Source of the DNA: Verrucosispora sp. NA02020
GTDB taxonomy: Bacteria > Actinomycetota > Actinomycetes > Mycobacteriales > Micromonosporaceae
Direction of reading: 5' to 3'
Assembly (NCBI RefSeq): GCF_013364215.1
Contig: NZ_CP054923.1
Coordinates: 6,200,001 to 6,264,000 of the forward strand
DNA length: 64,000 nt
This document shows, piece by piece, positions 1 through 64,000 of the stretch. The position numbers were made by a program, and so were the translations under genes. The notes beneath the pieces are model-generated. The model was not told where the DNA came from and ran no database searches. It was given only the letters and a program-made list of their open reading frames with translations. How positions within the stretch are numbered: the first letter of the stretch is position 1; every line of letters begins with the position of its first letter.

Positions 1-251
1 CGCCCCGACGATCACCTTCGGGTCCCTGCGGGCAACCTGCCCGCCACCATTAGCCCGTTCGGTCCGCACGGGCGTCCAGCGTGCCAGATCAATCGGCGGT
101 TTGGGTAGCCTGGTCGACCGTCAGGGCAGGAATCCCAAGAAGTGTGGGCGTGGACACACCATCCGAGTGACGTAAGACTAGAGGCACCGACAAGACACGG
201 GGCGGCGACGATTTGGCCACAAGCCGGCAACGAAGCCTGGGAGGTGCGGTG

Positions 252-575
252 ATGCGTGCGCTGTTCGGCGGTCGAGCAAAGCACGACTACCTCAGCGACG
301 CCCTCACCCTACTCAACGGGTGGACGCGCGAGGGCGACCAGATTCGGCGCACTCTGGTCATAGACGACACGCAGCACGCGGCCCTGACCGAACGGGTCAA
401 GGTGGTCGCTGACGCGCTGCACCTACGTCCGGAGATAAGCCGGCGGGCCGACCACACCCAGATCCGGGTCGGGCACCACGACGAGCCCCTCACCGAGGGT
501 GAGGTCCTGCTGGCCGCCCGGATCGAGGACGCCTACCGCGCGGTGGCGGAGCCGGGCGAGGACCGCCTGAGCTGA
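252..575 (+). CDS. 4a-hydroxytetrahydrobiopterin dehydratase-like protein, degenerate active site
   Basis: A 107-residue protein. Its C-terminal two thirds (about residues 20-100) follow the pterin-4a-carbinolamine dehydratase (PCD/DCoH) fold pattern: a 'LLNGWTREGDQIRRTL' opening, a helix, then 'RPEISRRADHTQIRVGHHDEPLT', ending in an alanine-rich helix. Family members normally carry His-His-Pro followed by an aromatic and a third His. Here the His-His pair reads Leu-Arg (LHLRPE) and only the later His (GHH) remains, so dehydratase activity is doubtful. The start is the ATG at 252, with GGAGG at 240-244; GTG 249 and TTG 213 are in-frame alternatives with less support. It may be a structural or regulatory relative of PCD. 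No pterin-pathway gene lies nearby. Confidence 0.7.
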   Translation: MRALFGGRAKHDYLSDALTLLNGWTREGDQIRRTLVIDDTQHAALTERVKVVADALHLRPEISRRADHTQIRVGHHDEPLTEGEVLLAARIEDAYRAVAEPGEDRLS

Positions 576-650
576 CGCCGCGTCCGGGACGGTCCGACGG
601 ACTGACCTGCCGGATCTTGTGGTTGGCGTCGGCCACCTACCGTGGAGTAC

Positions 651-1013
651 ATGACGAACGCGACGTACGACCGCAAGGAGCAGTTCCAGCAGATCCAGAG
701 TGGCCTGCTCGACGGGGAACAGATCATCGCCGTCTACGACGCCGTCGGCACCGGCACCGGGTTCATCGGGCTGACCGACCGGCGCGTGATCATCCAGGAC
801 CGTTCGTTCATCGGCAAGAAGTACGCGATCACCAGCATCCCGTACTCGAAGATCACCAGCGTGAGCGTGGTCAGCAACAAGTCCTGGGGCGGCTCGTTCT
901 TCTCCACCGGCGCCATCGCCATCCACGTCGGCACGCACACCTACGAGGTGGAGTTCCGGGGCGACCAGAAGAGCCACCACGTGCACAACGTGATCCTGCA
1001 CTACATCAGCTGA
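651..1013 (+). CDS. PH domain-containing protein
   Basis: A 120-residue single-domain protein resembling bacterial pleckstrin-homology (bPH) proteins. It has alternating beta strands (EQIIAVYDAVG, GFIGLTDRRVIIQD, YAITSIPYSKITSVSVV, GAIAIHVGTHTYEVEF) and a C-terminal helix (HHVHNVILHYIS). There is no signal peptide or membrane helix, so it is probably cytosolic. I chose ATG 651 over the in-frame GTG 642 because TACCGT at 638-643 sits 7 nt upstream, the spacing of a -10 element for a leaderless mRNA starting at that ATG. The function of such proteins is unknown. Neighbours give no clue. Confidence 0.75.
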   Translation: MTNATYDRKEQFQQIQSGLLDGEQIIAVYDAVGTGTGFIGLTDRRVIIQDRSFIGKKYAITSIPYSKITSVSVVSNKSWGGSFFSTGAIAIHVGTHTYEVEFRGDQKSHHVHNVILHYIS

Positions 1014-1110
1014 CGACGGCCGACGCGGCACCCACGCGCCGGAAAACGGGTTGCCCGCCGCCATCGAGCCCGCTTGGCTGGTCCTCAGCCGATCGAAGGG
1101 AGCGACCGAC

Positions 1111-1221
1111 ATGAGGTACGCCACGACGCACGTCCAGCGACCCACAGTCACCGACTCCGTCGAAACGAGGCTTCGTGAGTACGTGGTTTCCCACGATCGA
1201 GGCGCCGCACGGCGCCGCTAG
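1111..1221 (+). CDS. Possible 36-residue small protein
   Basis: ATG 1111 opens 36 codons ending at TAG 1219-1221, with AAGGGAG at 1096-1102 upstream, a slightly distant Shine-Dalgarno. The product would be basic at its C-terminus (GAARRR). I do not recognise it. It fills the gap before the methyltransferase gene and could equally be non-coding. Confidence 0.25.
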   Translation: MRYATTHVQRPTVTDSVETRLREYVVSHDRGAARRR

Positions 1222-1239
1222 CAGCACCGGAGGCCGCTG

Positions 1240-1977
1240 ATGTCGGTCTTCGACGACCCGGGGCACTTCGGCCGGTTCTGGGCCGACACCTACGACCTGC
1301 CCGGTGGACTGCCCGACCCGATGCCGGCTGCGGCGTTCCTCGCCGACCTGGCCGGTGACGGTCGGGCGCTGGAACTCGCCATCGGCACCGGCCGGGTGGC
1401 CCTCCCGCTCGCCGCGCACGGCTGCGCCGTCGAGGGGGTGGAGGGGTCACCCGAGATGGTCGCGAAACTGCGCGACAAGCCGGGCGGCGCCGACGTCCCG
1501 GTCGCCATCGGCGACATGGCGGACGTACCCGGAGTCACCGGGCCGTACCGACTGGTGTTCCTGGTCTTCAACACGCTGTTCAACCTGACCCGCGCGGAAC
1601 GGCAGGCGGACTGCTTCCGCAACGTCGCGCGGGTGCTGGAACCGGGCGGGACGTTCGTCATCGAGACGTACGTGCCCGACCCGGCGGGCATCGACCGGGA
1701 CGAGCAGGTCCAGCCCTGGGAGGTGACCGAGGACTCGGTCGCCATCCGGCTGCACCGGTACGACCGTGCGGCGCAGACGTTCCTGCGGCAGACCGTCACC
1801 TTCGACGGCACCGGAGTACACCTGCACCCGTTCGCCATGCGGTACATGTGGCCGGAGCAGATCGACGAGATGGCGGCCCAGGCCGGCTTCCACCTCGCCG
1901 AACGGTACGCCGACTGGGACCGCTCGGCGTTCGGGGCGGACAGCACCTCGCACATCTCCGTCTACCGGCTCGGCTGA
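1240..1977 (+). CDS. Class I SAM-dependent methyltransferase
   Basis: A 245-residue Rossmann-fold methyltransferase. The SAM-binding motif I is LELAIGTGRVALPLA (about residues 47-61), followed by an acidic motif II (VEGVEGSPEMV) and a post-II strand (YRLVFLVFNTLFNL). Motif III lies near LEPGGTFVIETYVP. It resembles the broad UbiE/Methyltransf_25 class, whose substrates cannot be read from sequence. The start ATG is preceded by GGAGG at 1229-1233, 6 nt away. It is monocistronic as far as can be seen, and the substrate is unknown. Confidence 0.85.
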   Translation: MSVFDDPGHFGRFWADTYDLPGGLPDPMPAAAFLADLAGDGRALELAIGTGRVALPLAAHGCAVEGVEGSPEMVAKLRDKPGGADVPVAIGDMADVPGVTGPYRLVFLVFNTLFNLTRAERQADCFRNVARVLEPGGTFVIETYVPDPAGIDRDEQVQPWEVTEDSVAIRLHRYDRAAQTFLRQTVTFDGTGVHLHPFAMRYMWPEQIDEMAAQAGFHLAERYADWDRSAFGADSTSHISVYRLG

Positions 1978-2265
1978 CGACCGGTGCGGGCACGGGACGG
2001 CCGTCGTGCCGCTTCGTGCCCGCACCACCCACCGGTCCGGACGGGTACGTCGGGCCCGGAAGCTCGCCCCCTGCGGCCCCTGTCGAGCTGAACCGTTCAG
2101 CGCATCACCCAGGCCGGCGGCTCGCACCGAGTGGGCCGATCGGTGATCCGTTCGCGCCATCAGCTCGACAGCGTCCATATCCCTATACCGACGCCACCCT
2201 CTGCACCAGCCATCCACATGCCGGCGCGGGGAGTGGCCTCGCCACGGGCTGGGATAATCGATCAC

Positions 2266-2988
2266 ATGCCGATCCGTACCGCCGTGTCAGCCGGACTGCG
2301 CCGGGTCAGGGAGAACGGCCGGGGCCGCTGGCTGCGCCGGGCGGTGCTAGCCGGCACGGCCGGCGTGGTGCTGGTCACGACCGGAGCCTGGGCCAGCATC
2401 GGTTGGATCCGTTCCGGCGCCGACGGGCACACGTACACCGCCGAGGCGGTGCCCGAGGCCCCCGTCGCCCTGGTGCTGGGCACCCGGGTCCAGCCGGACG
2501 GCACCCCGTCGCCGTTCCTCAGTGCCCGCCTGGAGATCGCCCGCGAGTTGTACGCCACCGGCAAGGTGCGGGCGATCCTCGTCTCCGGCGACAACATGCG
2601 CCACGACTACAACGAACCCGAGGCGATGCAACGTTGGCTGGTCGACCGGGGCGTACCCGCCGACAAGGTGGTGCTCGACTACGCCGGATTCGACACGTAC
2701 GACTCCTGCGCCCGCGCCAAGCGGGTCTTCGGCGTGGAGCGCGCGACCGTGGTCACCCAGTCGTTCCACCTAGACCGGGCCGTCACGGTCTGCCGTCACC
2801 TCGGCGTCGACGCCAACGGTGTGGGCGACGAGACGATGCGGGAGCTGAACAACCGGACCTGGCGGATCAGCTCGACCCGCGAGTACGGCGCGGGTCTGAA
2901 GGCGGCGGTGGACGTCCTCTCCGGCCGTGACCCGGTGCACCTGGGCGAGCGCGAGACCGCCCTCGACGACGCGCTACGCGCCGGCTGA
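2266..2988 (+). CDS. SanA/YdcF-family (DUF218) membrane-anchored protein
   Basis: A 240-residue protein with a basic N-terminus, then one membrane anchor (about residues 26-45, AVLAGTAGVVLVTTGAWASI) and an exported-side DUF218 domain. The domain shows the family landmarks VALVLGTRV, a PSPFLSARLEIARELY helix, ILVSGDN, YNEPEAMQRWLVDRGVP, DYAGFDTYDSCARAKRVF and VVTQSFHLDRA. Family members such as SanA are linked to envelope barrier function and vancomycin exclusion. The biochemical role is unproven. The start is ATG 2266, because GATAAT at 2253-2258 lies 7 nt upstream, consistent with a leaderless transcript; upstream in-frame starts read through non-coding-like sequence. Confidence 0.85.
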   Translation: MPIRTAVSAGLRRVRENGRGRWLRRAVLAGTAGVVLVTTGAWASIGWIRSGADGHTYTAEAVPEAPVALVLGTRVQPDGTPSPFLSARLEIARELYATGKVRAILVSGDNMRHDYNEPEAMQRWLVDRGVPADKVVLDYAGFDTYDSCARAKRVFGVERATVVTQSFHLDRAVTVCRHLGVDANGVGDETMRELNNRTWRISSTREYGAGLKAAVDVLSGRDPVHLGERETALDDALRAG

Positions 2989-3008
2989 CACGCCGCCGCA
3001 CCGGCGCC

Positions 3009-3947
3009 TCAGGAGAAGTTCGTCGGATAGACGCGCCGCTTGGCACCGGTCTGCTGAGCGGCGGTCGCCTGCCGCTGCGCCACCGGGATCTGGGCGACCA
3101 TCGGCGGCGGCGCGACCTTCGTCAACGGTCCGGGTACGGCCAGTTCCTCGACCACCTGGATCTGGCCCGGCGGGATCACCTCCAGGGTCTGAAAGTTGTT
3201 GCTGTCACCGCTCTTGTCCTGGCGCCACCGGTCGTTACCGGTGATGCTCGCCTCCGGCACGTCGAAGCTGAGGACGAGGCCGCCGCACTCCGCCACGTCC
3301 CGGAGGGCGGGCTCGTGTTCTTTCATTCCCATGGCCCACTCGGTGTGCTGCCGCGCGTAGGAGAGCGCCACCTCGAAGCTGAGCGTGACGGTGTGCCAGC
3401 CCTGGTCCTTGTACTCCGCAGCGACGATGTGTTTCTCCCATCGCTTGCAGCCGATACCGCCACCGGCCTTGCCCGGGTCGAGTCCCACAGCCGAGATGCT
3501 GCCGGGCCCGGAATAGAAGTTCTCCCGGTTGGTGCCCTGGTAGAAGCGGCAGATCCCCGGAGGTGCGGGAGCCGGTGCCGGATTCGCCAACCGCCACAGG
3601 TGCCCCTGTCGCGTGTTGAACGCCTGGAGCGCGACCGGGTCGCCCACATCCACGGGGAGCTCGTGCAGGCGGGCGGCCAGCCGGTAGAGGATCAGCTTGT
3701 CGGCGATGGCGCCGAGCGCCGGACCTGCGTACGTGACGGAGAGAACGATCATGTTGGCAACCGGGAGGTAGTCGCTGCCGACCGGGGTGTCGAGAAGCCC
3801 GACACTCAGCGGCGCGGGCTGACCGGCATCGAGTGACGCCACGGCGTCGGCGACCAGCTGGTCCGTCCCGGCCAACTGGTGGAGTCGCGCGGTCAGTCCC
3901 GGGTGCGCGGGTGGGGGTGCCGGAAGGGCGCCTGGGGTGGGTTGCAT
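3009..3947 (-). CDS. Unknown protein with possible ADP-ribosyltransferase-like fold
   Basis: A 312-residue protein I do not recognise by family. The N-terminal third is helical with a proline-rich start. The middle holds ICRFYQGTNRENF, then a glycine-rich stretch (KAGGGIGCKRWEKH), a strand-helix TVTLSFEVALSYARQHTEW, a strand GGLVLSFDVPEASI and finally FQTLEVIPPGQIQVVEEL. This order (aromatic-x-Gly-Thr strand, S/T-rich strand plus helix, late Glu strand) is reminiscent of R/H-S-E ADP-ribosyltransferase folds. That is inference only. The start is ATG 3947, with TAGGGT as a -10 at 3955-3960, 7 nt upstream, suggesting leaderless transcription. The tail is Ala/Gln/Pro-rich. Confidence 0.7.
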   Translation of the reverse strand: MQPTPGALPAPPPAHPGLTARLHQLAGTDQLVADAVASLDAGQPAPLSVGLLDTPVGSDYLPVANMIVLSVTYAGPALGAIADKLILYRLAARLHELPVDVGDPVALQAFNTRQGHLWRLANPAPAPAPPGICRFYQGTNRENFYSGPGSISAVGLDPGKAGGGIGCKRWEKHIVAAEYKDQGWHTVTLSFEVALSYARQHTEWAMGMKEHEPALRDVAECGGLVLSFDVPEASITGNDRWRQDKSGDSNNFQTLEVIPPGQIQVVEELAVPGPLTKVAPPPMVAQIPVAQRQATAAQQTGAKRRVYPTNFS

Positions 3948-4157
3948 ACTCGCGACCCTAGGCCGAACAATCACCCTCTGTCACAACTCGATCGCGAAGC
4001 AGACTGACAGATCGCCACGTTGGAAGAGCGTGGCAGTGTGGCTGTTCGACACGCCGGGTCCAGAGCAGCTGCACTGCCACGATCCGGGCCGAACTCAGGC
4101 AATCACGTGGAAGTCCATCGGGCTACGTGACCGGGCACCGTCAGGCGGCGCGGCCGG

Positions 4158-4769
4158 TCAGCGACGCCGCATCCAGCTCGGAACTGGCGGCACCGAGACT
4201 CGCAACGGCCCGCGTCGGTCGCGAATGTACGTCGCGTAGTCCGAGAAATGGCGGCGGCGACCCAGGTAGTGCGGGTAGTGGTCGAAATGCCACCGGCAGT
4301 CCTCAAGGAAATCGGTGTGGTCATCCAGCCCGAGGCGGGCACATGTCCGAGCGAAATCGTCCAAGCCGATCATCATCTCGGCGCACTGGGCGGGCGTCGC
4401 GCCATCGGCACCCCACAGCACCCCGGCCGGGAGTTCGTGAACCACGTAGTCAAGCCATTCGCGGTCATGGCGGTAGCGGGCCTGGTCGTCGTCGGCCAAG
4501 GCGATCACCAGGCTCTGCTCGCCCTCGGTGGTCTCGATCCCGTCCGGCAGCATCACGACCATCTCGCCGCCGTCGACACTCCCCGCACCAGCCTCGATCC
4601 AGAACTCGATCGGGAAACGCGATCGCGCCGTCACGGTGAGCGTCGTGAGGACGGGCACCTTCTCGACGATGCGATGGTGACGCCCTCGGGCGTCGCGAAC
4701 GGACGCCTCGACCCAGCCGGGAAAGTCGTCCGAGTGCCAACGCACAGCCACCGCCCTCAGCTTCACCAT
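4158..4769 (-). CDS. Hypothetical protein
   Basis: A 203-residue protein of unknown function. The N-terminal 95 residues look like a compact beta-rich domain (LRAVAVRWHSDDFPGWVEAS, IVEKVPVLTTLTV, IEFWIEAGAGSVDGGEMVVML). The C-terminal half is helical and acidic, with many His, Trp and Tyr (DCRWHFDHYPHYLG). There is no signal peptide or membrane segment. ATG 4769 is favoured by TAGGCT at 4777-4782 on the coding strand, 7 nt upstream, as a leaderless -10. The two halves might be separate domains. It stands alone between an unknown gene and ychF. Confidence 0.65.
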   Translation of the reverse strand: MVKLRAVAVRWHSDDFPGWVEASVRDARGRHHRIVEKVPVLTTLTVTARSRFPIEFWIEAGAGSVDGGEMVVMLPDGIETTEGEQSLVIALADDDQARYRHDREWLDYVVHELPAGVLWGADGATPAQCAEMMIGLDDFARTCARLGLDDHTDFLEDCRWHFDHYPHYLGRRRHFSDYATYIRDRRGPLRVSVPPVPSWMRRR

Positions 4770-4804
4770 GGAGCGAAGCCTAGGTGGCAGACGTTGGACC
4801 AGGA

Positions 4805-5890
<1,086 letters not shown>

Positions 5891-5937
5891 GACGAGCCAG
5901 CTTACGCCGTTACCCGCCGACCACGGTCAGCGGTGGG

Positions 5938-6423
5938 TCAGCTTCGCCGGCTCGGGCCCGCCTGCCGGGGCACCAGCGTGTCGACCCGCAGCGAACCCGG
6001 GGCCAGCTCGGCCGCAGCGGCCAGCGGCAGCGTGAACCGGGCGTCCGCGGTCGGGTCGGCACCGTGCGACTCGCCGAGCATCCAGTGCACCTCGTCGGCC
6101 GTCCAGCCCAACGTCGACCGGGTGGCGATCTCCCGGAGCAGTCGCAGTGCGGCGCGGGTGTCGTCGTCGTAGAAGCGCATGCACCAGTGGTGCACCCACA
6201 TGCCCAGGGCCCGTACGCCGTCGTGGTCCAGCGACCGCAGCAGGCGCCCGCAGGCGGTGTCGCCGAAGGCGCGCCCCGGGTCGTCGGCACGGTCCCGCTC
6301 GATGGCGCCGACCGCCGCCGGGGCGACGACGCGCATCCGCTCGTAGAAGCGTTGGACGACAGCCTCGTCCAGCGGGGGGTGTCCCTGCCTCGACGCCGAT
6401 GCCCGACCCGCCACGCTCGCCAT
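5938..6423 (-). CDS. Hypothetical protein
   Basis: A 161-residue, largely helical protein with no family I recognise. It contains VVQRFYERMRVVAPAAVGAIERD, a conserved-looking WVHHWCMRFYDDD centre and GWTADEVHWMLGES. There is no signal peptide or transmembrane segment. It starts at ATG 6423 (an adjacent GTG 6426 also fits), with an AAGGGG ribosome site just upstream. It lies directly upstream of ychF on the same strand with a 47-bp gap, so it may be co-transcribed with it. Confidence 0.6.
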   Translation of the reverse strand: MASVAGRASASRQGHPPLDEAVVQRFYERMRVVAPAAVGAIERDRADDPGRAFGDTACGRLLRSLDHDGVRALGMWVHHWCMRFYDDDTRAALRLLREIATRSTLGWTADEVHWMLGESHGADPTADARFTLPLAAAAELAPGSLRVDTLVPRQAGPSRRS

Positions 6424-6547
6424 CACCGCGCCCCTTCTTGAGTTGGTGGCCGCACGCTACCGACCACAACCGACACTTTCCCCGCGCCCACGTCGCACCC
6501 GTGCCCACCATCCCGCCACTCGCCGCAGCTCGCAGCGGGTATGGATG

Positions 6548-6600
6548 TAAGGAAGGGACCCTTCCTATACACGAGGCGTTAGTAGGGGACCCCTCCTTGC
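6548..6600. repeat. AGGAAGGG-family palindromic repeat, copy 1
   Basis: An interspersed hairpin repeat. AGGAAGGG-A-CCCTTCCT forms an 8-1-8 palindrome at 6550-6566. It is followed by the family core CTATACACGAGGCGTTA and a second arm at 6585-6598 that can pair with the first. It is a nearly identical, inverted relative of the copy at 48722-48771. It lies between divergent genes (the unknown gene at 5938 and ada-alkA), so terminator function is unlikely at this copy. Confidence 0.7.
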
Positions 6601-6654
6601 ACCGGGTCCGAATTCCGCCAGCCGGAGGTCGGCGGGAGGCGCATCATCGGTGAC

Positions 6655-8139
6655 GTGGATCTGGACTTCGAGCGGTGCTACCGGGCTGTCGACAGCCGCG
6701 ACCAGCGGTTCGACGGCTGGTTCTACACCGGCGTGACCTCGACCGGGATCTACTGCCGGCCGTCCTGTCCGGCGGTGACCCCGAAGCGGCGCAACGTCCG
6801 GTTCTTCCCGTCCTCGGCGGCGGCCCAGCGGGCCGGACTGCGTGCCTGCCGACGGTGCCGGCCGGACGCCTCCCCCGGCTCGCCCGAGTGGGACGTCCGT
6901 GCCGACGTGGTGGGCCGGGCGATGCGGTTGATCGCCGACGGCGTGGTGGACCGCGACGGCGTGCCGGGGTTGGCGTCCCGCCTCGGGTACACCGAACGGC
7001 ACCTGCACCGGATGCTCCGGGCGGAACTCGGCGCGGGGCCGCTGGCGCTGGCCCGGGCGCAACGGGCACAGACTGCCCGAACGCTGATCGAGACCACCGG
7101 ACTGGGCCTGGCCGAGATCGCCTTCGCCGCCGGTTTCGGCAGCGTCCGGCAGTTCAACGACACCGTCCGCGAGGTCTTCGGCGTACCCCCGTCCCAGTTG
7201 CGCAGTGTCCGCAGGTCCGACGCGGGCGGGGCGGGGACGGTCACCGTGCGGTTGGCGTACCGTCCGCCGCTGCACGCCGCCGCACTGCTCGGCTTCCTGG
7301 CCCAACGGACCCTGCCCGGGGTGGACGAGGTGCGCGACGGGGCGTACCGCCGGGGGTTGCGGCTGCCCCACGGCCCCGGCGAGGCCGTGTTGACCCCTGC
7401 GGACGGGTACGTCGTGGCCACGCTGCGACTGACCGATCTGCGGGATCTCGCCCCGGCGGTGGCCCGGTGCCGGCATTTGTTCGACCTCGACGCCGACCCG
7501 GTCGCGGTCGACCAGACCCTGGGTGCCGATCCGGCGCTGGCCGGCGCGGTGGCTACCGAGCCCGGCATCCGTGTCCCGCACGCGGTGGACGGCTTCGAGA
7601 CGGTCGTCCGGGCGATCGCCACCCAGCAGGTCTCGCTCGCCTCGGCCCGCACCACGCTCACCCGGCTGCTCGCCGCGATCTCCGACGCCCCACCCGACGG
7701 CCCAGCCGGCGCGGGCGACGGCGATCCCGCCGTCGAGCGCCTGCGGGAGCGGCAGGGCTGGCTGCGCGGGTTCCCGACGGCGGAGGAGATCCTGCGGGTG
7801 CCCGACGCGGGTTTCCGGATGCCGGTGGGCCGGCGCGAGACGATCCGGCGGGTGGCCCGGGCGGTCGTCGACGGCGGACTCGACCTGGCACCCGGCGGCG
7901 ACCGGCAGGAGACCGCACGGCGGTTGACCGCGACGTCGGGCATCGGCCCGTGGACGGCGGGCTACCTGGCGATGCGCGCGCTCGGCGACCCGGACGCGTT
8001 CCTTCCCACTGACCTGGCGGTCCGCCGGGGAGCTGCCGCCCTCGGCCTGCCCGACGACCCGACGGCCCTCGACGCGTACGCCACCGCGTGGCGCCCCTGG
8101 CGCTCGTACGCGGTGATCCGACTCTGGAGAGCAGCATGA
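6655..8139 (+). CDS. Ada regulatory domain - AlkA DNA-3-methyladenine glycosylase fusion
   Basis: A 494-residue three-part protein. Residues 1-75 are the Ada methylphosphotriester/zinc domain with four zinc cysteines (C34, C38, C65, C68; C34 aligns with the E. coli Ada acceptor Cys38). Residues 85-185 are an AraC-type helix-turn-helix. Residues 195-494 are AlkA, with its N-terminal domain and the HhH-GPD motif TSGIGPWTAGYLAMRALG followed by FLPTDL, whose Asp is the catalytic residue. It should sense alkylated DNA, activate repair genes and excise N-alkylpurines. It starts at GTG 6655. It overlaps ogt by ATGA, forming a repair operon. This Ada-AlkA arrangement is known in Actinobacteria. Confidence 0.95.
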   Translation: MDLDFERCYRAVDSRDQRFDGWFYTGVTSTGIYCRPSCPAVTPKRRNVRFFPSSAAAQRAGLRACRRCRPDASPGSPEWDVRADVVGRAMRLIADGVVDRDGVPGLASRLGYTERHLHRMLRAELGAGPLALARAQRAQTARTLIETTGLGLAEIAFAAGFGSVRQFNDTVREVFGVPPSQLRSVRRSDAGGAGTVTVRLAYRPPLHAAALLGFLAQRTLPGVDEVRDGAYRRGLRLPHGPGEAVLTPADGYVVATLRLTDLRDLAPAVARCRHLFDLDADPVAVDQTLGADPALAGAVATEPGIRVPHAVDGFETVVRAIATQQVSLASARTTLTRLLAAISDAPPDGPAGAGDGDPAVERLRERQGWLRGFPTAEEILRVPDAGFRMPVGRRETIRRVARAVVDGGLDLAPGGDRQETARRLTATSGIGPWTAGYLAMRALGDPDAFLPTDLAVRRGAAALGLPDDPTALDAYATAWRPWRSYAVIRLWRAA

Positions 8140-8690
8140 ACCCGACCTTGGAGAAGAGTGTGAACCCCACCTCGCAGAGCCCGGCCGACCCGACCGTCGA
8201 CTACGCCACCGTGAACACTCCGGCCGGTCCGCTCACCATCCTCACCGGTCCGGACGGCGCGGTACGGTCCGCCGGTTTCACCGCCGACCCGGCACTCCTG
8301 TTGCCGCTGATCCATCCGCGCCTGCGGGGCACCCTTCGGCAGCATCGGGACCTCGGCCCGGTCACCGACGCCGTCACCCGGTACCTCGACGGTGACCTGA
8401 CCGCGATCGACGCGGTGCCGGTCGAGCAGTACACCGACGGGGTGTTCCTGGCCCACGCCTGGCAGGTGCTGCGGGAGGTGAAGCCGGGTGAGCCGGTCAC
8501 CTACACCGCGTACGCGGGACTGGCCGGACGCCCGGCCGCGATCCGCGCCGCCGCAGCGGCCTGTGCCCGTAATGCCGCTGCCCTCTTCGTCCCGTGTCAC
8601 CGGGTGCTGCGCACCGACGGGACGCTGGGCGGATACCGCTGGGGACTGCCGGTGAAGGAGTGGCTGCTGGCGCACGAGGGAGGCCGTTGA
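8136..8690 (+). CDS. ogt: Methylated-DNA--protein-cysteine S-methyltransferase (Ogt-type)
   Basis: A 184-residue suicide methyltransferase that repairs O6-methylguanine. The acceptor motif PCHR is in LFVPCHRVLRTDGTLGGYRWG (Cys154). The upstream helix PAAIRAAAAACARN contains the Arg used for base flipping. It has a variable N-terminal domain (about residues 1-90). The start ATG overlaps the ada-alkA stop (ATGA), with GGAGAG about 5 nt upstream, so the two are translationally coupled and give one alkylation-response operon. The first 16 residues (MNPTLEKSVNPTSQSP) look like a loose tail. Confidence 0.95.
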   Translation: MNPTLEKSVNPTSQSPADPTVDYATVNTPAGPLTILTGPDGAVRSAGFTADPALLLPLIHPRLRGTLRQHRDLGPVTDAVTRYLDGDLTAIDAVPVEQYTDGVFLAHAWQVLREVKPGEPVTYTAYAGLAGRPAAIRAAAAACARNAAALFVPCHRVLRTDGTLGGYRWGLPVKEWLLAHEGGR

Positions 8691-8916
8691 GGCGCGGGCC
8701 CGACCCGCTCGCCGCGAGCCGCGCCAGTGCTGACGGCCGGCTGGCGGAAGGGGCCCGGGCGGCGGAACAGCAGGCGGTGGTTCTCGATGACCGCGATCGC
8801 CCCATCCTGACAGCCGGAGTGGCTGCCCGCAGCCCCGGACGCTCCCCTGTGGACAACCGTCCGACAGGGCAACATAGCTGACAACAAACCGACACCGGTG
8901 ACCCGGCGTTTGCCGC

Positions 8917-8922
8917 TACCGT
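8917..8922 (+). promoter_or_regulatory. -10 element of leaderless ABC exporter transcript
   Basis: TACCGT lies 6 nt before GTG 8929. A transcript starting about 7 nt downstream of this hexamer would begin at the start codon itself. No Shine-Dalgarno sequence is visible before the GTG. Confidence 0.5.
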
Positions 8923-8928
8923 CGGGTA

Positions 8929-10833
8929 GTGGCTGCGGGGAGCGACGGCGGCCCGACCGACCGGGGTGAGGTCGGACGACATCCGCTGCGGAACCTGTGG
9001 CGGCTGCGCCGCTACCTGCGCCCACACGCCACCGAGTTCGCCTGGCTGATGCTGGCCGGGCTCGCCGCCACCGGCGCGGGCATCGCCGTGCCACTGGTGG
9101 CGCAACGGGTGGTCGACGGTCCGGTGGCCGCGCAGGATCTGCCAGGGCTGCTCAGGCTCGGCGCGCTCGCGCTGGCGCTCGGGCTGGCCGAAGCCGTGCT
9201 GATCTTCATTCGACGGTGGGTGCAGTCGTCGTCCTCGGTGGCGATGGAGGCGACCATCCGCGCCGACGTCTACGCCCATCTGCAACGACTACCGGCCAGC
9301 TTCCACGACCGGTGGCCGTCCGGTCAGCTGCTGTCCCGGATCACCAGCGACCTGTCCGTGCTGCGCCGGTTCCTCTCCTTCGGGCTGTTCTTCCTCATCC
9401 TCAACCTGGTCACCTACCTGGTCGTCGTGGTGCTGCTGATCCGGCTGCACCCGGTCCTGGGGTTGCTGGTGGCGGCCAGCGCGGTGCCGCTGTTCCTGAT
9501 CGCCCGCCGCTTCGGCCGGCACTACCACACCGCGTCCCGACGGATGCAGGACCAGCAGGGCGACGTCGCCACGCTGGTCGAGGAGACCGCGCAGGGGCTG
9601 CGGACCATGAAGGCGTACGGGCGGGGACCGCAGTTGGCGGCCCGGTTCGCGGGTGGCACCCGGGCGTTGCACGACACCGGGGTGGGCAAGGGGCGGCTGC
9701 TCGCCCGTACCTCCGCCCTGCTCGACCTGGTGCCCAACCTGACGCTCGGCGTGGTGCTGGTGGCGGGCGCGGCGGCCGTCGCCACCGGCCGGCTCACCAT
9801 CGGTCAGCTCGTCGCGTTCGTCAGCCTCCAGCTCATGCTGATCTGGCCGGTGCAGTCGCTGGGTTGGATCATCGCCAACGGGCAGGAGGCGGCCACCGCC
9901 GCCGACCGCATCCAGGAGGTGTTGGACACCGCACCGGGCATCGTCGACGCGCCGGGTGCGGTGGCTCTCTCCGGTCCGGCGGTACGCGGGCGGCTGCGCT
10001 TCGAGGCAGTGACGTTCCGCTACCCGGGCAGCACCGCCGCCGTGCTGCGCGGCATCGACCTGACCGTGGAGCCGGGCGAGACGCTCGCCGTGGTCGGTGC
10101 CACCGGCAGCGGCAAGAGCACACTGCTGTCGCTGGTGCCCCGACTGCACGACGCGACGGGCGGCCGGATCACGCTGGACGGGCACGACCTGCGGGACCTG
10201 GGGCTGGCCTCGTTGCGTGGGCTGGTCGGGATGGCCTTCGAGGAGCCGACGCTCTTCTCCATGTCGGTCTGGGAGAACCTCACCCTGGGTCGGCCCGACG
10301 CCGGGGAGGACGAGGTCCGGGCGGCACTCACGCTGGCCCAGGCCGAGTTCGCGTACGACCTGCCGTGGGGTCTGCGGACCCGGCTCGGTGAGCAGGGGCT
10401 CTCCCTCTCCGGCGGCCAGCGGCAGCGGTTGGCGCTGGCCCGGGCGGTGCTCGTCCGGCCCGCCGTGCTCGTCCTCGACGATCCGCTCTCCGCGCTCGAC
10501 GTGCACACAGAGGCGCTTGTCGAGTCGGCGCTGAAGCGGGTGCTGCGCGACACCACCGCGCTCCTGGTGGTGCACCGGCCGTCCACGATCGCCCTCGCCG
10601 ACCGGGTCGCGTTGCTGGAGCAGGGCCGGATCACCGCGATCGGTCCGCACGCCGAACTGCTGGCCACGGTGCCGGCGTACCGGGCGGTGCTCTCGGCCGA
10701 ACCGACCGAACGGGTCGCTCCGGCTGGACCGGCTGCTCCGGTCTCCCCGGCCGGGCCGGACGAACCGGTCGCACCGCCGCCCCGGGCGTCCGCCGACCCG
10801 GCACCCGACGGCTCACCGCTGGTGCGCTCATGA
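8929..10833 (+). CDS. ABC exporter half-transporter, degenerate-site subunit
   Basis: A 634-residue fused membrane-ATPase half-transporter of the MsbA/TmrA type. About six membrane helices lie in residues 35-310. The ATPase domain has Walker A GATGSGKST (about residue 390), signature LSGGQ (about 492), Walker B VLVLDDPLSALD and switch His in LLVVHRPS. The catalytic Glu after Walker B is replaced by Asp, as in the degenerate subunit of heterodimeric exporters. The last about 45 residues are an unstructured Pro/Ala tail. It starts at GTG 8929 and overlaps the next gene by ATGA, whose product should be its partner. The substrate (drug, lipid or peptide) cannot be told. Confidence 0.92.
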   Translation: MAAGSDGGPTDRGEVGRHPLRNLWRLRRYLRPHATEFAWLMLAGLAATGAGIAVPLVAQRVVDGPVAAQDLPGLLRLGALALALGLAEAVLIFIRRWVQSSSSVAMEATIRADVYAHLQRLPASFHDRWPSGQLLSRITSDLSVLRRFLSFGLFFLILNLVTYLVVVVLLIRLHPVLGLLVAASAVPLFLIARRFGRHYHTASRRMQDQQGDVATLVEETAQGLRTMKAYGRGPQLAARFAGGTRALHDTGVGKGRLLARTSALLDLVPNLTLGVVLVAGAAAVATGRLTIGQLVAFVSLQLMLIWPVQSLGWIIANGQEAATAADRIQEVLDTAPGIVDAPGAVALSGPAVRGRLRFEAVTFRYPGSTAAVLRGIDLTVEPGETLAVVGATGSGKSTLLSLVPRLHDATGGRITLDGHDLRDLGLASLRGLVGMAFEEPTLFSMSVWENLTLGRPDAGEDEVRAALTLAQAEFAYDLPWGLRTRLGEQGLSLSGGQRQRLALARAVLVRPAVLVLDDPLSALDVHTEALVESALKRVLRDTTALLVVHRPSTIALADRVALLEQGRITAIGPHAELLATVPAYRAVLSAEPTERVAPAGPAAPVSPAGPDEPVAPPPRASADPAPDGSPLVRS

Positions 10834-12776
10834 CCGGCGCCGCCGGACCCGAACCGGCCGCCCCCGCACCGACGGCCGCCGATCCCGCGCTGTCCGGCCC
10901 GACGATCGCCGCACCGACGACCTCCCGCCCGACGGTCGCCGACCCGACGCACTGGCGCGGCATCGCCCCCGACCCGCACGCCGACCGCAGCCTCGCCGAG
11001 GACACCAGCCCGGAGGCGGTGGCCCGGTTGCGCGCCCGCAGCCGGGCGCTGCTGGCCGACGTGCTGCGCCCGCACCGCGCCCGGCTGGGCGCCGCGGTGG
11101 CGCTGCTGCTGACCCAGAACGCCGCCGCCATGTCCGGGCCGTACCTGGTGATGCTCGGCATCGACCGGGCCATCGACCCGCTGCGCGAGGGCCGGCCCGG
11201 TCCGCTGGTCGCGGTCGCGGTGGCCTTCGCCGCCGCGGCCGGCATCGAGTACGCGGCCCGGCGCGCCTTCCTCGCCCTCTCCGCCCGGATCGGCCAGGCC
11301 GTCCTGCTCGACCTGCGCCAGCGGGTGTACGCGCACTTCCTGCGCCTGCCGGTGGCCTTCCACGAGCGGTACACCTCGGGCCGGATGATCTCGCGCCTGA
11401 CCAGCGACATCGACTCGATCGCCGAGTTGGTCGACGGAGGCGTGGAGAGCCTGGTGATGGCGGCTCTGACGATCGTGTCGGTGGCCGGCATCCTGCTCTG
11501 GCTGGACCTGCCGCTGGCGGCGGCGACCCTGCTCGCCTTCCCGCTGCTGTTCTGGTTGTCCCGCTGGTTCGCCCGCGCCTCGGCCGCTGCGTACCGCCGG
11601 ACCCGAGAGGCGATGGCGCTGGTCATCGTGCACTTCGTGGAGTCGATGCGCGGCATCCGGGCGGTGCAGGCGTACCGCCGGCAGGAGCGCAACCAGCAGA
11701 TCTTCGCCTCGGTCAACGACGACTACCGGCACAGCAGCCGGCACGCCTTCCGCCTGATCGCGACGTACTCCCCGGGAATCAAGCTGATCGGCAACGTCAC
11801 CGTGGCGGTGGTGCTCTGCTACGGCGGCGCGCGGGTGCTGGGTGGCGAGACCGGCGTGGGCGTACTCGCCGCCTTCCTGCTCTATCTGCGCCGGTTCTTC
11901 GAGCCGATGCAGGAGCTGAGCCAGTTCTACAACTCGCTCCAGTCGGCCACGGCCGCGTTGGAGAAGCTCGCCGGGGTGCTCGACGAGCGTCCGGAGGTCG
12001 CCGAGCCCGCGCGGCCGGTGCCGCTGCCGCGCGGGCCGACCCGGGGCGCGGTGGAGTTCCGGGACGTGTCGTTCGGCTACCACACCGGGCGGGCGATCCT
12101 GACCGGCCTGGACCTCGACATTCCCGCCGGGCAGACGGTGGCGCTGATCGGGCCGACCGGCGCCGGCAAGTCCACCGTCGCCAAGCTGCTGGCCCGGTTC
12201 CACGATCCGACCGGCGGCACGGTCAGCCTCGACGGCGTGGACCTGCGCCAGGTGGCCGACACCGAGTTGCGCCGGACGATGGTGCTGGTCACCCAGGAGA
12301 CCCACCTGTTCGGTGGCACGGTCGCGGAGAACATCCGGTTCGGTCGGCCGGACGCCGACGACGCCGCCGTCGAGGCCGCCGCGCGGGCGATCGGCGCGCA
12401 CGACTTCATCGCCGCGCTGCCCGGCGGGTACGCCACCGAGGTGCACCGGCGCGGCGGCCGGCTCTCCGCCGGGCAGCGGCAGTTGGTCGCGTTCGCGCGG
12501 GCCTTCCTGGCCGATCCGGCGGTGCTGATCCTGGACGAGGCCACCTCGTCGCTGGACGTCCCGACCGAACGTCTGGTGCAGCACGCGCTCGGCACCATCC
12601 TGCGGGACCGGACCGCAGTGGTGATCGCGCACCGGCTCTCCACGGTGGAGACCGCCGACCGGGTGCTGGTCCTCGACGGCGGCCGGATCGTCGAGGACGG
12701 CCCCCCGGCCCGACTGGTCACCGAGGGAGGCCGGTACGCCGCGCTGCACCGCCAGTGGCGCGACTCGCTGCTGTAG
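10830..12776 (+). CDS. ABC exporter half-transporter, canonical ATPase subunit
   Basis: A 648-residue half-transporter with a 60-residue Ala/Pro-rich N-terminal tail. Six membrane helices lie within residues 85-370. The nucleotide-binding domain has Walker A GPTGAGKST (about residue 440), signature RLSAGQRQL and a complete Walker B with catalytic Glu (VLILDEATSSLD), plus VVIAHRLST. The signature is LSAGQ rather than LSGGQ. Because the signature of one subunit faces the Walker motifs of the other, this change falls in the same composite site as the partner's Asp. Together they predict one active and one degenerate ATP site. It is coupled to the upstream gene by ATGA. Confidence 0.92.
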   Translation: MTGAAGPEPAAPAPTAADPALSGPTIAAPTTSRPTVADPTHWRGIAPDPHADRSLAEDTSPEAVARLRARSRALLADVLRPHRARLGAAVALLLTQNAAAMSGPYLVMLGIDRAIDPLREGRPGPLVAVAVAFAAAAGIEYAARRAFLALSARIGQAVLLDLRQRVYAHFLRLPVAFHERYTSGRMISRLTSDIDSIAELVDGGVESLVMAALTIVSVAGILLWLDLPLAAATLLAFPLLFWLSRWFARASAAAYRRTREAMALVIVHFVESMRGIRAVQAYRRQERNQQIFASVNDDYRHSSRHAFRLIATYSPGIKLIGNVTVAVVLCYGGARVLGGETGVGVLAAFLLYLRRFFEPMQELSQFYNSLQSATAALEKLAGVLDERPEVAEPARPVPLPRGPTRGAVEFRDVSFGYHTGRAILTGLDLDIPAGQTVALIGPTGAGKSTVAKLLARFHDPTGGTVSLDGVDLRQVADTELRRTMVLVTQETHLFGGTVAENIRFGRPDADDAAVEAAARAIGAHDFIAALPGGYATEVHRRGGRLSAGQRQLVAFARAFLADPAVLILDEATSSLDVPTERLVQHALGTILRDRTAVVIAHRLSTVETADRVLVLDGGRIVEDGPPARLVTEGGRYAALHRQWRDSLL

Positions 12777-12809
12777 AAATTCCGGTGACCGCCCCCCTGG
12801 TCCCCCGCC

Positions 12810-12815
12810 TACGAT
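12810..12815 (+). promoter_or_regulatory. -10 element of leaderless valS transcript
   Basis: TACGAT lies 6 nt before the valS ATG with no ribosome-binding site between, so transcription probably begins at the start codon. Confidence 0.5.
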
Positions 12816-12821
12816 CGACAG

Positions 12822-15386
12822 ATGACTGATACGGCGAGGACGGCCCGCACCGGCGTCCCCGAGCGTCCGACCCTGGACGGACTCGAGGAGACCTGGTCGC
12901 GCCGCTGGCAGGAGGAGGGCACGTACACGTTCGACCGCACGAAGGAGCGGTCGGACGTGTACGCGATCGACACCCCGCCGCCGACCGTATCCGGCGAGCT
13001 GCACATGGGGCACGTCTTCTCGTACACCCACACCGACCTGGTCGCCCGCTTCCAGCGGATGCGGGGGCGGACGGTCTTCTACCCGATCGGATGGGACGAC
13101 AACGGACTGCCCACCGAGCGACGGGTGCAGAACGTCCACGGCGTGCGCTGCGACCCGAGCCTGCCGTACGACCCGCAGTGGCAGGCACCGCAGGCGCCGG
13201 TGGACGACGCCGCCCGCAAGGACCCGACCCCGATCTCCCGACGCAACTTCATCGAGTTGTGCGAGCGGCTGACCGTCTCCGACGAGCAGGTGTTCGAGGC
13301 GTTGTGGCGGCGGCTGGGGCTCTCGGTGGACTGGTCGCTGATGTACACCACGATCGGTCCGGCGGCCCGGGCCACCTCGCAGCGGGCCTTCCTACGCAAC
13401 CTGGCCCGGGGCGAGGCGTATCAGGCGGAGGCGCCGACGCTGTGGGACGTCGGTTTCGCCACCGCCGTGGCCCAGGCCGAACTGGAGGACCGGGAGCGCC
13501 CCGGCGCGTACCACCGGCTGCGGTTCCACGGGCCGGACGGGCGCGAGGTGCTGATCGACACCACCCGCCCGGAGTTGCTGCCGGCCTGCGTCGCGCTGGT
13601 CTGCCACCCGGACGACGAGCGGTACGCCGACCTGGTCGGCACGGTGGTGCGTACCCCCGTCTTCGGGGTGGAGGTGCCGGTGCGCGCGCACACGCTGGCG
13701 GACCCGGCCAAGGGCACCGGCGTCGCGATGGTCTGCACGTTCGGTGACCTGACCGACGTGACCTGGTGGCGGGAACTGGACCTGGAGACCCGGGTGGTGA
13801 TCGGCCGCGACGGGCGGCTGCTGCCGGAGCCACCGTCCGGGGTGCCCGGCGGCCCGTACGCGGAGTTGGCCGGGCAGACCGTGAACGGGGCCCGGCGTCG
13901 TCTGGTGGAGTTGCTCGCCGACGCGGGTGACCTGGTCGGCGACGTGCGACCGATCACGCATCCGGTGAAGTTCTACGAGCGGGGCGACCGGCCGCTGGAG
14001 ATCGTCTCGACCCGGCAGTGGTATCTGCGCAACGGTGGCCGCGACGCCGACCTGCGCGAGGCGCTGCTGACCCGGGGGCGGGAGATGCGCTGGGTGCCGG
14101 AGCACATGCGGCACCGCTACGAACACTGGGTGAGCGGCCTGACCGGCGACTGGCTGGTCAGCCGACAGAGATTCTTCGGCGTGCCGGTGCCGGTGTGGTA
14201 CCGGCTCGACGACGTTGGCGAGCCGGACTGGTCCCACCCTCTCACGCCGGAGGACTCCGCGCTGCCGATCGACCCGTCCGAGGACGCCCCGCCGGGTTAC
14301 GACGAGTCGCAGCGCGGCGTGCCGGGCGGATTCGTCGGCGATCCGGACGTGCTGGACACCTGGGCCACCTCGTCGCTGACCCCGCAGCTCGCCGGCGGCT
14401 GGGAACGTGACCCGGAACTGTTCCGGAAGATCTTCCCGATGGACCTGCGCCCGCAGGGCCAGGAGATCATCCGGACCTGGCTCTTCGCCACCGTGGTCCG
14501 GGCCCACCTGGAGCACGGCACGCTGCCCTGGCACACCGCCGAGTTGTCCGGCTGGATCCTCGACCCGGACCGCAAGAAGATGTCCAAGTCCAAGGGGAAC
14601 GTGGTGACCCCGATGGCGTTGCTGGAGCAGCACGGCTCCGACGCGGTGCGCTACTGGTCGGCCAACGGCCGGCCCGGCACCGACCTGGCGTTCGACCCGG
14701 CACAGATCAAGGTCGGGCGGCGGCTCGCCACCAAGCTGCTCAACGCGTCGCGGTTCGCGCTCGGGCTCGGTGCCGCCGATGCCCTGCGCGCCCCGGCGAC
14801 CACCCCGCTGGACCGGGCGGTGCTGGCCGAACTGGCGTCCGTGGTGGCGGCGTCGACCACCGCGTTCGAGGCGTACGACCACACGGCCGCGTTGCAGGCC
14901 GCCGAGTCGTTCTTCTGGCGGTTCTGCGACGACTACATCGAGTTGGTGAAGGAACGCGCCTACGGCACCGGTGCCGGGGCGGACTCGGCCCGGGCGACGC
15001 TGGCCACCGCGCTCTCCGTGCAGCTCCGGCTGTTCGCGCCGGTGCTGCCGTACGCGACCGAGGAGGTGTGGTCCTGGTGGCGCTACGGGTCGGTGCACCG
15101 GTCGCCGTGGCCCACCACGTACGAGGTGAACCGGGCAGTCCAGGGCGAGGGTGATCCCGCGCTGCTGCGGTTGGCCTCCGACGCGTTGGGGCAGGTCCGA
15201 CGGGCCAAGTCGGAGCGGAAGCTGTCGATGAGGGCGGAGGTGCCGCTGGCCGAGGCGCTCGGTCCGGCGGCCCTGCTCGACCAGCTCACCGAGGTCGCCG
15301 ACGACCTGCGGGCGGCGGGCCGGATCGGCAAACTCGACCTGCTCCCGGACCGCACCACCGAACTCGTCATCGCCTGCGCCTTCTAG
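12822..15386 (+). CDS. valS: Valine--tRNA ligase
   Basis: An 854-residue class Ia aminoacyl-tRNA synthetase charging tRNA-Val. The HIGH motif is HMGH (about residue 61, within PPTVSGELHMGHVFSYTHTD) and KMSKS is KKMSKSKGNVV (about 585). The CP1 editing domain lies between them, and the anticodon-binding helical domain follows about 640. After HIGH the sequence reads GWDDNGLPTERRVQN rather than the TDHAGIATQ signature of the common bacterial ValRS. It ends shortly after the anticodon domain without a clear long coiled-coil tail. This is the signature I associate with archaeal-type ValRS. The transcript appears leaderless. Confidence 0.93.
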   Translation: MTDTARTARTGVPERPTLDGLEETWSRRWQEEGTYTFDRTKERSDVYAIDTPPPTVSGELHMGHVFSYTHTDLVARFQRMRGRTVFYPIGWDDNGLPTERRVQNVHGVRCDPSLPYDPQWQAPQAPVDDAARKDPTPISRRNFIELCERLTVSDEQVFEALWRRLGLSVDWSLMYTTIGPAARATSQRAFLRNLARGEAYQAEAPTLWDVGFATAVAQAELEDRERPGAYHRLRFHGPDGREVLIDTTRPELLPACVALVCHPDDERYADLVGTVVRTPVFGVEVPVRAHTLADPAKGTGVAMVCTFGDLTDVTWWRELDLETRVVIGRDGRLLPEPPSGVPGGPYAELAGQTVNGARRRLVELLADAGDLVGDVRPITHPVKFYERGDRPLEIVSTRQWYLRNGGRDADLREALLTRGREMRWVPEHMRHRYEHWVSGLTGDWLVSRQRFFGVPVPVWYRLDDVGEPDWSHPLTPEDSALPIDPSEDAPPGYDESQRGVPGGFVGDPDVLDTWATSSLTPQLAGGWERDPELFRKIFPMDLRPQGQEIIRTWLFATVVRAHLEHGTLPWHTAELSGWILDPDRKKMSKSKGNVVTPMALLEQHGSDAVRYWSANGRPGTDLAFDPAQIKVGRRLATKLLNASRFALGLGAADALRAPATTPLDRAVLAELASVVAASTTAFEAYDHTAALQAAESFFWRFCDDYIELVKERAYGTGAGADSARATLATALSVQLRLFAPVLPYATEEVWSWWRYGSVHRSPWPTTYEVNRAVQGEGDPALLRLASDALGQVRRAKSERKLSMRAEVPLAEALGPAALLDQLTEVADDLRAAGRIGKLDLLPDRTTELVIACAF

Positions 15387-15397
15387 CGCTTGGGTGA

Positions 15398-15529
15398 AAG
15401 GAAGGGCACCTTGTTAACGCCTGGTGCATAGGAAGGGCCCCCTGCTAACAACCGGCCGGCACGAGCCCTTCGGAACCGTTAACAGGGGGCCCTTCCTATA
15501 CCGGAGGCGTTAACAAGGTGCCCTTCCTT
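15398..15529. repeat. Nested AGGAAGGG-family palindromes, bidirectional terminator
   Basis: Two members of the hairpin repeat family, one inside the other. The outer arms are 15398-15421 and 15506-15529, perfectly complementary over 24 bp. The inner arms are 15428-15449 and 15478-15499, with one mismatch. The core CTATACCGGAGGCGTTA is present. The structure fills the gap between convergent valS and the ABC-2 operon, so it probably ends transcription in both directions. Confidence 0.85.
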
Positions 15530-15536
15530 GCATACC

Positions 15537-16247
15537 TCAGCTGGTTTCGCCGGCCACCGAGAAGGACCGTAGGCGGTCGATGGCGAGCAGCGTGAAGCCG
15601 ACGCTGACCAGTACCATCATCACCGCCGCCACCGGCACGGAGACCGTCGTGTTGAGCAGCTCGGTCGGGGCCAGCCTGTCGGCGACGGCGATCACGTAGT
15701 GCTGGATGGACAGCACCCGGGTGCCGGTCACCACGTTGCTGAGCAGCCCTTCCCAGATCAGCACGTAGACCAGGCCGAGCAGCACCGGCCGCCGGGTGAG
15801 CAGGCTGCTCGCCACGAACAAGGCCGAGTAGGCCAGCGCACCGGCCGTCGCGGCGACGGCGAGCGCCAGACCGAGGCGGACCGAGTCGGCCAGCAGACCG
15901 GCGACGAAGAGCGGCACCGCCACGGTGACGGCGGTGGCACCGGCCGCCACCGCCAGCTTGGGCAGGACGATCTGCCAGCGCGGCAGTGGCGTGGTGAGCA
16001 CGTGCACCACCGTGCCGTCGTCGATCTCGGCACCGAGCACGCCGGTGCCGACGATGAGCGCGATCACCGGCAGCACCACGGCCAGGCCGAGGCCGACCAG
16101 GACCGGCGGTCCCCAGTCGGTGGGCTTCACCCCCAGACCACGGGAGAGTACGGCCAGCACCACCAGCAGGATGGGCAACGGCAGCAGCAACAGGAACCGG
16201 CGGCGACCGAACAGCCCGCGCGCGGTGATCCAGGAGACAGTGGACAT
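15537..16247 (-). CDS. ABC-2 type transporter permease
   Basis: A 236-residue hydrophobic protein with about six membrane helices (FLLLLPLPILLVVLAVLS, PPVLVGLGLAVVLPVIALIVG, and others) and the ABC-2 cytosolic loop GAEIDDGTVVHVLTTPLPRWQIVLPK. It is the last gene of the four-gene operon and its start overlaps the ATPase stop (ATGA), so it is the partner permease of the ATPase at 16247-17200. Exported substrate unknown. Confidence 0.85.
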   Translation of the reverse strand: MSTVSWITARGLFGRRRFLLLLPLPILLVVLAVLSRGLGVKPTDWGPPVLVGLGLAVVLPVIALIVGTGVLGAEIDDGTVVHVLTTPLPRWQIVLPKLAVAAGATAVTVAVPLFVAGLLADSVRLGLALAVAATAGALAYSALFVASSLLTRRPVLLGLVYVLIWEGLLSNVVTGTRVLSIQHYVIAVADRLAPTELLNTTVSVPVAAVMMVLVSVGFTLLAIDRLRSFSVAGETS

Positions 16248-17200
16248 CAGGCCTCCACCAGGTAGGAGAAGACGCTCTCCAGGGATTCGTCCTCGGGCAC
16301 GAGCTGGCTGACGCGTACGCCCCGGGCCAGCGCCACCTTCGGCAGCGCCCGGGTGAACGAGCCGTAGTCGCCGGCGCGTACGGTCAGCCCGTTGCGGCCC
16401 AGCTCGACGCCGCTGACCGAGGGTTCGGCCATCAGCGCGACGGCCAGCGCCCGGTCGTCGGTGGATCGGATCGCGAAGACGTGCGGCCGGTTGGTCATCA
16501 GTCGGCGGATGGTGCGGAAGTCACCGGAGGCGGCGAGCCGGCCGGCGACCATCACCTGCACGGTGCCGGAGACCTGCTCGACCTCCTCCAGAATGTGCGA
16601 GCTGAACAGGATGGTGCGGCCCGCGTCGCCGAGCGAGTGCAGCAGCTCCATCATGTGCAGCCGCTGGCGCGGGTCCATGCCGTTGAACGGCTCGTCGAGC
16701 AGCAGCACCTGCGGTTCGTGCACCAGCGCCGCCGCCACCCGGGCCCGCTGCCGCATGCCCTTGGAGTACGTGCCGATCCGGCGGTCCTGTGCGCTCTCCA
16801 ACTCGACGAGGGCGATCGCCCGGCGGGCCGCCTCCTTCGGGTCGGGCAGCTTGTGCATCCTGGCGGTGGCGAGCACGAACTCGTACGCGGTGAGGAACGA
16901 GTGCACCGCCTCCCGCTCGCTGACCAGCCCGAGCCGGCGGTACACCTCGGGGTTGCGCCAGGTGGGCCGCCCGTCGAGGGTGACCGCGCCCCGCGACGGG
17001 GCGAGGAATCCGGCCATCATGTGCAGCAGCGTGGTCTTGCCGGCCCCGTTCGGTCCGAGCAGACCGGTCACCCCGGGGCCGAGGGACATGCTGACGTCGT
17101 TGACCGCGACCACGTTGCCGTACCAGCGGGAGACCCCGGCCAGGTCGAGGCTGCTGGTGGCGGTGGCCGTCGGCGCGGCGGCGGAGGAGGTCGTGGTCAT
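16247..17200 (-). CDS. ABC transporter ATP-binding protein (ABC-2 system)
   Basis: A 317-residue ATPase with Walker A GPNGAGKTT (about residues 50-58), signature YSKGMRQR, Walker B VLLLDEPFNGMD and switch His ILFSSHILEEV. A 90-residue C-terminal domain (TVQVMVAGRLAASGDF onward) is typical of CcmA/DrrA-type exporters. The first 20 residues are an Ala/Thr/Ser-rich tail. It overlaps both its upstream permease (ATGA) and its downstream permease, consistent with tight translational coupling. It should energise the 15537-16247 permease, the 17197-18078 permease, or both. Confidence 0.9.
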   Translation of the reverse strand: MTTTSSAAAPTATATSSLDLAGVSRWYGNVVAVNDVSMSLGPGVTGLLGPNGAGKTTLLHMMAGFLAPSRGAVTLDGRPTWRNPEVYRRLGLVSEREAVHSFLTAYEFVLATARMHKLPDPKEAARRAIALVELESAQDRRIGTYSKGMRQRARVAAALVHEPQVLLLDEPFNGMDPRQRLHMMELLHSLGDAGRTILFSSHILEEVEQVSGTVQVMVAGRLAASGDFRTIRRLMTNRPHVFAIRSTDDRALAVALMAEPSVSGVELGRNGLTVRAGDYGSFTRALPKVALARGVRVSQLVPEDESLESVFSYLVEA

Positions 17201-18078
17201 CGTGCGGCCACCTTCCGGTAGCGGGCCAGCAGCAGGGCGACGCAGCCGGCCACGAGCGCGACGGCGGCCACGGCGTACAGCGGGCCGAACGGGCCGAGGT
17301 CGGGCACGAAGGCGTCCTGGTCGGTGATCAGCAGGTCGCGCAGTGTCCAGACGCCGACGCCCTGCACCAGGGTGGACGGCGAGGCGAGACCGGAGAGCTG
17401 GTTGGCCGCCTGTGAGGGCAGGATCGACATGGTGCCGACGATCGGCGTGGTCATCAGGAAGACCGCGACGATGCCACCGGCGGCGAAGGCCCGCTTGCCG
17501 GTCAGCGAGGCGACCAGCAGGCCGATCGAGGCGAAGACCGCCGCCCAGAGCCCGGCGTAGAGCAGCCCGCCGGTCAGGTCCACGAACTCGTCCCAGACCG
17601 CTCCGGGACCGTCCAGCGTGAACGCGCCGCCGAGGAACATGAACAGCTGCGGCGCACCGAGCAGCAGCCAGAGCGAGGTGACCAGGGCGAGCAGCTTGGC
17701 CAGCGGGTAGTCGGCGCGGGGCAGCGGCCGGGAGAAGTACAGCGGCAGCACACCGCTGCGCAGGTCCCGCGAGACCAGCTCGGGCGCGGCCACCGCGACG
17801 AAGAACAGGACCAGCCAGCTCATGTTGTCGGCGAACTGCGCGTACGTCATCACGACCTCGCCGAACTGGGCGCGGATCGCGGTGGCGGCGACGGCCACCA
17901 TGAGCACGATGCCGACCACCAGCCAGGGGAAGATCTTCGCCTTGGCGCTGCGCCCCAGACCGAAGGCGGTGCGTACGCCGTGCAGGTAGAGCGATCCGAA
18001 GACGTACCGGCGGCCGAGCCGGGGACCGGTGTACCGCTGGTAGCCGATGTCGTGGATGACGCCGGTCGGCTCAGGCAT
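17197..18078 (-). CDS. ABC-2 family transporter permease
   Basis: A 293-residue membrane protein. After a soluble head (IHDIGYQRYTGPRLGRR) come about six helices, e.g. FPWLVVGIVLMVAVAATAI and GLWAAVFASIGLLVASLTG, with the ABC-2-like loop SRDLRSGVLPLYFSRPLPRADYPLAK. ATG 18078 is chosen because GGAGGGAG lies 7 nt upstream and the start overlaps the preceding ATPase stop by 8 bp; the longer reading frame upstream is the ATPase gene in another frame. It is the second gene of the operon. Confidence 0.88.
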   Translation of the reverse strand: MPEPTGVIHDIGYQRYTGPRLGRRYVFGSLYLHGVRTAFGLGRSAKAKIFPWLVVGIVLMVAVAATAIRAQFGEVVMTYAQFADNMSWLVLFFVAVAAPELVSRDLRSGVLPLYFSRPLPRADYPLAKLLALVTSLWLLLGAPQLFMFLGGAFTLDGPGAVWDEFVDLTGGLLYAGLWAAVFASIGLLVASLTGKRAFAAGGIVAVFLMTTPIVGTMSILPSQAANQLSGLASPSTLVQGVGVWTLRDLLITDQDAFVPDLGPFGPLYAVAAVALVAGCVALLLARYRKVAAR

Positions 18079-18985
18079 GGGTGCTCTCCCTCCGGGAGAA
18101 GAGTTCGGAGACCCGGTGTCGGCGCTGGTCCAACCGGTGCAGCGGCAGGTCCAGCTCGGCCACCGCACCGAGGATCAGGTCGTAGGTGCCGTCGTCGGCG
18201 AGCGGGACCAGGAGCAGTTGCCCCTCCCGGTTCACCGGCAGGTCGAGCGCGGTCAGCCGGGTCGCCAGCTCGTCGGTGCCCTCGCTGACCTCGACGGCGA
18301 GCACGTCGAGGGCCGTGGTCATCGCGGCGATGTGGTCGGCGCGCAGCAGCCGCCCGCCGTCGATCGCGACCAGCGTGTCGCAGATCCGCTCGACCTCGCC
18401 GAGCAGGTGGGAGCAGACCAGCACGGAGATGCCGAACTCGGTGCCGATCCGGTGCACCAGGGCCAGCATCGCGTCCCGGCCGGCCGGGTCGAGACCGTTG
18501 GTGGGCTCGTCGAGAAGCAGCAGGTCGGGGTCGTGCACCAGCGCCTGGGCCAGCTTGACCCGCTGCTTCATGCCGGTGGAGTAGCCGCCGACCGGGCGGT
18601 GTCGCTCCTCGTGCAGCCCGACGTGGCGCAGCGCCTCGGAGGCACGTTCCCGCGCGACCGTCTTCGGCAGGCCGCTGATCCGCCCGAGGTGGGTGACCAG
18701 TTCGGCGCCGGACAGGTCGGGTGGCAGGCAGTCGTGCTCCGGCATGTAGCCGACCCGGGCGCGTACCGCCGTGGGATCGGTGGTGGGGTCGAGGCCGAGT
18801 ACGCGTACCTGGCCACTGGTCGGGGCGAGCAGGCCGAGCAGGAGCTTGATCAGCGTCGACTTGCCGGCGCCGTTGGCGCCGACCAGCCCGACTATTCCTG
18901 GCTCCACCGCTACCGTCAGCTCGGACAGTGCGGTGACCCCGCCGCCGTAGACCTTCGTCAACGACTCGGTTGCGATCAGTGTCAC
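18071..18985 (-). CDS. ABC transporter ATP-binding protein (first gene of ABC-2 operon)
   Basis: A 304-residue ATPase with Walker A GANGAGKST (residues 36-44), signature YSTGMKQR, Walker B LLLLDEPTNGLD and H-loop LVCSHLLGEVE. Its C-terminal extension (EVSEGTDELATRLTAL onward) is as in multidrug/antibiotic-type ABC-2 ATPases. The start is GTG 18985, with TAGGCT 6 nt upstream (18992-18997, minus strand), suggesting leaderless transcription of the whole operon. It heads the chain ATPase-permease-ATPase-permease, all overlapping by 4-8 bp. Confidence 0.9.
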   Translation of the reverse strand: MTLIATESLTKVYGGGVTALSELTVAVEPGIVGLVGANGAGKSTLIKLLLGLLAPTSGQVRVLGLDPTTDPTAVRARVGYMPEHDCLPPDLSGAELVTHLGRISGLPKTVARERASEALRHVGLHEERHRPVGGYSTGMKQRVKLAQALVHDPDLLLLDEPTNGLDPAGRDAMLALVHRIGTEFGISVLVCSHLLGEVERICDTLVAIDGGRLLRADHIAAMTTALDVLAVEVSEGTDELATRLTALDLPVNREGQLLLVPLADDGTYDLILGAVAELDLPLHRLDQRRHRVSELFSRRESTHA

Positions 18986-19248
18986 GTCGACAGCCTAGAG
19001 AGGGTCGGCAATGTTCCGGACCCCGGTGAGGGCCCCTGTTTCCCCTGATCCTCCCCGGGTGGCCGCCCCCTAGGGTGAGGCGTCCCGGACCTGGGCCGGC
19101 ATCCCCGCCACCACCGGCACGCCGGAGTCGGTTGCGTACGCCGGGCCGGAAGAGGAGGATTCGACCCCGCACACTCAGTGATCGCGGCATTTGGTACACC
19201 ATGGAGCATGCGACACGACAACCGGCGGAAGTGGCGGGCAGGAGGACG

Positions 19249-20808
19249 ATGACGGCTGGCGGGCCCAAGGTGAGCGTGGTGGTGCCGGCGTACAACGCGG
19301 CCGGGACCATCCAGACGCTCGTCGACTCCCTGCTGCGGCAGTCCATGCCGGCGGCGGAGTTCGAGGTGGTCTTCATCGACGACGGTTCGACCGACGACAC
19401 CGGGGCCCTGCTGGACAAGCTGGCCGCCGCGCACCCGCACATCCAGGTGCTGCACACCGAGAACGCCGGTTGGCCGTCGCGTCCGCGCAACCTCGGGATC
19501 GCCCGGGCCCGCGGGGAGTACGTCCAGTTCGTCGACGACGACGACTGGCTCGCCGACGAGGCCCTGGAGCGGCTCCACGCGTACGCGGTGCGGCACGACG
19601 CGGACATCGCGATCGGCAGGATGGTCGGTCACGGTCGGACCGTGCCCCGGGAGCTGTTCCGCGTCGACCGCCCCGACGCCACGCTCCACGACGCCCCGCT
19701 CATCGACAGCATGACCTGCCACAAGATGTTCCGGCGGGCCTTCCTGCTGGAGCACGACCTGCGGTTCCCGGAGGACCGGAGACGTCTGGAGGACCACCAT
19801 CTGGTGACCCGGGCGTACCTGCTCGCCCGCCGCGTCAGCGTGCTCTCCGGCTACACCTGCTACCACCACGCCAAACGGACCGACGGCGGCAACCTGACCG
19901 CCAGCCGACTCGATCCGGCCGAGTACTTCGACAGTCTGCGCGCCGTGCTGGACATCGTCGACGCGCACGTGCCGCCGGGTCCGCAGCGCGACCGGCTGCA
20001 CCGGCGGTGGCTACGCAACGAGATGCTCGCCCGGCTGCGCGGCAAGCGGCTGCGGGACGCGCCACGGGACTGGGCCGACCAGGTCGTCGACGAGGTCGGC
20101 AGGACGATCCGGGAACGGTTCGCGCCGGGGGTCGCCGCCGCGCTGCCAGCGCTGCAACGGACCGTCACCGCGCTCGCCGCCGAGGGCCGCGTCGAGGACC
20201 TGCACCGCCTGGCCGAGTGGGAGGCGGGCGTCCGCGGCGTCGTCCGCCTGACCGGGTACGAACTGACCGGCTCGACGCTCGTCGTCACCCTGACCGGTCA
20301 GCTACGGACCGGCGACGGGCCGATCACGTTCACCCACGTCGACGGGCGGGACCTGCTCGTCGTACCGGTCGAGGAGATCCCCACCGACCTGCTCGACTGC
20401 ACCGAGGAGCTGCGGCACGGCCGGTTGGACGTCCTCGCCCGGAGCGCCCGGGACGGCACGGAGTCCTTCCTGCCGGTGAGCTTCGAGGTGAAGCGCGTCA
20501 CCGTTCCCGCAGGTGGCCTGCGCGTGGTCTACCGGGGCACGGCGACGGTCGACGTCGACACGCTCGACGGCGGTCCGGACCCGGGTGACTGGGCACTGAA
20601 GGCCCGGGTGTCCAGCTTCGGCTGGACCAAGGACGCGAAGGTGCCGCTGGCGTTGTCGGTCGGGGCCGACGGCCCGGTGGTGGTGGACAAGCGCCCGAGC
20701 CCGACTCCCCCGCCACCGCCGGAGAAGGTCGGCCTGTGGCGACGGGTGCAGCGGACGTTCGGCCGCCGTCCCGGCGCGACCGGGCCCGGCGCGGTCGGCG
20801 CCACCTGA
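19249..20808 (+). CDS. Family 2 glycosyltransferase
   Basis: A 519-residue GT-A glycosyltransferase. Residues 8-240 are the GT2 domain: VSVVVPAYNAAGTIQTL, nucleotide-binding FIDDGSTDD (about 45), the metal-binding FVDDDDW (about 97) and an acidic EDHHLVTRAYLLARR catalytic-base region. The C-terminal 280 residues include an Arg-rich helical part, a beta-sandwich-like region (TGYELTGSTLVVTLTGQL) and a Pro-rich basic tail. The overall plan recalls wall-teichoic-acid glycosyltransferases such as TarS, but that is inference. AGGAGG precedes ATG 19249 closely; ATG 19201 is an in-frame alternative. No membrane helices. Confidence 0.85.
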   Translation: MTAGGPKVSVVVPAYNAAGTIQTLVDSLLRQSMPAAEFEVVFIDDGSTDDTGALLDKLAAAHPHIQVLHTENAGWPSRPRNLGIARARGEYVQFVDDDDWLADEALERLHAYAVRHDADIAIGRMVGHGRTVPRELFRVDRPDATLHDAPLIDSMTCHKMFRRAFLLEHDLRFPEDRRRLEDHHLVTRAYLLARRVSVLSGYTCYHHAKRTDGGNLTASRLDPAEYFDSLRAVLDIVDAHVPPGPQRDRLHRRWLRNEMLARLRGKRLRDAPRDWADQVVDEVGRTIRERFAPGVAAALPALQRTVTALAAEGRVEDLHRLAEWEAGVRGVVRLTGYELTGSTLVVTLTGQLRTGDGPITFTHVDGRDLLVVPVEEIPTDLLDCTEELRHGRLDVLARSARDGTESFLPVSFEVKRVTVPAGGLRVVYRGTATVDVDTLDGGPDPGDWALKARVSSFGWTKDAKVPLALSVGADGPVVVDKRPSPTPPPPPEKVGLWRRVQRTFGRRPGATGPGAVGAT

Positions 20809-20915
20809 CCCTCGGACGGCCGCCGGGGCCGGTGGGGCCGTGGGAGGAGTGGCGCTCTCGACCGATCGGCGACCGGCTGCGAAACTGTGTGCCGGTCGCC
20901 GGAGTTGGGGGTCTG

Positions 20916-22445
20916 ATGAGCAACGGCTGGGTGCTGCCCGACGAGGTGCTGCGGGACGCGCCGACGTACACGCCGCGTCCCGGCGAGCTCGCGGATCTGG
21001 AGTTGTTGCTCACTGGTGCGTACGCGCCGCTGACCGGCTTCATGACCCGGGCCGACCTGGTCTCCGTCAGCCGCCGTGGTCGGCTCGTCGACGGCGCACC
21101 GTGGCCGGTCGCGGTGACCCTCCAGGTGCCCACGACGCTGGTCCAGGGGCTCGACCTGCACGATCCGGAGCGCCGCACGCTGGTGCTCGCCGACGGTGAG
21201 GGAGCGCCGGTGGCGGCGCTGGAGGTGGCCGACGCCTGGCAGGTCCGTGACGGCGTGGCCGGCGTCGGCGGCACGGTCCGCCGGCTCGGCGACGGCGGGC
21301 AGGGCCCGTTCCAGCGGCTGCGCCGCCCGCCCGAGGAGATCCGGGCCATGCTGCCGCCCGGCCGGGTGCTCGGTGTGGTCGCCGACCGGCCGCTGCACCG
21401 CCCGCAACTGGCCCAGATCGCGCACGCCGTCCGGACACTCAGCGCCCACCTGTTGATCATGATTCCGGTGGGCGAGGAGGGCACCGGGGGCATGCCGCCG
21501 GAGGCGCTGGTGCGCGGCGTCTTCGCCGCCCGCGACCGGATGCCGCCGGCCACCCTGGTCGCGGTGCCGTTCTCCCGGCGGCGGGACGAGATCAGCGACG
21601 CCCTGCTGCGGGCCCGGGTGTCCGCCGCGTACGGCGTCACCCACCTGCTCTCCACCGGTGAGATGCTCTCCGGCGCCGGGCTGCGGGTGCTGGTGCCCCG
21701 GGAGCTCGCGTACGACAACCGCGACGGCCAGTGGCGCTGGCGCGAGGACATCCCGCCGCGCAACCGCCGGTTGGCGCTGACCCAGTCCGAGGTCGACGAT
21801 CTGCTGGACCGGGGTTTCCCGTTGCCCGAGTGGCACACCCCGCCCGCGGTGGCGAAGGAGTTGACGCGGGCCCGGCCACCCCGGCGGCACCGTGGGCTGG
21901 TGGTCTTCCTCACCGGGCTCTCCGGTTCGGGCAAGTCGACGGTCGCCCGGGGGCTCGCCGACACGCTGCGCGAGCAGGGCGAGCGTACGGTGACGCTGCT
22001 CGACGGCGACGTGGTGCGCCGCGAGCTGACCGCCGGGCTGGGCTTCAGCAGGGCCGACCGGGACACCAACGTGCGCCGGATCGGCTGGGTGGCCGCCGAG
22101 ATCGCCCGGCACCGGGGCATCGCCATCTGCTGCCCGATCGCCCCGTACGCCCAGGCCCGGGCGACCGCCCGGGAGATGGCCACGGCGGCGGGCGCCGGTT
22201 TCGTCCTGGTGCACGTGGCCACGCCGTTGGAGGTGTGCGAGCAGCGCGACCGCAAGGGCCTGTACGCGCGGGCGCGGGCAGGTCTGCTCACCGGCATGAC
22301 CGGCATCGACGACCCGTACGAGGAACCGACCGACGCCGACCTGGTGCTCGACACGACGGATCTCGCGGTGGAGAACGCCGTGCACGCGGTCCTGCACCAG
22401 CTCACCGAGACCGGCTGGGTCGAGCCGCCGCGTCCCGCGCTCTGA
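20916..22445 (+). CDS. Adenylyl-sulfate kinase with degenerate N-terminal ATP-sulfurylase domain
   Basis: A 509-residue fusion. Residues 1-320 follow the PUA-like plus ATP-sulfurylase layout (LLLTGAYAPLTGFMTRAD, WPVAVTLQVP), but the catalytic motifs are gone. The QTRNPxH position reads VVADRPLHRPQ, and no HPLVG or GRDHAG motif is present. Residues 325-505 are a complete APS kinase: P-loop GLSGSGKST (about 334), LLDGDVVRRELT, DRDTNVRRIGWVA, then KGLYARARAG and TGIDDPYEEP. The kinase half should make PAPS from APS. The N-terminal half may be structural or regulatory. ATG 20916 has GGAG about 11 nt upstream. No other sulfate-assimilation genes are adjacent. Confidence 0.85.
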   Translation: MSNGWVLPDEVLRDAPTYTPRPGELADLELLLTGAYAPLTGFMTRADLVSVSRRGRLVDGAPWPVAVTLQVPTTLVQGLDLHDPERRTLVLADGEGAPVAALEVADAWQVRDGVAGVGGTVRRLGDGGQGPFQRLRRPPEEIRAMLPPGRVLGVVADRPLHRPQLAQIAHAVRTLSAHLLIMIPVGEEGTGGMPPEALVRGVFAARDRMPPATLVAVPFSRRRDEISDALLRARVSAAYGVTHLLSTGEMLSGAGLRVLVPRELAYDNRDGQWRWREDIPPRNRRLALTQSEVDDLLDRGFPLPEWHTPPAVAKELTRARPPRRHRGLVVFLTGLSGSGKSTVARGLADTLREQGERTVTLLDGDVVRRELTAGLGFSRADRDTNVRRIGWVAAEIARHRGIAICCPIAPYAQARATAREMATAAGAGFVLVHVATPLEVCEQRDRKGLYARARAGLLTGMTGIDDPYEEPTDADLVLDTTDLAVENAVHAVLHQLTETGWVEPPRPAL

Positions 22446-22484
22446 CCCGGGGATCGTCCCTTCCGGGAGGTTGCCGACCCGCGC

Positions 22485-22512
22485 TATGTTTGCCCATGTT
22501 CGAAGATGTTCG
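22485..22512 (+). promoter_or_regulatory. Probable DeoR operator over promoter
   Basis: Three direct repeats, TGTTTG (22487), TGTTCG (22497) and TGTTCG (22507), occur exactly 10 bp apart, i.e. on one face of the helix. They overlap a possible -10 TATGTT at 22485-22490 and the expected transcription start near 22497. DeoR-family repressors often bind direct repeats of this kind, so autoregulation is likely. ATG 22497 also opens a six-codon ORF (MFEDVR, stop 22515-22517) that would be leaderless. Confidence 0.55.
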
Positions 22513-22537
22513 TTGACGTGGGGCGCGGAGGGTGCCG

Positions 22538-23326
22538 ATGCTCGCCCAACAACGCCAGGCGGCGATCCTGGACCGGGTCCGGGCGACCGGCGGGGTCCGC
22601 GTCGGTGAGCTGGCCGTCGAGTTCGGTGTCTCCGACATGACCATCCGGCGCGACCTGGACCTGCTGCACGAGCGCGGCCTGCTGGCCAAGGTACACGGCG
22701 GGGCCACCGTCGCCGGCTCCACAGACGAGCCCGGCTTCCAGGCCAAGTCGGTGCGCCAACAGGTCGAGAAGGCCGCCATCGCGGCCCGCGCGGCACGACT
22801 CGTGCACCCCGGCGCGGCGATCGCGCTCTCCGCCGGCACCACCACCGCCGAGTTGGCCCGACGACTGGTCGACGTGCCGTCCCTGACCGTGGTGACCAAC
22901 TCGCTGCCGGTCGCCGACATCCTGCACGACCAGGGCCGGGACGACCAGACGGTGGTGCTCACCGGCGGCGTGCGGACGCCGTCGGACGCGCTGGTCGGAC
23001 CGCTGGCCGTGGCGGCCGTCCGGTCCCTGCACCTGGACCTGCTCTTCCTCGGCGTCCACGGGGTCACCGACCGGGCCGGTTTCACCACGCCGAACCTGAT
23101 GGAGGCGGAGACCAACCGCGCCCTGGTGGCCGCCGCCGATCGGCTCGTGGTGCTCGCCGACCACACCAAGTGGGGCACGGTCGGCCTCTCCGCCATCGCC
23201 CCGTTGTCGGACGCGCACGTGCTGGTCACCGACGACCGGCTGGCTCCGGAGGCCCGCCGGCTGCTCGCCGACCGGGTCGGTGAGCTGCTCGTGGTGCCGG
23301 CGACCGGACCAGGAGGGCCGCGATGA
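22538..23326 (+). CDS. DeoR/GlpR family transcriptional regulator
   Basis: A 262-residue repressor. The N-terminal winged helix (QQRQAAILDRVRATGGVRVGEL, then SDMTIRRDLDLLHERGLL, residues 5-50) is the DeoR signature. Residues 75-260 are the sugar-phosphate sensor domain (ALSAGTTTAELARRL, VLTGGVRTPSDALVGPLA, LFLGVHGV). ATG 22538 is preceded by GGAGG 6 nt away; GTG 22532 is in frame but lies on the ribosome site. It overlaps galT by ATGA, so it probably controls galactose use, with a phosphosugar as inducer. Confidence 0.92.
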   Translation: MLAQQRQAAILDRVRATGGVRVGELAVEFGVSDMTIRRDLDLLHERGLLAKVHGGATVAGSTDEPGFQAKSVRQQVEKAAIAARAARLVHPGAAIALSAGTTTAELARRLVDVPSLTVVTNSLPVADILHDQGRDDQTVVLTGGVRTPSDALVGPLAVAAVRSLHLDLLFLGVHGVTDRAGFTTPNLMEAETNRALVAAADRLVVLADHTKWGTVGLSAIAPLSDAHVLVTDDRLAPEARRLLADRVGELLVVPATGPGGPR

Positions 23327-24399
23327 GGCGTACCGCGATCAGGCTGGCCGACGGCCGCGAACTGATCTACTTCGACGAACGGGACGACGGCGTCCGGGAC
23401 CATCCGGACCGGCGCGACCTGCCCCCTCCCCCACCCGCCTCCCAGCTCCGCTACGACCCGCTCACCGACGAGTGGGTGGCGCTGGCGGTGCACCGGCAGA
23501 CGCGCATCTTCCTGCCGTCGGCCGACCAGTGCCCGCTCTGTCCCTCGACCGACGAGTGGTCCAGCGAGATCCCGGCGCCCGACTACGACGTGGCGGTCTT
23601 CGAGAACCGCTTCCCGGCCCTGAGCGGCAACGTGGTCGACGAGCCCACCGAGATGACGCCGTTCACGGCGGTCCGGCCCGGGCAGGGGCGCTGCGAGGTG
23701 GTCTGTTTCACCGACGACCACCATGGCTCCTTCGCCGGCCTACCGCCGCGCCGGGTCCGTACCGTGCTCGACGCGCTGGCCGACCGGACCGCCGCGCTGG
23801 GCGAGTTGCCTGGAGTGGAGCAGGTGTTCTGCTTCGAGAACCGGGGGGTGGAGATCGGCGTGACCCTGCACCACCCGCACGGGCAGATCTACGCGTTCCC
23901 GTTCGTCACGCCGCGTACCCGGTCGCTGTTGGGCGCGGCCCGCCGGCACGCGGAGCGCACCGGAGGCCGGAACCTCTACGCCGACGTGCTCGCCGCCGAA
24001 CGTGCGGCCGGCGAGCGGGTGGTCGCCGCCAACGACCACTGGACGGCGTACGTCCCGGCCGCTGCCCGCTGGCCGTTCGAGGTGCACCTCGCCCCGCACC
24101 GGCCGGTGCCCGACATCCCGGCGTTGGATGAGGCCGAGCGGGACGCCTTCGGCCCGCTCTACCTGGACCTGCTGCGCCGCTTCGACGGCCTGTTCGACGC
24201 GCCGATGCCGTACATCGCCGCCTGGCACCAGGCGCCGGTACGCGTGGACCGCGAGCTGGGTCACCTGCATCTGCAACTGTTCAGCGTGAAGCGGGCCGCG
24301 GACAAGTTGAAGTACCTGGCCGGTACGGAGTCCGCGATGGGCGTGTTCAGCAACGACATCGCCCCCGAGCAGGCCGCCGCCCGGCTCCGCGCCGTCTGA
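23323..24399 (+). CDS. galT: Galactose-1-phosphate uridylyltransferase
   Basis: A 358-residue Leloir-pathway enzyme exchanging UMP between UDP-glucose and galactose-1-phosphate. Zinc ligands CPLC (about residue 70) and the catalytic HPHGQIYAFPF (nucleophilic His near residue 186) are present, as are NRFPAL and the late HLHLQLFSVKR. The length is normal. The start overlaps the regulator stop (ATGA). galK commonly follows galT in actinobacteria but is not here; a strong hairpin closes the operon instead. Confidence 0.95.
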   Translation: MRRTAIRLADGRELIYFDERDDGVRDHPDRRDLPPPPPASQLRYDPLTDEWVALAVHRQTRIFLPSADQCPLCPSTDEWSSEIPAPDYDVAVFENRFPALSGNVVDEPTEMTPFTAVRPGQGRCEVVCFTDDHHGSFAGLPPRRVRTVLDALADRTAALGELPGVEQVFCFENRGVEIGVTLHHPHGQIYAFPFVTPRTRSLLGAARRHAERTGGRNLYADVLAAERAAGERVVAANDHWTAYVPAAARWPFEVHLAPHRPVPDIPALDEAERDAFGPLYLDLLRRFDGLFDAPMPYIAAWHQAPVRVDRELGHLHLQLFSVKRAADKLKYLAGTESAMGVFSNDIAPEQAAARLRAV

Positions 24400-24457
24400 G
24401 TCGACCGCGACGTGCGCGGGACCTGCTGCGGTGACGCGTCGGGGCGGAGAGCAGGGC

Positions 24458-24485
24458 GCGGGGGGCCCGGGACAGGGCCCCCCGC
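24458..24485 (+). terminator. Hairpin terminator after galT
   Basis: An 11-bp GC-only stem (24458-24468 with 24475-24485) with a 6-nt loop, 58 bp past the galT stop. No U-run follows, which is common for high-GC actinobacterial terminators. Confidence 0.7.
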
Positions 24486-24713
24486 GGGGAAGGGACGGCT
24501 GGCTGTCGGTGACAGCCGAGGAAGGCTGGCTGCTGGGCACGCGTGCCGCGCGGCGGCGACGGTCAACCTTCCAGGACGGGACTGGCATCTCGTCCACCCT
24601 GGTCAACGAGGCGCGCCGGAGCGGGTGACGCCGCACGGCGTGTCCGCCCGCGCCGCGCCGCCGGAGCCCGCTAGCCCGCCACCGGCGACCGTCGGCGAGC
24701 CCGCCGCAGAGAG

Positions 24714-24750
24714 CCGCGAGCCCACCGGCGGTCGGCCGGCGGGCTCGCGG
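24714..24750 (-). terminator. Hairpin terminator after icd
   Basis: Arms 24714-24723 and 24741-24750 pair over 10 bp. After one mismatch, 24725-24729 pairs with 24735-24739. The loop is 5 nt. It begins 14 bp beyond the icd stop and may also catch read-through from galT. Confidence 0.75.
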
Positions 24751-24763
24751 ATACGGACGGAAC

Positions 24764-25981
24764 TCAGGCGGCCAGGCGGCGGGCCAGGTTCTCGTCGAGC
24801 GTGTTCATGAACTCGTCGGTGGTCTGCCACGGGGCGTCCCGCGAGATGAGCAGCGCGAGGTCCTTGGTCATCTGCCCGCTCTCGACCGTGGAGACGATGA
24901 CCTCCTCCAGGGTGTTGGCGAACTCGGTGACCGCCGGGGTGCCGTCCAGCTTGCCCCGGTGGGCCAGGCCCCGGGTCCAGGCGTAGATCGAGGCGATCGG
25001 GTTGGTGGAGGTCTTCTCGCCCTTCTGCCACTGCCGGTAGTGCCGGGTGACGGTGCCGTGCGCGGCCTCGGCCTCGACGGTGCGGCCGTCGGGCGAGAGC
25101 AGCACGGAGGTCATCAGACCGAGCGAGCCGAAGCCCTGCGCGACGGTGTCCGACTGCACGTCACCGTCGTAGTTCTTGCACGCCCAGACGTAGCCGCCCT
25201 CCCACTTGAGCGCGGCGGCGACCATGTCGTCGATGAGCCGGTGCTCGTAGGTGAGGCCGGCGGCGTCGAACTCCGCCTTGAACTCGTTCTCGAACACCTC
25301 GGCGAAGATGTCCTTGAACCGGCCGTCGTACGCCTTGAGGATCGTGTTCTTGGTGGACATGTAGACCGGGTAGCCGCGGTCCAGGCCGTAGCGGAACGAG
25401 GCCCGCGCGAAGTCCCGGATCGAGTCGTCGTAGTTGTACATGCCCATGGCGATACCGCCGCCCGGGAAGTTGGCGATCTCCATCTCGACCGGGTCCGACC
25501 CGTCGGCCGGGGTGTAGGTGATGGTGACCGTACCCGGGCCGGGGACCACGAAGTCGGTGGCGCGGTACTGGTCGCCGTGGGCGTGCCGGCCGATGATGAT
25601 CGGCTTGGTCCAGCCCGGGACGAGCCGCGGCACGTTGGACATGATGATCGGCTCGCGGAAGACGACGCCGCCGAGGATGTTGCGGATGGTGCCGTTCGGC
25701 GACCGCCACATCTTCTTCAGCCCGAACTCCTCCACCCGGGCCTCGTCCGGGGTGATCGTGGCGCACTTGACGCCGACGCCGTGCTCCTTGATGGCGTTCG
25801 CGGCGTCGACGGTCACCTGGTCGTCGGTGGCGTCACGGTGCTGGATCGACAGGTCGTAGTAGTGCAGGTCGACGTCGAGGTAGGGCAGGATCAGCTGTTC
25901 GCGGATCTGCTTCCAGATGATCCGGGTCATCTCGTCGCCGTCGAGCTCCACGACCGGGTTGTTTACCTTGATCTTCGCCAT
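24764..25981 (-). CDS. icd: NADP-dependent isocitrate dehydrogenase
   Basis: A 405-residue TCA-cycle enzyme making 2-oxoglutarate and NADPH. It begins [23 protein letters not shown], typical of the dimeric, eukaryotic-like type II NADP-IDH family. Substrate-binding [12 protein letters not shown] and the metal/substrate region [28 protein letters not shown] are intact. NADP contacts lie in [21 protein letters not shown] 25981 has GAGGAG about 9 nt upstream. A CAGTAC-4-GTACTG inverted repeat lies 36 bp upstream (26017-26032) and might be a regulator site. Confidence 0.96.
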
Positions 25982-26146
25982 CGGCCGGCGCTCCTCTCAG
26001 GGGACACATGCTCAAGCAGTACGAGCGTACTGGATCCGCCCCGAGCGGAAACATCGCGGCCACCCGTTCGCCGACGGGCAGGTGCCGGACGCGGCCTCCG
26101 GGCCCGACGGGAGTTACCCCGCCAGACCCGGCGCATGCGCGGTGGA

Positions 26147-26545
26147 TCAGTCGGCCTGCTCGGTGCCGTGCAGCCACTGGACCACCTGCAGGATCACCCC
26201 GTTGGGGTCGGTGACCTGGAAGAACCGCTCCCCCCAGGGCTCGGTCTGCAACTCGGTGACGATCGGCACACCGGCGGCCTGGAGGCGGGCGTACTCGGTG
26301 TCGATGTCGTCCACCACGAAGACGACGAGCAGGCCCTCGGCCCGCTGATCCTTCAGGCTCGGGGGCTGGAGGCTGGCCAGGCCCGTACGCAGGAAGATCA
26401 GGTTGAAGCCGACCCCGTCCCGGGCCAGCGAGACGAACCCGTCGGCCGACATCTCCTCCCGGAACCCGAAGTGCTGCTTGACGAACTCGGCCGACGTCGT
26501 CACGTCCTCGACGTTGAGCGAGATGGCCGAACCGGTGATCTGCAT
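26147..26545 (-). CDS. VOC (glyoxalase/bleomycin-resistance fold) protein
   Basis: A 132-residue single-domain vicinal oxygen chelate protein. It has paired beta-alpha-beta-beta-beta units: ITGSAISLNVEDVTTSAEFVKQHFGF, then FNLIFL, LLVVFVVDDIDTEYARLQAAGVPIVTELQTEPWG, and ERFFQVTDPNGVILQVVQW. Such proteins may be enzymes or drug-binding resistance proteins; no specific activity can be called. ATG 26545 has AGGTGGGAG upstream. It is divergent from a TetR gene, with four evenly spaced GTAC motifs between them, so it is a likely target of that regulator. Confidence 0.85.
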   Translation of the reverse strand: MQITGSAISLNVEDVTTSAEFVKQHFGFREEMSADGFVSLARDGVGFNLIFLRTGLASLQPPSLKDQRAEGLLVVFVVDDIDTEYARLQAAGVPIVTELQTEPWGERFFQVTDPNGVILQVVQWLHGTEQAD

Positions 26546-26575
26546 GCGCTCTCCCACCTTGCGGAAACTTACTCC

Positions 26576-26600
26576 GTACATTGTACATCGTACTGCGTAC
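26576..26600. promoter_or_regulatory. Probable TetR operator: four GTAC motifs every 7 bp
   Basis: GTAC occurs at 26576, 26583, 26590 and 26597, an exact 7-bp period, in the 82-bp gap between the divergent VOC and TetR genes. Each GTAC is self-complementary, so the array reads similarly on both strands. This fits binding by the adjacent TetR protein to control both genes. Confidence 0.5.
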
Positions 26601-26627
26601 AGAGATTTGGCCTGCAAAGATCGGAGA

Positions 26628-27395
26628 GTGCCCGACCATCACACCGGAGGCGGCGATCCCGCCCACACGCTGCGCCTGCTCTGGCGGCAGCCCGACGCCG
26701 ACCCCCCGCGCCGCGGCCCCCGCCAGGGCCGCTCGTTGGACGAGATCGTGATGGCCGCCATCGCGCTGGCCGACGCCGAGGGGCTGGACGCGGTGACCAT
26801 GCGAGCGCTCGCCCAGGCCGTCGGCGTGGCACCGATGACCCTCTACACGTACGTGCCGGGCAAGGCCGAGCTGCTCGACCTGATGTTGGACGCGATCTAT
26901 GCGGACATGCCCCGGCCGGACCTCTCCGACCAGCCGTGGCGGGTGCGGGTGGCGGCGCTCGCGCAGGACAACCGGGAGCTCTTCACCGCCCACCCCTGGG
27001 CCGCCGAGGTCGCCACCGGTCGCCCGCCGCTGGGGCCGGGCCTGATGGCCAAGTACGAGCACGAGCTGCGCGCCTTCGACGACACCGGCCTGGACGACGT
27101 CACCCGGGACGCCGCGTTGACCTTCGTCCTCGACTTCGTCCGGGCCGCGGCCCGCTCGGCGGCCGAGGCGCGCTCCGCTCGACAGCAGAGCGCCTGGACC
27201 GACGAGCAGTGGTGGACAGCGAACGCCCCCCTCCTGGCCCAGGTCCTCGACGAACAGCAATACCCCACCGCCGTACGCGTCGGCGCCGCCGCCGGCACCG
27301 CCCAGAACGCCGCCTACCACCCCGACCACGCCTACACGTTCGGCCTGACCCGCATCCTGGACGCCCTGACCACCCTCATCGACCAGTCGAGTTGA
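26628..27395 (+). CDS. TetR/AcrR family transcriptional regulator
   Basis: A 255-residue regulator. After a 35-residue basic/Pro-rich lead, the helix-turn-helix is SLDEIVMAAIALADAEGLDAVTMRALAQAVGVAPMTLYTYVPGKAELLDLM (about residues 36-86). The C-terminal ligand domain (WRVRVAALAQDNRELFTAHPW onward) resembles the TetR_C_1 class. GTG 26628 is chosen, with GGAG 3 nt upstream; the frame stays open further upstream but crosses the presumed operator and the divergent gene's start. Its stop lies inside the long hairpin at 27391-27450. Confidence 0.88.
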   Translation: MPDHHTGGGDPAHTLRLLWRQPDADPPRRGPRQGRSLDEIVMAAIALADAEGLDAVTMRALAQAVGVAPMTLYTYVPGKAELLDLMLDAIYADMPRPDLSDQPWRVRVAALAQDNRELFTAHPWAAEVATGRPPLGPGLMAKYEHELRAFDDTGLDDVTRDAALTFVLDFVRAAARSAAEARSARQQSAWTDEQWWTANAPLLAQVLDEQQYPTAVRVGAAAGTAQNAAYHPDHAYTFGLTRILDALTTLIDQSS

Positions 27396-27450
27396 TCAAG
27401 AAGTTTGCATTGCCGAAGAGCGATTCGGAGACGCAAACTTCTTGATCAAC
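27391..27450. terminator. Long AT-rich palindrome between tetR and mdh (bidirectional terminator/repeat)
   Basis: The arms 27391-27408 (gttgatcaagaagtttgc) and 27433-27450 are perfectly complementary over 18 bp, with an inner CCGAA/TTCGG stem at 27413-27417 and 27424-27428. The element is far more AT-rich than its surroundings. It contains the TetR stop codon and lies about 70 bp past the mdh stop, between convergent genes. Confidence 0.8.
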
Positions 27451-27519
27451 CCGGGGGTGGAGACAGCGCAGCGCCCCACGACCGGGAGAGGGCGTGGGGC
27501 GCTGGGTGGAAGGTCGGGG

Positions 27520-28470
27520 TTACATGTTGACGACGTCGGCCTGCTTGGCGCGGACGGCCTCGGCGGCCTCCTTGAGGCTGGCCAGCTCGTCGGCGTCCAG
27601 GTCGGTCTCGACCACCCGCTTGACGCCCTCGGCGCCGATCGCCGCCTCCACGCCCAGGTAGACACCGGAGATGCCGTACTCGCCGTCGACCCAGGCGCAG
27701 ACCGGCATGACCTCGCCGGAGTCCTCGGCGACGGCCTTGGCCATCCGCGCCGCGGCGGCCGACGGGGCGTAGTACGCCGAACCGGTCTTGAGCAGGGCGA
27801 CCACCTCGGCCCCACCGTTACGGGTGCGGACGACCAGGTCCTCGATCTGCTCGGCCGGCATCACCTCACGCAGCGGCTTGCCGTTCACGCTGCTCTGCGA
27901 CGGCACCGGGACCATGGTGTCGCCGTGCGACCCCAGGGTCAGCGTCTTCACCGACTTCACCGGTACCTCCAGCGCCTCGGCGACGAAGTTGGAGAACCGG
28001 GCGGTGTCGAGCATGCCGGCCTGGCCGAGCACCCGGTTACGCGGGAACTGGGTGGCGATCTGGGCCAGCGCGGTCATCTCGTCCAGCGGGTTGGAGACCA
28101 CGATGACGACGGCGTTCGGGGCGTACTTGGCGACGTTCTCGGCGACCTGGCGCACGATCTTCGCGTTGGTCTCCAGCAGGTCCATCCGGCTCATGCCCGG
28201 CTTGCGCGGCAGGCCGGCGGTGATGACGACGACGTCGGAGCCCTCGATGCCCTCGTAACCCTCGCCGGTCGGGCTGGTGGTGACGCCGACGACCTTGGTC
28301 TCGAAACCCTCGACCGCACGGGACTGGTTGAGGTCGAGGGCGATGCCCGCGGGCTTGCCCTCGATGATGTCGGTGATCACGACGGTGTCGAAGACGTCGT
28401 ACTCGGCCAGGCGCTGCGCGGTGGTGGAGCCGTAGAATCCGGCGCCGACGACAGTGACCTTCTTACCCAT
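27520..28470 (-). CDS. mdh: Malate dehydrogenase (LDH-like type)
   Basis: A 316-residue NAD-dependent oxidoreductase. The Rossmann motif is VTVVGAGFYGSTTAQRLAE (residues 4-22), with an acidic NAD-specific residue in VVITDI. The substrate-specificity loop is GLPRKPGMSRMDLL, with the Arg pair that marks malate rather than lactate use. VSNPLDEMT and the catalytic GSHGDTMVPV His are present. It is the LDH-like MDH class rather than the mycobacterial-type longer MDH. The start ATG has GGGAG upstream. It works in the TCA cycle alongside icd and sucCD elsewhere in the window. Confidence 0.95.
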   Translation of the reverse strand: MGKKVTVVGAGFYGSTTAQRLAEYDVFDTVVITDIIEGKPAGIALDLNQSRAVEGFETKVVGVTTSPTGEGYEGIEGSDVVVITAGLPRKPGMSRMDLLETNAKIVRQVAENVAKYAPNAVVIVVSNPLDEMTALAQIATQFPRNRVLGQAGMLDTARFSNFVAEALEVPVKSVKTLTLGSHGDTMVPVPSQSSVNGKPLREVMPAEQIEDLVVRTRNGGAEVVALLKTGSAYYAPSAAAARMAKAVAEDSGEVMPVCAWVDGEYGISGVYLGVEAAIGAEGVKRVVETDLDADELASLKEAAEAVRAKQADVVNM

Positions 28471-28569
28471 GGTCGTCCCACTCCCTGCTACCAGTCGGTT
28501 TTCCGGACGGTATCAGCCATCCTGGCACCGGGCAGGGCAGGGGCGGACGGTTATGGGCCTTCCGTCACC

Positions 28570-29430
28570 TCAGCCGCGTTCGGCCCGCTCGACCACGTTG
28601 GTCAGCAGCATGGCGCGGGTCATCGGACCGACCCCGCCGGGCATCGGCACCACCTTGCCTGCCACCTCGAAGACCTCCGGGTCCACGTCGCCGGTGTAGC
28701 GACCCTTGCCGTCGGAGCCGATCACCCGGGTGATGCCCACGTCGACCACGACCGCGCCCGGGGTGACCATCTCGGCGGTGAGCAGGCCGGGTACGCCGGC
28801 CGCGACGATGACGATGTCGGCGGCACGGGTGTGTGCGGCGAGGTCGAGGGTGCCGGTGTGGCAGAGCGTCACGGTGGCGTTCTCGCTGCGCCGGGTCAGC
28901 AGCAGCCCGAGCGGACGCCCGACGGTGTTGCCCCGGCCCACCACCGCGACGTTGGCGCCGCGCAGCGGCACCTCGTGCCGACGGAGCAGTTCCACGATGC
29001 CGCGCGGGGTGCACGGCAGCGGCGCGTCGTAGCCGAGCACCAGCCGACCCAGGTTGACCGGGTGCAGGCCGTCGGCGTCCTTGTCCGGGTCGATCAGTTC
29101 GAGCACCCGCTGGGTGTCCAGGTGTGCCGGCAGCGGCAGCTGGACGATGTAGCCGTGGCATGCCGGGTCGGCGTTGAGCTCCGCCACGGCCTGGTCGACC
29201 TGCTCCTGGGTCGCGTCGGCCGGCAGCTCCCGCCGCAGCGAGGCGATGCCCACCTCGGCGCAGTCGCGGTGCTTGCCGTTGACGTACGCCTGGGAACCGG
29301 GGTCGCTGCCGACCAGGACCGTGCCCAGCCCCGGCACGGTCCCCCGTTCCGCCAGGGCCTTGACCCGCGTCCGCAGCTCGTCCTTGATCTCCGCCGCAGT
29401 CGCCTTGCCGTCCAGAAGCGTCGCCGTCAC
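28570..29430 (-). CDS. folD: Bifunctional methylenetetrahydrofolate dehydrogenase / methenyltetrahydrofolate cyclohydrolase
   Basis: A 286-residue one-carbon enzyme interconverting 5,10-methylene- and 10-formyl-THF, the formyl donor for PurN and PurH. Family motifs are [22 protein letters not shown] (catalytic Lys in VNGKH), [20 protein letters not shown] and the NADP site [16 protein letters not shown]. The usual PGGVGPMT is near the C-terminus. It starts at GTG 29430. It sits 99 bp downstream of mdh on the same strand and may be co-transcribed. Confidence 0.96.
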
Positions 29431-29863
29431 GACCTGATCGTCTCACGCCCACCACCGTCGCCTCCCCCGACCTGGCGGGCCGACGACGCGGACCACGAAA
29501 CTACTTTCCGTAAGGTGTCGTTCCTCACTCGGAGTGACGGCTTGTGCCGCCGGCCACGACGGCTCCGGACAACGGGCGCACGAACACCCGCAACCCGACG
29601 ATCGATTCGTCCGGCCCCGAGAAGGCGTCGACCACTGCGTCACGCCCCTCAACCGTCGCAAGCATCCGCGCGCCGCCGACGCTTTGGGCGGTTCGACTTA
29701 GCACGCCGACAAGCCCTCGCCAACCTGTACGCCCTCGTTCTGTTACCCCTTCGAGACCGGCACGTTGCCGAGTCCCGGTGCACGACCTACCGTTGCCCAG
29801 CGTTGCGCAGAGTCACCTCAATGTCGGGCTCAATAGCGCAGCGTAATGAGATGAGGAGGCTCA
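29431..29863. other. Intergenic region before opp operon 1, no gene seen
   Basis: 433 bp between divergent folD and the peptide-binding lipoprotein gene. It must hold the promoters of both. I see no convincing -35/-10 pair and no protein-like reading frame; frames here are Arg/Pro/Thr-rich. AGGAGG at 29852-29857 is the ribosome site of the lipoprotein gene. Confidence 0.55.
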
Positions 29864-31465
29864 ATGCGCGTTCGTAGGCTCGCCGCCTGGACCGCCCTCC
29901 CGCTCGCGGTGACCCTGGGCCTGGTGGCCTGCGGCTCGGGCGGCAGCGGTTCCGGTGAGAGCGACCCCAACGCGGCCGTGCGGATCGAGATCGCCGAGCC
30001 GCAGCACCTGGTGCCGACCAACACCAACGAGACGAGCGGTTCCCAGGTGCTCGCCGCCCTGTTCAGCCCGCTCGTCGACTACGACGAGGCCCACAAGCCG
30101 TACGCGGTGGCGGCCGAGTCGATCACGTCCGAGGACAACACCACCTGGACGATCACGCTGAAGGACGGCTACACGTTCCACAACGGCGAGGACGTCACCG
30201 CCGACAACTACATCGACGCCTGGAACTACGGCGCGTACGCCCCGAACGGGCAGAACTCCAGCTACTTCTTCGAGAAGATCGCCGGGTACGACGACCTCCA
30301 GGGCGAGGACCCGAAGGCCACCACGCTCAGCGGGCTGAAGAAGGTCGACGACGACACCTTCACCGTCACGCTGTCCCAGCCGTACAGCGAGTTCACCGCG
30401 ATGCTCGGGTACACCGCCTTCTACCCGCTGCCGGAGGCCGCGTTCTCCGCTCCCGGCGAGCTGGCCGAGGGGTACGAGCAGGCGCCGATCGGTCAGGGTC
30501 CGTTCAAGATGAAGGGCACCTGGCAGCACGACGCCAAGGTCGAGGTCGAGCGCTACGACGCCTTCCCCGGCGAGCAGCCGAAGGTGGCCGGCGTCGAGTT
30601 CCGGATCTACCAGCAGCTCACCGCCGCGTACGCGGACGTGCTGTCGGACAACCTCGACGTGATCAAGACCATCCCGACCGAGAATCTCTCCACCGCCGCC
30701 ACCGACCTGGGTGACCGGTTCCAGCAGAGTCCCGCGTCGTCGCTGCACTTCCTGGCCTTCCCCACCTTCCAGGAGGAGTACAGCAACCCGGACGTCCGCA
30801 AGGCCATCTCGATGGCGATCGACCGTGAGGAGATCACCCGGTCGATCTTCAAGGACTCGCAGCAGCCGGCCCGCTCGTTCGTCTCCCCGGTGGTCGCCGG
30901 CTACCGGGAGAACACGGTCGGCTCACCGGGCGAGTTCGACCCGATCAAGGCCAGGGCGCTGTACGAGGCCGCAGGCGGGCCGTCGCAGATCACCCTGTCG
31001 TACAACGGCGACGGTGGGCACAAGGACTGGATCGACGCCACCTGCAACCAGCTCAAGGCCAACCTGGGTGTGGACTGCGTCGGCAACGCCGAGCCGAAGT
31101 TCGCCGACCTGCTCACCAAGGTCAAGGCCAAGCAGCCGGTCGGCCTGTTCCGGATGGGCTGGATCATGGACTACCCGTCCATGGAGAACTACCTGGGCCC
31201 GCTCTACAGCTCGAACGGTTCGTCGAACTACTACGGCTACCGCAACCCGGAGTTCGACAAGCTGCTCGCCGAGGGCGCCAGCGCCCCCAGCGAGGACGAG
31301 GCGATCGAGAAGTACCAGGCGGCCGAGGACCTGCTGGCCGAGGAGATGCCGGTGGTGCCGCTGCGCTTCGGGCAGAACAACTTCGGTCACTCGACCAAGG
31401 TGAAGAACGTGGAGATGGACCTCTTCGACCGGGTCGACCTGATCCAGATCGAGGCCGTCTCGTAA
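29864..31465 (+). CDS. Peptide ABC transporter substrate-binding lipoprotein (opp operon 1)
   Basis: A 533-residue SBP_bac_5-type binding protein. Signal peptide with lipobox LVAC (Cys24) and a Gly/Ser-rich linker, so lipid-anchored on the outer face. Family features: SGSQVLAALFSPLVDYDE, TWTITLKDGYTFHNGEDVTADNYIDAWNY, the PIGQGPFKM strand and VRKAISMAIDREEI. It should capture oligopeptides or similar solutes for the permease encoded downstream. AGGAGG precedes ATG 29864. It heads a five-gene operon to 35642. Confidence 0.92.
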   Translation: MRVRRLAAWTALPLAVTLGLVACGSGGSGSGESDPNAAVRIEIAEPQHLVPTNTNETSGSQVLAALFSPLVDYDEAHKPYAVAAESITSEDNTTWTITLKDGYTFHNGEDVTADNYIDAWNYGAYAPNGQNSSYFFEKIAGYDDLQGEDPKATTLSGLKKVDDDTFTVTLSQPYSEFTAMLGYTAFYPLPEAAFSAPGELAEGYEQAPIGQGPFKMKGTWQHDAKVEVERYDAFPGEQPKVAGVEFRIYQQLTAAYADVLSDNLDVIKTIPTENLSTAATDLGDRFQQSPASSLHFLAFPTFQEEYSNPDVRKAISMAIDREEITRSIFKDSQQPARSFVSPVVAGYRENTVGSPGEFDPIKARALYEAAGGPSQITLSYNGDGGHKDWIDATCNQLKANLGVDCVGNAEPKFADLLTKVKAKQPVGLFRMGWIMDYPSMENYLGPLYSSNGSSNYYGYRNPEFDKLLAEGASAPSEDEAIEKYQAAEDLLAEEMPVVPLRFGQNNFGHSTKVKNVEMDLFDRVDLIQIEAVS

Positions 31466-31476
31466 CGACCACGGGC

Positions 31477-31505
31477 GCGGGTCGGGTCGAGGTGACCCGA
31501 CCCGC
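31477..31505 (+). terminator. Hairpin between binding-protein and permease genes (operon 1)
   Basis: A 12-bp perfect stem (31477-31488 with 31494-31505) with a 5-nt loop, just past the binding-protein stop; five T's occur at 31520-31524. It could terminate most transcripts or protect the 3' end of the binding-protein mRNA, giving more binding protein than permease. Operon 2 has a hairpin at the same place. Confidence 0.65.
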
Positions 31506-31540
31506 CACGGGGTTCGCCCTTTTTGGGGAGACTGCCTAGT

Positions 31541-32479
31541 ATGTTCCGCTTCATCGTGCGGCGCCTGCTTCAGATGGTCCTGGCCTTCTTCGGCACCACG
31601 CTGATCGTCTACGCGCTGATGTTCGCCGGCCAGGGCGACCCGATCCAGGCGCTCGCCGGTGAACGTCCGGTGACCGAGGCCCAACGGGCCTACCTCACCG
31701 AGAAGTACCACCTCGACGCGACCGGGGTCGGCGGCTTCTTCTACCGCTACGTCGACTACCTCTCCAACCTGCTCCGTGGCGACCTCGGCGAATCGCTCAC
31801 CGGCCGGTCGATCGGCGACATCCTCGCCACCGCCTGGCCGGTCACCATCAAACTGGCGCTGATCGCTCTCGCGGTCGCCGTGATCTTCGGAGTCACCGCG
31901 GGCGTCCTCGCCGGCATCCGACGGGCCAGCATCTTCGACAACGCCACGCTGCTGCTGACGCTGCTGGTGCTCGGCATCCCGACCATCGTGCTCGCGCCGC
32001 TCGCGCAGTACTTCCTCGGCGTCCGGTGGCAGGTCTTCCCACCCACCGCCGGTGCCGACCCCGACTTCCGCTCCCTGCTGCTGCCCGGGATCGTGCTCGG
32101 CTCGCTCTCGCTGGCCACCGCGCTGCGGCTGACCCGTACCTCGGTGGCCGAGAACCTGCGCGCCGACTACGTGCGTACCGCCCGCTCCAAGGGCCTGCCG
32201 AACCGGCGGGTGGTCAGCGTGCACGTGCTGCGCAACTCGCTCATCCCGGTGATCACCTTCCTCGGCGTCGAGGTGGGCAACCTGATGAGCGGCGCGATCA
32301 TCACCGAGGGCGTGTTCAACATCCCCGGCGTCGGCTTCAACCTGTTCCGCGGCATCCGCACCGAGGACGGCCCGCTGGTGGTGGGCATCGTCAGCGTGCT
32401 CGTCGTGGTCTACCTGGTCTCCAACCTGGTGGTGGACATCCTGTACGCCGTCCTGGACCCGAGGATCCGCTATGTGTGA
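31541..32479 (+). CDS. Peptide ABC transporter permease, OppB/DppB type (operon 1)
   Basis: A 312-residue inner-membrane permease with six predicted helices. It opens MFRFIVRRLLQMVLAFFGTTLIVYALMF and carries the EAA loop VAENLRADYVRTARSKGLPNRRVVSVHVLRNSLIPVITFLG that docks the ATPases. It ends with the family signature DILYAVLDPRIRYV. ATG 31541 has GGGGAG about 10 nt upstream. It pairs with the OppC-type permease after a repeat-filled gap. Confidence 0.92.
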   Translation: MFRFIVRRLLQMVLAFFGTTLIVYALMFAGQGDPIQALAGERPVTEAQRAYLTEKYHLDATGVGGFFYRYVDYLSNLLRGDLGESLTGRSIGDILATAWPVTIKLALIALAVAVIFGVTAGVLAGIRRASIFDNATLLLTLLVLGIPTIVLAPLAQYFLGVRWQVFPPTAGADPDFRSLLLPGIVLGSLSLATALRLTRTSVAENLRADYVRTARSKGLPNRRVVSVHVLRNSLIPVITFLGVEVGNLMSGAIITEGVFNIPGVGFNLFRGIRTEDGPLVVGIVSVLVVVYLVSNLVVDILYAVLDPRIRYV

Positions 32480-32643
32480 GCGCAGCGAGGGGGCGGCATG
32501 AGTGAGCGCAGCGAACGAATCGGCCAGCGCAGCGGAAATGCCGGCACTGAGCGCAGCGAAGGGACGGCATGAGTGAGCGCCAGCGAACGAATCATCAGCT
32601 CAGCGGAAATGCCGGCACCGAGCGCAGCGAGGGGACGGCATGA
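32476..32643 (+). repeat. Tandem 71-bp mini-ORF repeats bridging OppB and OppC genes (operon 1)
   Basis: Two 71-bp units (32498-32568 and 32569-32639). Each starts with ATGAGTGAGCG and encodes 24 codons whose TGA overlaps the next ATG as ATGA: ORFs 32498-32572 and 32569-32643. The last overlap is the OppC start codon at 32640. A GTG mini-ORF of 9 codons (32476-32505) links back to the OppB stop. Each unit ends with a purine-rich Shine-Dalgarno (GAAGGGA or GAGGGGA) before the next ATG. The two products share the ending GNAGTERSEGTA. An extra C early in unit 2 is balanced by a later deletion, keeping unit length at 71 and the final frame. Confidence 0.75.
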
Positions 32644-33596
32644 GTGACTTCGAGACCGTCGCGGCGACGGAGAACCAGGCCGCGCGACGGGGGCCGTCGG
32701 GTGAGCCGGGCGCGCCGGATCAGGTCGGCCGTCCCCGCAAGCCGCGCAGCCTGGCCGGGGACGCCTGGCGCGACCTGCGCCGCAAGCCGATCTTCTGGAT
32801 CAGCTTGTTCCTGGTGCTGCTGGTGGCCGCGATGGCCGCCGCGCCCGGGCTCTTCACCGGCAACGATCCGGGCGACTGCGTGCTGTCCCGGCAGCACGCC
32901 GCCCCGTCCGGCGGGGCGATCTTCGGGTACGACTTCCAGGGCTGCGACACGTACGCCCGCGCGGTCTACGGCGCCCGCGCGTCCCTGCTGGTCGGCGCCC
33001 TCTCGGCGCTGCTCACCGGGGTGATCGCGTTGGTCGTCGGGATGCTCGCCGGCTACTTCGGCGGCTGGGTCGACGCGGTGCTCTCCCGGGTGATCGACAT
33101 CGTGCTCGGCATCCCCCTGCTGCTGGCCGCGATCGTGCTGCTCAAGCGGGTCGCCAGCGACAGCGCCACGGTACGCGTCGGTGCCGTCATCTTCGTGCTC
33201 GCGGTGCTCGGCTGGACCACCGCCGCCCGGGTGGTCCGCTCGTCGGTGATCACCGCTCGGGAGCAGGACTACGTGTCCGCCGCCCGGATGCTGGGCGCCG
33301 GCAACGGCCGGATCATGTGGCGGCACATCCTGCCGAACGCGCTCGCCCCGGCGATCGTGGTGCTGACCATCGCGCTCGGTTCGTTCATCGCCGCCGAGGC
33401 GACACTCTCGTTCCTCGGCATCGGCCTGCGGGAGCCCACCATCTCCTGGGGCATCGACATCAACAACGGTCGGGTGCACATGCGGGAGTCGGCGACACCG
33501 CTGGTCGTCCCGTCGACGTTCCTGGCCCTGACCGTACTGGCGTTCATCATGCTGGGCGACGCCATCCGCGACGCGTTCGACCCGAAGCTGCGGTGA
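32640..33596 (+). CDS. Peptide ABC transporter permease, OppC/DppC type (operon 1)
   Basis: A 318-residue permease with a 50-residue soluble N-terminus, then six helices starting FWISLFLVLLVAAMAAAPGLF. The periplasmic-side GCDTYARAVYGARASLLVG and the EAA loop REQDYVSAARMLGAGNGRIMWRHILPNALAPAIV are family hallmarks. It ends [17 protein letters not shown] 32640 forms an ATGA overlap with the last repeat-encoded mini-ORF. It pairs with the OppB-type protein to form the channel. Confidence 0.92.
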   Translation: MSDFETVAATENQAARRGPSGEPGAPDQVGRPRKPRSLAGDAWRDLRRKPIFWISLFLVLLVAAMAAAPGLFTGNDPGDCVLSRQHAAPSGGAIFGYDFQGCDTYARAVYGARASLLVGALSALLTGVIALVVGMLAGYFGGWVDAVLSRVIDIVLGIPLLLAAIVLLKRVASDSATVRVGAVIFVLAVLGWTTAARVVRSSVITAREQDYVSAARMLGAGNGRIMWRHILPNALAPAIVVLTIALGSFIAAEATLSFLGIGLREPTISWGIDINNGRVHMRESATPLVVPSTFLALTVLAFIMLGDAIRDAFDPKLR

Positions 33597-34633
33597 CCGA
33601 CATGACCACGACGCCACCGACCCCGGCCACCCCCACCCCGCCCGGCGGCCACCTGCTCCAGGTACGGGACCTGCACATCGAGTTCCGCACCGGCGAGGGG
33701 GTGGCCAAGGTGATCAACGGGGTCAGCTACCACCTGGATCCGGGCGAGACCCTGGCGGTGCTGGGCGAGTCGGGCTCCGGGAAGTCCGTCACCGCGCAGG
33801 CGGTGATGGGCATCCTGGACAGCCCACCGGCGCACGTCAGCTCCGGACAGATCCTCTATCAGGGGCGCGACCTGCTCACCCTGCCCAAGGAGCAACGCCG
33901 GCAGGTGCGGGGCAAGGAGATCGCGATGATCTTCCAGGACGCCCTCTCCGCGTTGAACCCGGTCTTCCCGGTCGGTTGGCAGATCGGTGAGACGCTGCGC
34001 CAGCGGCTCGGCATGTCCCGGGCCGACGCCCGTCGCCGCGCGGTGGAGTTGATGGACCTGGTGCAGATCCCGGCCGCCGACGCACGTCTGGGCGACTATC
34101 CGCACCAGTTCTCCGGCGGTATGCGCCAGCGCGTGATGATCGCGATGGCGCTGGCCATGGAACCGAAGGTGCTCATCGCCGACGAACCGACCACCGCGCT
34201 CGACGTCACCGTGCAGGCGCAGATCATGGACCTCCTCGCCGACCTGCGGCGGGACCTGGACATGGCGATGATCCTGATCACCCACGACCTGGGCGTGGTC
34301 GCCGACGTGGCCGACCGGATCGCCGTCATGTACGCGGGCCGCATCGTCGAGCACGCCGACGTGCGGTCGCTGTACCGGGCACCTGCCCACCCGTACACCA
34401 AGGGGCTGCTGGCGTCGATCCCGCGCCTGGACCAGCGCGGCGGGCGGCTCTCCACCATCCGGGGCCTGCCGCCGAACCTGATGCGCATCCCCAGCGGCTG
34501 TCCCTTCCATCCCCGATGCCCGTACGCGCAGCAGGTCTGTGTGGACGAGGTACCGCACGACCTGGTCCTCGGCGACGGCCGGACCAGTGCGTGCCACTTC
34601 GCGCAGGAGGTACGTGATGACCGCGCCGACTGA
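33593..34633 (+). CDS. Peptide ABC transporter ATP-binding protein, OppD/DppD type (operon 1)
   Basis: A 346-residue ATPase. Walker [10 protein letters not shown] (about residue 60), signature FSGGMRQR, Walker [13 protein letters not shown] and [10 protein letters not shown] are intact. The C-terminal oligopeptide domain has [15 protein letters not shown] and the cysteine cluster [14 protein letters not shown]...ACHF; such clusters bind a 4Fe-4S cluster in related Dpp/Opp ATPases. GTG 33593 overlaps the OppC stop as GTGA; in-frame ATG 33602 is an equally possible start. Confidence 0.92.
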
Positions 34634-35642
34634 GCCCACCACCGTGCGCGGCGAGACGCTCCTCGACGTCGACGACGTGGTCAAGCACTTCCCGATCACG
34701 CAGGGGGTGCTGTTCCAGAAGAAGGTCGGCGCGGTGAAGGCCGTCGACGGGGTGAGCTTCCAGCTCCGCCGGGGCGAGACGCTGGGCATCGTCGGCGAGT
34801 CCGGCTGCGGCAAGTCCACCCTGGCCCGGCTGCTGATGCGGCTGGAACGCCCGACCGCCGGGCGGGCCACCCTGGCCGGGCAGGACCTCTTCGCCGCCTC
34901 CGGCGCCCGGCTGCGCCGGATCCGCCGGAACATGCAGATGGTCATGCAGGACCCGTACACCTCGCTGAACCCGAGGATGACCGTCGGCGACATCATCGGC
35001 GAGCCGTTCGAGATCCACCCCGAGGCGGCCCCGAAGGGCAGTCGCGACCGGCGGGTGCAGGAGCTGCTCGACGTGGTCGGGCTGAACCCGGAACACGTCA
35101 ACCGCTACCCGCACCAGTTCTCCGGCGGTCAGCGGCAGCGCATCGGCATCGCCCGGGCACTCGCGCTGCGGCCCGAGGTGATCGTCTGCGACGAGCCGGT
35201 CTCCGCGCTGGACGTCTCCATCCAGGCCCAGGTGATCAACCTGTTGGAGCAACTCCAGGACGAGTTGGGGCTGTCGTACATCTTCATCGCGCACGACCTG
35301 TCCGTGGTGCGGCACATCTCGGACCGGATCGCGGTGATGTACCTGGGCCGCATCGTGGAGATCGGCACCGAGGACGAGATCTACCAGCGCGCCACCCACC
35401 CGTACACACAGGCACTGCTCTCGGCCGCGCCGGTGCCGGACCCGGACGCCCGGGAGCATCGGACGGTGATCCGGTTGCACGGTGACGTGCCGAGCCCGGC
35501 CGACCCGCCGAGCGGCTGCCACTTCCGGACCCGCTGCTGGAAGGCCCAGGAGATCTGCGCCGTCGAGGATCCGCAGGCGGTGCCACGGGCCGCCGACCCG
35601 CACCCGTCCGCCTGTCATTTCGCCGAGCTGCGATCGGTGTAA
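34617..35642 (+). CDS. Peptide ABC transporter ATP-binding protein, OppF/DppF type (operon 1)
   Basis: A 341-residue ATPase partner of the OppD-type protein. Walker [10 protein letters not shown] (about residue 54), [17 protein letters not shown], signature FSGGQRQR, Walker [13 protein letters not shown] and [10 protein letters not shown]. The C-terminal domain has [16 protein letters not shown] and cysteines in [17 protein letters not shown]...ACHF. ATG 34617 has AGGAGG 6 nt upstream and overlaps the OppD gene by 17 bp. It is the last gene of the operon; a long hairpin repeat follows directly. Confidence 0.92.
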
Positions 35643-35690
35643 GGAAGGGTCCCCTGCTAACGCCTGGTGTATAGCAGGGGACCCTTCCTA
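35643..35690. terminator. AGGAAGGG-family hairpin, bidirectional terminator
   Basis: The arms 35643-35660 and 35673-35690 are perfectly complementary (18 bp) with the 12-nt loop acgcctggtgta. It begins directly at the OppF stop codon and lies 49 bp past the purH end, so it serves both convergent operons. It is a clean member of the repeat family also found at 6548, 15398 and 48722. Confidence 0.85.
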
Positions 35691-35739
35691 ACATCACAGC
35701 CGCAAGCGCACACGGCGCCGCCGGTCGCGCGGCGGCGGG

Positions 35740-37311
35740 TCAGTGGAAGAAGTGCCGGGTGCCGGTGAGGTACATGGTGACGCCGGCCTGCTTGCAGGCG
35801 GCGATCACCTCCTCGTCCCGGATCGAGCCGCCCGGCTGCACGATGGCCCGGATGCCGGCGTCGATGAGGATCTGCGGGCCGTCGGCGAACGGGAAGAACG
35901 CGTCCGAGGCCGCCACCGCGCCCCGCGCCCGGTCGGCACCGGCCCGGCTGACCGCCAGTCGCGCCGAGTCCACCCGGTTGACCTGCCCCATCCCGACACC
36001 GACCGTGGCGCCGTCCTGCGCCAGCAGGATCGCGTTGCTCTTCACCGCGCGCACCGCCCGCCAGGCGAAGGCCAGGTCGGCCAGGGTCGCCTCGTCGGCC
36101 GCGTCACCGGTGGCCAGCCGCCAGGTCGCCGGGTCGTCGCCCTCGGCGTCGACCGCGTCGCGTTCCTGCACCAGCACGCCGCCGGTGATCTGCCGCCACT
36201 CCGTGGACGGCGGACGGAACTCCGGTGCCCGCAGCAGCCGGATGTTCTTCTTGGCCTGGAGCACCTCGGCGGCCCCCGGCTCGTAGCCGGGCGCCACCAC
36301 GACCTCGGTGAAGATCTCGGCGATCTGCCCGGCCAGCTCGACCGAGACCGGACGGTTCACCGCGATGACGCCGCCGAAGGCGGAGACCGGGTCGCAGGCG
36401 TGTGCCTTGCGGTGCGCCTCGGCCACGTCCGCGCCGACCGCGATCCCGCACGGGTTGGCGTGCTTGATGACGGCCACCGCCGGCTGGTCGGCGAAGTCGT
36501 TCGCGGCCCGCCAGGCGGCGTCGGCGTCGACGTAGTTGTTGTAGGACATCTCCTTGCCGTGCAACTGCTCGGCCTGGGCCAGGCCGGGCGGGCTCGCCGG
36601 GTCCGCATAGACCGCCGCGCCCTGGTGCGGGTTCTCGCCGTACCGCAGCACCGCCTGCCGCCGCAGCGCCAGCCCGGCGAACTCCGGCCCGCCGTCGGCG
36701 GCCGGGGCCAGGGACGTGGCGAACCAGTCGGCGACCGCCACGTCGTACTCGGCGATGTCGGCGAAGGCGCGGGCGGCCAGCGCCCGCCGCTGCGCCAGGG
36801 TGAAGCCACCGCCGTCGAGCGCGGCCACCAGCAGCGGGTACGCGGCCGGGTCGGTCACCACGGCCACCGAGGCGTGGTTCTTGGCGGCGGCACGCACCAT
36901 CGCCGGACCGCCGATGTCGATCTGCTCGACGCACTCGTCCTGGCTGGCGCCGGAGGCGACGGTCTGCTGGAACGGGTAGAGGTTGGAGACCAGCAGGTCG
37001 ACCCCGGCGATGCCGTGCTCGTCGAGCTGGGCGACGTGGGTGTCCTTGCGCAGGTCGGCGAGGAGTCCACCGTGGATCTTCGGGTGCAGGGTCTTCACCC
37101 GGCCGTCGAGGATCTCCGGGAAGCCGGTCACCTGCTCCACGGCGGTCACCGGTACGCCGGCACCGGCGATCGTCGACGCGGTGCTGCCGGTCGAGACGAT
37201 CTCCACCCCGGCGGCGTGCAGGGCCTTGGCCAGGTCGACCAGACCGCTCTTGTCGTAGACGCTGACCAGTGCCCGCCGGATCGGGCGGCGCCCGTCCTCG
37301 ATGGAACTCAC
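35740..37311 (-). CDS. purH: Bifunctional AICAR formyltransferase / IMP cyclohydrolase
   Basis: A 523-residue enzyme for the last two steps of IMP synthesis. The N-terminal MGS-like cyclohydrolase domain begins [44 protein letters not shown]. The formyltransferase domain has [33 protein letters not shown] (family LHGK-SYNN) and [14 protein letters not shown]. The C-terminus [34 protein letters not shown] is the usual end. GTG 37311 overlaps the purN stop (GTGA). The frame stays open through purN by chance; that is not a fusion. Confidence 0.96.
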
Positions 37312-37919
37312 GGAACTGTGACCTTTCTCCCGGTGATCGTCCAGCCGTCGCGGACCAGCCGGCCCACCTGCTCGACGAGTTGCTGCCGCTCGGCTTCCTT
37401 GATGCGCTCGGTGAGCGTGTCCACGTCGTCGTCGTCGTGCACCGGCACCGCCACCTGCGCCACGATCGGGCCGGTGTCCATTCCGGCGTCGACGAAGAAG
37501 AGCGTCGCCCCGGTGACCTTCACGCCATAGGCGAGCGCGTCCCGCGGGCCGTGGATGCCGGGGAAAGCCGGCAGCAGGGTGTTGTGCGTGTTCAGGTAGC
37601 GGTCGCCGAAGGCGGCGAGGAACCGGGAACCGACAAGCTTCAGGAACCCGGCGGAGACGACCAGGTCGGGCCGGTGCGCGGCGACCTGCTCGGTGAGCGT
37701 CGCGTCCCACTCCTCGCGGGACGGGTGGTCCTTGACCTTCGCCACGAAGGTCGGCACCCCGGCGGCGGCGGCCCGGTCCAGCCCGGCGATGCCGTCGCGG
37801 TCCGCGCCCACCGCGACCACCCGGGCCCCGTACGCCGGGTCGGCGGTCGCGTCCAGCAGCGCCTGCAGGTTGCTGCCGGAGCCGGAGACGAGGACGACGA
37901 TGCGGGCGGGCTCGGTCAC
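37308..37919 (-). CDS. purN: Phosphoribosylglycinamide formyltransferase
   Basis: A 203-residue GAR transformylase using 10-formyl-[22 protein letters not shown] is the nucleotide-binding start. Catalytic Asn and His are in [16 protein letters not shown] and Asp in [13 protein letters not shown]. The common NIHPSLLP motif reads NTHNTLLP, a variation outside the catalytic pair. I prefer GTG 37919 over GTG 37925: TAGGGT (37926-37931 on the coding strand) is 6 nt upstream of it, giving a leaderless start. It is coupled to purH by a GTGA overlap. Confidence 0.94.
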
Positions 37920-38091
37920 CGGCACACCCTATCCGGCGGCGAATCAGCGCTGGTCCGGTGCCCACCCGATGGGCCGCCGACCCTTCGCCGACCACCGAAG
38001 TCGCACAGACCGGGTACGCTGCCGGTCGCTTGGGACCGGCGCATGTCCGGCCCGCACCCGTCAGCGACACGTACGTGAGGAGCTCGTCACC

Positions 38092-38382
38092 ATGCAGCCC
38101 GGATACCCGTCCCAGCCGCCCCAGCAGGTCGACAACAACATGACGATGTCGATCGTCGCCATCTTCCTGTTCTGGCCGCTGGCGATCCCCGCCATCATCA
38201 ACGCCTCGAAGGTCAACCAGCTGCTCCAGCAGGGTGACTACGCCGGTGCCCAGGCCGCGTCCGCCGAGTCGAAGAAGTGGTCCAAGTGGGCCATCATCGT
38301 CGGTGTCGCGTGGCTCGTGATCGTGCTGCTCTGCTGCCTGGGCGGTGGCGTCCTCGGTTCGCTCAGCGGCTCGAACGCCTGA
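38092..38382 (+). CDS. CD225/dispanin-like small membrane protein
   Basis: A 96-residue protein. A short Pro/Gln head ([16 protein letters not shown]) precedes two membrane helices ([21 protein letters not shown] and [20 protein letters not shown]) separated by a helix with [29 protein letters not shown]. This is the CD225 layout also found in small actinobacterial membrane proteins. ATG 38092 has a GAGGAG site. It starts 172 bp from divergent purN and is followed 13 bp later by a gene with a similar MQPG start. Confidence 0.82.
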
Positions 38383-38395
38383 GTAACGGAACCAC

Positions 38396-39085
38396 ATGCA
38401 ACCCGGTAACCCCGGTCAGGACCCGTACGGCCAGCAACAGCCGTACGGGGATCCGACAGCTCCACCTCCGCACAACCCGTACGCGCCACCGGCGGCCAAT
38501 CCCTACGCACCTCCGCCGGCCAACCCGTACGCCACACCGGAGCCGCACACGCCCGCGGTCGACCCGTACCAGCAGGCAGACCCGTACCAGCAGGTCGATC
38601 CGTACCAGCAGGTCGACCCGTACGGCCAGCAGCCGCCCACCTCGGGGCAGCCCTACGATCCGTACTCTGCACCGCCCGCCGGACAGCCGGCGTACGGTCA
38701 GCCCCCGGCCTACGGGCAGCCGCCGACGTCGGGGCACCCCTACGGCCAGCCCTACCAGGACCCGTACGCCCCGCAGCCGTACGGCGGCGCGCCGATGTAC
38801 CCGCACGCGGGTTTCGTCGGCCACGGCGGCCAGCAGAACACCCTCGCGCTGGTGGCGATGATCCTGGGCATCGCGTCGATCCCGCTGAACTGCTGCTACC
38901 TCGGTATTCCGCTGGGTCTGGCCGCGGTCATCACCGGCTGGCTCGGCAAGCAGAAGGTCGACCAGGGCCTGGCCGGCAACCCGGGGCAGGCACTCACCGG
39001 CCTGATCTGCGGCGGCATCGGCCTGCTGCTGGGCCTGCTCTATGTCGTGCTGATCGCGGTGAACTACGCCGTGCCGCGACTTTGA
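38396..39085 (+). CDS. Tyr/Pro-rich DUF4190-like membrane protein
   Basis: A 229-residue protein. Residues 1-140 are low complexity, rich in Pro, Tyr and Gln, with tandem DPYQQ(A/V) heptads near residues 55-80. Two membrane helices follow ([36 protein letters not shown] and [24 protein letters not shown]) with the DUF4190 hairpin [15 protein letters not shown] between. The disordered head probably faces the cytosol. It lies in tandem with the upstream CD225-like gene, likely as an operon. Function unknown; such proteins recur beside perM-purN in actinobacteria. Confidence 0.82.
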
Positions 39086-39097
39086 ACCAGCAGTACG

Positions 39098-39131
39098 CGA
39101 GGGGCGCTCCGGACGACCGGGGCGCCCCTCG
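39098..39131. terminator. Hairpin terminator between DUF4190 and perM genes
   Basis: 10-bp arms at 39098-39107 and 39122-39131, with a loop that can form a further CCGG/CCGG pairing. It sits between convergent genes, 12 bp after the DUF4190 stop. Confidence 0.75.
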
Positions 39132-39176
39132 TCGTGAGCAGGCCCGCTGTCGAGGTCTGGCCGCCCTGCGGCAGGC

Positions 39177-40469
39177 CTAGACGGCGCGTCGGGTGAGCCA
39201 GCGGACCGCCCCCGCACCGAGCACCGCCCCACCGCCCGTGATCAGCGTCGCGGCCAGCGCCACCTGCCACCCGACCGGGCCGACCTCGGCCAGCCGACCG
39301 GCACCGAGCGGTCCGCCGGAGACCTCCGCGAGCACCCCCAGCAGCACCCCGGCCACCGGACCGACGAGTACGGCCGGCACCAGCAGACGCCGCCAGCGCA
39401 GCGGAGCGCGGTCCGCCCCGGCCGACCGGATCAACCGGCGGGCCAGCAGCCCACCGGCGGCCATACCCACCAGGACCGGCATCGCGAGAACCATGATCGA
39501 GGCGGGCCCGTCGACCGGCCCGCTCGGCAGCCCGGCGAACAACGGCAGCGCCGGTAGCGCGCCGACGGAGACCTCGCTGGTGCGGACGGCCGTGTCGGTG
39601 CCCACGGCGAAACCGGGCCCGAGCAGGTAGCTGGTGGACCAGACGGTGGCGTTGGGCGCGTACGCCAGGCTGACCAGCGTGATGCCAGCCTGCCCGGCCA
39701 CACCGGTGCGGTAGGCGCCGATCAGGTCGGCCGCGTCGCCCCCGCCGGTCGCCACGGCCAGTCCCGCCCCGGCGGCTCCCGCGCCGAGCAGCACCAACGC
39801 GGCCACCAGACCGGCACGGACCCCTTCGCGTACCGGCCCCGGCAGCTGCCCTGCGAGCACCTCGGCCAGCCCGGTGGTCCGGGCCGCGCCGAGACCCGCG
39901 GCGAGCGTGCCGAGCACCGCGAGCGTCACGCCGGCCCGTGGCCATGACACACCGGTGCCACCGGAATCGACGAGCAGCGCGGCGAGCAGGCCGATCAGGG
40001 CGTATCCGACGCCGACCGCCGCCGCGACGGCGACCGTGCGGCCCGGGGACCGGTCGCCGCGTGCGCCGACCGCGCGGCTGGCGTGCACGCCGGCCCGGGT
40101 GAGCCGCCAGATCGCCAGCACGGTGACCGCGAGCGGGGCCAGGCCCAGGGGGCCGGCGGCGGTCTCCAGCGGTACGCCGTGCCCGAGCAGCCAACCGGCC
40201 GCGCCCGCGCGGATCGCGCCCAGCGGGGTGGCGGCGCCTTCGCTGAGCTGGAACAACCAGAGCACGAGCACCACCGGCAACCAGGAGGTGAGCGCGGCCC
40301 CACCGGCCGCCACCAGCGCGGCGACCGCGAGGGGCGGGTGACGGCGGCCGCCGGGTGTGCCCCGTTGCACCGGTACCCGACGGGGCGGGCCGGCACGACC
40401 GGGTGGCCGGGCGCCGACCCCACGGGCGTCGGTGGCCCGGCGGGGCTGGTCAGGGGTGACGGAGGACAT
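39177..40469 (-). CDS. perM: PerM-like (DUF6350) polytopic membrane protein
   Basis: A 430-residue membrane protein with about 9-10 hydrophobic helices after a basic, Arg/Pro-rich 48-residue head. The DUF6350 signature is clear: LVSLAYAPNATVWSTSYLLGPGFAVGTDTAVRTSEVSVGALPALPLFAGLPSG occupies about residues 265-317, and its segments match the family pattern of Asn-Ala-x-Val-Trp and Leu-Gly-Pro-Gly-Phe. In M. tuberculosis PerM (Rv0955) supports divisome stability and precedes purN and purH. The same order and orientation occur here, with two small plus-strand genes inserted between. ATG 40469 is the start. Confidence 0.8.
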   Translation of the reverse strand: MSSVTPDQPRRATDARGVGARPPGRAGPPRRVPVQRGTPGGRRHPPLAVAALVAAGGAALTSWLPVVLVLWLFQLSEGAATPLGAIRAGAAGWLLGHGVPLETAAGPLGLAPLAVTVLAIWRLTRAGVHASRAVGARGDRSPGRTVAVAAAVGVGYALIGLLAALLVDSGGTGVSWPRAGVTLAVLGTLAAGLGAARTTGLAEVLAGQLPGPVREGVRAGLVAALVLLGAGAAGAGLAVATGGGDAADLIGAYRTGVAGQAGITLVSLAYAPNATVWSTSYLLGPGFAVGTDTAVRTSEVSVGALPALPLFAGLPSGPVDGPASIMVLAMPVLVGMAAGGLLARRLIRSAGADRAPLRWRRLLVPAVLVGPVAGVLLGVLAEVSGGPLGAGRLAEVGPVGWQVALAATLITGGGAVLGAGAVRWLTRRAV

Positions 40470-40626
40470 CGTCTCTACTCTGGCATGTCGGGGCCGCCTC
40501 GGCTGTCCGACACCACCCCGTCCGGAGGTGAGTTCGCCTGATCCGCCGTGCCGGCAAGGGGCTCCGGTCTAGCCTCGGCTCAGAGCCGTGGCCGACGTCG
40601 CGGCAGTTAGTGTCCGGAGGGAAGCC

Positions 40627-40887
40627 GTGAACGCTCCGTATCCACCGCCCCCGCCGCCACCGGCGGGCCGGGACCGCACCACCCTGTGGGGCGTGCTGGG
40701 CATCGTGACCGGGGTGCTCTGTTGCGGCATCCTCGGCATCGTCTTCGGTTGGCTGTCGATCCGCGACGCGCGCCGCTACCGGCAGTCCCCGGTGCTGGGC
40801 TACGTCTCGATCGGTCTGGGTGTGGTCAACATCGTGGTCAGCCTGATCCTGTCCGCCACGGGCAACTACCCGTACTGGAACCGCTGA
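40627..40887 (+). CDS. Small DUF4190-like membrane protein
   Basis: An 86-residue protein with a polyproline head (YPPPPPPPAG) and two helices, TTLWGVLGIVTGVLCCGILGIVFGWLSI and VLGYVSIGLGVVNIVVSLIL, joined by RDARRYRQSP. GTG 40627 is preceded by GGAGG 6 nt away; the longer frame from 40588 lacks a ribosome site. It lies divergent from perM in the position of mycobacterial Rv0954, a proline-rich membrane protein linked to division. That parallel is inference. Confidence 0.75.
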   Translation: MNAPYPPPPPPPAGRDRTTLWGVLGIVTGVLCCGILGIVFGWLSIRDARRYRQSPVLGYVSIGLGVVNIVVSLILSATGNYPYWNR

Positions 40888-40913
40888 GGGGCCGACCTTC
40901 CGGTCGGCCCCTC
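40886..40913. terminator. Hairpin terminator between DUF4190 and sucD genes
   Basis: A 12-bp perfect stem (40886-40897 with 40902-40913) and TTCC tetraloop. Its left arm overlaps the upstream stop codon, and sucD ends 19 bp beyond, so it is likely bidirectional. Confidence 0.8.
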
Positions 40914-40931
40914 GAAGACTGTCGTACCGGC

Positions 40932-41819
40932 TCAGCCGGCGGACATGATCTCGCGCATCAGCTTGGCGGTCTCGGTCGGGGTCTTGCCGACCTTGACACC
41001 CACCGCCTCCAGCGCCGCCTTCTTCGCGTCGGCGGTGCCCGCCGAACCGGAGATGATCGCACCGGCGTGCCCCATGGTCTTGCCGGGCGGGGCGGTGAAG
41101 CCGGCGATGTAGCCGACCACCGGCTTGGTGACGTTGGCCTTGATGTACTCGGCCGCCCGCTCCTCGGCGTCGCCGCCGATCTCACCGATCATCACGATGG
41201 CGTCGGTGTCCGGGTCGGCCTCGAACGCGGCCAGCGCGTCGATGTGCGTGGTACCGATGATCGGGTCGCCACCGATGCCGACGCAGGTCGAGAAGCCGAT
41301 GTCCCGCAGCTCGTACATCATCTGGTAGGTCAGCGTGCCGCTCTTGCTGACCAGGCCGATCCGGCCGCTGCCGGTGATGTCGGCCGGGATGATGCCGGCG
41401 TTGGAGGCACCCGGCGAGGCGATGCCGGGGCAGTTCGGCCCGACGATCCGGGTCCGCTCGCCCTTGCCCGTGTTGTACGCCCAGAAGGCGGCGGTGTCGT
41501 GCACCGGCACGCCCTCGGTGATCACCACGGCCAGCGGGATCTCGGCGTCGATCGCCTCGATGACCGCGCCCTTGGTGAACTGCGGGGGCACGAAGATGAC
41601 GGTGACGTCGGCACCGGTGTCCTTCATCGCGTCCGCGACGCTGGCGAAGACCGGCAGCTCGGTGCCGTCGAAGTCGACGGTGGTGCCCGCCTTGCGCGGG
41701 TTCACGCCGCCGACGACGTTGGTGCCGGCCGCGAGCATCCGCCGGGTGTGCTTGGAACCCTCGGAACCGGTCATCCCCTGGACGATGACCTTCGAGTCCT
41801 TGGTCAGCCAGATAGCCAT
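40932..41819 (-). CDS. sucD: Succinate--CoA ligase subunit alpha
   Basis: A 295-residue TCA-cycle subunit. The CoA-binding Rossmann start is [53 protein letters not shown] and the phosphohistidine loop [13 protein letters not shown] are intact (active His near residue 245). It forms the heterotetramer with SucC and makes ATP or GTP from succinyl-CoA. It starts at ATG 41819, 2 bp after the sucC stop, so the two are coupled. Confidence 0.96.
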
Positions 41820-41821
41820 TG

Positions 41822-43000
41822 TCAGACCCCCGCAGCCGCCAGCTCGGCGGCCCGCTCGGCCGCGCCGTCCATGGTGTCGACCCGCTGCACGAGCGGGTTG
41901 TTCGCGCTGTCGAGGATCGCCCGACCAGCTTCGGCGTTGTTGCCGTCGAGCCGCACGACGAGCGGCTTGGTGACCTGCTCCCCGCGCTGCTCCAACAGGG
42001 CCAGCGCCTGGATGATGCCGTTGGCGACCTCGTCGCAGGCGGTGATGCCACCGAAGACGTTGACGAAGACGCTGCGGACCGACGGGTCGGAGAGCACGAT
42101 CTCCAGGCCGTTGGCCATCACCGCGGCGCTCGCGCCACCGCCGATGTCGAGGAAGTTGGCCGGCTTGACACCGCCGTGCCGCTCACCGGCGTACGCGACC
42201 ACGTCGAGCGTGGACATGACCAGGCCCGCGCCGTTGCCGATGATGCCGACCTCGCCGTCGAGCTTGACGTAGTTGAGGTCCTTCTCCTTGGCCGCCTGCT
42301 CCAGCGGGTCCACGGTCGCCTGGTCGACCAGGGCCTCGTGGTCCGGGTGCCGGAAGCCGGCGTTCTCGTCCAGCGAGATCTTGGCGTCCAGCAGCAGCAG
42401 CGTGCCGTCACCGGTCTTGGCCAACGGGTTGACCTCGACCAGGGTGGCGTCCTCGGCGACGAACGCCTTCCAGAGCCCCACCGCGACGTCGACGAGCTGG
42501 TCGGCGAGATCGGCCGGGAAGCCGGCTGCGGTGACGATCTCCCGGGCCTTGGCCTCGTCGACACCCTTGACGGCGTCGATCGGGGCCTTGACCACCTTGT
42601 CCGGGGTCTCCGCGGCGACCTGCTCGATGTCCATGCCGCCGGCCACGCTGGCGATGCAGAGGAAGGTGCGGTTCGCCCGGTCCAGCAGGTACGAGAAGTA
42701 GTACTCGTCGGCCACGTCCGCGGTCACCGTGATCATGACCTTGTGGACCGTGTGGCCCTTGATGTCCATGCCGAGGATGTCGGTGGCGCGGGCCACCGTC
42801 TCCTCCGCGCCCTCGGCGAGCTTGACGCCGCCGGCCTTGCCTCGCCCGCCGACCTTCACCTGCGCCTTGACGACCACTCGGCCGCCGAGGCGATCGGCGA
42901 TCGCGCGGGCCTCCTCCGGGGTGGTGGCAACGCCGCCGGCGAGCACGGGAAGACCGTGCCGCTCGAACAGGTCCCGCCCCTGGTATTCGTACAGGTCCAC
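41822..43000 (-). CDS. sucC: Succinate--CoA ligase subunit beta
   Basis: A 392-residue ATP-grasp subunit. It begins [31 protein letters not shown], the standard N-terminus, which fixes GTG 43000 as start although the frame stays open to 43288. Further motifs: [34 protein letters not shown] (metal and nucleotide binding) and [24 protein letters not shown] hexamer on the coding strand at 43049-43054, in a locally AT-richer patch, is a possible -10. It forms an operon with sucD. Confidence 0.95.
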
Positions 43001-43594
43001 GATTGCGCGTCCCGTCCCGTCTCCGCGGCGCACCGTCGCGCCGCCACCAGCGTATGGAAAGTAAACAGTGCGGTGCCTGACATCAGTCGAAGTTGACGCA
43101 GACCGCTGAACCTCGCACGGCCCGAACCGCACGGCGCTCGCGCACCGCACCCACCCGGTGGATCCGTCGGACCGTGGGCGGAGGTGGTGCGAGGTCCATT
43201 GGGCGCAGCCTAACGATGTCGGCACGGGCGGCAACCGAGCGGGTGCGGGGTGTGCGGTAATCCACAGCCACCACCGACGCTGTGTCACCGGTGTGCGCCA
43301 CGCCGCAGCGGCCGCCCCGATGTCACCCGTTCGAGCGATCTCGGCGGGCCTGGCAGGGAACCGGACGTCGGCGCGTAACCCGGTTGGCAGGGCCTCGTTG
43401 AGTCAGGTGTCGGAGCGCTGAACGGCGCGAGGACGCAAGCGGCCGATGCCCTGTCGGTCGAGGGGTGGCGGCGGGGCATCGTGCATAGAGGGGCCGGACG
43501 TGTGAGGGGTGCGTCCGGCCCCTCCCCTTGCCCGCATTCGCCCCACGTCCCCGTACCCGACTCTCGCGTCGGCCCCCGGGTCCGCTCGTCCGGG
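43001..43594. other. Intergenic region upstream of sucC, no gene seen
   Basis: 594 bp between sucC and the B12-binding gene, both on the minus strand. It holds the likely sucC promoter (AT-richer patch near 43050-43075) and the terminator of the upstream gene (43488-43524). The open frames here (e.g. 43158-43421 plus) have no ribosome site and a non-coding composition. Confidence 0.6.
43488..43524 (-). terminator. Hairpin terminator after B12-binding gene
   Basis: A 13-bp perfect stem (43488-43500 with 43512-43524) and 11-nt loop, 70 bp past the stop of the minus-strand gene at 43595. Confidence 0.7.
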
Positions 43595-43999
43595 TCAGCT
43601 CACCGGCTGGGCGACGTTGCTACGGACCCACTCCACGATGGACTGGGTGGTCGCGCCCGGCGTGAAGATCTTGGCCACGCCGATCTGCTCCAGCTCCGGG
43701 ATGTCCGCGTCCGGGATGATGCCCCCGCCGAAGACCACGATGTCCCGGGCGTCGCGCTCGCCCAGCAGTTCGAGCACCCGGCGGAACAGCGTCATGTGCG
43801 CGCCGGAGAGCACCGAGAGACCGACCGCGTCGGCGTCCTCCTGGATGGCGGTCTCCACGATCTGCTCCGGGGTCTGGTGCAGGCCGGTGTAGATGACCTC
43901 CATGCCGGCGTCGCGGAGAGCGCGGGCCACCACCTTGGCCCCACGGTCGTGGCCGTCCAGGCCCGGCTTGGCGACGACGACCCGAACACGAGAGCTCAT
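43595..43999 (-). CDS. Cobalamin-binding domain protein (methylmalonyl-CoA mutase C-terminal type)
   Basis: A 134-residue stand-alone B12-binding domain. It has the base-off/His-on signature [14 protein letters not shown] (D15, H17, G20; His17 would ligate cobalt), [12 protein letters not shown] and [15 protein letters not shown]. It closely matches the C-terminal domain of methylmalonyl-CoA mutase and small subunits of isobutyryl-CoA or ethylmalonyl-type mutases. No large mutase subunit is nearby, so its partner must be encoded elsewhere. ATG 43999 has AAAGGGA upstream. Confidence 0.92.
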
Positions 44000-44423
44000 C
44001 AGCGCATCCCTTTCACCGGCTCCGGGGCTTTCACCTGAACGAACGGTAACCCGCGCCACGGATTCCGGGGAACCGGGGCCGGGACCCGAGGACGGACCCG
44101 CCGCCACGACGACCTCACACACAGGCACGACCGACGCGGCTCGGGTCAAGGAGGACGACTCCGCCGATCGGTCACGGTCTGCGACGAACGGACGATAACG
44201 AGGGCAGCCCACTAGTGCCGCGAGCCATGACATTAATGGACGGAAAGGGACAGAAAGGTGCAACGAGTTCGGCGCTCCGGCTTGTGGGGCGACTGACGGT
44301 TGGCTACCGTGTCCACGGTTGTCATCAGGTTTGCGGACGGGTGACGACGCGACCAGCCGACGGACGGATCACTGATCCGGACGGCGGCCGAACGCTTCGG
44401 AACCCCGACAACGGAGGGTGTGC
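44000..44423. other. Divergent intergenic region, no gene seen
   Basis: 424 bp between the B12-binding gene (minus) and the first M23 peptidase (plus). It carries both promoters. An AT-rich CATTAATG palindrome at 44231-44238 stands out. I looked for a c-di-AMP (ydaO-type) riboswitch before the peptidase and did not find its conserved segments. Confidence 0.5.
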
Positions 44424-45137
44424 GTGCGCCAGCGCCTGTCGTCTGAGCCCGATCGATATCGCGGTCGCCGCCGCGTACCCACCCCCCCACGTAGCCGTTA
44501 CGCCGCAGTCGTCACCACCGCCTTCGTCGGTGCCGGCGTGGTGGCACTGGGCGCCGGCGCACTGCCGGACGCCAAGAGCGTCGAACAGTCGGTGCTCGAC
44601 GAGCTGAAGCAGGCCGCCGTCAGCAGCCAGGGAGCTGCCGAGCGCGCCGACGCCGCCGAGCGGCCCTCCCGGGACGGCCGCAGCGCCCCGGAGAGCGTCG
44701 AGGACTCCGGCGTCTGGCTGCTGCCGCTGCAGGGCTACGACTTCAACTCCCCCTACGGCATGCGCTGGGGCAAGCTGCACACCGGCATCGACCTGGTCGC
44801 ACCGGAGGGCACCCCGTACGTCTCGATCCACGAGGGCACCGTCACCAAGGCCGGCTGGTTCGGCGGGTACGGCAACGCCGTGATCGTCCAGCACCCGGAC
44901 GGCAGCGAGGCGATCTACGGCCACTCCTCGGCGTTGAGCGTCCGGGAAGGCCAGCAGGTCAAGGCCGGCGACCAGCTCGGCCTGGTGGGCAACACCGGCC
45001 ACTCCTACGGGGTCCACCTGCACCTGGAGATCCATGTCAAGGGCAAGCCGCTCGACCCGGTGCCCTGGCTCCAGGAGCGCGGAGTGGACATCAAGCTGCA
45101 AGTCGAGGCAATCTACAGCGAGGTAACGGAGTCCTGA
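44424..45137 (+). CDS. M23 family metallopeptidase
   Basis: A 237-residue secreted or membrane-anchored peptidoglycan endopeptidase. An Arg-rich N-terminus precedes one hydrophobic segment (YAAVVTTAFVGAGVVALGAGAL), then a helical linker and the LytM/M23 domain. Zinc ligands are in KLHTGIDLVAPEG (H-x3-D) and HLHLEIHVKG (H-x-H); the substrate-side GHSSAL region is also present. It ends with the C-terminal PLDPVPWLQERGV typical of the family. GTG 44424 lies 6 nt after GGAGG; GTG 44418 is too close to it. It is first of a tandem pair. Confidence 0.9.
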   Translation: MRQRLSSEPDRYRGRRRVPTPPRSRYAAVVTTAFVGAGVVALGAGALPDAKSVEQSVLDELKQAAVSSQGAAERADAAERPSRDGRSAPESVEDSGVWLLPLQGYDFNSPYGMRWGKLHTGIDLVAPEGTPYVSIHEGTVTKAGWFGGYGNAVIVQHPDGSEAIYGHSSALSVREGQQVKAGDQLGLVGNTGHSYGVHLHLEIHVKGKPLDPVPWLQERGVDIKLQVEAIYSEVTES

Positions 45138-45157
45138 CACCCCGTTGCACCCGTTGA

Positions 45158-45187
45158 CCGCCCGGATCGATCGATCCGGGCGGTTTT
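45158..45187 (+). terminator. Intrinsic terminator after first M23 peptidase
   Basis: A perfect 26-bp palindrome (45158-45183) followed by TTTT at 45184-45187, the classic hairpin plus U-run form, 20 bp past the stop codon. Confidence 0.9.
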
Positions 45188-45412
45188 GCGTGCGCGGCCC
45201 GAACGCAAAGTGTCCCAGGCCACAGGCTGCTTTGTGGCGGAGCGCACACCACAGCCGACGCACCGACCCGGTCATCCGGTGGCAACCGGGGACAGAACCG
45301 GGCGGCCGTCCCGCCGCCACCATCCACCCGCCGAACCCCGGTACCCGACACGCACCCGACCGACACCAGGATTTCCAGGTCACGTACCCCTCGATCCAGT
45401 GAGGTCCGCTCC

Positions 45413-46222
45413 GTGCAGGACGACAGCTCCACCCCGAACCGCACGCTCTCCCACGCTCCCGCCCGGCACCGCCGCCGGATCGGCCGGCGCGGCCGTCGGC
45501 TGGCCGTCGGCGCGGTCGCCGTGCTGGGACTCGGACTCGGTGGTGTCGTCGTGACCAATCTCGACGACAGCCCCACCCCGAGCCCCGTCTCACTCGACGC
45601 GCAGGCCCGCGCCGAAGCCGCCGCCCGCGCGGAGGCCGCCGACCGCGCCGACCGCTCGGCCCGCGAGTCGGTCGCCCCGGCCACGCCGGAGAGCCCGACA
45701 CCGACCCCGACGGCGAGCCCGACCAGGACACCCAGCGCGAGCCCGACCGCGAAACCCCGCCCGACGGCGACCAGGGCCAGCAAGGCCGCTCCGAAGACCA
45801 CCACGAGCACCGCGTCGAAGCCCGACTGGGTCATCCCGATGGCCGGCGCCGCCGTCACCTCGTGCTACGGCCCCCGGTGGGGCACACTGCACGCCGGCAT
45901 CGACTTCGCACTGCCCGCCGGCACACCGGTGCGGGCCGCCTCCAAGGGCACCGTCACGAAGGCCGGCGACGTCGGTGACGGGTACGGCATCTCGGTCGTC
46001 ATCGACCACGGCAACGGCTACCTCACCCACTACGCCCACCTGAGCACCACCCGGGTGAACGTGGGTGCGAAGGTCAGCACCGGCCAGACCATCGGACTGG
46101 AGGGCTCCACCGGCGACTCCACCGGGCCGCACCTGCACTTCGAGGTACACCAGGGTCAGATGTGGAACCAGATCGACCCGGCGCCGTTCCTGCGCGCCCG
46201 CGGCATCGACGTGGCGTGCTGA
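45413..46222 (+). CDS. M23 family metallopeptidase, second tandem copy
   Basis: A 269-residue peptidoglycan endopeptidase. An Arg-rich head and one hydrophobic segment (LAVGAVAVLGLGLGGVVVTNL) anchor or export it. A long Ala/Arg helix and a Thr/Pro/Ser linker (about residues 60-135) probably span the wall. The M23 domain has TLHAGIDFALPAG (H-x3-D), HYAHLS and HLHFEVHQGQ. It is paralogous to the preceding gene. GTG 45413 has GAGG about 8 nt upstream. A terminator lies between the copies, so each has its own promoter. Confidence 0.9.
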   Translation: MQDDSSTPNRTLSHAPARHRRRIGRRGRRLAVGAVAVLGLGLGGVVVTNLDDSPTPSPVSLDAQARAEAAARAEAADRADRSARESVAPATPESPTPTPTASPTRTPSASPTAKPRPTATRASKAAPKTTTSTASKPDWVIPMAGAAVTSCYGPRWGTLHAGIDFALPAGTPVRAASKGTVTKAGDVGDGYGISVVIDHGNGYLTHYAHLSTTRVNVGAKVSTGQTIGLEGSTGDSTGPHLHFEVHQGQMWNQIDPAPFLRARGIDVAC

Positions 46223-46231
46223 CCTGATCGC

Positions 46232-46266
46232 CCGGTGCACCGGTCCCACCCGGGCCGGTGCACCGG
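46232..46266. terminator. Repeated palindrome between M23 and pcrA genes
   Basis: CCGGTGCACCGG occurs twice (46232-46243 and 46255-46266), 11 bp apart. Each is a 12-bp palindrome and the two can pair with one another. Lying between convergent genes, it probably ends transcription from both sides. Confidence 0.6.
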
Positions 46267-46270
46267 TCCG

Positions 46271-48664
46271 TCAGATCTTCTCGATCGGGGCGTGCCGCAG
46301 CACCAGCCACAACGTCTGGTCGCCAAAGTCGATCTGCGCGCGGGCACCCGGACCATGGCCCTCCACGGTCACCACCCGGCCGAGTCCGTACCGCTGGTGG
46401 TTGACCCGGTCCCCGGCGGAGACCTTGGGGCCCTGGGGCAGCTCGCTCGCGGTGGCCAGCCGGCTGCCGTCCACGCCGAGCTTGCGGGCCAGCTGGACCG
46501 CGCGGGGCGTACCCCCGGTGAAGCCGCCGCCCACCCGGTCCGCGCGACCACCCACGCCGCCGCCACCGCCACCCCAGGAGGTGTACGACCCCTCCGTGCG
46601 TTCCCAACGGACCAACTCGGTCGGCAACTCCTCCAGGAACCGCGACGGCGGGTTGTACGCCGGCTGCCCCCACGCCGACCGGGTCACCGCCCGGGACAGG
46701 AAGAGGCGCTGCCGGGCGCGGGTGATGCCCACGTACGCCAGCCGCCGCTCCTCCTCCAGCTCACGGGTGTCGCCCAGCGAGCGCAGGTGCGGGAAGACAC
46801 CGTCCTCCAGGCCGGTCAGGAAGACCACCGGGAACTCCAGCCCCTTGGCGGTGTGCAGGGTCATCAGCGTGACCACGCCCTGGTGCTCGGGATCGTCCGA
46901 AGGGATCTGGTCGGCGTCGGCCACCAGGGCCACCTGCTCCAGGAAGCCGGCCAGCGTGGCCCGCTCCCCCTCCGCGCCGGTCGCCTCGATCCGTTCGGTG
47001 TACTCCCGGGCGACGCTGACGAGCTCCTGGAGGTTGTCCACCCGGCCCGCGTCCTGCGGGTCCAGGCTCTCCTCCAGCTCGCTCAGGTAGCCCGAGCGGG
47101 TCAGCACCGCCTCCAGCACCTCCTCCGGGGTGCCGTCAACAGCCACCTCCCGGGCGGAGTCGAGCAGTGCCACGAAGTCGGCGATGCCGTTGGCGGCGCG
47201 GGTGGAGATGCCCGGCGCGTCCTTGGCCCGACGCAGCGCCGCACCGAACGAGATGCGGTCCCGGCTGGACAGTGCCTCCACGCACGCCTCGGCCCGGTCA
47301 CCGATGCCCCGCCGGGGCGTGTTCAGGATCCGGCGCAGACTCACCGTGTCGTCGTCGTTGACCACCGCGCGCAGGTAGGCGAGCGCGTCGCGGACCTCCT
47401 TGCGCTCGTAGAAGCGCACCCCGCCGACGACCTTGTACGGCAGGCCGACCCGGATGAACACCTCCTCGAAGACGCGGGACTGCGCGTTGGTGCGGTAGAA
47501 GACCGCCACGTCGCCCGGCCTGGCCTCGTCGGCGTCGACCAGCCGGTCGATCTCCCGACCCACCCAGTCCGCCTCGGCGTGCTCGGTGTCGGCGACGTAC
47601 CCGACGATCTGCTCGCCCGCCCCGGCATCGCTCCACAGCCGCTTCGGCTTGCGGGAGGTGTTGCGGTCGATCACCGCGTTGGCCGCGTTCAGGATGGTCT
47701 GGGTGGAGCGGTAGTTCTGCTCCAGCAGGATGGTGCGGGCGTCACCGAAGTCGCGTTCGAACTCCAGGATGTTGCGGATCGTCGCGCCCCGGAAGGCGTA
47801 GATCGACTGGTCCGCGTCACCGACCACGCACAGCTCCGCCGGAGCCAGCCCTTCGGTGCCGGCGACCAGTTCCTTGATCAGCACGTACTGCGCGTGGTTG
47901 GTGTCCTGGTACTCGTCGACCAGCACGTGGCGGAACCGACGGCGGTAGGTCTCGGCCACGTGCGGGTGCGACTGGAGCAGGTGCACCGTGGTCATGATCA
48001 GGTCGTCGAAGTCGAGCGCGTGCGCCTCTCGCAGCCGTCGCTGGTACAGCGTGTACGCCTCGGCCAGCGCCCGTTCGTTCGGCCCCGACGCCCGGCCCGC
48101 GAAGGTCTCCGGGTCGACCAGCTCGTTCTTGAGGTTGGAGACCTGGGCCGCCAGACCCCGCGCCGGATAGCGCTTCGGGTCCAGGTCGAGCTCGCGGGTG
48201 ACCATCTGCATCAACCGGCGGGAGTCGTCGGCGTCGTAGATCGAGAAGGTGGACTTGAGCCCGGCGTGCGCGTGCTCGGCACGCAGGATCCGGACGCAGG
48301 CGGAGTGGAACGTGGACACCCACATCATCCGGGCGCGCGGACCGACCAGGGCGGTCACCCGCTCCTTCATCTCACCGGCGGCCTTGTTGGTGAAGGTGAT
48401 CGCAATGATCTCTCCGGGATGCACGTCCCGCGCGGCGAGCAGGTATGCGATCCGGTGGGTCAGAACCCGGGTCTTGCCGGAACCGGCACCGGCGACGATC
48501 AACAGCGGTGAACCGGCGTGGGTGACCGCGTCCCGCTGGGGGCCGTTGAGGCCCTCCACCAGATCGGCGGGGTCGAGGCGGCCGGGAGCCGGCCGACGCG
48601 GCGGCAACGCCCGGTCGGGCTCGGGCGCGGACGGGGACGCGGGGATGTCGAAGAGAGGATGCAT
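46271..48664 (-). CDS. pcrA: ATP-dependent DNA helicase PcrA/UvrD1
   Basis: A 797-residue superfamily 1A 3'-5' helicase for nucleotide-excision and recombination repair. Q motif LNGPQRDAVTH, Walker A IVAGAGSGKTRVL (residues 57-69), Walker B VDEYQDTNHAQ, motif III VVGDADQSIYAFRGA, motif IV ILLEQNYRSTQ, motif V LMTLHTAKGLEFPVVFLTGLEDGVFPH and motif VI ERRLAYVGITRARQRLFLS are all present. The C-terminal about 60 residues form the small domain used for RNA polymerase binding in PcrA (YGLGRVVTVEGHG). It occupies the locus position of mycobacterial uvrD1. Confidence 0.96.
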   Translation of the reverse strand: MHPLFDIPASPSAPEPDRALPPRRPAPGRLDPADLVEGLNGPQRDAVTHAGSPLLIVAGAGSGKTRVLTHRIAYLLAARDVHPGEIIAITFTNKAAGEMKERVTALVGPRARMMWVSTFHSACVRILRAEHAHAGLKSTFSIYDADDSRRLMQMVTRELDLDPKRYPARGLAAQVSNLKNELVDPETFAGRASGPNERALAEAYTLYQRRLREAHALDFDDLIMTTVHLLQSHPHVAETYRRRFRHVLVDEYQDTNHAQYVLIKELVAGTEGLAPAELCVVGDADQSIYAFRGATIRNILEFERDFGDARTILLEQNYRSTQTILNAANAVIDRNTSRKPKRLWSDAGAGEQIVGYVADTEHAEADWVGREIDRLVDADEARPGDVAVFYRTNAQSRVFEEVFIRVGLPYKVVGGVRFYERKEVRDALAYLRAVVNDDDTVSLRRILNTPRRGIGDRAEACVEALSSRDRISFGAALRRAKDAPGISTRAANGIADFVALLDSAREVAVDGTPEEVLEAVLTRSGYLSELEESLDPQDAGRVDNLQELVSVAREYTERIEATGAEGERATLAGFLEQVALVADADQIPSDDPEHQGVVTLMTLHTAKGLEFPVVFLTGLEDGVFPHLRSLGDTRELEEERRLAYVGITRARQRLFLSRAVTRSAWGQPAYNPPSRFLEELPTELVRWERTEGSYTSWGGGGGGVGGRADRVGGGFTGGTPRAVQLARKLGVDGSRLATASELPQGPKVSAGDRVNHQRYGLGRVVTVEGHGPGARAQIDFGDQTLWLVLRHAPIEKI

Positions 48665-48721
48665 CGCAGGGCGAGTCTATGCCGCCGCCCCGACATCCCC
48701 GCCCCGCGCCGCCCCCGGTGT

Positions 48722-48771
48722 AAGGAAGGGCCCCCTACTCACGCCTCGTGTATAGGAAGGGTCCCTTCCTT
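48722..48771. repeat. AGGAAGGG-family palindromic repeat, copy 4
   Basis: AGGAAGGG-T-CCCTTCCT (8-1-8) lies at 48754-48770, and AAGGAAGGG at 48722-48730 can pair with 48763-48771. It is nearly the reverse complement of the copy at 6548-6600, including the core ACGCCTCGTGTATAG. It lies in the divergent promoter region of pcrA and the chorismate mutase leader. Confidence 0.7.
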
Positions 48772-48781
48772 ACCGGTTTCC

Positions 48782-48810
48782 TTGCGCGGCGGCGGCTGCG
48801 GCGGCATACT
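48782..48810 (+). promoter_or_regulatory. Promoter of chorismate mutase leader
   Basis: -35 TTGCGC at 48782-48787, a 17-bp spacer, and -10 CATACT at 48805-48810. The start codon of the leader peptide (GTG 48818) is 7 nt further on, so the transcript probably begins at that GTG. Confidence 0.6.
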
Positions 48811-48817
48811 CGACGGC

Positions 48818-48883
48818 GTGTTCGACCAGCGCTTCTACTTTTACTACGGCCCCGGGAGTCCGGCAGCCGTAGGTCGCGCCTGA
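48818..48883 (+). CDS. Phe/Tyr-rich leader peptide (attenuator)
   Basis: A 21-codon ORF, GTG 48818 to TGA 48881-48883. Residues 6-10 are Phe-Tyr-Phe-Tyr-Tyr (48833-48847), with another Phe at residue 2: six aromatic codons in the first ten, encoded as TTC, TTT and TAC. No ribosome site precedes it, and the promoter spacing makes it leaderless. It lies upstream of a strong terminator and the gene for chorismate mutase, the branch enzyme to Phe and Tyr. This is the layout of ribosome-mediated attenuation, where scarce charged Phe or Tyr tRNA stalls translation and lets transcription continue. The peptide itself needs no other function. Confidence 0.7.
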   Translation: MFDQRFYFYYGPGSPAAVGRA

Positions 48884-48931
48884 TCGACAAGACCTACGAA
48901 AAGCCCCGGGCTCTCGGAGTCCGGGGCTTTT
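48854..48931 (+). terminator. Attenuator: antiterminator and intrinsic terminator before chorismate mutase
   Basis: The terminator stem 48899-48909 with 48921-48931 pairs over 11 bp and continues through one G-U pair and three more pairs to a TCG loop; it starts AAAA and ends TTTT. A leader segment, 48854-48863 (gggagtccgg), can instead pair with 48906-48915 over 10 positions including G-U pairs, which would break the terminator. A further 8-bp hairpin (48868-48875 with 48891-48898) encloses the leader stop codon. Which structure wins at each ribosome position is not settled by inspection. Confidence 0.7.
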
Positions 48932-48982
48932 GTCGTCCCGGGATCCGGGCACCGGGCACCACACCGTGAGAGGTACCCGAAG

Positions 48983-49351
48983 ATGACAGACGTGATGGAG
49001 CAGAACGGCGTCCCAGGCGAGTCCGGCACGACCCCGAACGGCACCGGCGCGGAGGGCGGCACCAGCCCCGGCCTGGACACCCCGAAGACCGGGACCGCGG
49101 AACCGGGCGCCGCCGCCCGCATCGCCGAGATCCGGGTACGGATCGACGAGATCGACCGCACGATCGTCGAGCTGTGGCAGGAACGGGCCGCCCTGTCCCG
49201 CGAGGTCGGCGCGACCCGGATGGCCTCCGGCGGCACCCGGCTGGTGCTCTCCCGCGAGCAGGAGATCCTGGAGCGCTTCCGGGTCGCTCTCGGTGCCGAC
49301 GGCACCCAGTTGGCGCTGCTGCTGCTGCGGGCCGGTCGCGGCCCACTGTGA
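48983..49351 (+). CDS. Chorismate mutase (AroQ class)
   Basis: A 122-residue enzyme converting chorismate to prephenate, first committed step to Phe and Tyr. After a 40-residue Gly/Thr/Pro-rich head comes the all-helical AroQ core: ARIAEIRVRIDEIDRTIVELWQERAALSREVGATRMASGGTRLVLSREQEILERF lies at about residues 45-99, with active-site Arg and Lys-equivalent positions plausible in the first helix and in SREVGATR. It resembles the short mycobacterial Rv0948c-type enzyme, which needs DAHP synthase for full activity. GAGAGG lies 9 nt before ATG 48983. Preceded by its own attenuator. Confidence 0.88.
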   Translation: MTDVMEQNGVPGESGTTPNGTGAEGGTSPGLDTPKTGTAEPGAAARIAEIRVRIDEIDRTIVELWQERAALSREVGATRMASGGTRLVLSREQEILERFRVALGADGTQLALLLLRAGRGPL

Positions 49352-49571
49352 CCGAGCGGGTCCGTCGGCGAGGCGCGTCAGGGTTCGACCGTCCCCATGA
49401 GCAGGCGCCGGGCCGACCGTGGCGGCCCGGACACGCAGTCCGGGCACGGTGGTCCGAACGCGGACCGGGGCGCCGGCCGCTGGTGACGGCCGACGCCCCG
49501 AATCACTGAGGAGGCACTACCTTCACCGCCGCTCCCGGTTTGGATGACCGGCCACGACGGCGTCTGTGTGG

Positions 49572-50582
49572 CTACTCCGTCGCGTGCACCACGTCGCGTA
49601 CCTCGGCGAAGTGGCAGGCGCTCGGGTGGCCGGACTTGTCCCTGACCTGCAGCAGCGGCTCCTCTTCCGCACAGACGTCCTGCGCCTTCCAGCAGCGGGT
49701 ACGGAACCTGCAGCCGGACGGCGGGTTGGCCGGCGACGGCACGTCGCCGGTCAGGACGATCTGGTCACGGTGCCCACGCAACGTCGGGTCCGGCACCGGC
49801 ACCGCCGACAGCAGCGCCTGGGTGTACGGATGCGTGGGCGACTCGTAGATCTCGTCCTCGGTGCCGATCTCGACGATCTTGCCGAGGTACATCACCGCGA
49901 CCCGGTCGGCGATGTGCCGCACCACGGACAGGTCGTGCGCGATGAAGATGTACGACAGACCCAGCTCGTTCTGGAGCTTCTCCAGCAGGTTGATCACCTG
50001 AGCCTGGATGGAGACGTCCAGCGCCGAGACCGGCTCGTCGCAGAGGATGATCTCCGGGTTGAGCGCCAGCGCACGGGCGATCCCGATGCGCTGCCGCTGG
50101 CCGCCGGAGAACTGGTGCGGGTAGCGGTTGATGTGGTCGGGGTTCAGGCCGACCAGCTCCAGCAGCTCCTGCACCTTGGGCCGACGCTGGCCCTTCGGCA
50201 CCACGTCCGGGTGCACCTCGAACGGCTCGCCGATGATGTCGCCGACGGTCATTCGCGGGTTCAGCGAGGTGTACGGGTCCTGCATCACCAGCTGGATGTT
50301 CCGCCGACCCCGACGCCGTTCCTCGGAGCCGACCTTGGCCATGTTCTTGCCCTGCACGAACAGGTCACCGGAGGTCGGCGTCTCCAGACCCACGAGCAGC
50401 CGGGCCAACGTCGACTTGCCGCAACCGGACTCGCCCACGATGCCGAGGGTCTCGCCGCGCCGCAGCTCCAGGTTGATCCCGTCGACCGCGCGGACCGCCC
50501 CGACCTGCTTCTTGAAGACGATGCCCCGGGTCAGCGGGAAGTGCTTGACCAGGTCACGGGTCTCCAACACCACGTCACTCAT
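49572..50582 (-). CDS. Peptide ABC transporter ATP-binding protein, OppF/DppF type (operon 2)
   Basis: A 336-residue ATPase. Walker [10 protein letters not shown] (about residue 50), [25 protein letters not shown], signature FSGGQRQR, Walker [13 protein letters not shown] and [11 protein letters not shown]-terminal [16 protein letters not shown] and the cysteine group [17 protein letters not shown]...ACHF. It is very similar to the operon 1 protein at 34617. Start ATG 50582 overlaps the OppD-type stop by 8 bp (ATGAGTGA). It is the last gene of operon 2. Confidence 0.92.
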   Translation of the reverse strand: MSDVVLETRDLVKHFPLTRGIVFKKQVGAVRAVDGINLELRRGETLGIVGESGCGKSTLARLLVGLETPTSGDLFVQGKNMAKVGSEERRRGRRNIQLVMQDPYTSLNPRMTVGDIIGEPFEVHPDVVPKGQRRPKVQELLELVGLNPDHINRYPHQFSGGQRQRIGIARALALNPEIILCDEPVSALDVSIQAQVINLLEKLQNELGLSYIFIAHDLSVVRHIADRVAVMYLGKIVEIGTEDEIYESPTHPYTQALLSAVPVPDPTLRGHRDQIVLTGDVPSPANPPSGCRFRTRCWKAQDVCAEEEPLLQVRDKSGHPSACHFAEVRDVVHATE

Positions 50583-51612
50583 CGCCCTTGACCTCCTTCC
50601 AGAAGTGGCAGGCAGCCGTCCGGCTCGGCGACACCTGGTACAGCGGCGGCGCCGGGTCCTGCTTGCAGACGTCCTGGGTGTACCGGCACCGGGGGTTGAA
50701 GGCGCATCCACGAGGGATGTTGGTCAGCGCCGGGGGCAGGCCCTTGATGGCGCTGAGCTCCTGGCCCTTGAGGTCCAGCCGCGGGATCGACTCCAGCAGA
50801 CCCTTCGTGTACGGGTGGGCCGGGGTGGCGTAGATGTCGTTCACGCCGGCTTCCTCGATGACCCGACCGGCGTACATGACGGAGATCCGATCCGCCACGT
50901 CGGCCACCACACCCATGTCGTGGGTGATCAGCACCAACGCCATGTTCCGTTCCCGCTGGAGCTCGGCGAGCAGGGCCATGATCTGGGCCTGCACGGTCAC
51001 GTCCAGGGCGGTGGTCGGCTCGTCCGCGATCAGCACCTCGGGGTCGAGTGCCAGCGCCATGGCGATCATGACGCGCTGGCGCATACCGCCGGAGAACTGG
51101 TGCGGGTAGTCGTTCACCCGCTGCTGGGCCGCCGGGATCTTGACCAGGTCGAGCAGTTCGACGGCTCGGGCCTTGGCATCCTTGCGGGACATGCCCCGGT
51201 GCTTGCGGAACAGCTCGCCGAGCTGGAACCCGACCGTGAAGACCGGGTTCAGCGCGGAGAGCGCGTCCTGGAAGATCATCGCGATCCGGTTCGCGCGCAC
51301 CTTGCGGCGCTCGGACTCCGGCAGCTTGAGCAGGTCGACACCCCGGTAGAGGATCTCCCCACCGGTGATGAACCCGGGCGGGCTGTCCAGGATGCCCATG
51401 ATCGCCTGGGCGGTCACGCTCTTGCCGCAGCCCGACTCCCCGAGGATCGCCCGGGTCTCGCCGGCCCGCACGTCGAAGCTCACTCCGTTGACCGCGCGAG
51501 CCACGCCGTTACGGGTCCGGAACTCCACCTGCAGGTTCTTGACCTGAAGTGGCAACGCGTTCGGGTCGAGGCCCGGCAGCGCGTCCAACTTGACGTTCAC
51601 ATCACTGCTCAT
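50575..51612 (-). CDS. Peptide ABC transporter ATP-binding protein, OppD/DppD type (operon 2)
   Basis: A 345-residue ATPase. Walker [10 protein letters not shown] (about residue 59), [19 protein letters not shown], signature FSGGMRQR, Walker [13 protein letters not shown] and [12 protein letters not shown]-terminal [15 protein letters not shown] and the cluster [14 protein letters not shown]...ACHF that may hold an Fe-S cluster. ATG 51612 is fixed by the ATGA overlap with a repeat-encoded mini-ORF and a GGAG site; the frame extends to 51759 only because the repeats stay open. Confidence 0.92.
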
Positions 51613-51763
51613 GCCGACACTCCGCTTCGCTCCGCGCCAGCCTGAGACACCAACGCGCCGAGCCTGATGATTCGCTCGCTCCGCTCCCTCATGCCGACAC
51701 CCCGCTTCGCTCCGCGCCGGCCTGAGACACCAACGCGCCGAGCCGATTGATTCGCTCACTCAT
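51609..51763 (-). repeat. Two mini-ORF repeat units bridging OppC and OppD genes (operon 2)
   Basis: Reading on the minus strand, ATG 51763 lies 5 bp after the OppC stop and opens 24 codons (51689-51763). Its TGA overlaps ATG 51692, which opens 27 codons (51609-51692). That TGA overlaps the OppD start at 51612, both overlaps being ATGA. Both products end AERSGVSA and share [18 protein letters not shown]. The start distances are 71 and 80 bp; the 9-bp difference is a three-codon gap near the N-terminus. Each unit ends with an AGCG-rich stretch, GGAG or GGGG, just before the next ATG. Confidence 0.75.
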
Positions 51764-51768
51764 TCGGA

Positions 51769-52707
51769 TCACCGGAACTTCGGGTCGAGGGCGTCACGCA
51801 GTGCGTCACCCATCAGGATGAAGGACAGCACCGTGCCGACCAGCAGACCACAGGGGAAGAGCAGCAGCCACGGGTCCTCCAGGAAGTAGACCTGGTGAAC
51901 CGAGATCATGATGCCCCACGACTGCGCCGGCGGCTGGAGCCCGACGCCGAGGAAGGTCAGCGTGGCCTCCGCGGCGACGAACGAACCGAGCACGATGGTG
52001 GCGTACACCAGCATCGGGGCGATCGCGTTCGGCAGGATGTGCCGGAACATCAGCCGCGAGTTGCGGGCACCGACCGCCTTGGCGGCGTGTACGTAGTCCA
52101 GATCCTTCGAGGAGATGACGCTACCTCGGGTGATCCGGGCGATGGTCGGCCAGGCGAGCAGGAACAGCACCAGGGTCAGCGTCCAGATGTTCTGCCGCTT
52201 GATGACCGTGAGGAACACGATCGCGCCGAGCAGGAACGGCAGTGACAGGACGATGTCCATCACCCGGGAGATGATCGTGTCGACCCAGCCGCCGTAGTAG
52301 CCGGCGAGCAGGCCGAGCGTGCCACCGACCAGCACGATGCCACCGGTCGCCATGACCGCGATGACCATCGACGGCCGCGCGCCGTAGATCGCGTGCGAGT
52401 AGTAGTCGCAGCCCAGGATGTCGTACCCGAACGGGTGTTCCCAACTGGGCGAGATCCGGGACCGGTCGGTGTTGCAGGCACGCGGGTCCTGGCTGGTCCA
52501 GAGCTTCGGGAAGGCTGCCATCGAGCCCACCACGAGGATGTACAGGGAAGCGATCATGAAGACCGGGTCGCGCAGCAACTGCCGCCGGGCGTCCGCCCAG
52601 AGACTGGCGCTGCGCTCCTTGCCGCCGACCGGCGCATCGGTCGTGGGACCGTCGCCGCCCACCGGTGCCCCGCCGACGGCGGTGCCCGCACTGTTCAGGT
52701 CACTCAT
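51769..52707 (-). CDS. Peptide ABC transporter permease, OppC/DppC type (operon 2)
   Basis: A 312-residue permease with a 40-residue Gly-rich soluble head, then six helices from FMIASLYILVVGSMAAF. The hallmark GCDYYSHAIYGARPSMVIAV and the EAA loop SKDLDYVHAAKAVGARNSRLMFRHILPNAIAPMLV are present, ending LMGDALRDALDPKFR. The start ATG 52707 overlaps the last 80-bp-repeat mini-ORF as ATGA. It pairs with the OppB-type permease encoded upstream. Confidence 0.92.
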   Translation of the reverse strand: MSDLNSAGTAVGGAPVGGDGPTTDAPVGGKERSASLWADARRQLLRDPVFMIASLYILVVGSMAAFPKLWTSQDPRACNTDRSRISPSWEHPFGYDILGCDYYSHAIYGARPSMVIAVMATGGIVLVGGTLGLLAGYYGGWVDTIISRVMDIVLSLPFLLGAIVFLTVIKRQNIWTLTLVLFLLAWPTIARITRGSVISSKDLDYVHAAKAVGARNSRLMFRHILPNAIAPMLVYATIVLGSFVAAEATLTFLGVGLQPPAQSWGIMISVHQVYFLEDPWLLLFPCGLLVGTVLSFILMGDALRDALDPKFR

Positions 52708-52946
52708 GCCGACGCTCCGCTTCGCTCCGCGCCGCCATGAGGCACCAACACACTGAGCCTGATGATTCGCTCGCTACGCTCACTCATGCCGACGCTCCGC
52801 TTCGCTCCGCGCCGCCATGAGGCACCAACACACTGAGCCTGATGATTCGCTCGCTACGCTCACTCATGCCGACGCTCCGCTTCGCTCCGCGCCGCCATGA
52901 GGCACCAACACACTGAGCCTGATGATTCGCTCGCTACGCTCACTCA
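52701..52946 (-). repeat. Perfect 3 x 80 bp tandem repeat of mini-ORFs before OppC gene (operon 2)
   Basis: Units 52701-52780, 52781-52860 and 52861-52940 are identical; a partial copy of the unit edge follows. On the minus strand each encodes the same 27-residue peptide (MSERSERII...AERSGASA): ORFs 52864-52947, 52784-52867 and 52704-52787. Each TGA overlaps the next ATG as ATGA, so start spacing is 84 minus 4, exactly the 80-bp period. The last overlap is the OppC start. AAGCGGAG lies 7 nt before every ATG as a Shine-Dalgarno. It is a repeat of coupled translation starts, not a CRISPR (no spacers). Confidence 0.85.
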
Positions 52947-53032
52947 TGTCCACACCTCGTTTCGCTCCACCGGCACCCGGGAGCGGTCGGAAGAACCTGC
53001 GTCGGCATCGTCACCACGGTCCGGTCACTCAT
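52940..53032 (-). CDS. 30-codon linker ORF between OppB gene and the 80-bp repeats
   Basis: ATG 53032 lies within the OppB stop (ATGAGTGA, 8-bp overlap) and opens 30 codons. The stop at 52940-52942 overlaps the first repeat ATG (52947) in the same ATGAGTGA way. Its peptide (MSDRTVVTMPTQ...CGHE) is unlike the repeat peptides. It completes an unbroken chain of overlapping ORFs from OppB to OppC. Whether it is translated is unknown. Confidence 0.4.
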   Translation of the reverse strand: MSDRTVVTMPTQVLPTAPGCRWSETRCGHE

Positions 53033-54035
53033 AACGGATCCTCGGGTCGAGCACGGCGTACAGGAGGTCGACGAGCAGGTTGGCGATCAGGACCACCAGC
53101 ACCAGCATGGTCACCACGCCGATCACCACCGAGGATTCCCCGGTACGCGCCGACATCGTCACCAGCCGGCCGATGCCCGGCACGTTGAAGATGGTCTCGG
53201 TGACCACCGCGCCGGCCATCGCGGCGCCGATGTCGACGCCGAGGAAGGTGATCACGGGGATCAGCGAGTTGCGCAGCGTGTGCACACCGATGACGCGCTT
53301 GGTGGTCAGGCCCTTGGCCTTCGCCGTCCGGACGTAGTCGGCCCGGATGTTCTCCATGATGCTGGTCCGGGTGAGCCGGGCGGTGACCGCCAACGACGTC
53401 GCACCGAGCACCATGCCCGGGATGATCAGACTCGCCCAGGGGTAGTCGGGCTTGAATCCCGGGCTGAACATGCCGGTGGAGATCACGTCGGGAATCCAGC
53501 TCTGGCCGCGCAGGACGTTGCCGAACTTGACGCCGACGAACTCCCGCACGATCAGGCCGAGCACGAAGATCGGCACCGAGATGACGAAGACCGTGCTGAT
53601 CTTCACCGTGTAGTCGGCGAAGCTGCCGCCCCGCAGACCGGCGAGCACACCGGCGGCGATACCCACGACGGCCTCGAAGACGATGGCGATGAGCAGCAGC
53701 TTGAGCGTGAACGGAATGGCGTCCGCCACCAGGTCGGTGACCTCACGCTGGCGCAGGTTGATGCCGAAGTCGAAGTTAAGGAAGATGCCCTGCAGCCGGT
53801 CCAGGAACATCCCGAAGCAGGGGTTGCCCTTCTGGTCGAGGCAGGGGTCACCGTAGCCGAGTCGCTCGGTGATCGCCTCCAGCAGCGCGGGCGGCGGCGT
53901 CCGGTCCCCGAACAGCGCGCGGACCGGGTTCCCGCTGAACTGGATCGCCAGTGAAGTCAGGTAGTGGAGCAGGAACATGGTGCCCAGCACGGTGGGGATG
54001 AACTGGAGCAACCGTCGAATGACGTAGCGCCCCAT
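53025..54035 (-). CDS. Peptide ABC transporter permease, OppB/DppB type (operon 2)
   Basis: A 336-residue permease starting MGRYVIRRLLQFIPTVLGTMFLLHYLTSLAIQF, with six helices. The periplasmic loop is longer than in operon 1 and contains two cysteines (GDPCLDQKGNPCFGMF). The EAA loop is IRADYVRTAKAKGLTTKRVIGVHTLRNSLIPVITFLG. It ends DLLYAVLDPRIRYE. ATG 54035 has GAGGAG about 10 nt upstream; the upstream in-frame start at 54077 lies inside a hairpin. Confidence 0.92.
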   Translation of the reverse strand: MGRYVIRRLLQFIPTVLGTMFLLHYLTSLAIQFSGNPVRALFGDRTPPPALLEAITERLGYGDPCLDQKGNPCFGMFLDRLQGIFLNFDFGINLRQREVTDLVADAIPFTLKLLLIAIVFEAVVGIAAGVLAGLRGGSFADYTVKISTVFVISVPIFVLGLIVREFVGVKFGNVLRGQSWIPDVISTGMFSPGFKPDYPWASLIIPGMVLGATSLAVTARLTRTSIMENIRADYVRTAKAKGLTTKRVIGVHTLRNSLIPVITFLGVDIGAAMAGAVVTETIFNVPGIGRLVTMSARTGESSVVIGVVTMLVLVVLIANLLVDLLYAVLDPRIRYE

Positions 54036-54057
54036 GTCGGGGTCTCCTCTCGGCGCT

Positions 54058-54106
54058 GACGTGGCGGCAACGATCACCCTGGTGGGGAGACCGTTGCCGC
54101 CACGTC
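54058..54106 (-). terminator. Hairpin between binding-protein and permease genes (operon 2)
   Basis: A 15-bp perfect stem (54058-54072 with 54092-54106) with a 19-nt loop, 30 bp after the binding-protein stop. It mirrors the hairpin of operon 1 and probably lowers permease expression or stabilises the binding-protein message. Confidence 0.7.
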
Positions 54107-54135
54107 GTGTTACGGCAGGATCAGGCGGTTGAAGC

Positions 54136-55773
54136 TCAGTTCTGCTTCAGCGAAATCGCTGCGTAGTCGGCGTCCGAGACGGAGTTCCAGACGAACTGGT
54201 CGACGTTCTCGCTGTAAAGGGCACCAACCTTGTTGAACCACATCGGGATGACCGGCAGGTCCTCACCGACCAGGTCCTCCGCCTTCTGGTAGGACGGGAT
54301 CGCGGCCTGGATCGAGTCGGCCGAGTCACCCTCCTTCATGGCGGCGTCGAACTCGGGGTTGCTGTAGGTCGAGTTGTTGCTGCCCGAGCCCGTGGCGTAC
54401 AGCGGGTAGAGGAAGGTCTCCATGAACGGGTAGTCCGGACCCCAGCCGAGGCGGAACCCACCGGTGAACTTCTTCTGGTCGGCGGTCTCCAGGTACTCGG
54501 CGAACTGCAGGTTCACCCGCAGCTCGTAGTCGATACCCAGGGCCTCCTTGATCTGGTCGCCGACCGCCTGCAGCCACTGGTCGTGGCCGGCACCGGCGTT
54601 GGCCCACAGGATCAGCTTCTCACCGGCCGGCCAGCCGCCGGCCTCGGCGAGCAGCTGCTTGGCCTTCTCGACGTCCTTCTTGGCGTACGGGGTGACGTTC
54701 TCCCGAGCACCCTCGAAGGTCGGGGCGACGAAGCCGGTGGCCGGGGTGAACCGGCCGTCGAAGACGGCGTCGATGATCGACTGGCGGTCGATCGACAGCG
54801 AGAGCGCCTGCCGGACCCGCTTGTCCTTGAAGTTGTCCTGGTACAGCGGCATACCGACGTAGGTGAAGCTGTCACCCGGCTGCTCGTACATCCGGTCGGC
54901 GTAGGTGGCCTTAGCCTCCTTGTACCGGGCCGGCGGCACGGTGTAGAGCACGTCCAGCTCGCCGGCCTGGAAGGCGGCGTAGCCGGCGTCGATGTCGGCG
55001 AAGATCCGGTACTCGATGCGGTCCGGCTTGCCGGGGTCGCCCTTCCAGCTGTCGCTGCGGACGACGTTGATCGCGACGTTGTGCTGCCAGCTGCCGTCGA
55101 TCTTGTACGGGCCGTTGCCGATCGGCTTCTCGTTGCAGGCCGCAATGTCGGCGATGCAGGCCTCGGCCATCGGGAAGAAGCCCGGGTAGCCGATCGTGGT
55201 CGGGAAGCCCGAGAACGGGGCCTCCAGCTCGACGGTGAAGGTCAGGTCGTCGACCTTCTTGAGGCCGGACAGCTCCTTCGCCTTCGGCTCCGGGGCCTTC
55301 TGCGGGCCGTCGCCGTCCGGGTCCTCGGACTGGACGTCCTTGATACCGGCGATCCGCTTCATGAAGTAACCGTTGTTCTGGGCGTTCGGGCTGTAGGCCG
55401 CGAAGTTCCAGGAACGGATGAAGGCGTCGGCGTTGACCGGCTCACCGTTGTCGAAGGTGTAGCCGTCCTTGATCTTGATCGTCCAGAGCTTCTGGTCGTC
55501 CGAGTCGACCGACTCGGCCAGGTCCATCTCGACCGCGGCGCTCTCGGCGTTGTACTTGACGAGACCACGGAAGAGCGAACGGATCACGTACAGCGACGGC
55601 TCGTCGTCACCGCCGGAGGGCGTCAGGAACGCCGGCTCCGCGTTGTAGACGCGCAACGTACCGCCGGCCTGGCCGCTCGATTCGTTGTCGTTGTCGCTAC
55701 CACCGCCGCAGGCGGTGGCCAACATGGCGGTGGCGGTCGCCGCGACCGCCACCTTCAGGAATTTCCCGCGCAT
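54136..55773 (-). CDS. Peptide ABC transporter substrate-binding lipoprotein (opp operon 2)
   Basis: A 545-residue SBP_bac_5 protein. Signal peptide MRGKFLKVAVAATATAMLATAC with lipobox Cys22, then a Gly/Ser/Asn linker. Family segments: PSLYVIRSLFRGLVKYN, LWTIKIKDGYTFDNGEPVNADAFIRSWNF, PIGNGPYKI, VRQALSLSIDRQSI and LPVIPMWF. It contains a cysteine pair (EACIADIAACNEKP) near residue 210 that could form a disulfide. It is only moderately like the operon 1 protein, so the two systems probably prefer different peptides. GAGGAGG precedes ATG 55773. Confidence 0.92.
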   Translation of the reverse strand: MRGKFLKVAVAATATAMLATACGGGSDNDNESSGQAGGTLRVYNAEPAFLTPSGGDDEPSLYVIRSLFRGLVKYNAESAAVEMDLAESVDSDDQKLWTIKIKDGYTFDNGEPVNADAFIRSWNFAAYSPNAQNNGYFMKRIAGIKDVQSEDPDGDGPQKAPEPKAKELSGLKKVDDLTFTVELEAPFSGFPTTIGYPGFFPMAEACIADIAACNEKPIGNGPYKIDGSWQHNVAINVVRSDSWKGDPGKPDRIEYRIFADIDAGYAAFQAGELDVLYTVPPARYKEAKATYADRMYEQPGDSFTYVGMPLYQDNFKDKRVRQALSLSIDRQSIIDAVFDGRFTPATGFVAPTFEGARENVTPYAKKDVEKAKQLLAEAGGWPAGEKLILWANAGAGHDQWLQAVGDQIKEALGIDYELRVNLQFAEYLETADQKKFTGGFRLGWGPDYPFMETFLYPLYATGSGSNNSTYSNPEFDAAMKEGDSADSIQAAIPSYQKAEDLVGEDLPVIPMWFNKVGALYSENVDQFVWNSVSDADYAAISLKQN

Positions 55774-56147
55774 GGGAGTGCCTCCTCAGGGCGCTCGGCT
55801 CACGAGGGGGTTGTGAGGTGCCTGCCACTGTGACACCCGATGCGCCCAAGCCGAAAGGCGTGTTATCAACCCGATACCCGCCCGGGACGGCCTCGACATC
55901 GACCTGGAGCCCCCTCCACGCCGCTCGACAGGCATGCTATGAGCTGCCCGTCAACGGCTTTTTCGGGCCCGATTGGCCGATTGCCGGCGCGGCCGGAACA
56001 CCCCGGAGCATCGACCAGGAAACCTGAGGTGAATCCCGCCACGTCGCCCCGAATACTAACCGAAAAGACGATGTCAATTCCAGACGGGAGACCGAACCCG
56101 TTACTCGGGTGATCGTCCGCCGGAGAGCCCGTACGAGCCCCGTCCGC
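55774..56147. other. Intergenic region upstream of opp operon 2, no gene seen
   Basis: 374 bp between the binding-protein gene and the response-regulator gene, both minus strand. It must carry the operon 2 promoter and the end of the two-component operon. No clear promoter pair stands out. An AT-richer patch lies at 56035-56075. Reading frames here have non-coding composition. Confidence 0.55.
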
Positions 56148-56834
56148 TCACACCAACCGGCGGTCCGCGGCCCAGCGGGACAACTCGTAGCGGTTGGACA
56201 TCTGGAGCTTGCGCAACACGTTGGAGACGTGCGTCTCGACCGTCTTGATCGAGATGTACAGCTCCCGGGCGATCTCCTTGTACGCGTACCCCCGGGCCAG
56301 CAGCCGCAGCACCTCGCGCTCGCGGTTGGTGAGCTGGTCCAGCTCGGGATCGGCGACCGGGGCGTCGGGGCGGGACGCGAAGGCGTCCAGCACGAACCCG
56401 GCCAGCCGGGGGCTGAACACGGCGTCCCCGTCGGCCACCCGCCGGATCGCCGCAGCCAGTTCGTCCGGTGAGATGGTCTTGGTGACGTAGCCCCGGGCAC
56501 CGGCCCGGATCAGCCCGATCACGTCCTCGGCGGCGTCGGAGACGCTGAGCGCCAGGAACCGCACCTGCGGGTGGCTGCGCCGCATCGCCTCCAGCACCGC
56601 GCGACCGCCCCCGTCGGGCATGTGTACGTCGAGCAGCACCACGTCCGGTCCGGTGGCCGCGATCCTGCTGACCGCCTCGGCCACCGTGCTCGCCTCACCC
56701 ACCACCTCGACGTGCGCGCCCAGTTCGGCGCGTACCCCGGCGCGGAACATGGCGTGGTCGTCGACCAGGAACACGCGCAGCCGCTCGGGTCCGGCTCCCG
56801 TCGGCTCGGCCGGTGGCGTCGACTGCTCGGTCAT
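56148..56834 (-). CDS. LuxR/NarL-family response regulator
   Basis: A 228-residue two-component regulator. The receiver domain (residues 19-135) has the acidic pair in VFLVDDHAMF, the phospho-acceptor Asp69 in VVLLDVHMPDGG, the Ser/Thr switch in ALSVSDAAEDV and Lys in YVTKTI. The C-terminal LuxR HTH (about 165-228) has LTNREREVLRLLARGYAYKEIARELYISIKTVETHVSNVLRKL. ATG 56834 overlaps the kinase stop (ATGA), so kinase and regulator are coupled. Likely targets include the divergent PspC/LiaF-like genes. Confidence 0.93.
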   Translation of the reverse strand: MTEQSTPPAEPTGAGPERLRVFLVDDHAMFRAGVRAELGAHVEVVGEASTVAEAVSRIAATGPDVVLLDVHMPDGGGRAVLEAMRRSHPQVRFLALSVSDAAEDVIGLIRAGARGYVTKTISPDELAAAIRRVADGDAVFSPRLAGFVLDAFASRPDAPVADPELDQLTNREREVLRLLARGYAYKEIARELYISIKTVETHVSNVLRKLQMSNRYELSRWAADRRLV

Positions 56835-58084
56835 GATCTGTCCCTTTCCGCCGTGGCCGAGTCCCGACTGATCGGCAGGATCAGTCGGACCTCGGTCCCC
56901 TCCCCCGGTCCGGAGCGGATCTCCGCCCGGCCGCCGTGTCGCTTCATCCGCCCGATGATCGAGCCCCGTACACCGTGCCGGTGATCCTCCACGGTATCCG
57001 GATCGAAGCCCGCCCCCCGGTCCCGTACGAAGACACTGACCTGGTCGGGTTCCACCTCCGCGTAGAGCGAGACGGTCTGCACCCCGGCATGCCGGGCGGC
57101 GTTCACCAGTGCCTCCCGGGCCGCGGCCACGATCGCGCCGACCCGTTCGTCGGTGTCCCGGTCACCGACCACCACCGCCTCCACGGTGATCGCGAAGGTG
57201 TCCTCGACCTCGGCCGCGGCCTGTTCCAACGCGGCGGCGAACCGTTCGGTCGGCGACGCGGTCGGCTTGTAGAGCCAGTTCCGAAGCGAACGCTCCTGGC
57301 CCCGGGCCAGCCGCTGGACGGCCTTCACGTCGCTGGCGTTGCGCTGGATCAACGCGAGGGTGTGCAGCACCTGGTCGTGCACCATGGCCGCCAGTTCGGC
57401 CCGTTCCTGTTCCCGGATGCGACCCTCACGCTCCGAGCGGAGCTGGTTCCAGGTCCGCCAGAGCACCGGCGCCGTCACCACCCCGACACCGGCCAGGCCG
57501 ACCAGCGCGAAGATCACGCCGTTGATCACCGCGTCCAGGTTCTGCGCCGGGGAGTAGACGGCGGCGACACCGATGATGCCGACGGCGACCAACACCCCAC
57601 CGCCGACGAACCGGAGCACGAAGGCCCGCCGGTCGCTCTCCTCCACCACCGCGCCGAGCCACGGCACCGGCAGCGACTCGCCCCACTGCCGCCGCCGCTC
57701 GGGGGTGGACTGGTGCCAGATCACGCCGGCACCCACCGCGATGATCGCGACCAGCCAGCCGGCGGTGCCCGCCGCACCCACCGAGTCGAAGAGCATCATC
57801 TGGACCAGCAGTACGCCGAGCCCGATCGCCACGAAGGGCAGCAGCTGCCCGAACTCCCGCCGGGGCGGTACGGCGGTGTCTCCCGGACGCAGCGGCACGA
57901 CGGCCCAGAAGGCCGCATAGAGCAGCAGGCCGAGCCCGCTCAGCCCGAGCAGCACCATGAAGGCGACCCGGACCCGGCGTACCGGAACGTCGAGGTGCTC
58001 GGCGATGCCGGCAGCCACCCCGGCGGCCATCCGGTGCTCCGGGGCGCGATAGAGGCGCGGTGGCTGGCTGACGGTACTGATCAC
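56831..58084 (-). CDS. PspC-domain sensor histidine kinase (HisKA_3 type)
   Basis: A 417-residue kinase. Residues 8-68 form a PspC domain (RAPEHRMAAGVAAGIAEHLDVPVRRVRVAF plus the helix LLGLSGLGLLLYAAFWAVVPL). Four more hydrophobic helices follow to residue 210. The dimerisation/phosphorylation helix is RAELAAMVHDQVLHTLALIQRNAS (His236). The HATPase domain has EALVNAARHAG (N box) and VRDRGAGFDPD (G1 box). Such PspC kinases sense envelope stress. GTG 58084 has GGGAG upstream. It is divergent from a PspC/LiaF-like gene. Confidence 0.92.
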   Translation of the reverse strand: MISTVSQPPRLYRAPEHRMAAGVAAGIAEHLDVPVRRVRVAFMVLLGLSGLGLLLYAAFWAVVPLRPGDTAVPPRREFGQLLPFVAIGLGVLLVQMMLFDSVGAAGTAGWLVAIIAVGAGVIWHQSTPERRRQWGESLPVPWLGAVVEESDRRAFVLRFVGGGVLVAVGIIGVAAVYSPAQNLDAVINGVIFALVGLAGVGVVTAPVLWRTWNQLRSEREGRIREQERAELAAMVHDQVLHTLALIQRNASDVKAVQRLARGQERSLRNWLYKPTASPTERFAAALEQAAAEVEDTFAITVEAVVVGDRDTDERVGAIVAAAREALVNAARHAGVQTVSLYAEVEPDQVSVFVRDRGAGFDPDTVEDHRHGVRGSIIGRMKRHGGRAEIRSGPGEGTEVRLILPISRDSATAERDRS

Positions 58085-58270
58085 GTACTCCCTGGTCAGA
58101 ACGGCTCGTGCCGGTGAAGGAGGAATGCGGCGGCGTTGGTCCGATCGTCACACGCGCGGTGGTCGGCCGACCACGGGGACGCCCCGGACATTGGCGGCCC
58201 ACCGATCTCAGGGTGGGGTCAGGGTCGTCTCCGGAGGTCGCTCGGGTCCGTGGCGCAGCAGTATCGAGAC

Positions 58271-60034
58271 ATGACCGACGACGCTGCTCAGCCGCACCGG
58301 CCGGGGCCCACGGAGAAGGCGCCGGGGCACGACGCCCCGGCACCGGACGCGCCCGACACACCGGGCGCCGTTCAGGACGGTCCCGACACACCGGCCGCTG
58401 CTCCGGACGGTCCCGACCCGTCGGCCGCACCGCCACCGGCTGGATCGACGGCGTGGGACGCGACGCCCCCGCCGGTCGGCACGCCACCACCCGCCGGGCC
58501 GGGGGGGCCGGGCGGGTCGGCGTACACCGAGGGTCCGCCGGCCGCCCCGCCGCCCGGCGGGAGCGGCGCACCACCACCCGGGGGGACCGGCGCACCACCG
58601 CCGTCGGAGGGTCCCTGGCCGCACTTCGGCGGCGCCGGATTCACCTCGCGGTACGGGCTGGTCCGCCCCCGCGACGGCCGTTACCTGGCCGGGGTGTGCG
58701 CCGCCGTCGGTCGCGCCACCAACACCGACCCGGTGCTCTGGCGGGTGCTGCTCGCCGTGCTCGGCTTCTTCGGCGGCATCGGCATCCTGCTCTACGTCAC
58801 CGCCTGGTTGATCATCCCGGGCGAGGGCGACACCGCCTCACCTGTCGAGTCCATGCTCGGGCGGGGTCGGTCCAGCATGTCCCCGGTGACCGTGATCGTG
58901 CTCAGCATCCTGGTCGCGATCAGCTTCGGCTTCATCGTCACCGACGCCTTCCGGGCGGTGCTGCTCGGCGCGGCGATCCTGGTCGGCGGCGCACTGCTGC
59001 TCAACCGCCACCAGCAACGCGGCCCGCATCCTGCGGGCGGTCCGGTCGGCGCACCGGCGCCACCCGCCGGACCTCCGGGTCCGGTGCCGCCGGTGAGCTA
59101 TCCCGGCCCCGCCGGATATCCGCCGCCGCCCGGCGGGTTCGGCCGCACCGTCCCGGCGTTCACCGCGCCGGCCGCCTTCCACGCGCCCGCCCCGGTCCCC
59201 GGATCGGCACCCGCTCCGGCCGGGCGCGCCGAGGACCCGACCCGGTTCCTGCCGCCGACCCCACCGTGGTCCCCGGTGGGCTCCCCCACGCCGCTGGTGG
59301 TGCCACCGACCGTGCCGCCGCACTCGTCGACCTACCGTGCCCCGTTCGCCCCGCACGGCCCGTACGCCGGGCAGACCCCGGTGGCACCGCCGCCCAGGCC
59401 GCCGAAGCCGCCGAAGAAGCCCCGGGAACGTTCCGCACTCGGTGCGGTGACCTTCTCGCTGATCTTCGTCGCGCTGGGCGCGGTGGGCATCCTCGATCTG
59501 CTCGACGTCTTCCGGATCGGCGCGTCGGCGTACTTCGCGGCGGTTCTCGCCGTGATCGCCCTGGGCCTGCTGGTGGGCACCTGGTTCGGCCGGGCCCGCT
59601 GGCTCATCGCGCTCGGTCTGGTGGCCTCCGCCGCTCTGGGGGTGGCCACGGTCGCCGAGTCGTACGACCGGGTCCGTGGTGTGGACGGCACCGTGACCTG
59701 GGCGCCCACCGACCACCGCGACCTCGCGGTGCGGTACGAGCAGAGCTTCTCCGACGCGGTGCTCGACCTGCGCGCGGTCGACTTCGACCAGAAGGACACC
59801 GAGATCACCGTGGTCATCAACTTCGGCGAGGCCACGGTGGTCGTTCCGCCGAACGTGGACGTGACGACCAACGCGCATGTCACCGCAGGTGACGCCAACG
59901 TCTTCGGCCAACGCACCGGCGGCCTGGACAACCGGCTCACGGAGATCGTCGACCTCGGCGCGGACGGTGTCGGTGGCGGCAAGCTCCGCCTCAACCTGCA
60001 GATCAACGCCGGACACATGGAGGTGACCCGGTGA
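58271..60034 (+). CDS. PspC-domain membrane protein with LiaF-like C-terminal domain
   Basis: A 587-residue protein. Residues 1-120 are Pro/Ala/Gly-rich and probably disordered. A PspC domain follows (YGLVRPRDGRYLAGVCAAVGRATNTDPVLWRVLLAVLGFFGGIGILLYVTAWLIIPGEGD), then two helices (VTVIVLSILVAISFGFIVTDAF and AVLLGAAILVGGALLL). A second Pro-rich linker leads to two more helices and a beta-rich C-terminal domain (AVRYEQSFSDAVLDLRAVDF...TVVINFGEATVVVPPNVDV) like LiaF/toastrack domains. It probably senses envelope stress with the divergent kinase. ATG 58271 is a best guess; GTG 58250 is in frame. Confidence 0.85.
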   Translation: MTDDAAQPHRPGPTEKAPGHDAPAPDAPDTPGAVQDGPDTPAAAPDGPDPSAAPPPAGSTAWDATPPPVGTPPPAGPGGPGGSAYTEGPPAAPPPGGSGAPPPGGTGAPPPSEGPWPHFGGAGFTSRYGLVRPRDGRYLAGVCAAVGRATNTDPVLWRVLLAVLGFFGGIGILLYVTAWLIIPGEGDTASPVESMLGRGRSSMSPVTVIVLSILVAISFGFIVTDAFRAVLLGAAILVGGALLLNRHQQRGPHPAGGPVGAPAPPAGPPGPVPPVSYPGPAGYPPPPGGFGRTVPAFTAPAAFHAPAPVPGSAPAPAGRAEDPTRFLPPTPPWSPVGSPTPLVVPPTVPPHSSTYRAPFAPHGPYAGQTPVAPPPRPPKPPKKPRERSALGAVTFSLIFVALGAVGILDLLDVFRIGASAYFAAVLAVIALGLLVGTWFGRARWLIALGLVASAALGVATVAESYDRVRGVDGTVTWAPTDHRDLAVRYEQSFSDAVLDLRAVDFDQKDTEITVVINFGEATVVVPPNVDVTTNAHVTAGDANVFGQRTGGLDNRLTEIVDLGADGVGGGKLRLNLQINAGHMEVTR

Positions 60035-60558
60035 GGGTGCATCGCACGGACCTGGTGTCGTTCGCCTTCGGGCTGCTCTTCCTGTCGTTCGCCGCCTGGT
60101 GGCTACTGGCCCAGGTGCTCGGCCTGGTGCTGCCGCCGGTGGGTTGGTTCCTGGCCGGTGGGTTGATCCTGATCGGCGCGTTCGGCCTGGTCGGTGCGCT
60201 GCGGTCCAGCCGACACAGCCGGACGTCGGCGGACGAGGCCGTCCCGACCGAGCCGGCCGCTCCCCCGGCCGCCGGCCTGGGCTCGCCGACCGCCTTCGAG
60301 CCGTCGGACCTGGACTCGCCGACCGCCTTCGGGCCGACCGGCCCCGACTCGCCGACCGTCTCCGGGCCCACCGACCCGGACTCACCGACCGTGTTCCGGC
60401 CGACCGACCCGGACTCACCGGCGGGCACCTGGCCCGACCTGGCCGGCGACCCGGCCACCGGGACGGCGCCGGGCCGGGCGGAGACGGACGACCGGACCCT
60501 CGGTCTCCCCTACGGGGACGACACGTCGCCGACGCCGCCACGGGGGCCTGCCGCCTGA
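60031..60558 (+). CDS. Small membrane protein with repetitive Pro/Thr/Asp tail
   Basis: A 175-residue protein: two helices at the N-terminus (LVSFAFGLLFLSFAAWWLLAQVLGLVL and VGWFLAGGLILIGAFGLVGAL), then a long soluble tail. The tail contains five degenerate 9-10-residue repeats around DSPT(A/V)xxPT(D/G)P at about residues 95-135. GTG 60031 overlaps the LiaF-like gene's stop (GTGA), so it belongs to the same operon and probably the same envelope-stress complex. No known family is recognised beyond this. Confidence 0.78.
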   Translation: MRVHRTDLVSFAFGLLFLSFAAWWLLAQVLGLVLPPVGWFLAGGLILIGAFGLVGALRSSRHSRTSADEAVPTEPAAPPAAGLGSPTAFEPSDLDSPTAFGPTGPDSPTVSGPTDPDSPTVFRPTDPDSPAGTWPDLAGDPATGTAPGRAETDDRTLGLPYGDDTSPTPPRGPAA

Positions 60559-60584
60559 CCATGCGGCGCCTGTCCGCAGCCGCC

Positions 60585-60590
60585 TATGCT
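60585..60590 (+). promoter_or_regulatory. Possible -10 of psd promoter
   Basis: TATGCT lies 153 bp before the psd start codon. With initiation about 7 nt downstream it would give a roughly 145-nt 5' leader. No matching -35 is obvious. Confidence 0.3.
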
Positions 60591-60742
60591 GGCCGGTGTG
60601 CTCCCGCCTCCGTCGGCCGGCCACGCCGCAGGGCCTCCTGCGCTGGCCGCCGGCTCGCGCGGGCCGTCCGTGGCAGGCCCGGCCCCGCCACTGGCGGTGA
60701 TCTCGCGACAGTCGCCTCTACCCCGTCAGGAGCCTGTTCGAC

Positions 60743-61990
60743 ATGACCCAGTCCCCCGCCGTGCGTGTCCCCGGACGGTCCGGTCCGGTCCGCCTCGGCG
60801 AGCGTGCCGCCCGTACTCTCGTCGCCGAGCTCGCTCGGATCAACGACCCGAAGGCCGCCCTGCTTGTGGGCGCTGCCCCGGAGTCCGCTGTGCTGGCCGC
60901 AGCGATCGACGCGCTGCTGCCCGGCGACACCCTCACCCTGGTGCCCACCGAGCGCGTCAGTGCGACGGCGCTGCGGGAACACGTCACCGCCCAGGGGCGC
61001 TGGGTCGCCGACCGGGTCCGTGTGGTGGACAGCCTCACCGAGGCCGAGCCCGCCACCGTGGTGGTCGCCGGTGAGCCGTTCGTCGGCACCGCGGACGAGA
61101 CCCGGAGCACCGTCGAGGAGCTGACCAAGTACCTGGCCGACGGCGGGGTACTCACCGTGTCCACGGCGGTCGCCCGGACCGCCGGCGCCGCCGCCGAGCT
61201 GGAGCGGCAGGGCGCGCTGCACGGCGTCGGGGCCGACCTGGTGCTGCGCAACTCACCGCCGGTACGCGTGTACCGGCTCCGCTTCACGCCGGCCGACGCC
61301 GCGTCGGCGGAGCGTCTCGCTCCCGCCTACCGGCCGTCGAGCGTGCCGCTGACCCGCGACATGCACATCGACTCCAACGGGGTGGCCGCCGCCGGCATCG
61401 CCCTCGGTCTGGCCGCGCTGACCCGCCTGGCCCGGCCGAAGTCGAAGCTCTGGTTGCTGCCCGCGCTGGCCGCCGCGCCCGTGGCCGCCTTCTTCCGCGA
61501 CCCGGAGCGGGACGTGCCGGAGGACCCGTCGGCCGTGGTGGCCGCCGCCGACGGCGAGGTGCTGTCCGTGCAGCGCCTGCACGACGAGCGCTTCGGCGAC
61601 GGCGAGTTCCTGCGGGTCGCCGTCTTCCTCTCGGTGCTCGACGTGCACGTCAACCGCTCGCCGGTGGCGGGCAAGGTGGTGGACTACTTCGTCGCCGACG
61701 GCGGGTTCGTCAACGCGATGAAGCCGGACGCGGAGCACAACGTGGCCGCGTACACGGTGCTGGACACCGCCCACGGCACCGTCGTGGTGGCCCAGCGGAC
61801 CGGCCTGATCGCGCGGCGGATCGTGCAGCGGGCCCCGATCGGCGCACTGCTGGCCCGGGGCGAGCGGTTCGGCCTGATCCGGTTCGGTTCGCGGACCGAC
61901 GTCTACCTGCCGGCCGAGGCCGCCGAGCCGCTGGTCGGGCCGGGCGACAAGGTCGTCGGTGGGTCGAGCGTCATCGCCCGCTGGCGCTGA
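60743..61990 (+). CDS. psd: Phosphatidylserine decarboxylase with N-terminal Rossmann-like domain
   Basis: A 415-residue protein. The C-terminal 210 residues are a pyruvoyl-dependent decarboxylase: AFFRDPERDVP, AADGEVLSV, FLSVLDVHVNRSPVAGKV, KPDAEHNVAAYTVL and the self-cleavage motif VVGGSSVIARWR near the end, whose Ser becomes the pyruvoyl group. It makes phosphatidylethanolamine from the PssA product. Residues 1-195 look like a methyltransferase-type Rossmann fold (AALLVGAAPESAVLAAAIDALLPGDTLTLVPTERV) lacking the glycine-rich SAM loop. AGGAG precedes ATG 60743 by about 10 nt. Convergent with pssA. Confidence 0.9.
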   Translation: MTQSPAVRVPGRSGPVRLGERAARTLVAELARINDPKAALLVGAAPESAVLAAAIDALLPGDTLTLVPTERVSATALREHVTAQGRWVADRVRVVDSLTEAEPATVVVAGEPFVGTADETRSTVEELTKYLADGGVLTVSTAVARTAGAAAELERQGALHGVGADLVLRNSPPVRVYRLRFTPADAASAERLAPAYRPSSVPLTRDMHIDSNGVAAAGIALGLAALTRLARPKSKLWLLPALAAAPVAAFFRDPERDVPEDPSAVVAAADGEVLSVQRLHDERFGDGEFLRVAVFLSVLDVHVNRSPVAGKVVDYFVADGGFVNAMKPDAEHNVAAYTVLDTAHGTVVVAQRTGLIARRIVQRAPIGALLARGERFGLIRFGSRTDVYLPAEAAEPLVGPGDKVVGGSSVIARWR

Positions 61991-61996
61991 GCGGTA

Positions 61997-62034
61997 CGAA
62001 GAAGGGGCGTCCCGGCCGGGACGCCCCTTCTTCG
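61997..62034. terminator. Bidirectional terminator between psd and pssA
   Basis: A perfect 38-bp palindrome (61997-62015 with 62016-62034), starting 6 bp past the psd stop and 16 bp from the pssA stop. The centre would open to a short loop. Confidence 0.85.
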
Positions 62035-62050
62035 TGCCATGTCGATCAGG

Positions 62051-62884
62051 TCAGATGAGGGTGCGGCGCTGGCGGAGCCAGAGCACCGGACCGCTGACCA
62101 GGTAACCCACCACGATCAGACCGAACGTGACCCGGATGTCGATCAGCGCACCGAGCACCGGGACCACCCAGACCCACGGCGGCAGCTTGACCAGCCGCGC
62201 GAGCTTCGCGTACGGGAAGCTGCTGACCATGGTGAAGGCGAGCAGCGCCACCCCGGCGACCTGCACCAGACCCGGCACCGGCAGGCCGATCACGACCATC
62301 AGGGCGAGCACGGCCGCCGCCATGGTGGTCGGCACGCCGCAGAAGAAGCGGCCGTCCTGGGGTGAGACGTTGAAGCGGGCCAACCGGATCGCGGCGCACG
62401 CGGCGACCAGTGCGGCGGCCACCCCGGCGGCGGCCATCGGCACCTCACCGGCGAGCGAGGCGTAGACCACCACCGGTGCGGCGAGACCGAACGAGCACAT
62501 GTCGGCGAGCGAGTCCATCTGCGCGCCGAAGGGGCTGGAGACCCCGAGCTTGCGGGCCAGCGCGCCGTCGAGGCCGTCGAAGGCGACGCAGGCGATGAGC
62601 AGCAGGGCCGCCAGTTGTACGTCGCCACGCATGGCGACGAAGATCGCGTTGATGCCCAGCACCAGGCTGGCCAGTGTGCAGGCGTTGACCAGGGCGAACT
62701 TCATCCGCCGGGCCATCGTCCGCTCACCGGGGAGCAGCGGGATCGGTGTCTGGGCGCTCTCCTCCACCGGAGCCGGCACGACGGCGGGGCTGACCGGGGC
62801 GATTGTCTCGATCCGTGTGCGGTGGAACCGCTGCAGGCCGTACCGGCGACGCGGACGGTCCTGGTACCTCGGCTCGGGCAGCAC
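62051..62884 (-). CDS. pssA: CDP-diacylglycerol--serine O-phosphatidyltransferase
   Basis: A CDP-alcohol phosphatidyltransferase making phosphatidylserine. The catalytic motif D-G-x2-A-R-x8-G-x3-D-x3-D is seen in FDGLDGALARKLGVSSPFGAQMDSLADM. About seven to eight hydrophobic helices follow. The product feeds Psd, encoded convergently. The start is uncertain: GTG 62884 gives 277 residues, close to mycobacterial PssA, and begins where composition becomes protein-like (LPEPRYQDRPRRRYG). ATG 62716 (221 residues) has a GGTGAGCGG site. The open frame to 63238 is Arg/Pro-rich and probably not translated. Confidence 0.85.
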   Translation of the reverse strand: MLPEPRYQDRPRRRYGLQRFHRTRIETIAPVSPAVVPAPVEESAQTPIPLLPGERTMARRMKFALVNACTLASLVLGINAIFVAMRGDVQLAALLLIACVAFDGLDGALARKLGVSSPFGAQMDSLADMCSFGLAAPVVVYASLAGEVPMAAAGVAAALVAACAAIRLARFNVSPQDGRFFCGVPTTMAAAVLALMVVIGLPVPGLVQVAGVALLAFTMVSSFPYAKLARLVKLPPWVWVVPVLGALIDIRVTFGLIVVGYLVSGPVLWLRQRRTLI

Positions 62885-63334
62885 GTCAGCCGTGCCGCCC
62901 CCCTCCACACCTCGACGACCGACGCGGACCAACAGGACCTGGCGGGCGAGACTGCCGCTGCGGCGCAGCGGGCCCGTCCAGTTGCGTCCGGCGGGACGCG
63001 GGCTGTCAGTGGTACGACGCCGGCGCCATGGGGCTCTCGGCACGCTTCCTCCATCACCGGATCGTTGGCCGCCACCTGGGGCCGGCGTCCGGCTCTCTCG
63101 TGCCGGGTCTCTTCGACCCGGCAGCCGTTTTGCGGAGTACACCATTGCATAGGGGGACGGGGATTGGCGATAGCTACCGGCGCTACTTATATCTGCCTCA
63201 ACCGTGCAAACCGCCGTCTTATTCCCATCCCGGGACATTCTTGCCCGTATTCAGTGTCAGCGCTGCCTCGACTGTACCGGAGCCGGTCATCCCCGGCCCG
63301 GTGAGCAGGAGCCCGGAGGGTGCCGCGACCAACG

Positions 63335-64000
63335 TCACATGAGCGCGTCGAGCGCCCGCGAGGCGATCTCCGTCATCGGCAGTTCTCGCAGCTCAGGAAT
63401 GGTGAACCAGGCGGCTTGGGCGGTGGAGCCGCCGGCCAGTTCGGTCACCGCCGGAACGGTCGGAACATCGACCAGCACCCGATAGACGACCCGGATCCCG
63501 TGCCAGTCGATCGGATACCCTTCCGGACCCAGTGCGACCTGATTGTGCAGATTGTCCACTTCGATCAACTCGGTCACCCGACCCAGTTGTCCGGACTCCT
63601 CGACCAGTTCCCGTAGCAGCGCGGTGACCGGCTGTTCGCCATGATCAGTACCGCCGCCGGGCAGGTGCCAGCGGCCGGCACCCGGATAGCCGTCCGCGAT
63701 CAACGACAGCAGCACCCGGCCCGCCGGGTCGGTGACCACGCCGTACGCCCCGAAACGCTGCCGTCGGCGCGGCTCGGGAGGCGGGAAGGGTGCCGTCCGG
63801 CGCAGCGCCGCCGACGGCAACGGGACCACCGGCAGACCGAGCGCCTCGGCCGTGAACGGCAGCAGCGGCAGCACGGACGCCTCGGCCGGGCTGCACCAGC
63901 GGGCGAGATCGGTGCTGCCGATCGCCTCGGCCCGCAGCCGCCCGCCCAGCGGGTTGACGTCGAACAGCACCCGGTCGGTGTGCAGGGCCACCCCGAGGTC
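63335..64000 (-). CDS. NUDIX hydrolase, 5' end outside the window
   Basis: At least 219 residues; the frame is open to the window edge, so the start may lie beyond it (GTG 63991 is the only start visible near the edge). The Nudix box is GGTDHGEQPVTALLRELVEESGQ (G-x5-E-x7-R-E-U-x-E-E-x-G, last aliphatic replaced by Gln). It is preceded by FGAYGVVTDPAGRVLLSL. The segment before it (ARWCSPAEASVLPLLPFTAEALGLP) resembles the end of another NUDIX domain, so this may be a double-NUDIX protein. It would hydrolyse a nucleoside diphosphate derivative; the substrate is unknown. Confidence 0.85.
   Translation of the reverse strand, partial: DLGVALHTDRVLFDVNPLGGRLRAEAIGSTDLARWCSPAEASVLPLLPFTAEALGLPVVPLPSAALRRTAPFPPPEPRRRQRFGAYGVVTDPAGRVLLSLIADGYPGAGRWHLPGGGTDHGEQPVTALLRELVEESGQLGRVTELIEVDNLHNQVALGPEGYPIDWHGIRVVYRVLVDVPTVPAVTELAGGSTAQAAWFTIPELRELPMTEIASRALDALM

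Follow-up and report, generated by a model that had tools for sequence, protein, structure and literature searches.

Introduction

The closest described systems to the locus analyzed here are the mycobacterial interspersed repetitive units (MIRUs), reportedly described by Supply et al. in 1997. MIRUs are not known to have dyad symmetry, and their insertion site is an overlapping stop/start (DTGA) between operon genes. Repeats of the REP, ERIC, and MITE type are palindromic or terminate in inverted repeats and are not known to respect coding phase. In one study (PMC12548453), MIRUs are described as seemingly mobile elements whose insertion at a start codon brings in an internal ORF coupled at −4 nt, a coupling that likely limits the effect on the host gene; another (PMC2734929) gives units of 40–100 bp at 41 places in M. 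tuberculosis, 12 of them polymorphic. The initial annotation of the present locus, which knew of no described system of this form, had thus overlooked the mycobacterial MIRUs as characterized in PMC12548453. For other organisms, a search of the open-access PMC literature, in which subscription journals are mostly uncovered, returned no account of a comparable element from beyond the mycobacteria, which is weak evidence of novelty.

Here, we report a repeat family identified from a 64,000-nt stretch of DNA (hereafter the window) that resembles MIRUs but is different and apparently more widely spread. Like MIRUs, its members are short repeats dispersed over tens of places (here 35) and often in tandem, they sit at start codons with a mini-ORF coupled at −4 nt (here at 33 of 35 places, along with filled and empty junctions), and their copy number varies, between isolates for MIRUs and between species-level relatives here (at 10/18 and 8/12 shared places). 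Unlike MIRUs, the main unit types are 80 and 71 nt long, the peptides are of the MSERSERIIR and MSERQRANHR type, the family occurs in Micromonosporaceae and many other actinobacteria, and some present hosts have no gene directly upstream (partly by eye). At 23 of 32 places an upstream coding-like frame ends in the first ATGA. With regard to symmetry, folding energy is ordinary in 8 units, yet there is a short covarying 3′ hairpin. Repeats of the REP, ERIC, and MITE type are likewise short and dispersed, whereas here overall folding is ordinary and phase is strict. Finally, the stop/start geometry and Shine-Dalgarno placement are those of ATGA coupling between neighboring genes, as treated in PMC12548453, except that here a repeated, inserted module carries the geometry in place of the two genes.

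A chain of identical mini-ORFs between oppB and oppC

Three perfect 80-bp units occupy positions 52708–52947 on the minus strand, between two oligopeptide permease genes (Table 1). Each encodes the same 27-codon product, MSERSERIIRLSVLVPHGGAERSGASA, the TGA of every mini-ORF lies inside the ATGA that opens the next unit or oppC, and AAGCGGAG stands 7 nt before each next ATG; for unit 1, the ORF list places the start at an upstream GTG (52864–52953). Coordinates and ORFs agree with the initial annotation on the three identical tandem units with their 27-codon ORFs and ATGA overlaps, AAGCGGAG is indeed found 7 nt ahead of the oppC ATG, and the OppB and OppC identities are supported by a Pfam BPD_transp_1 domain in both proteins and OppC_N in OppC. 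A fourth ORF of 30 codons does overlap both oppB and unit 1 by 8 bp as described, but calling it unrelated was too strong because its last ~28 nt look, by eye, similar to the unit's own 3′ end. This spacer ORF was found in 29 of 29 fetched relatives, and the ORF chain from oppB to oppC is unbroken in all 30 fetched genomes. Its first overlap, with oppB, is 4 bp in 22 genomes, where the period is 2 mod 3; in the other 8, the overlap is 8 bp and the period 1 mod 3. The spacer measures 76 to 92 nt in 28 of the 30, the other two showing an in-frame fusion with the first unit.

Table 1 Units, mini-ORFs, and flanking genes within the window.
Feature	Position	Strand	Basis
Unit 1 (oppB side), 80 bp, 27-aa ORF 52864-52947	52868..52947	-	Sequence
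Unit 2, 80 bp, identical, ORF 52784-52867	52788..52867	-	Sequence
Unit 3, 80 bp, identical, ORF 52704-52787, TGA overlapping oppC ATG	52708..52787	-	Sequence
AAGCGGAG, Shine-Dalgarno-like stretch of unit 3	52715..52722	-	7 nt upstream of oppC ATG
Native oppB-oppC spacer ORF, 30 aa, 8-bp overlap at each end	52940..53032	-	ORF list, relatives
oppC, downstream gene	51769..52707	-	Pfam BPD_transp_1 + OppC_N
oppB, upstream gene (stretch scanned)	53025..54020	-	Pfam BPD_transp_1 (permease)
71-nt unit, second array between oppC and oppD	51693..51763	-	BLAST, ORF walk
80-nt unit, second array, TGA overlapping oppD start	51613..51692	-	BLAST, ORF walk
oppD-like ATPase downstream of second array	50575..51612	-	Pfam ABC_tran, oligo_HPY
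Truncated 9-codon mini-ORF opening array of other opp operon	32472..32501	+	By eye; 8-bp overlap with oppB, ATGA with next unit
71-nt unit, other opp operon, between oppB and oppC	32498..32568	+	BLAST, ORF walk
71-nt unit, other opp operon, TGA overlapping oppC start at 32640	32569..32639	+	ORF walk; Pfam on host

A dispersed family coupled to start codons

The array is not a one-off: BLAST with one unit gave at least 59 matches in the 7.28-Mb genome (40 of 51 candidates scored), and a pattern search contributed one further place (backward-read control, 0), for a total of ~60 copies at 35 places. An ORF walk recovered an uninterrupted chain of mini-ORFs, joined by NTGA overlaps and leading into a long ORF, at 32 of the 35 places. 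The 58 chained units measure 80 nt (35 units), 71 nt (12), 74 nt (4), 77 nt (2), 65 nt (2), and 68, 50, and 26 nt (one each), and the 32 chained places hold one mini-ORF (12 places), two (14), or three (6). Since copies share ancestry, such counts overstate the number of independent events.

The ORF walk itself imposes phase, and coupling was therefore retested from homology, i.e., from profile boundaries, by requiring that an ORF of 90 or more codons start at the NTGA where the last unit ends, with the frame open across that unit; this test also passes units without an intact mini-ORF start. It was passed at 33/35 places in the source genome, 24/24 in the relative G061, and 33/39 in the relative G146. 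The two failing copies in the source genome are L006, in which a 5′ fragment forms the N-terminus of the host ORF and the preceding unit is coupled, and L020, a relic lying where a gene ends; six copies fail in G146 (L382, L384, L386, L394, L403, and L407). The source genome has one clear relic (6137459), and in G061 the first ATGA is altered in copies L355 and L359. The unit is thus portable, as the initial annotation held, and at 33 of 35 places it occupies a start codon and keeps ATGA phase; the own-genome search for copies that ignore start codons or phase, named there as evidence against it, yielded only two, one of which is coupled one unit earlier.

Array periods point the same way. Taken from homology only, they are 71, 74, 80, or 81 nt and equal 2 mod 3 in 24/25 cases in the source genome, 5/6 in G061, and 5/6 in G146, in line with the earlier proposal that the period, ORF length minus 4, is set by the coupling geometry. 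The three phase-breaking arrays (L026, its G061 orthologue L364, and L383) all have an 81-nt period, and in these arrays the first ORF runs on through the second unit and stops at the following NTGA (161 nt). In L026 and L364, the inherited 81-nt period joins two mini-ORFs into a 54-codon ORF that ends on the host ATGA. Within arrays, units share a mean identity of 0.93 (29 pairs), as opposed to 0.74 between arrays (1511 pairs).

Downstream ORFs matched a Pfam family at 29 of 32 places (the scan covering all hosts but those of c14, c21, and c31), including ABC permeases, glycerol-3-phosphate dehydrogenase, DHBP synthase/GTP cyclohydrolase II, porphobilinogen deaminase, a PLP enzyme that we read as TrpB, 2-oxoacid dehydrogenase E2, a Fur-family regulator, and others. 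The upstream frames that end exactly in the first ATGA at 23 places have 90 or more codons and coding-like GC3. Several of the remaining places are leader genes, and in some cases the transcript appears to begin with the host itself (both by eye), such that an operon junction would not be necessary for the unit. Host start codons are ATGA at 30 places and GTGA at two, and the NTG is followed by AGC or AGT in 29 of 32 hosts and by ACC in the other three. Of 34 other 4-bp NTGA overlaps in these stretches, ATGA accounts for 11, and AGC or AGT follows in 8 (29/32 vs 8/34, Fisher p = 2e-8, computed on rows that are not independent). This AG(C/T) preference, together with the reuse of the same start codons, points to targeting, possibly through short homology with the unit's own end.

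In the trp operon copy (L014, about 3660–3700, minus strand), the 3′ end of a unit now forms the C-terminus of TrpB, GILGSERSGAAA*; the TrpB end in G061 is similar, and other relatives read GILDKE*, GILDKER*, or GILDKEQ* (by eye).

Presence, absence, and turnover among relatives

We next compared junctions between relatives. For oppB-oppC, the best 30 junctions were used, i.e., the source genome and 29 of 150 matching relatives. No unit is present in 23 of them, one is found in L033, L040, L045, and L046, two in L031 and L032, and three in the source genome; the unit of L040 is joined in frame to the spacer. An empty junction typically reads GAGGTGTGGAC/ATGAG and a filled one GAGGTGTGGAC/unit(s)/ATGAG. 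The filled or empty state at oppC requires six changes when placed on a tree of the flanks, at least five of these changes being forced by well-supported branches, and the state is unclustered (239–244 of 500 label shuffles need as few changes).

Other hosts, read by eye, show the same mixture. At the trpB junction, 24 of 30 loci had the landmark: 4 units are clear, 3 diverged, and 2 remnant-like, and 15 junctions are empty. The trpA junction was readable in 16 of 30 loci (3 filled, 13 empty), and a ribBA-type gene in 29 of 30 (7 filled, 22 without, the filled ones occurring in two upstream contexts). Ahead of a leader gene (26 of 30 readable), 11 units are clear, 5 are decayed and lack the first ATG, 4 are 3′ remnants or broken, and 6 loci are empty. 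The five decayed units (L295, L299, L300, L301, and L303) retain the 3′ Shine-Dalgarno end (by eye), and the mini-ORF is therefore dispensable at least there. At the trpC-trpB junction of L183 and L198, a 7-codon mini-ORF with a 20-nt period lies in coupling phase before trpB (by eye), and perhaps represents the last remnant of a unit.

G061 and G146 are species-level relatives rather than isolates of one species. G061 (flanks 85–98% identical) has units in common with the source genome at 18 of the 35 places, and at 10 of them the two carry different numbers of full units; with G146, 12 places are shared and full-unit number differs at 8, a 13th match (opp operon 1, 75% identity) having been dropped as a paralogue. 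Unshared places pool regions missing from the relative with regions that are empty. Overall, these copy-number differences look like turnover.

Reading frame, peptide, and 3′ hairpin

Among 29 distinct 80-nt units, the middle segment is read in two frames, giving the SERSERIIR type in 14 and the SERQRANHR type in 14, and these frames arise through compensating one-base indels. All 41 real units examined keep the frame open, compared to 43–50% after block resampling of the alignment (the 41 rows were picked from chained units, excluding 81-nt and relic copies). Single-base codon differences are synonymous at a share of 0.243 (197/810) and 0.244 (178/730), against expectations of 0.261 and 0.260. 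The first residues of the peptide are conserved, and a Pfam scan of the mini-ORF peptide found no family. Conservation of the peptide was rejected on the grounds of the two alternative frames and of substitutions without synonymous bias. Taken together, the sequences indicate that the frame is under constraint while the peptide drifts neutrally.

A GGAG, GAGG, or AGGA motif occurs near the end of 56/58 chained units (26% in mononucleotide shuffles). Here, the spacer between Shine-Dalgarno and ATG pairs with the sequence preceding the Shine-Dalgarno, forming a 3′ hairpin with compensating changes. Alignment columns 56–61 and 75–80 covary, with 11 cells changed on both sides vs 3.0 in shuffles, and 92.6% of hairpin cells are paired, where shuffles give 88.2% and sliding gives at most 53%. 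The number of column pairs with a change on both sides, three, was matched in 51 of 500 shuffles, and relatedness between rows raises measures of this kind. A strong fold of the entire unit was rejected: 8 units from the source genome showed no folding advantage over shuffles (z −0.5 to +1.2).

A coupled 80-nt unit of different sequence was observed in genome G476, from another family of the class (L214:1501-1664), with its GGAGGTG buried in a 10-bp stem. L214 has a z-score of −2.6, and a neighboring copy −0.7. Such a buried Shine-Dalgarno would be a natural design for strict coupling.

Relationship to MIRUs

For a direct comparison, a MIRU core was used as the query. Of 351 genomes from a related family, it matched 4, which belong to one genus, and led to a 53-bp unit running from ATGA to ATGA with an 18-codon ORF (53 is 2 mod 3). 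An NTGA leading into a long ORF was found 29 nt after the core start in 8 of the 11 loci fetched (two of these 8 belonging to the same array). One locus presumably precedes the start of RegX3. Between the present unit and the 53-bp unit, the best nhmmer E-value was 0.39, a weak match of the 3′ part, and 12–26 of 300 whole-unit shuffles scored as well, as did 15–58 of 300 in the core-only comparison. This similarity is not significant and does not establish a shared origin. Since the architecture is the same and the similarity weak and non-significant, we classified the family as MIRU-like and not as MIRU.

A probable start-codon-inserting element and its alternatives

We consider it probable (about 0.85) that these units form a dispersed repeat family, mobile now or until recently, whose insertions fall precisely on start codons and which is translationally transparent and works in a MIRU-like manner. 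This interpretation is built on the place, phase, and orientation of units, on their presence or absence between relatives, and on a frame kept without peptide constraint, all of which can be read from the sequences. A unit would insert at a start codon, mostly of type ATGAG(C/T), and would bring a mini-ORF that extends from its first ATG to a TGA within the host ATGA, along with its own Shine-Dalgarno. Ribosomes coming from the native leader or the upstream gene would pass through the mini-ORF(s) by translation, terminate, and re-initiate at the host gene, and the insertion would therefore cost little expression. We infer mini-ORF translation, re-initiation, and a near-neutral cost from this arrangement. 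Being located at start codons with relay ORFs, units seem able to spread without silencing the host gene. As for movement, our guess is that it involves short homology between the ATGAGC end of the unit and its target.

The frame constraint could also be explained without targeting, if insertion were random and only in-frame landings at start codons survived selection, and decayed copies do exist. However, harmless non-coding copies would then be expected, and only 1–2 of the 35 places lie off a host start codon; AG(C/T) after NTG is common to hosts and unit (29/32 vs 8/34 in other overlaps), and units entered or left the oppC start codon on at least five occasions, which leaves this alternative unlikely. 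The initial annotation had also suggested that copy number tunes the OppB:OppC ratio. Full-unit number between these genes does range from 0 to 3 and each unit would add a re-initiation step, but a regulatory module setting the ratio of downstream to upstream protein appears quite improbable: host functions are unrelated (permeases, porphobilinogen deaminase, a riboflavin enzyme, a Fur-family regulator, and others), full-unit number differs from G061 at 10 of 18 shared places, and the unit is absent from 23 of 30 oppC and 15 of 24 trpB junctions. A mini-ORF peptide (MSERSERIIR...) functional in its own right might be invoked for the almost always open frame and the conserved first residues; with two middle frames in 14 and 14 of 29 distinct 80-nt units, no synonymous bias in substitutions, and no Pfam family, we regard it as highly unlikely. 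Hardly credible at all is an assembly artefact or tandem slippage alone, for which the identity of the three units could be cited: the family is dispersed in many genomes, with differing units at differing places, and slippage as the sole process conflicts with an identity of 0.93 within arrays vs 0.74 between them, although local duplication does explain the arrays themselves.

Another proposal concerns RNA structure, with the 3′ hairpin over the Shine-Dalgarno and spacer making the host gene strictly dependent on mini-ORF translation. Covariation of columns 56–61/75–80 beyond shuffles and the 10-bp stem over GGAGGTG in the distant version, L214, are in its favor, whereas the 8 units tested from the source genome fold no better than shuffles and three pairs changed on both sides were reached in 51 of 500 shuffles, with kinship inflating the measure. 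We hold this proposal tentatively and with some doubt; it is compatible with a mobile, start-codon-inserting repeat and would stand alongside it instead of replacing it.

On a broader scale, the family may be part of an actinobacteria-wide class of start-codon-targeting, transparent, mobile micro-elements, with MIRUs as a branch or a convergent case, for which we see the odds as evenly balanced. The underlying process would recognize the start-codon region, perhaps through ATGAGC annealing, selection would keep the relay frame and not the peptide, and the native oppB-oppC spacer would be an old member. The family carries the MIRU idea past the mycobacteria and raises the question of how a DNA insertion finds start codons. 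These natural replicates suggest that the start codons of biosynthetic and transport genes tolerate a ribosome relay over one to three dispensable mini-ORFs, and the combination of a kept frame, a free peptide, and compensated indels provides a comparative test of translational coupling. In addition, since units are readable as N-termini (MSERSE...) or, in trpB here, as C-termini, start-site annotation is at risk.

Distribution across actinobacteria

Finally, we evaluated the taxonomic range of the family with a 24-nt start pattern run on named genomes, which gave at least 120 stretches, analyzed as sets of 80 and 40. The matches listed include Micromonospora, Catellatospora, Phytohabitans, Plantactinospora, Planosporangium, Actinocatenispora, Virgisporangium, Nocardia, Aeromicrobium, Nocardioides, Microbispora, Kutzneria, Actinopolymorpha, Kitasatospora, Streptomyces, Nonomuraea, one Mycobacterium, and others. 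Loci from named Micromonospora can be aligned with the window's at up to about 90%, making Micromonospora its probable genus. In the first 80 stretches, 65 of 86 actinobacterial matches chain into an ORF of 100 or more aa; the rest comprise 18 that leave the stretch, 2 that themselves open a long ORF, and 1 failure; in the other 40, with 46 matches listed, the corresponding numbers are 31 chaining, 13 running off, and 2 starting a long ORF. Among the matches listed, 96 of the 101 that could be scored (65/68 and 31/33) thus chain by NTGA into an ORF of 100 or more aa, compared to 157 of 1033 (102/675 and 55/358) for other ATGA mini-ORFs of 12–45 aa at the same loci. Exact 24-nt matches were also seen in haloarchaea (3/89; L061, L083, and L125, from Halogranum and Natrinema). 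One is coupled and two are uncoupled, and we took these matches for chance rather than family membership.

A profile search for the family itself, with stricter filters, detected it in at least 83 of 121 genomes and at least 29 of 44 genera of the source organism's own family, with 1 to 43 scored copies, and a stricter pattern applied to an even draw of the phylum matched 6 of 296 genomes (control, 0). A looser pattern, applied to the Nocardia-type family, matched 16 of 121 genomes, with a single hit in 121 for the backward control. When 33 of these looser matches were fetched, 14 chained, 8 failed, 6 started long ORFs, and 5 ran off. Seven of the 8 failing matches come from a single genus, g249, and resemble a separate repeat without coupling. 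The g249 loci (L245–L248 and L258–L260) carry a different dispersed repeat that has the same first bases, ATGAGCGAGCG.AGCGATGCGAAG, and is mostly uncoupled from genes.
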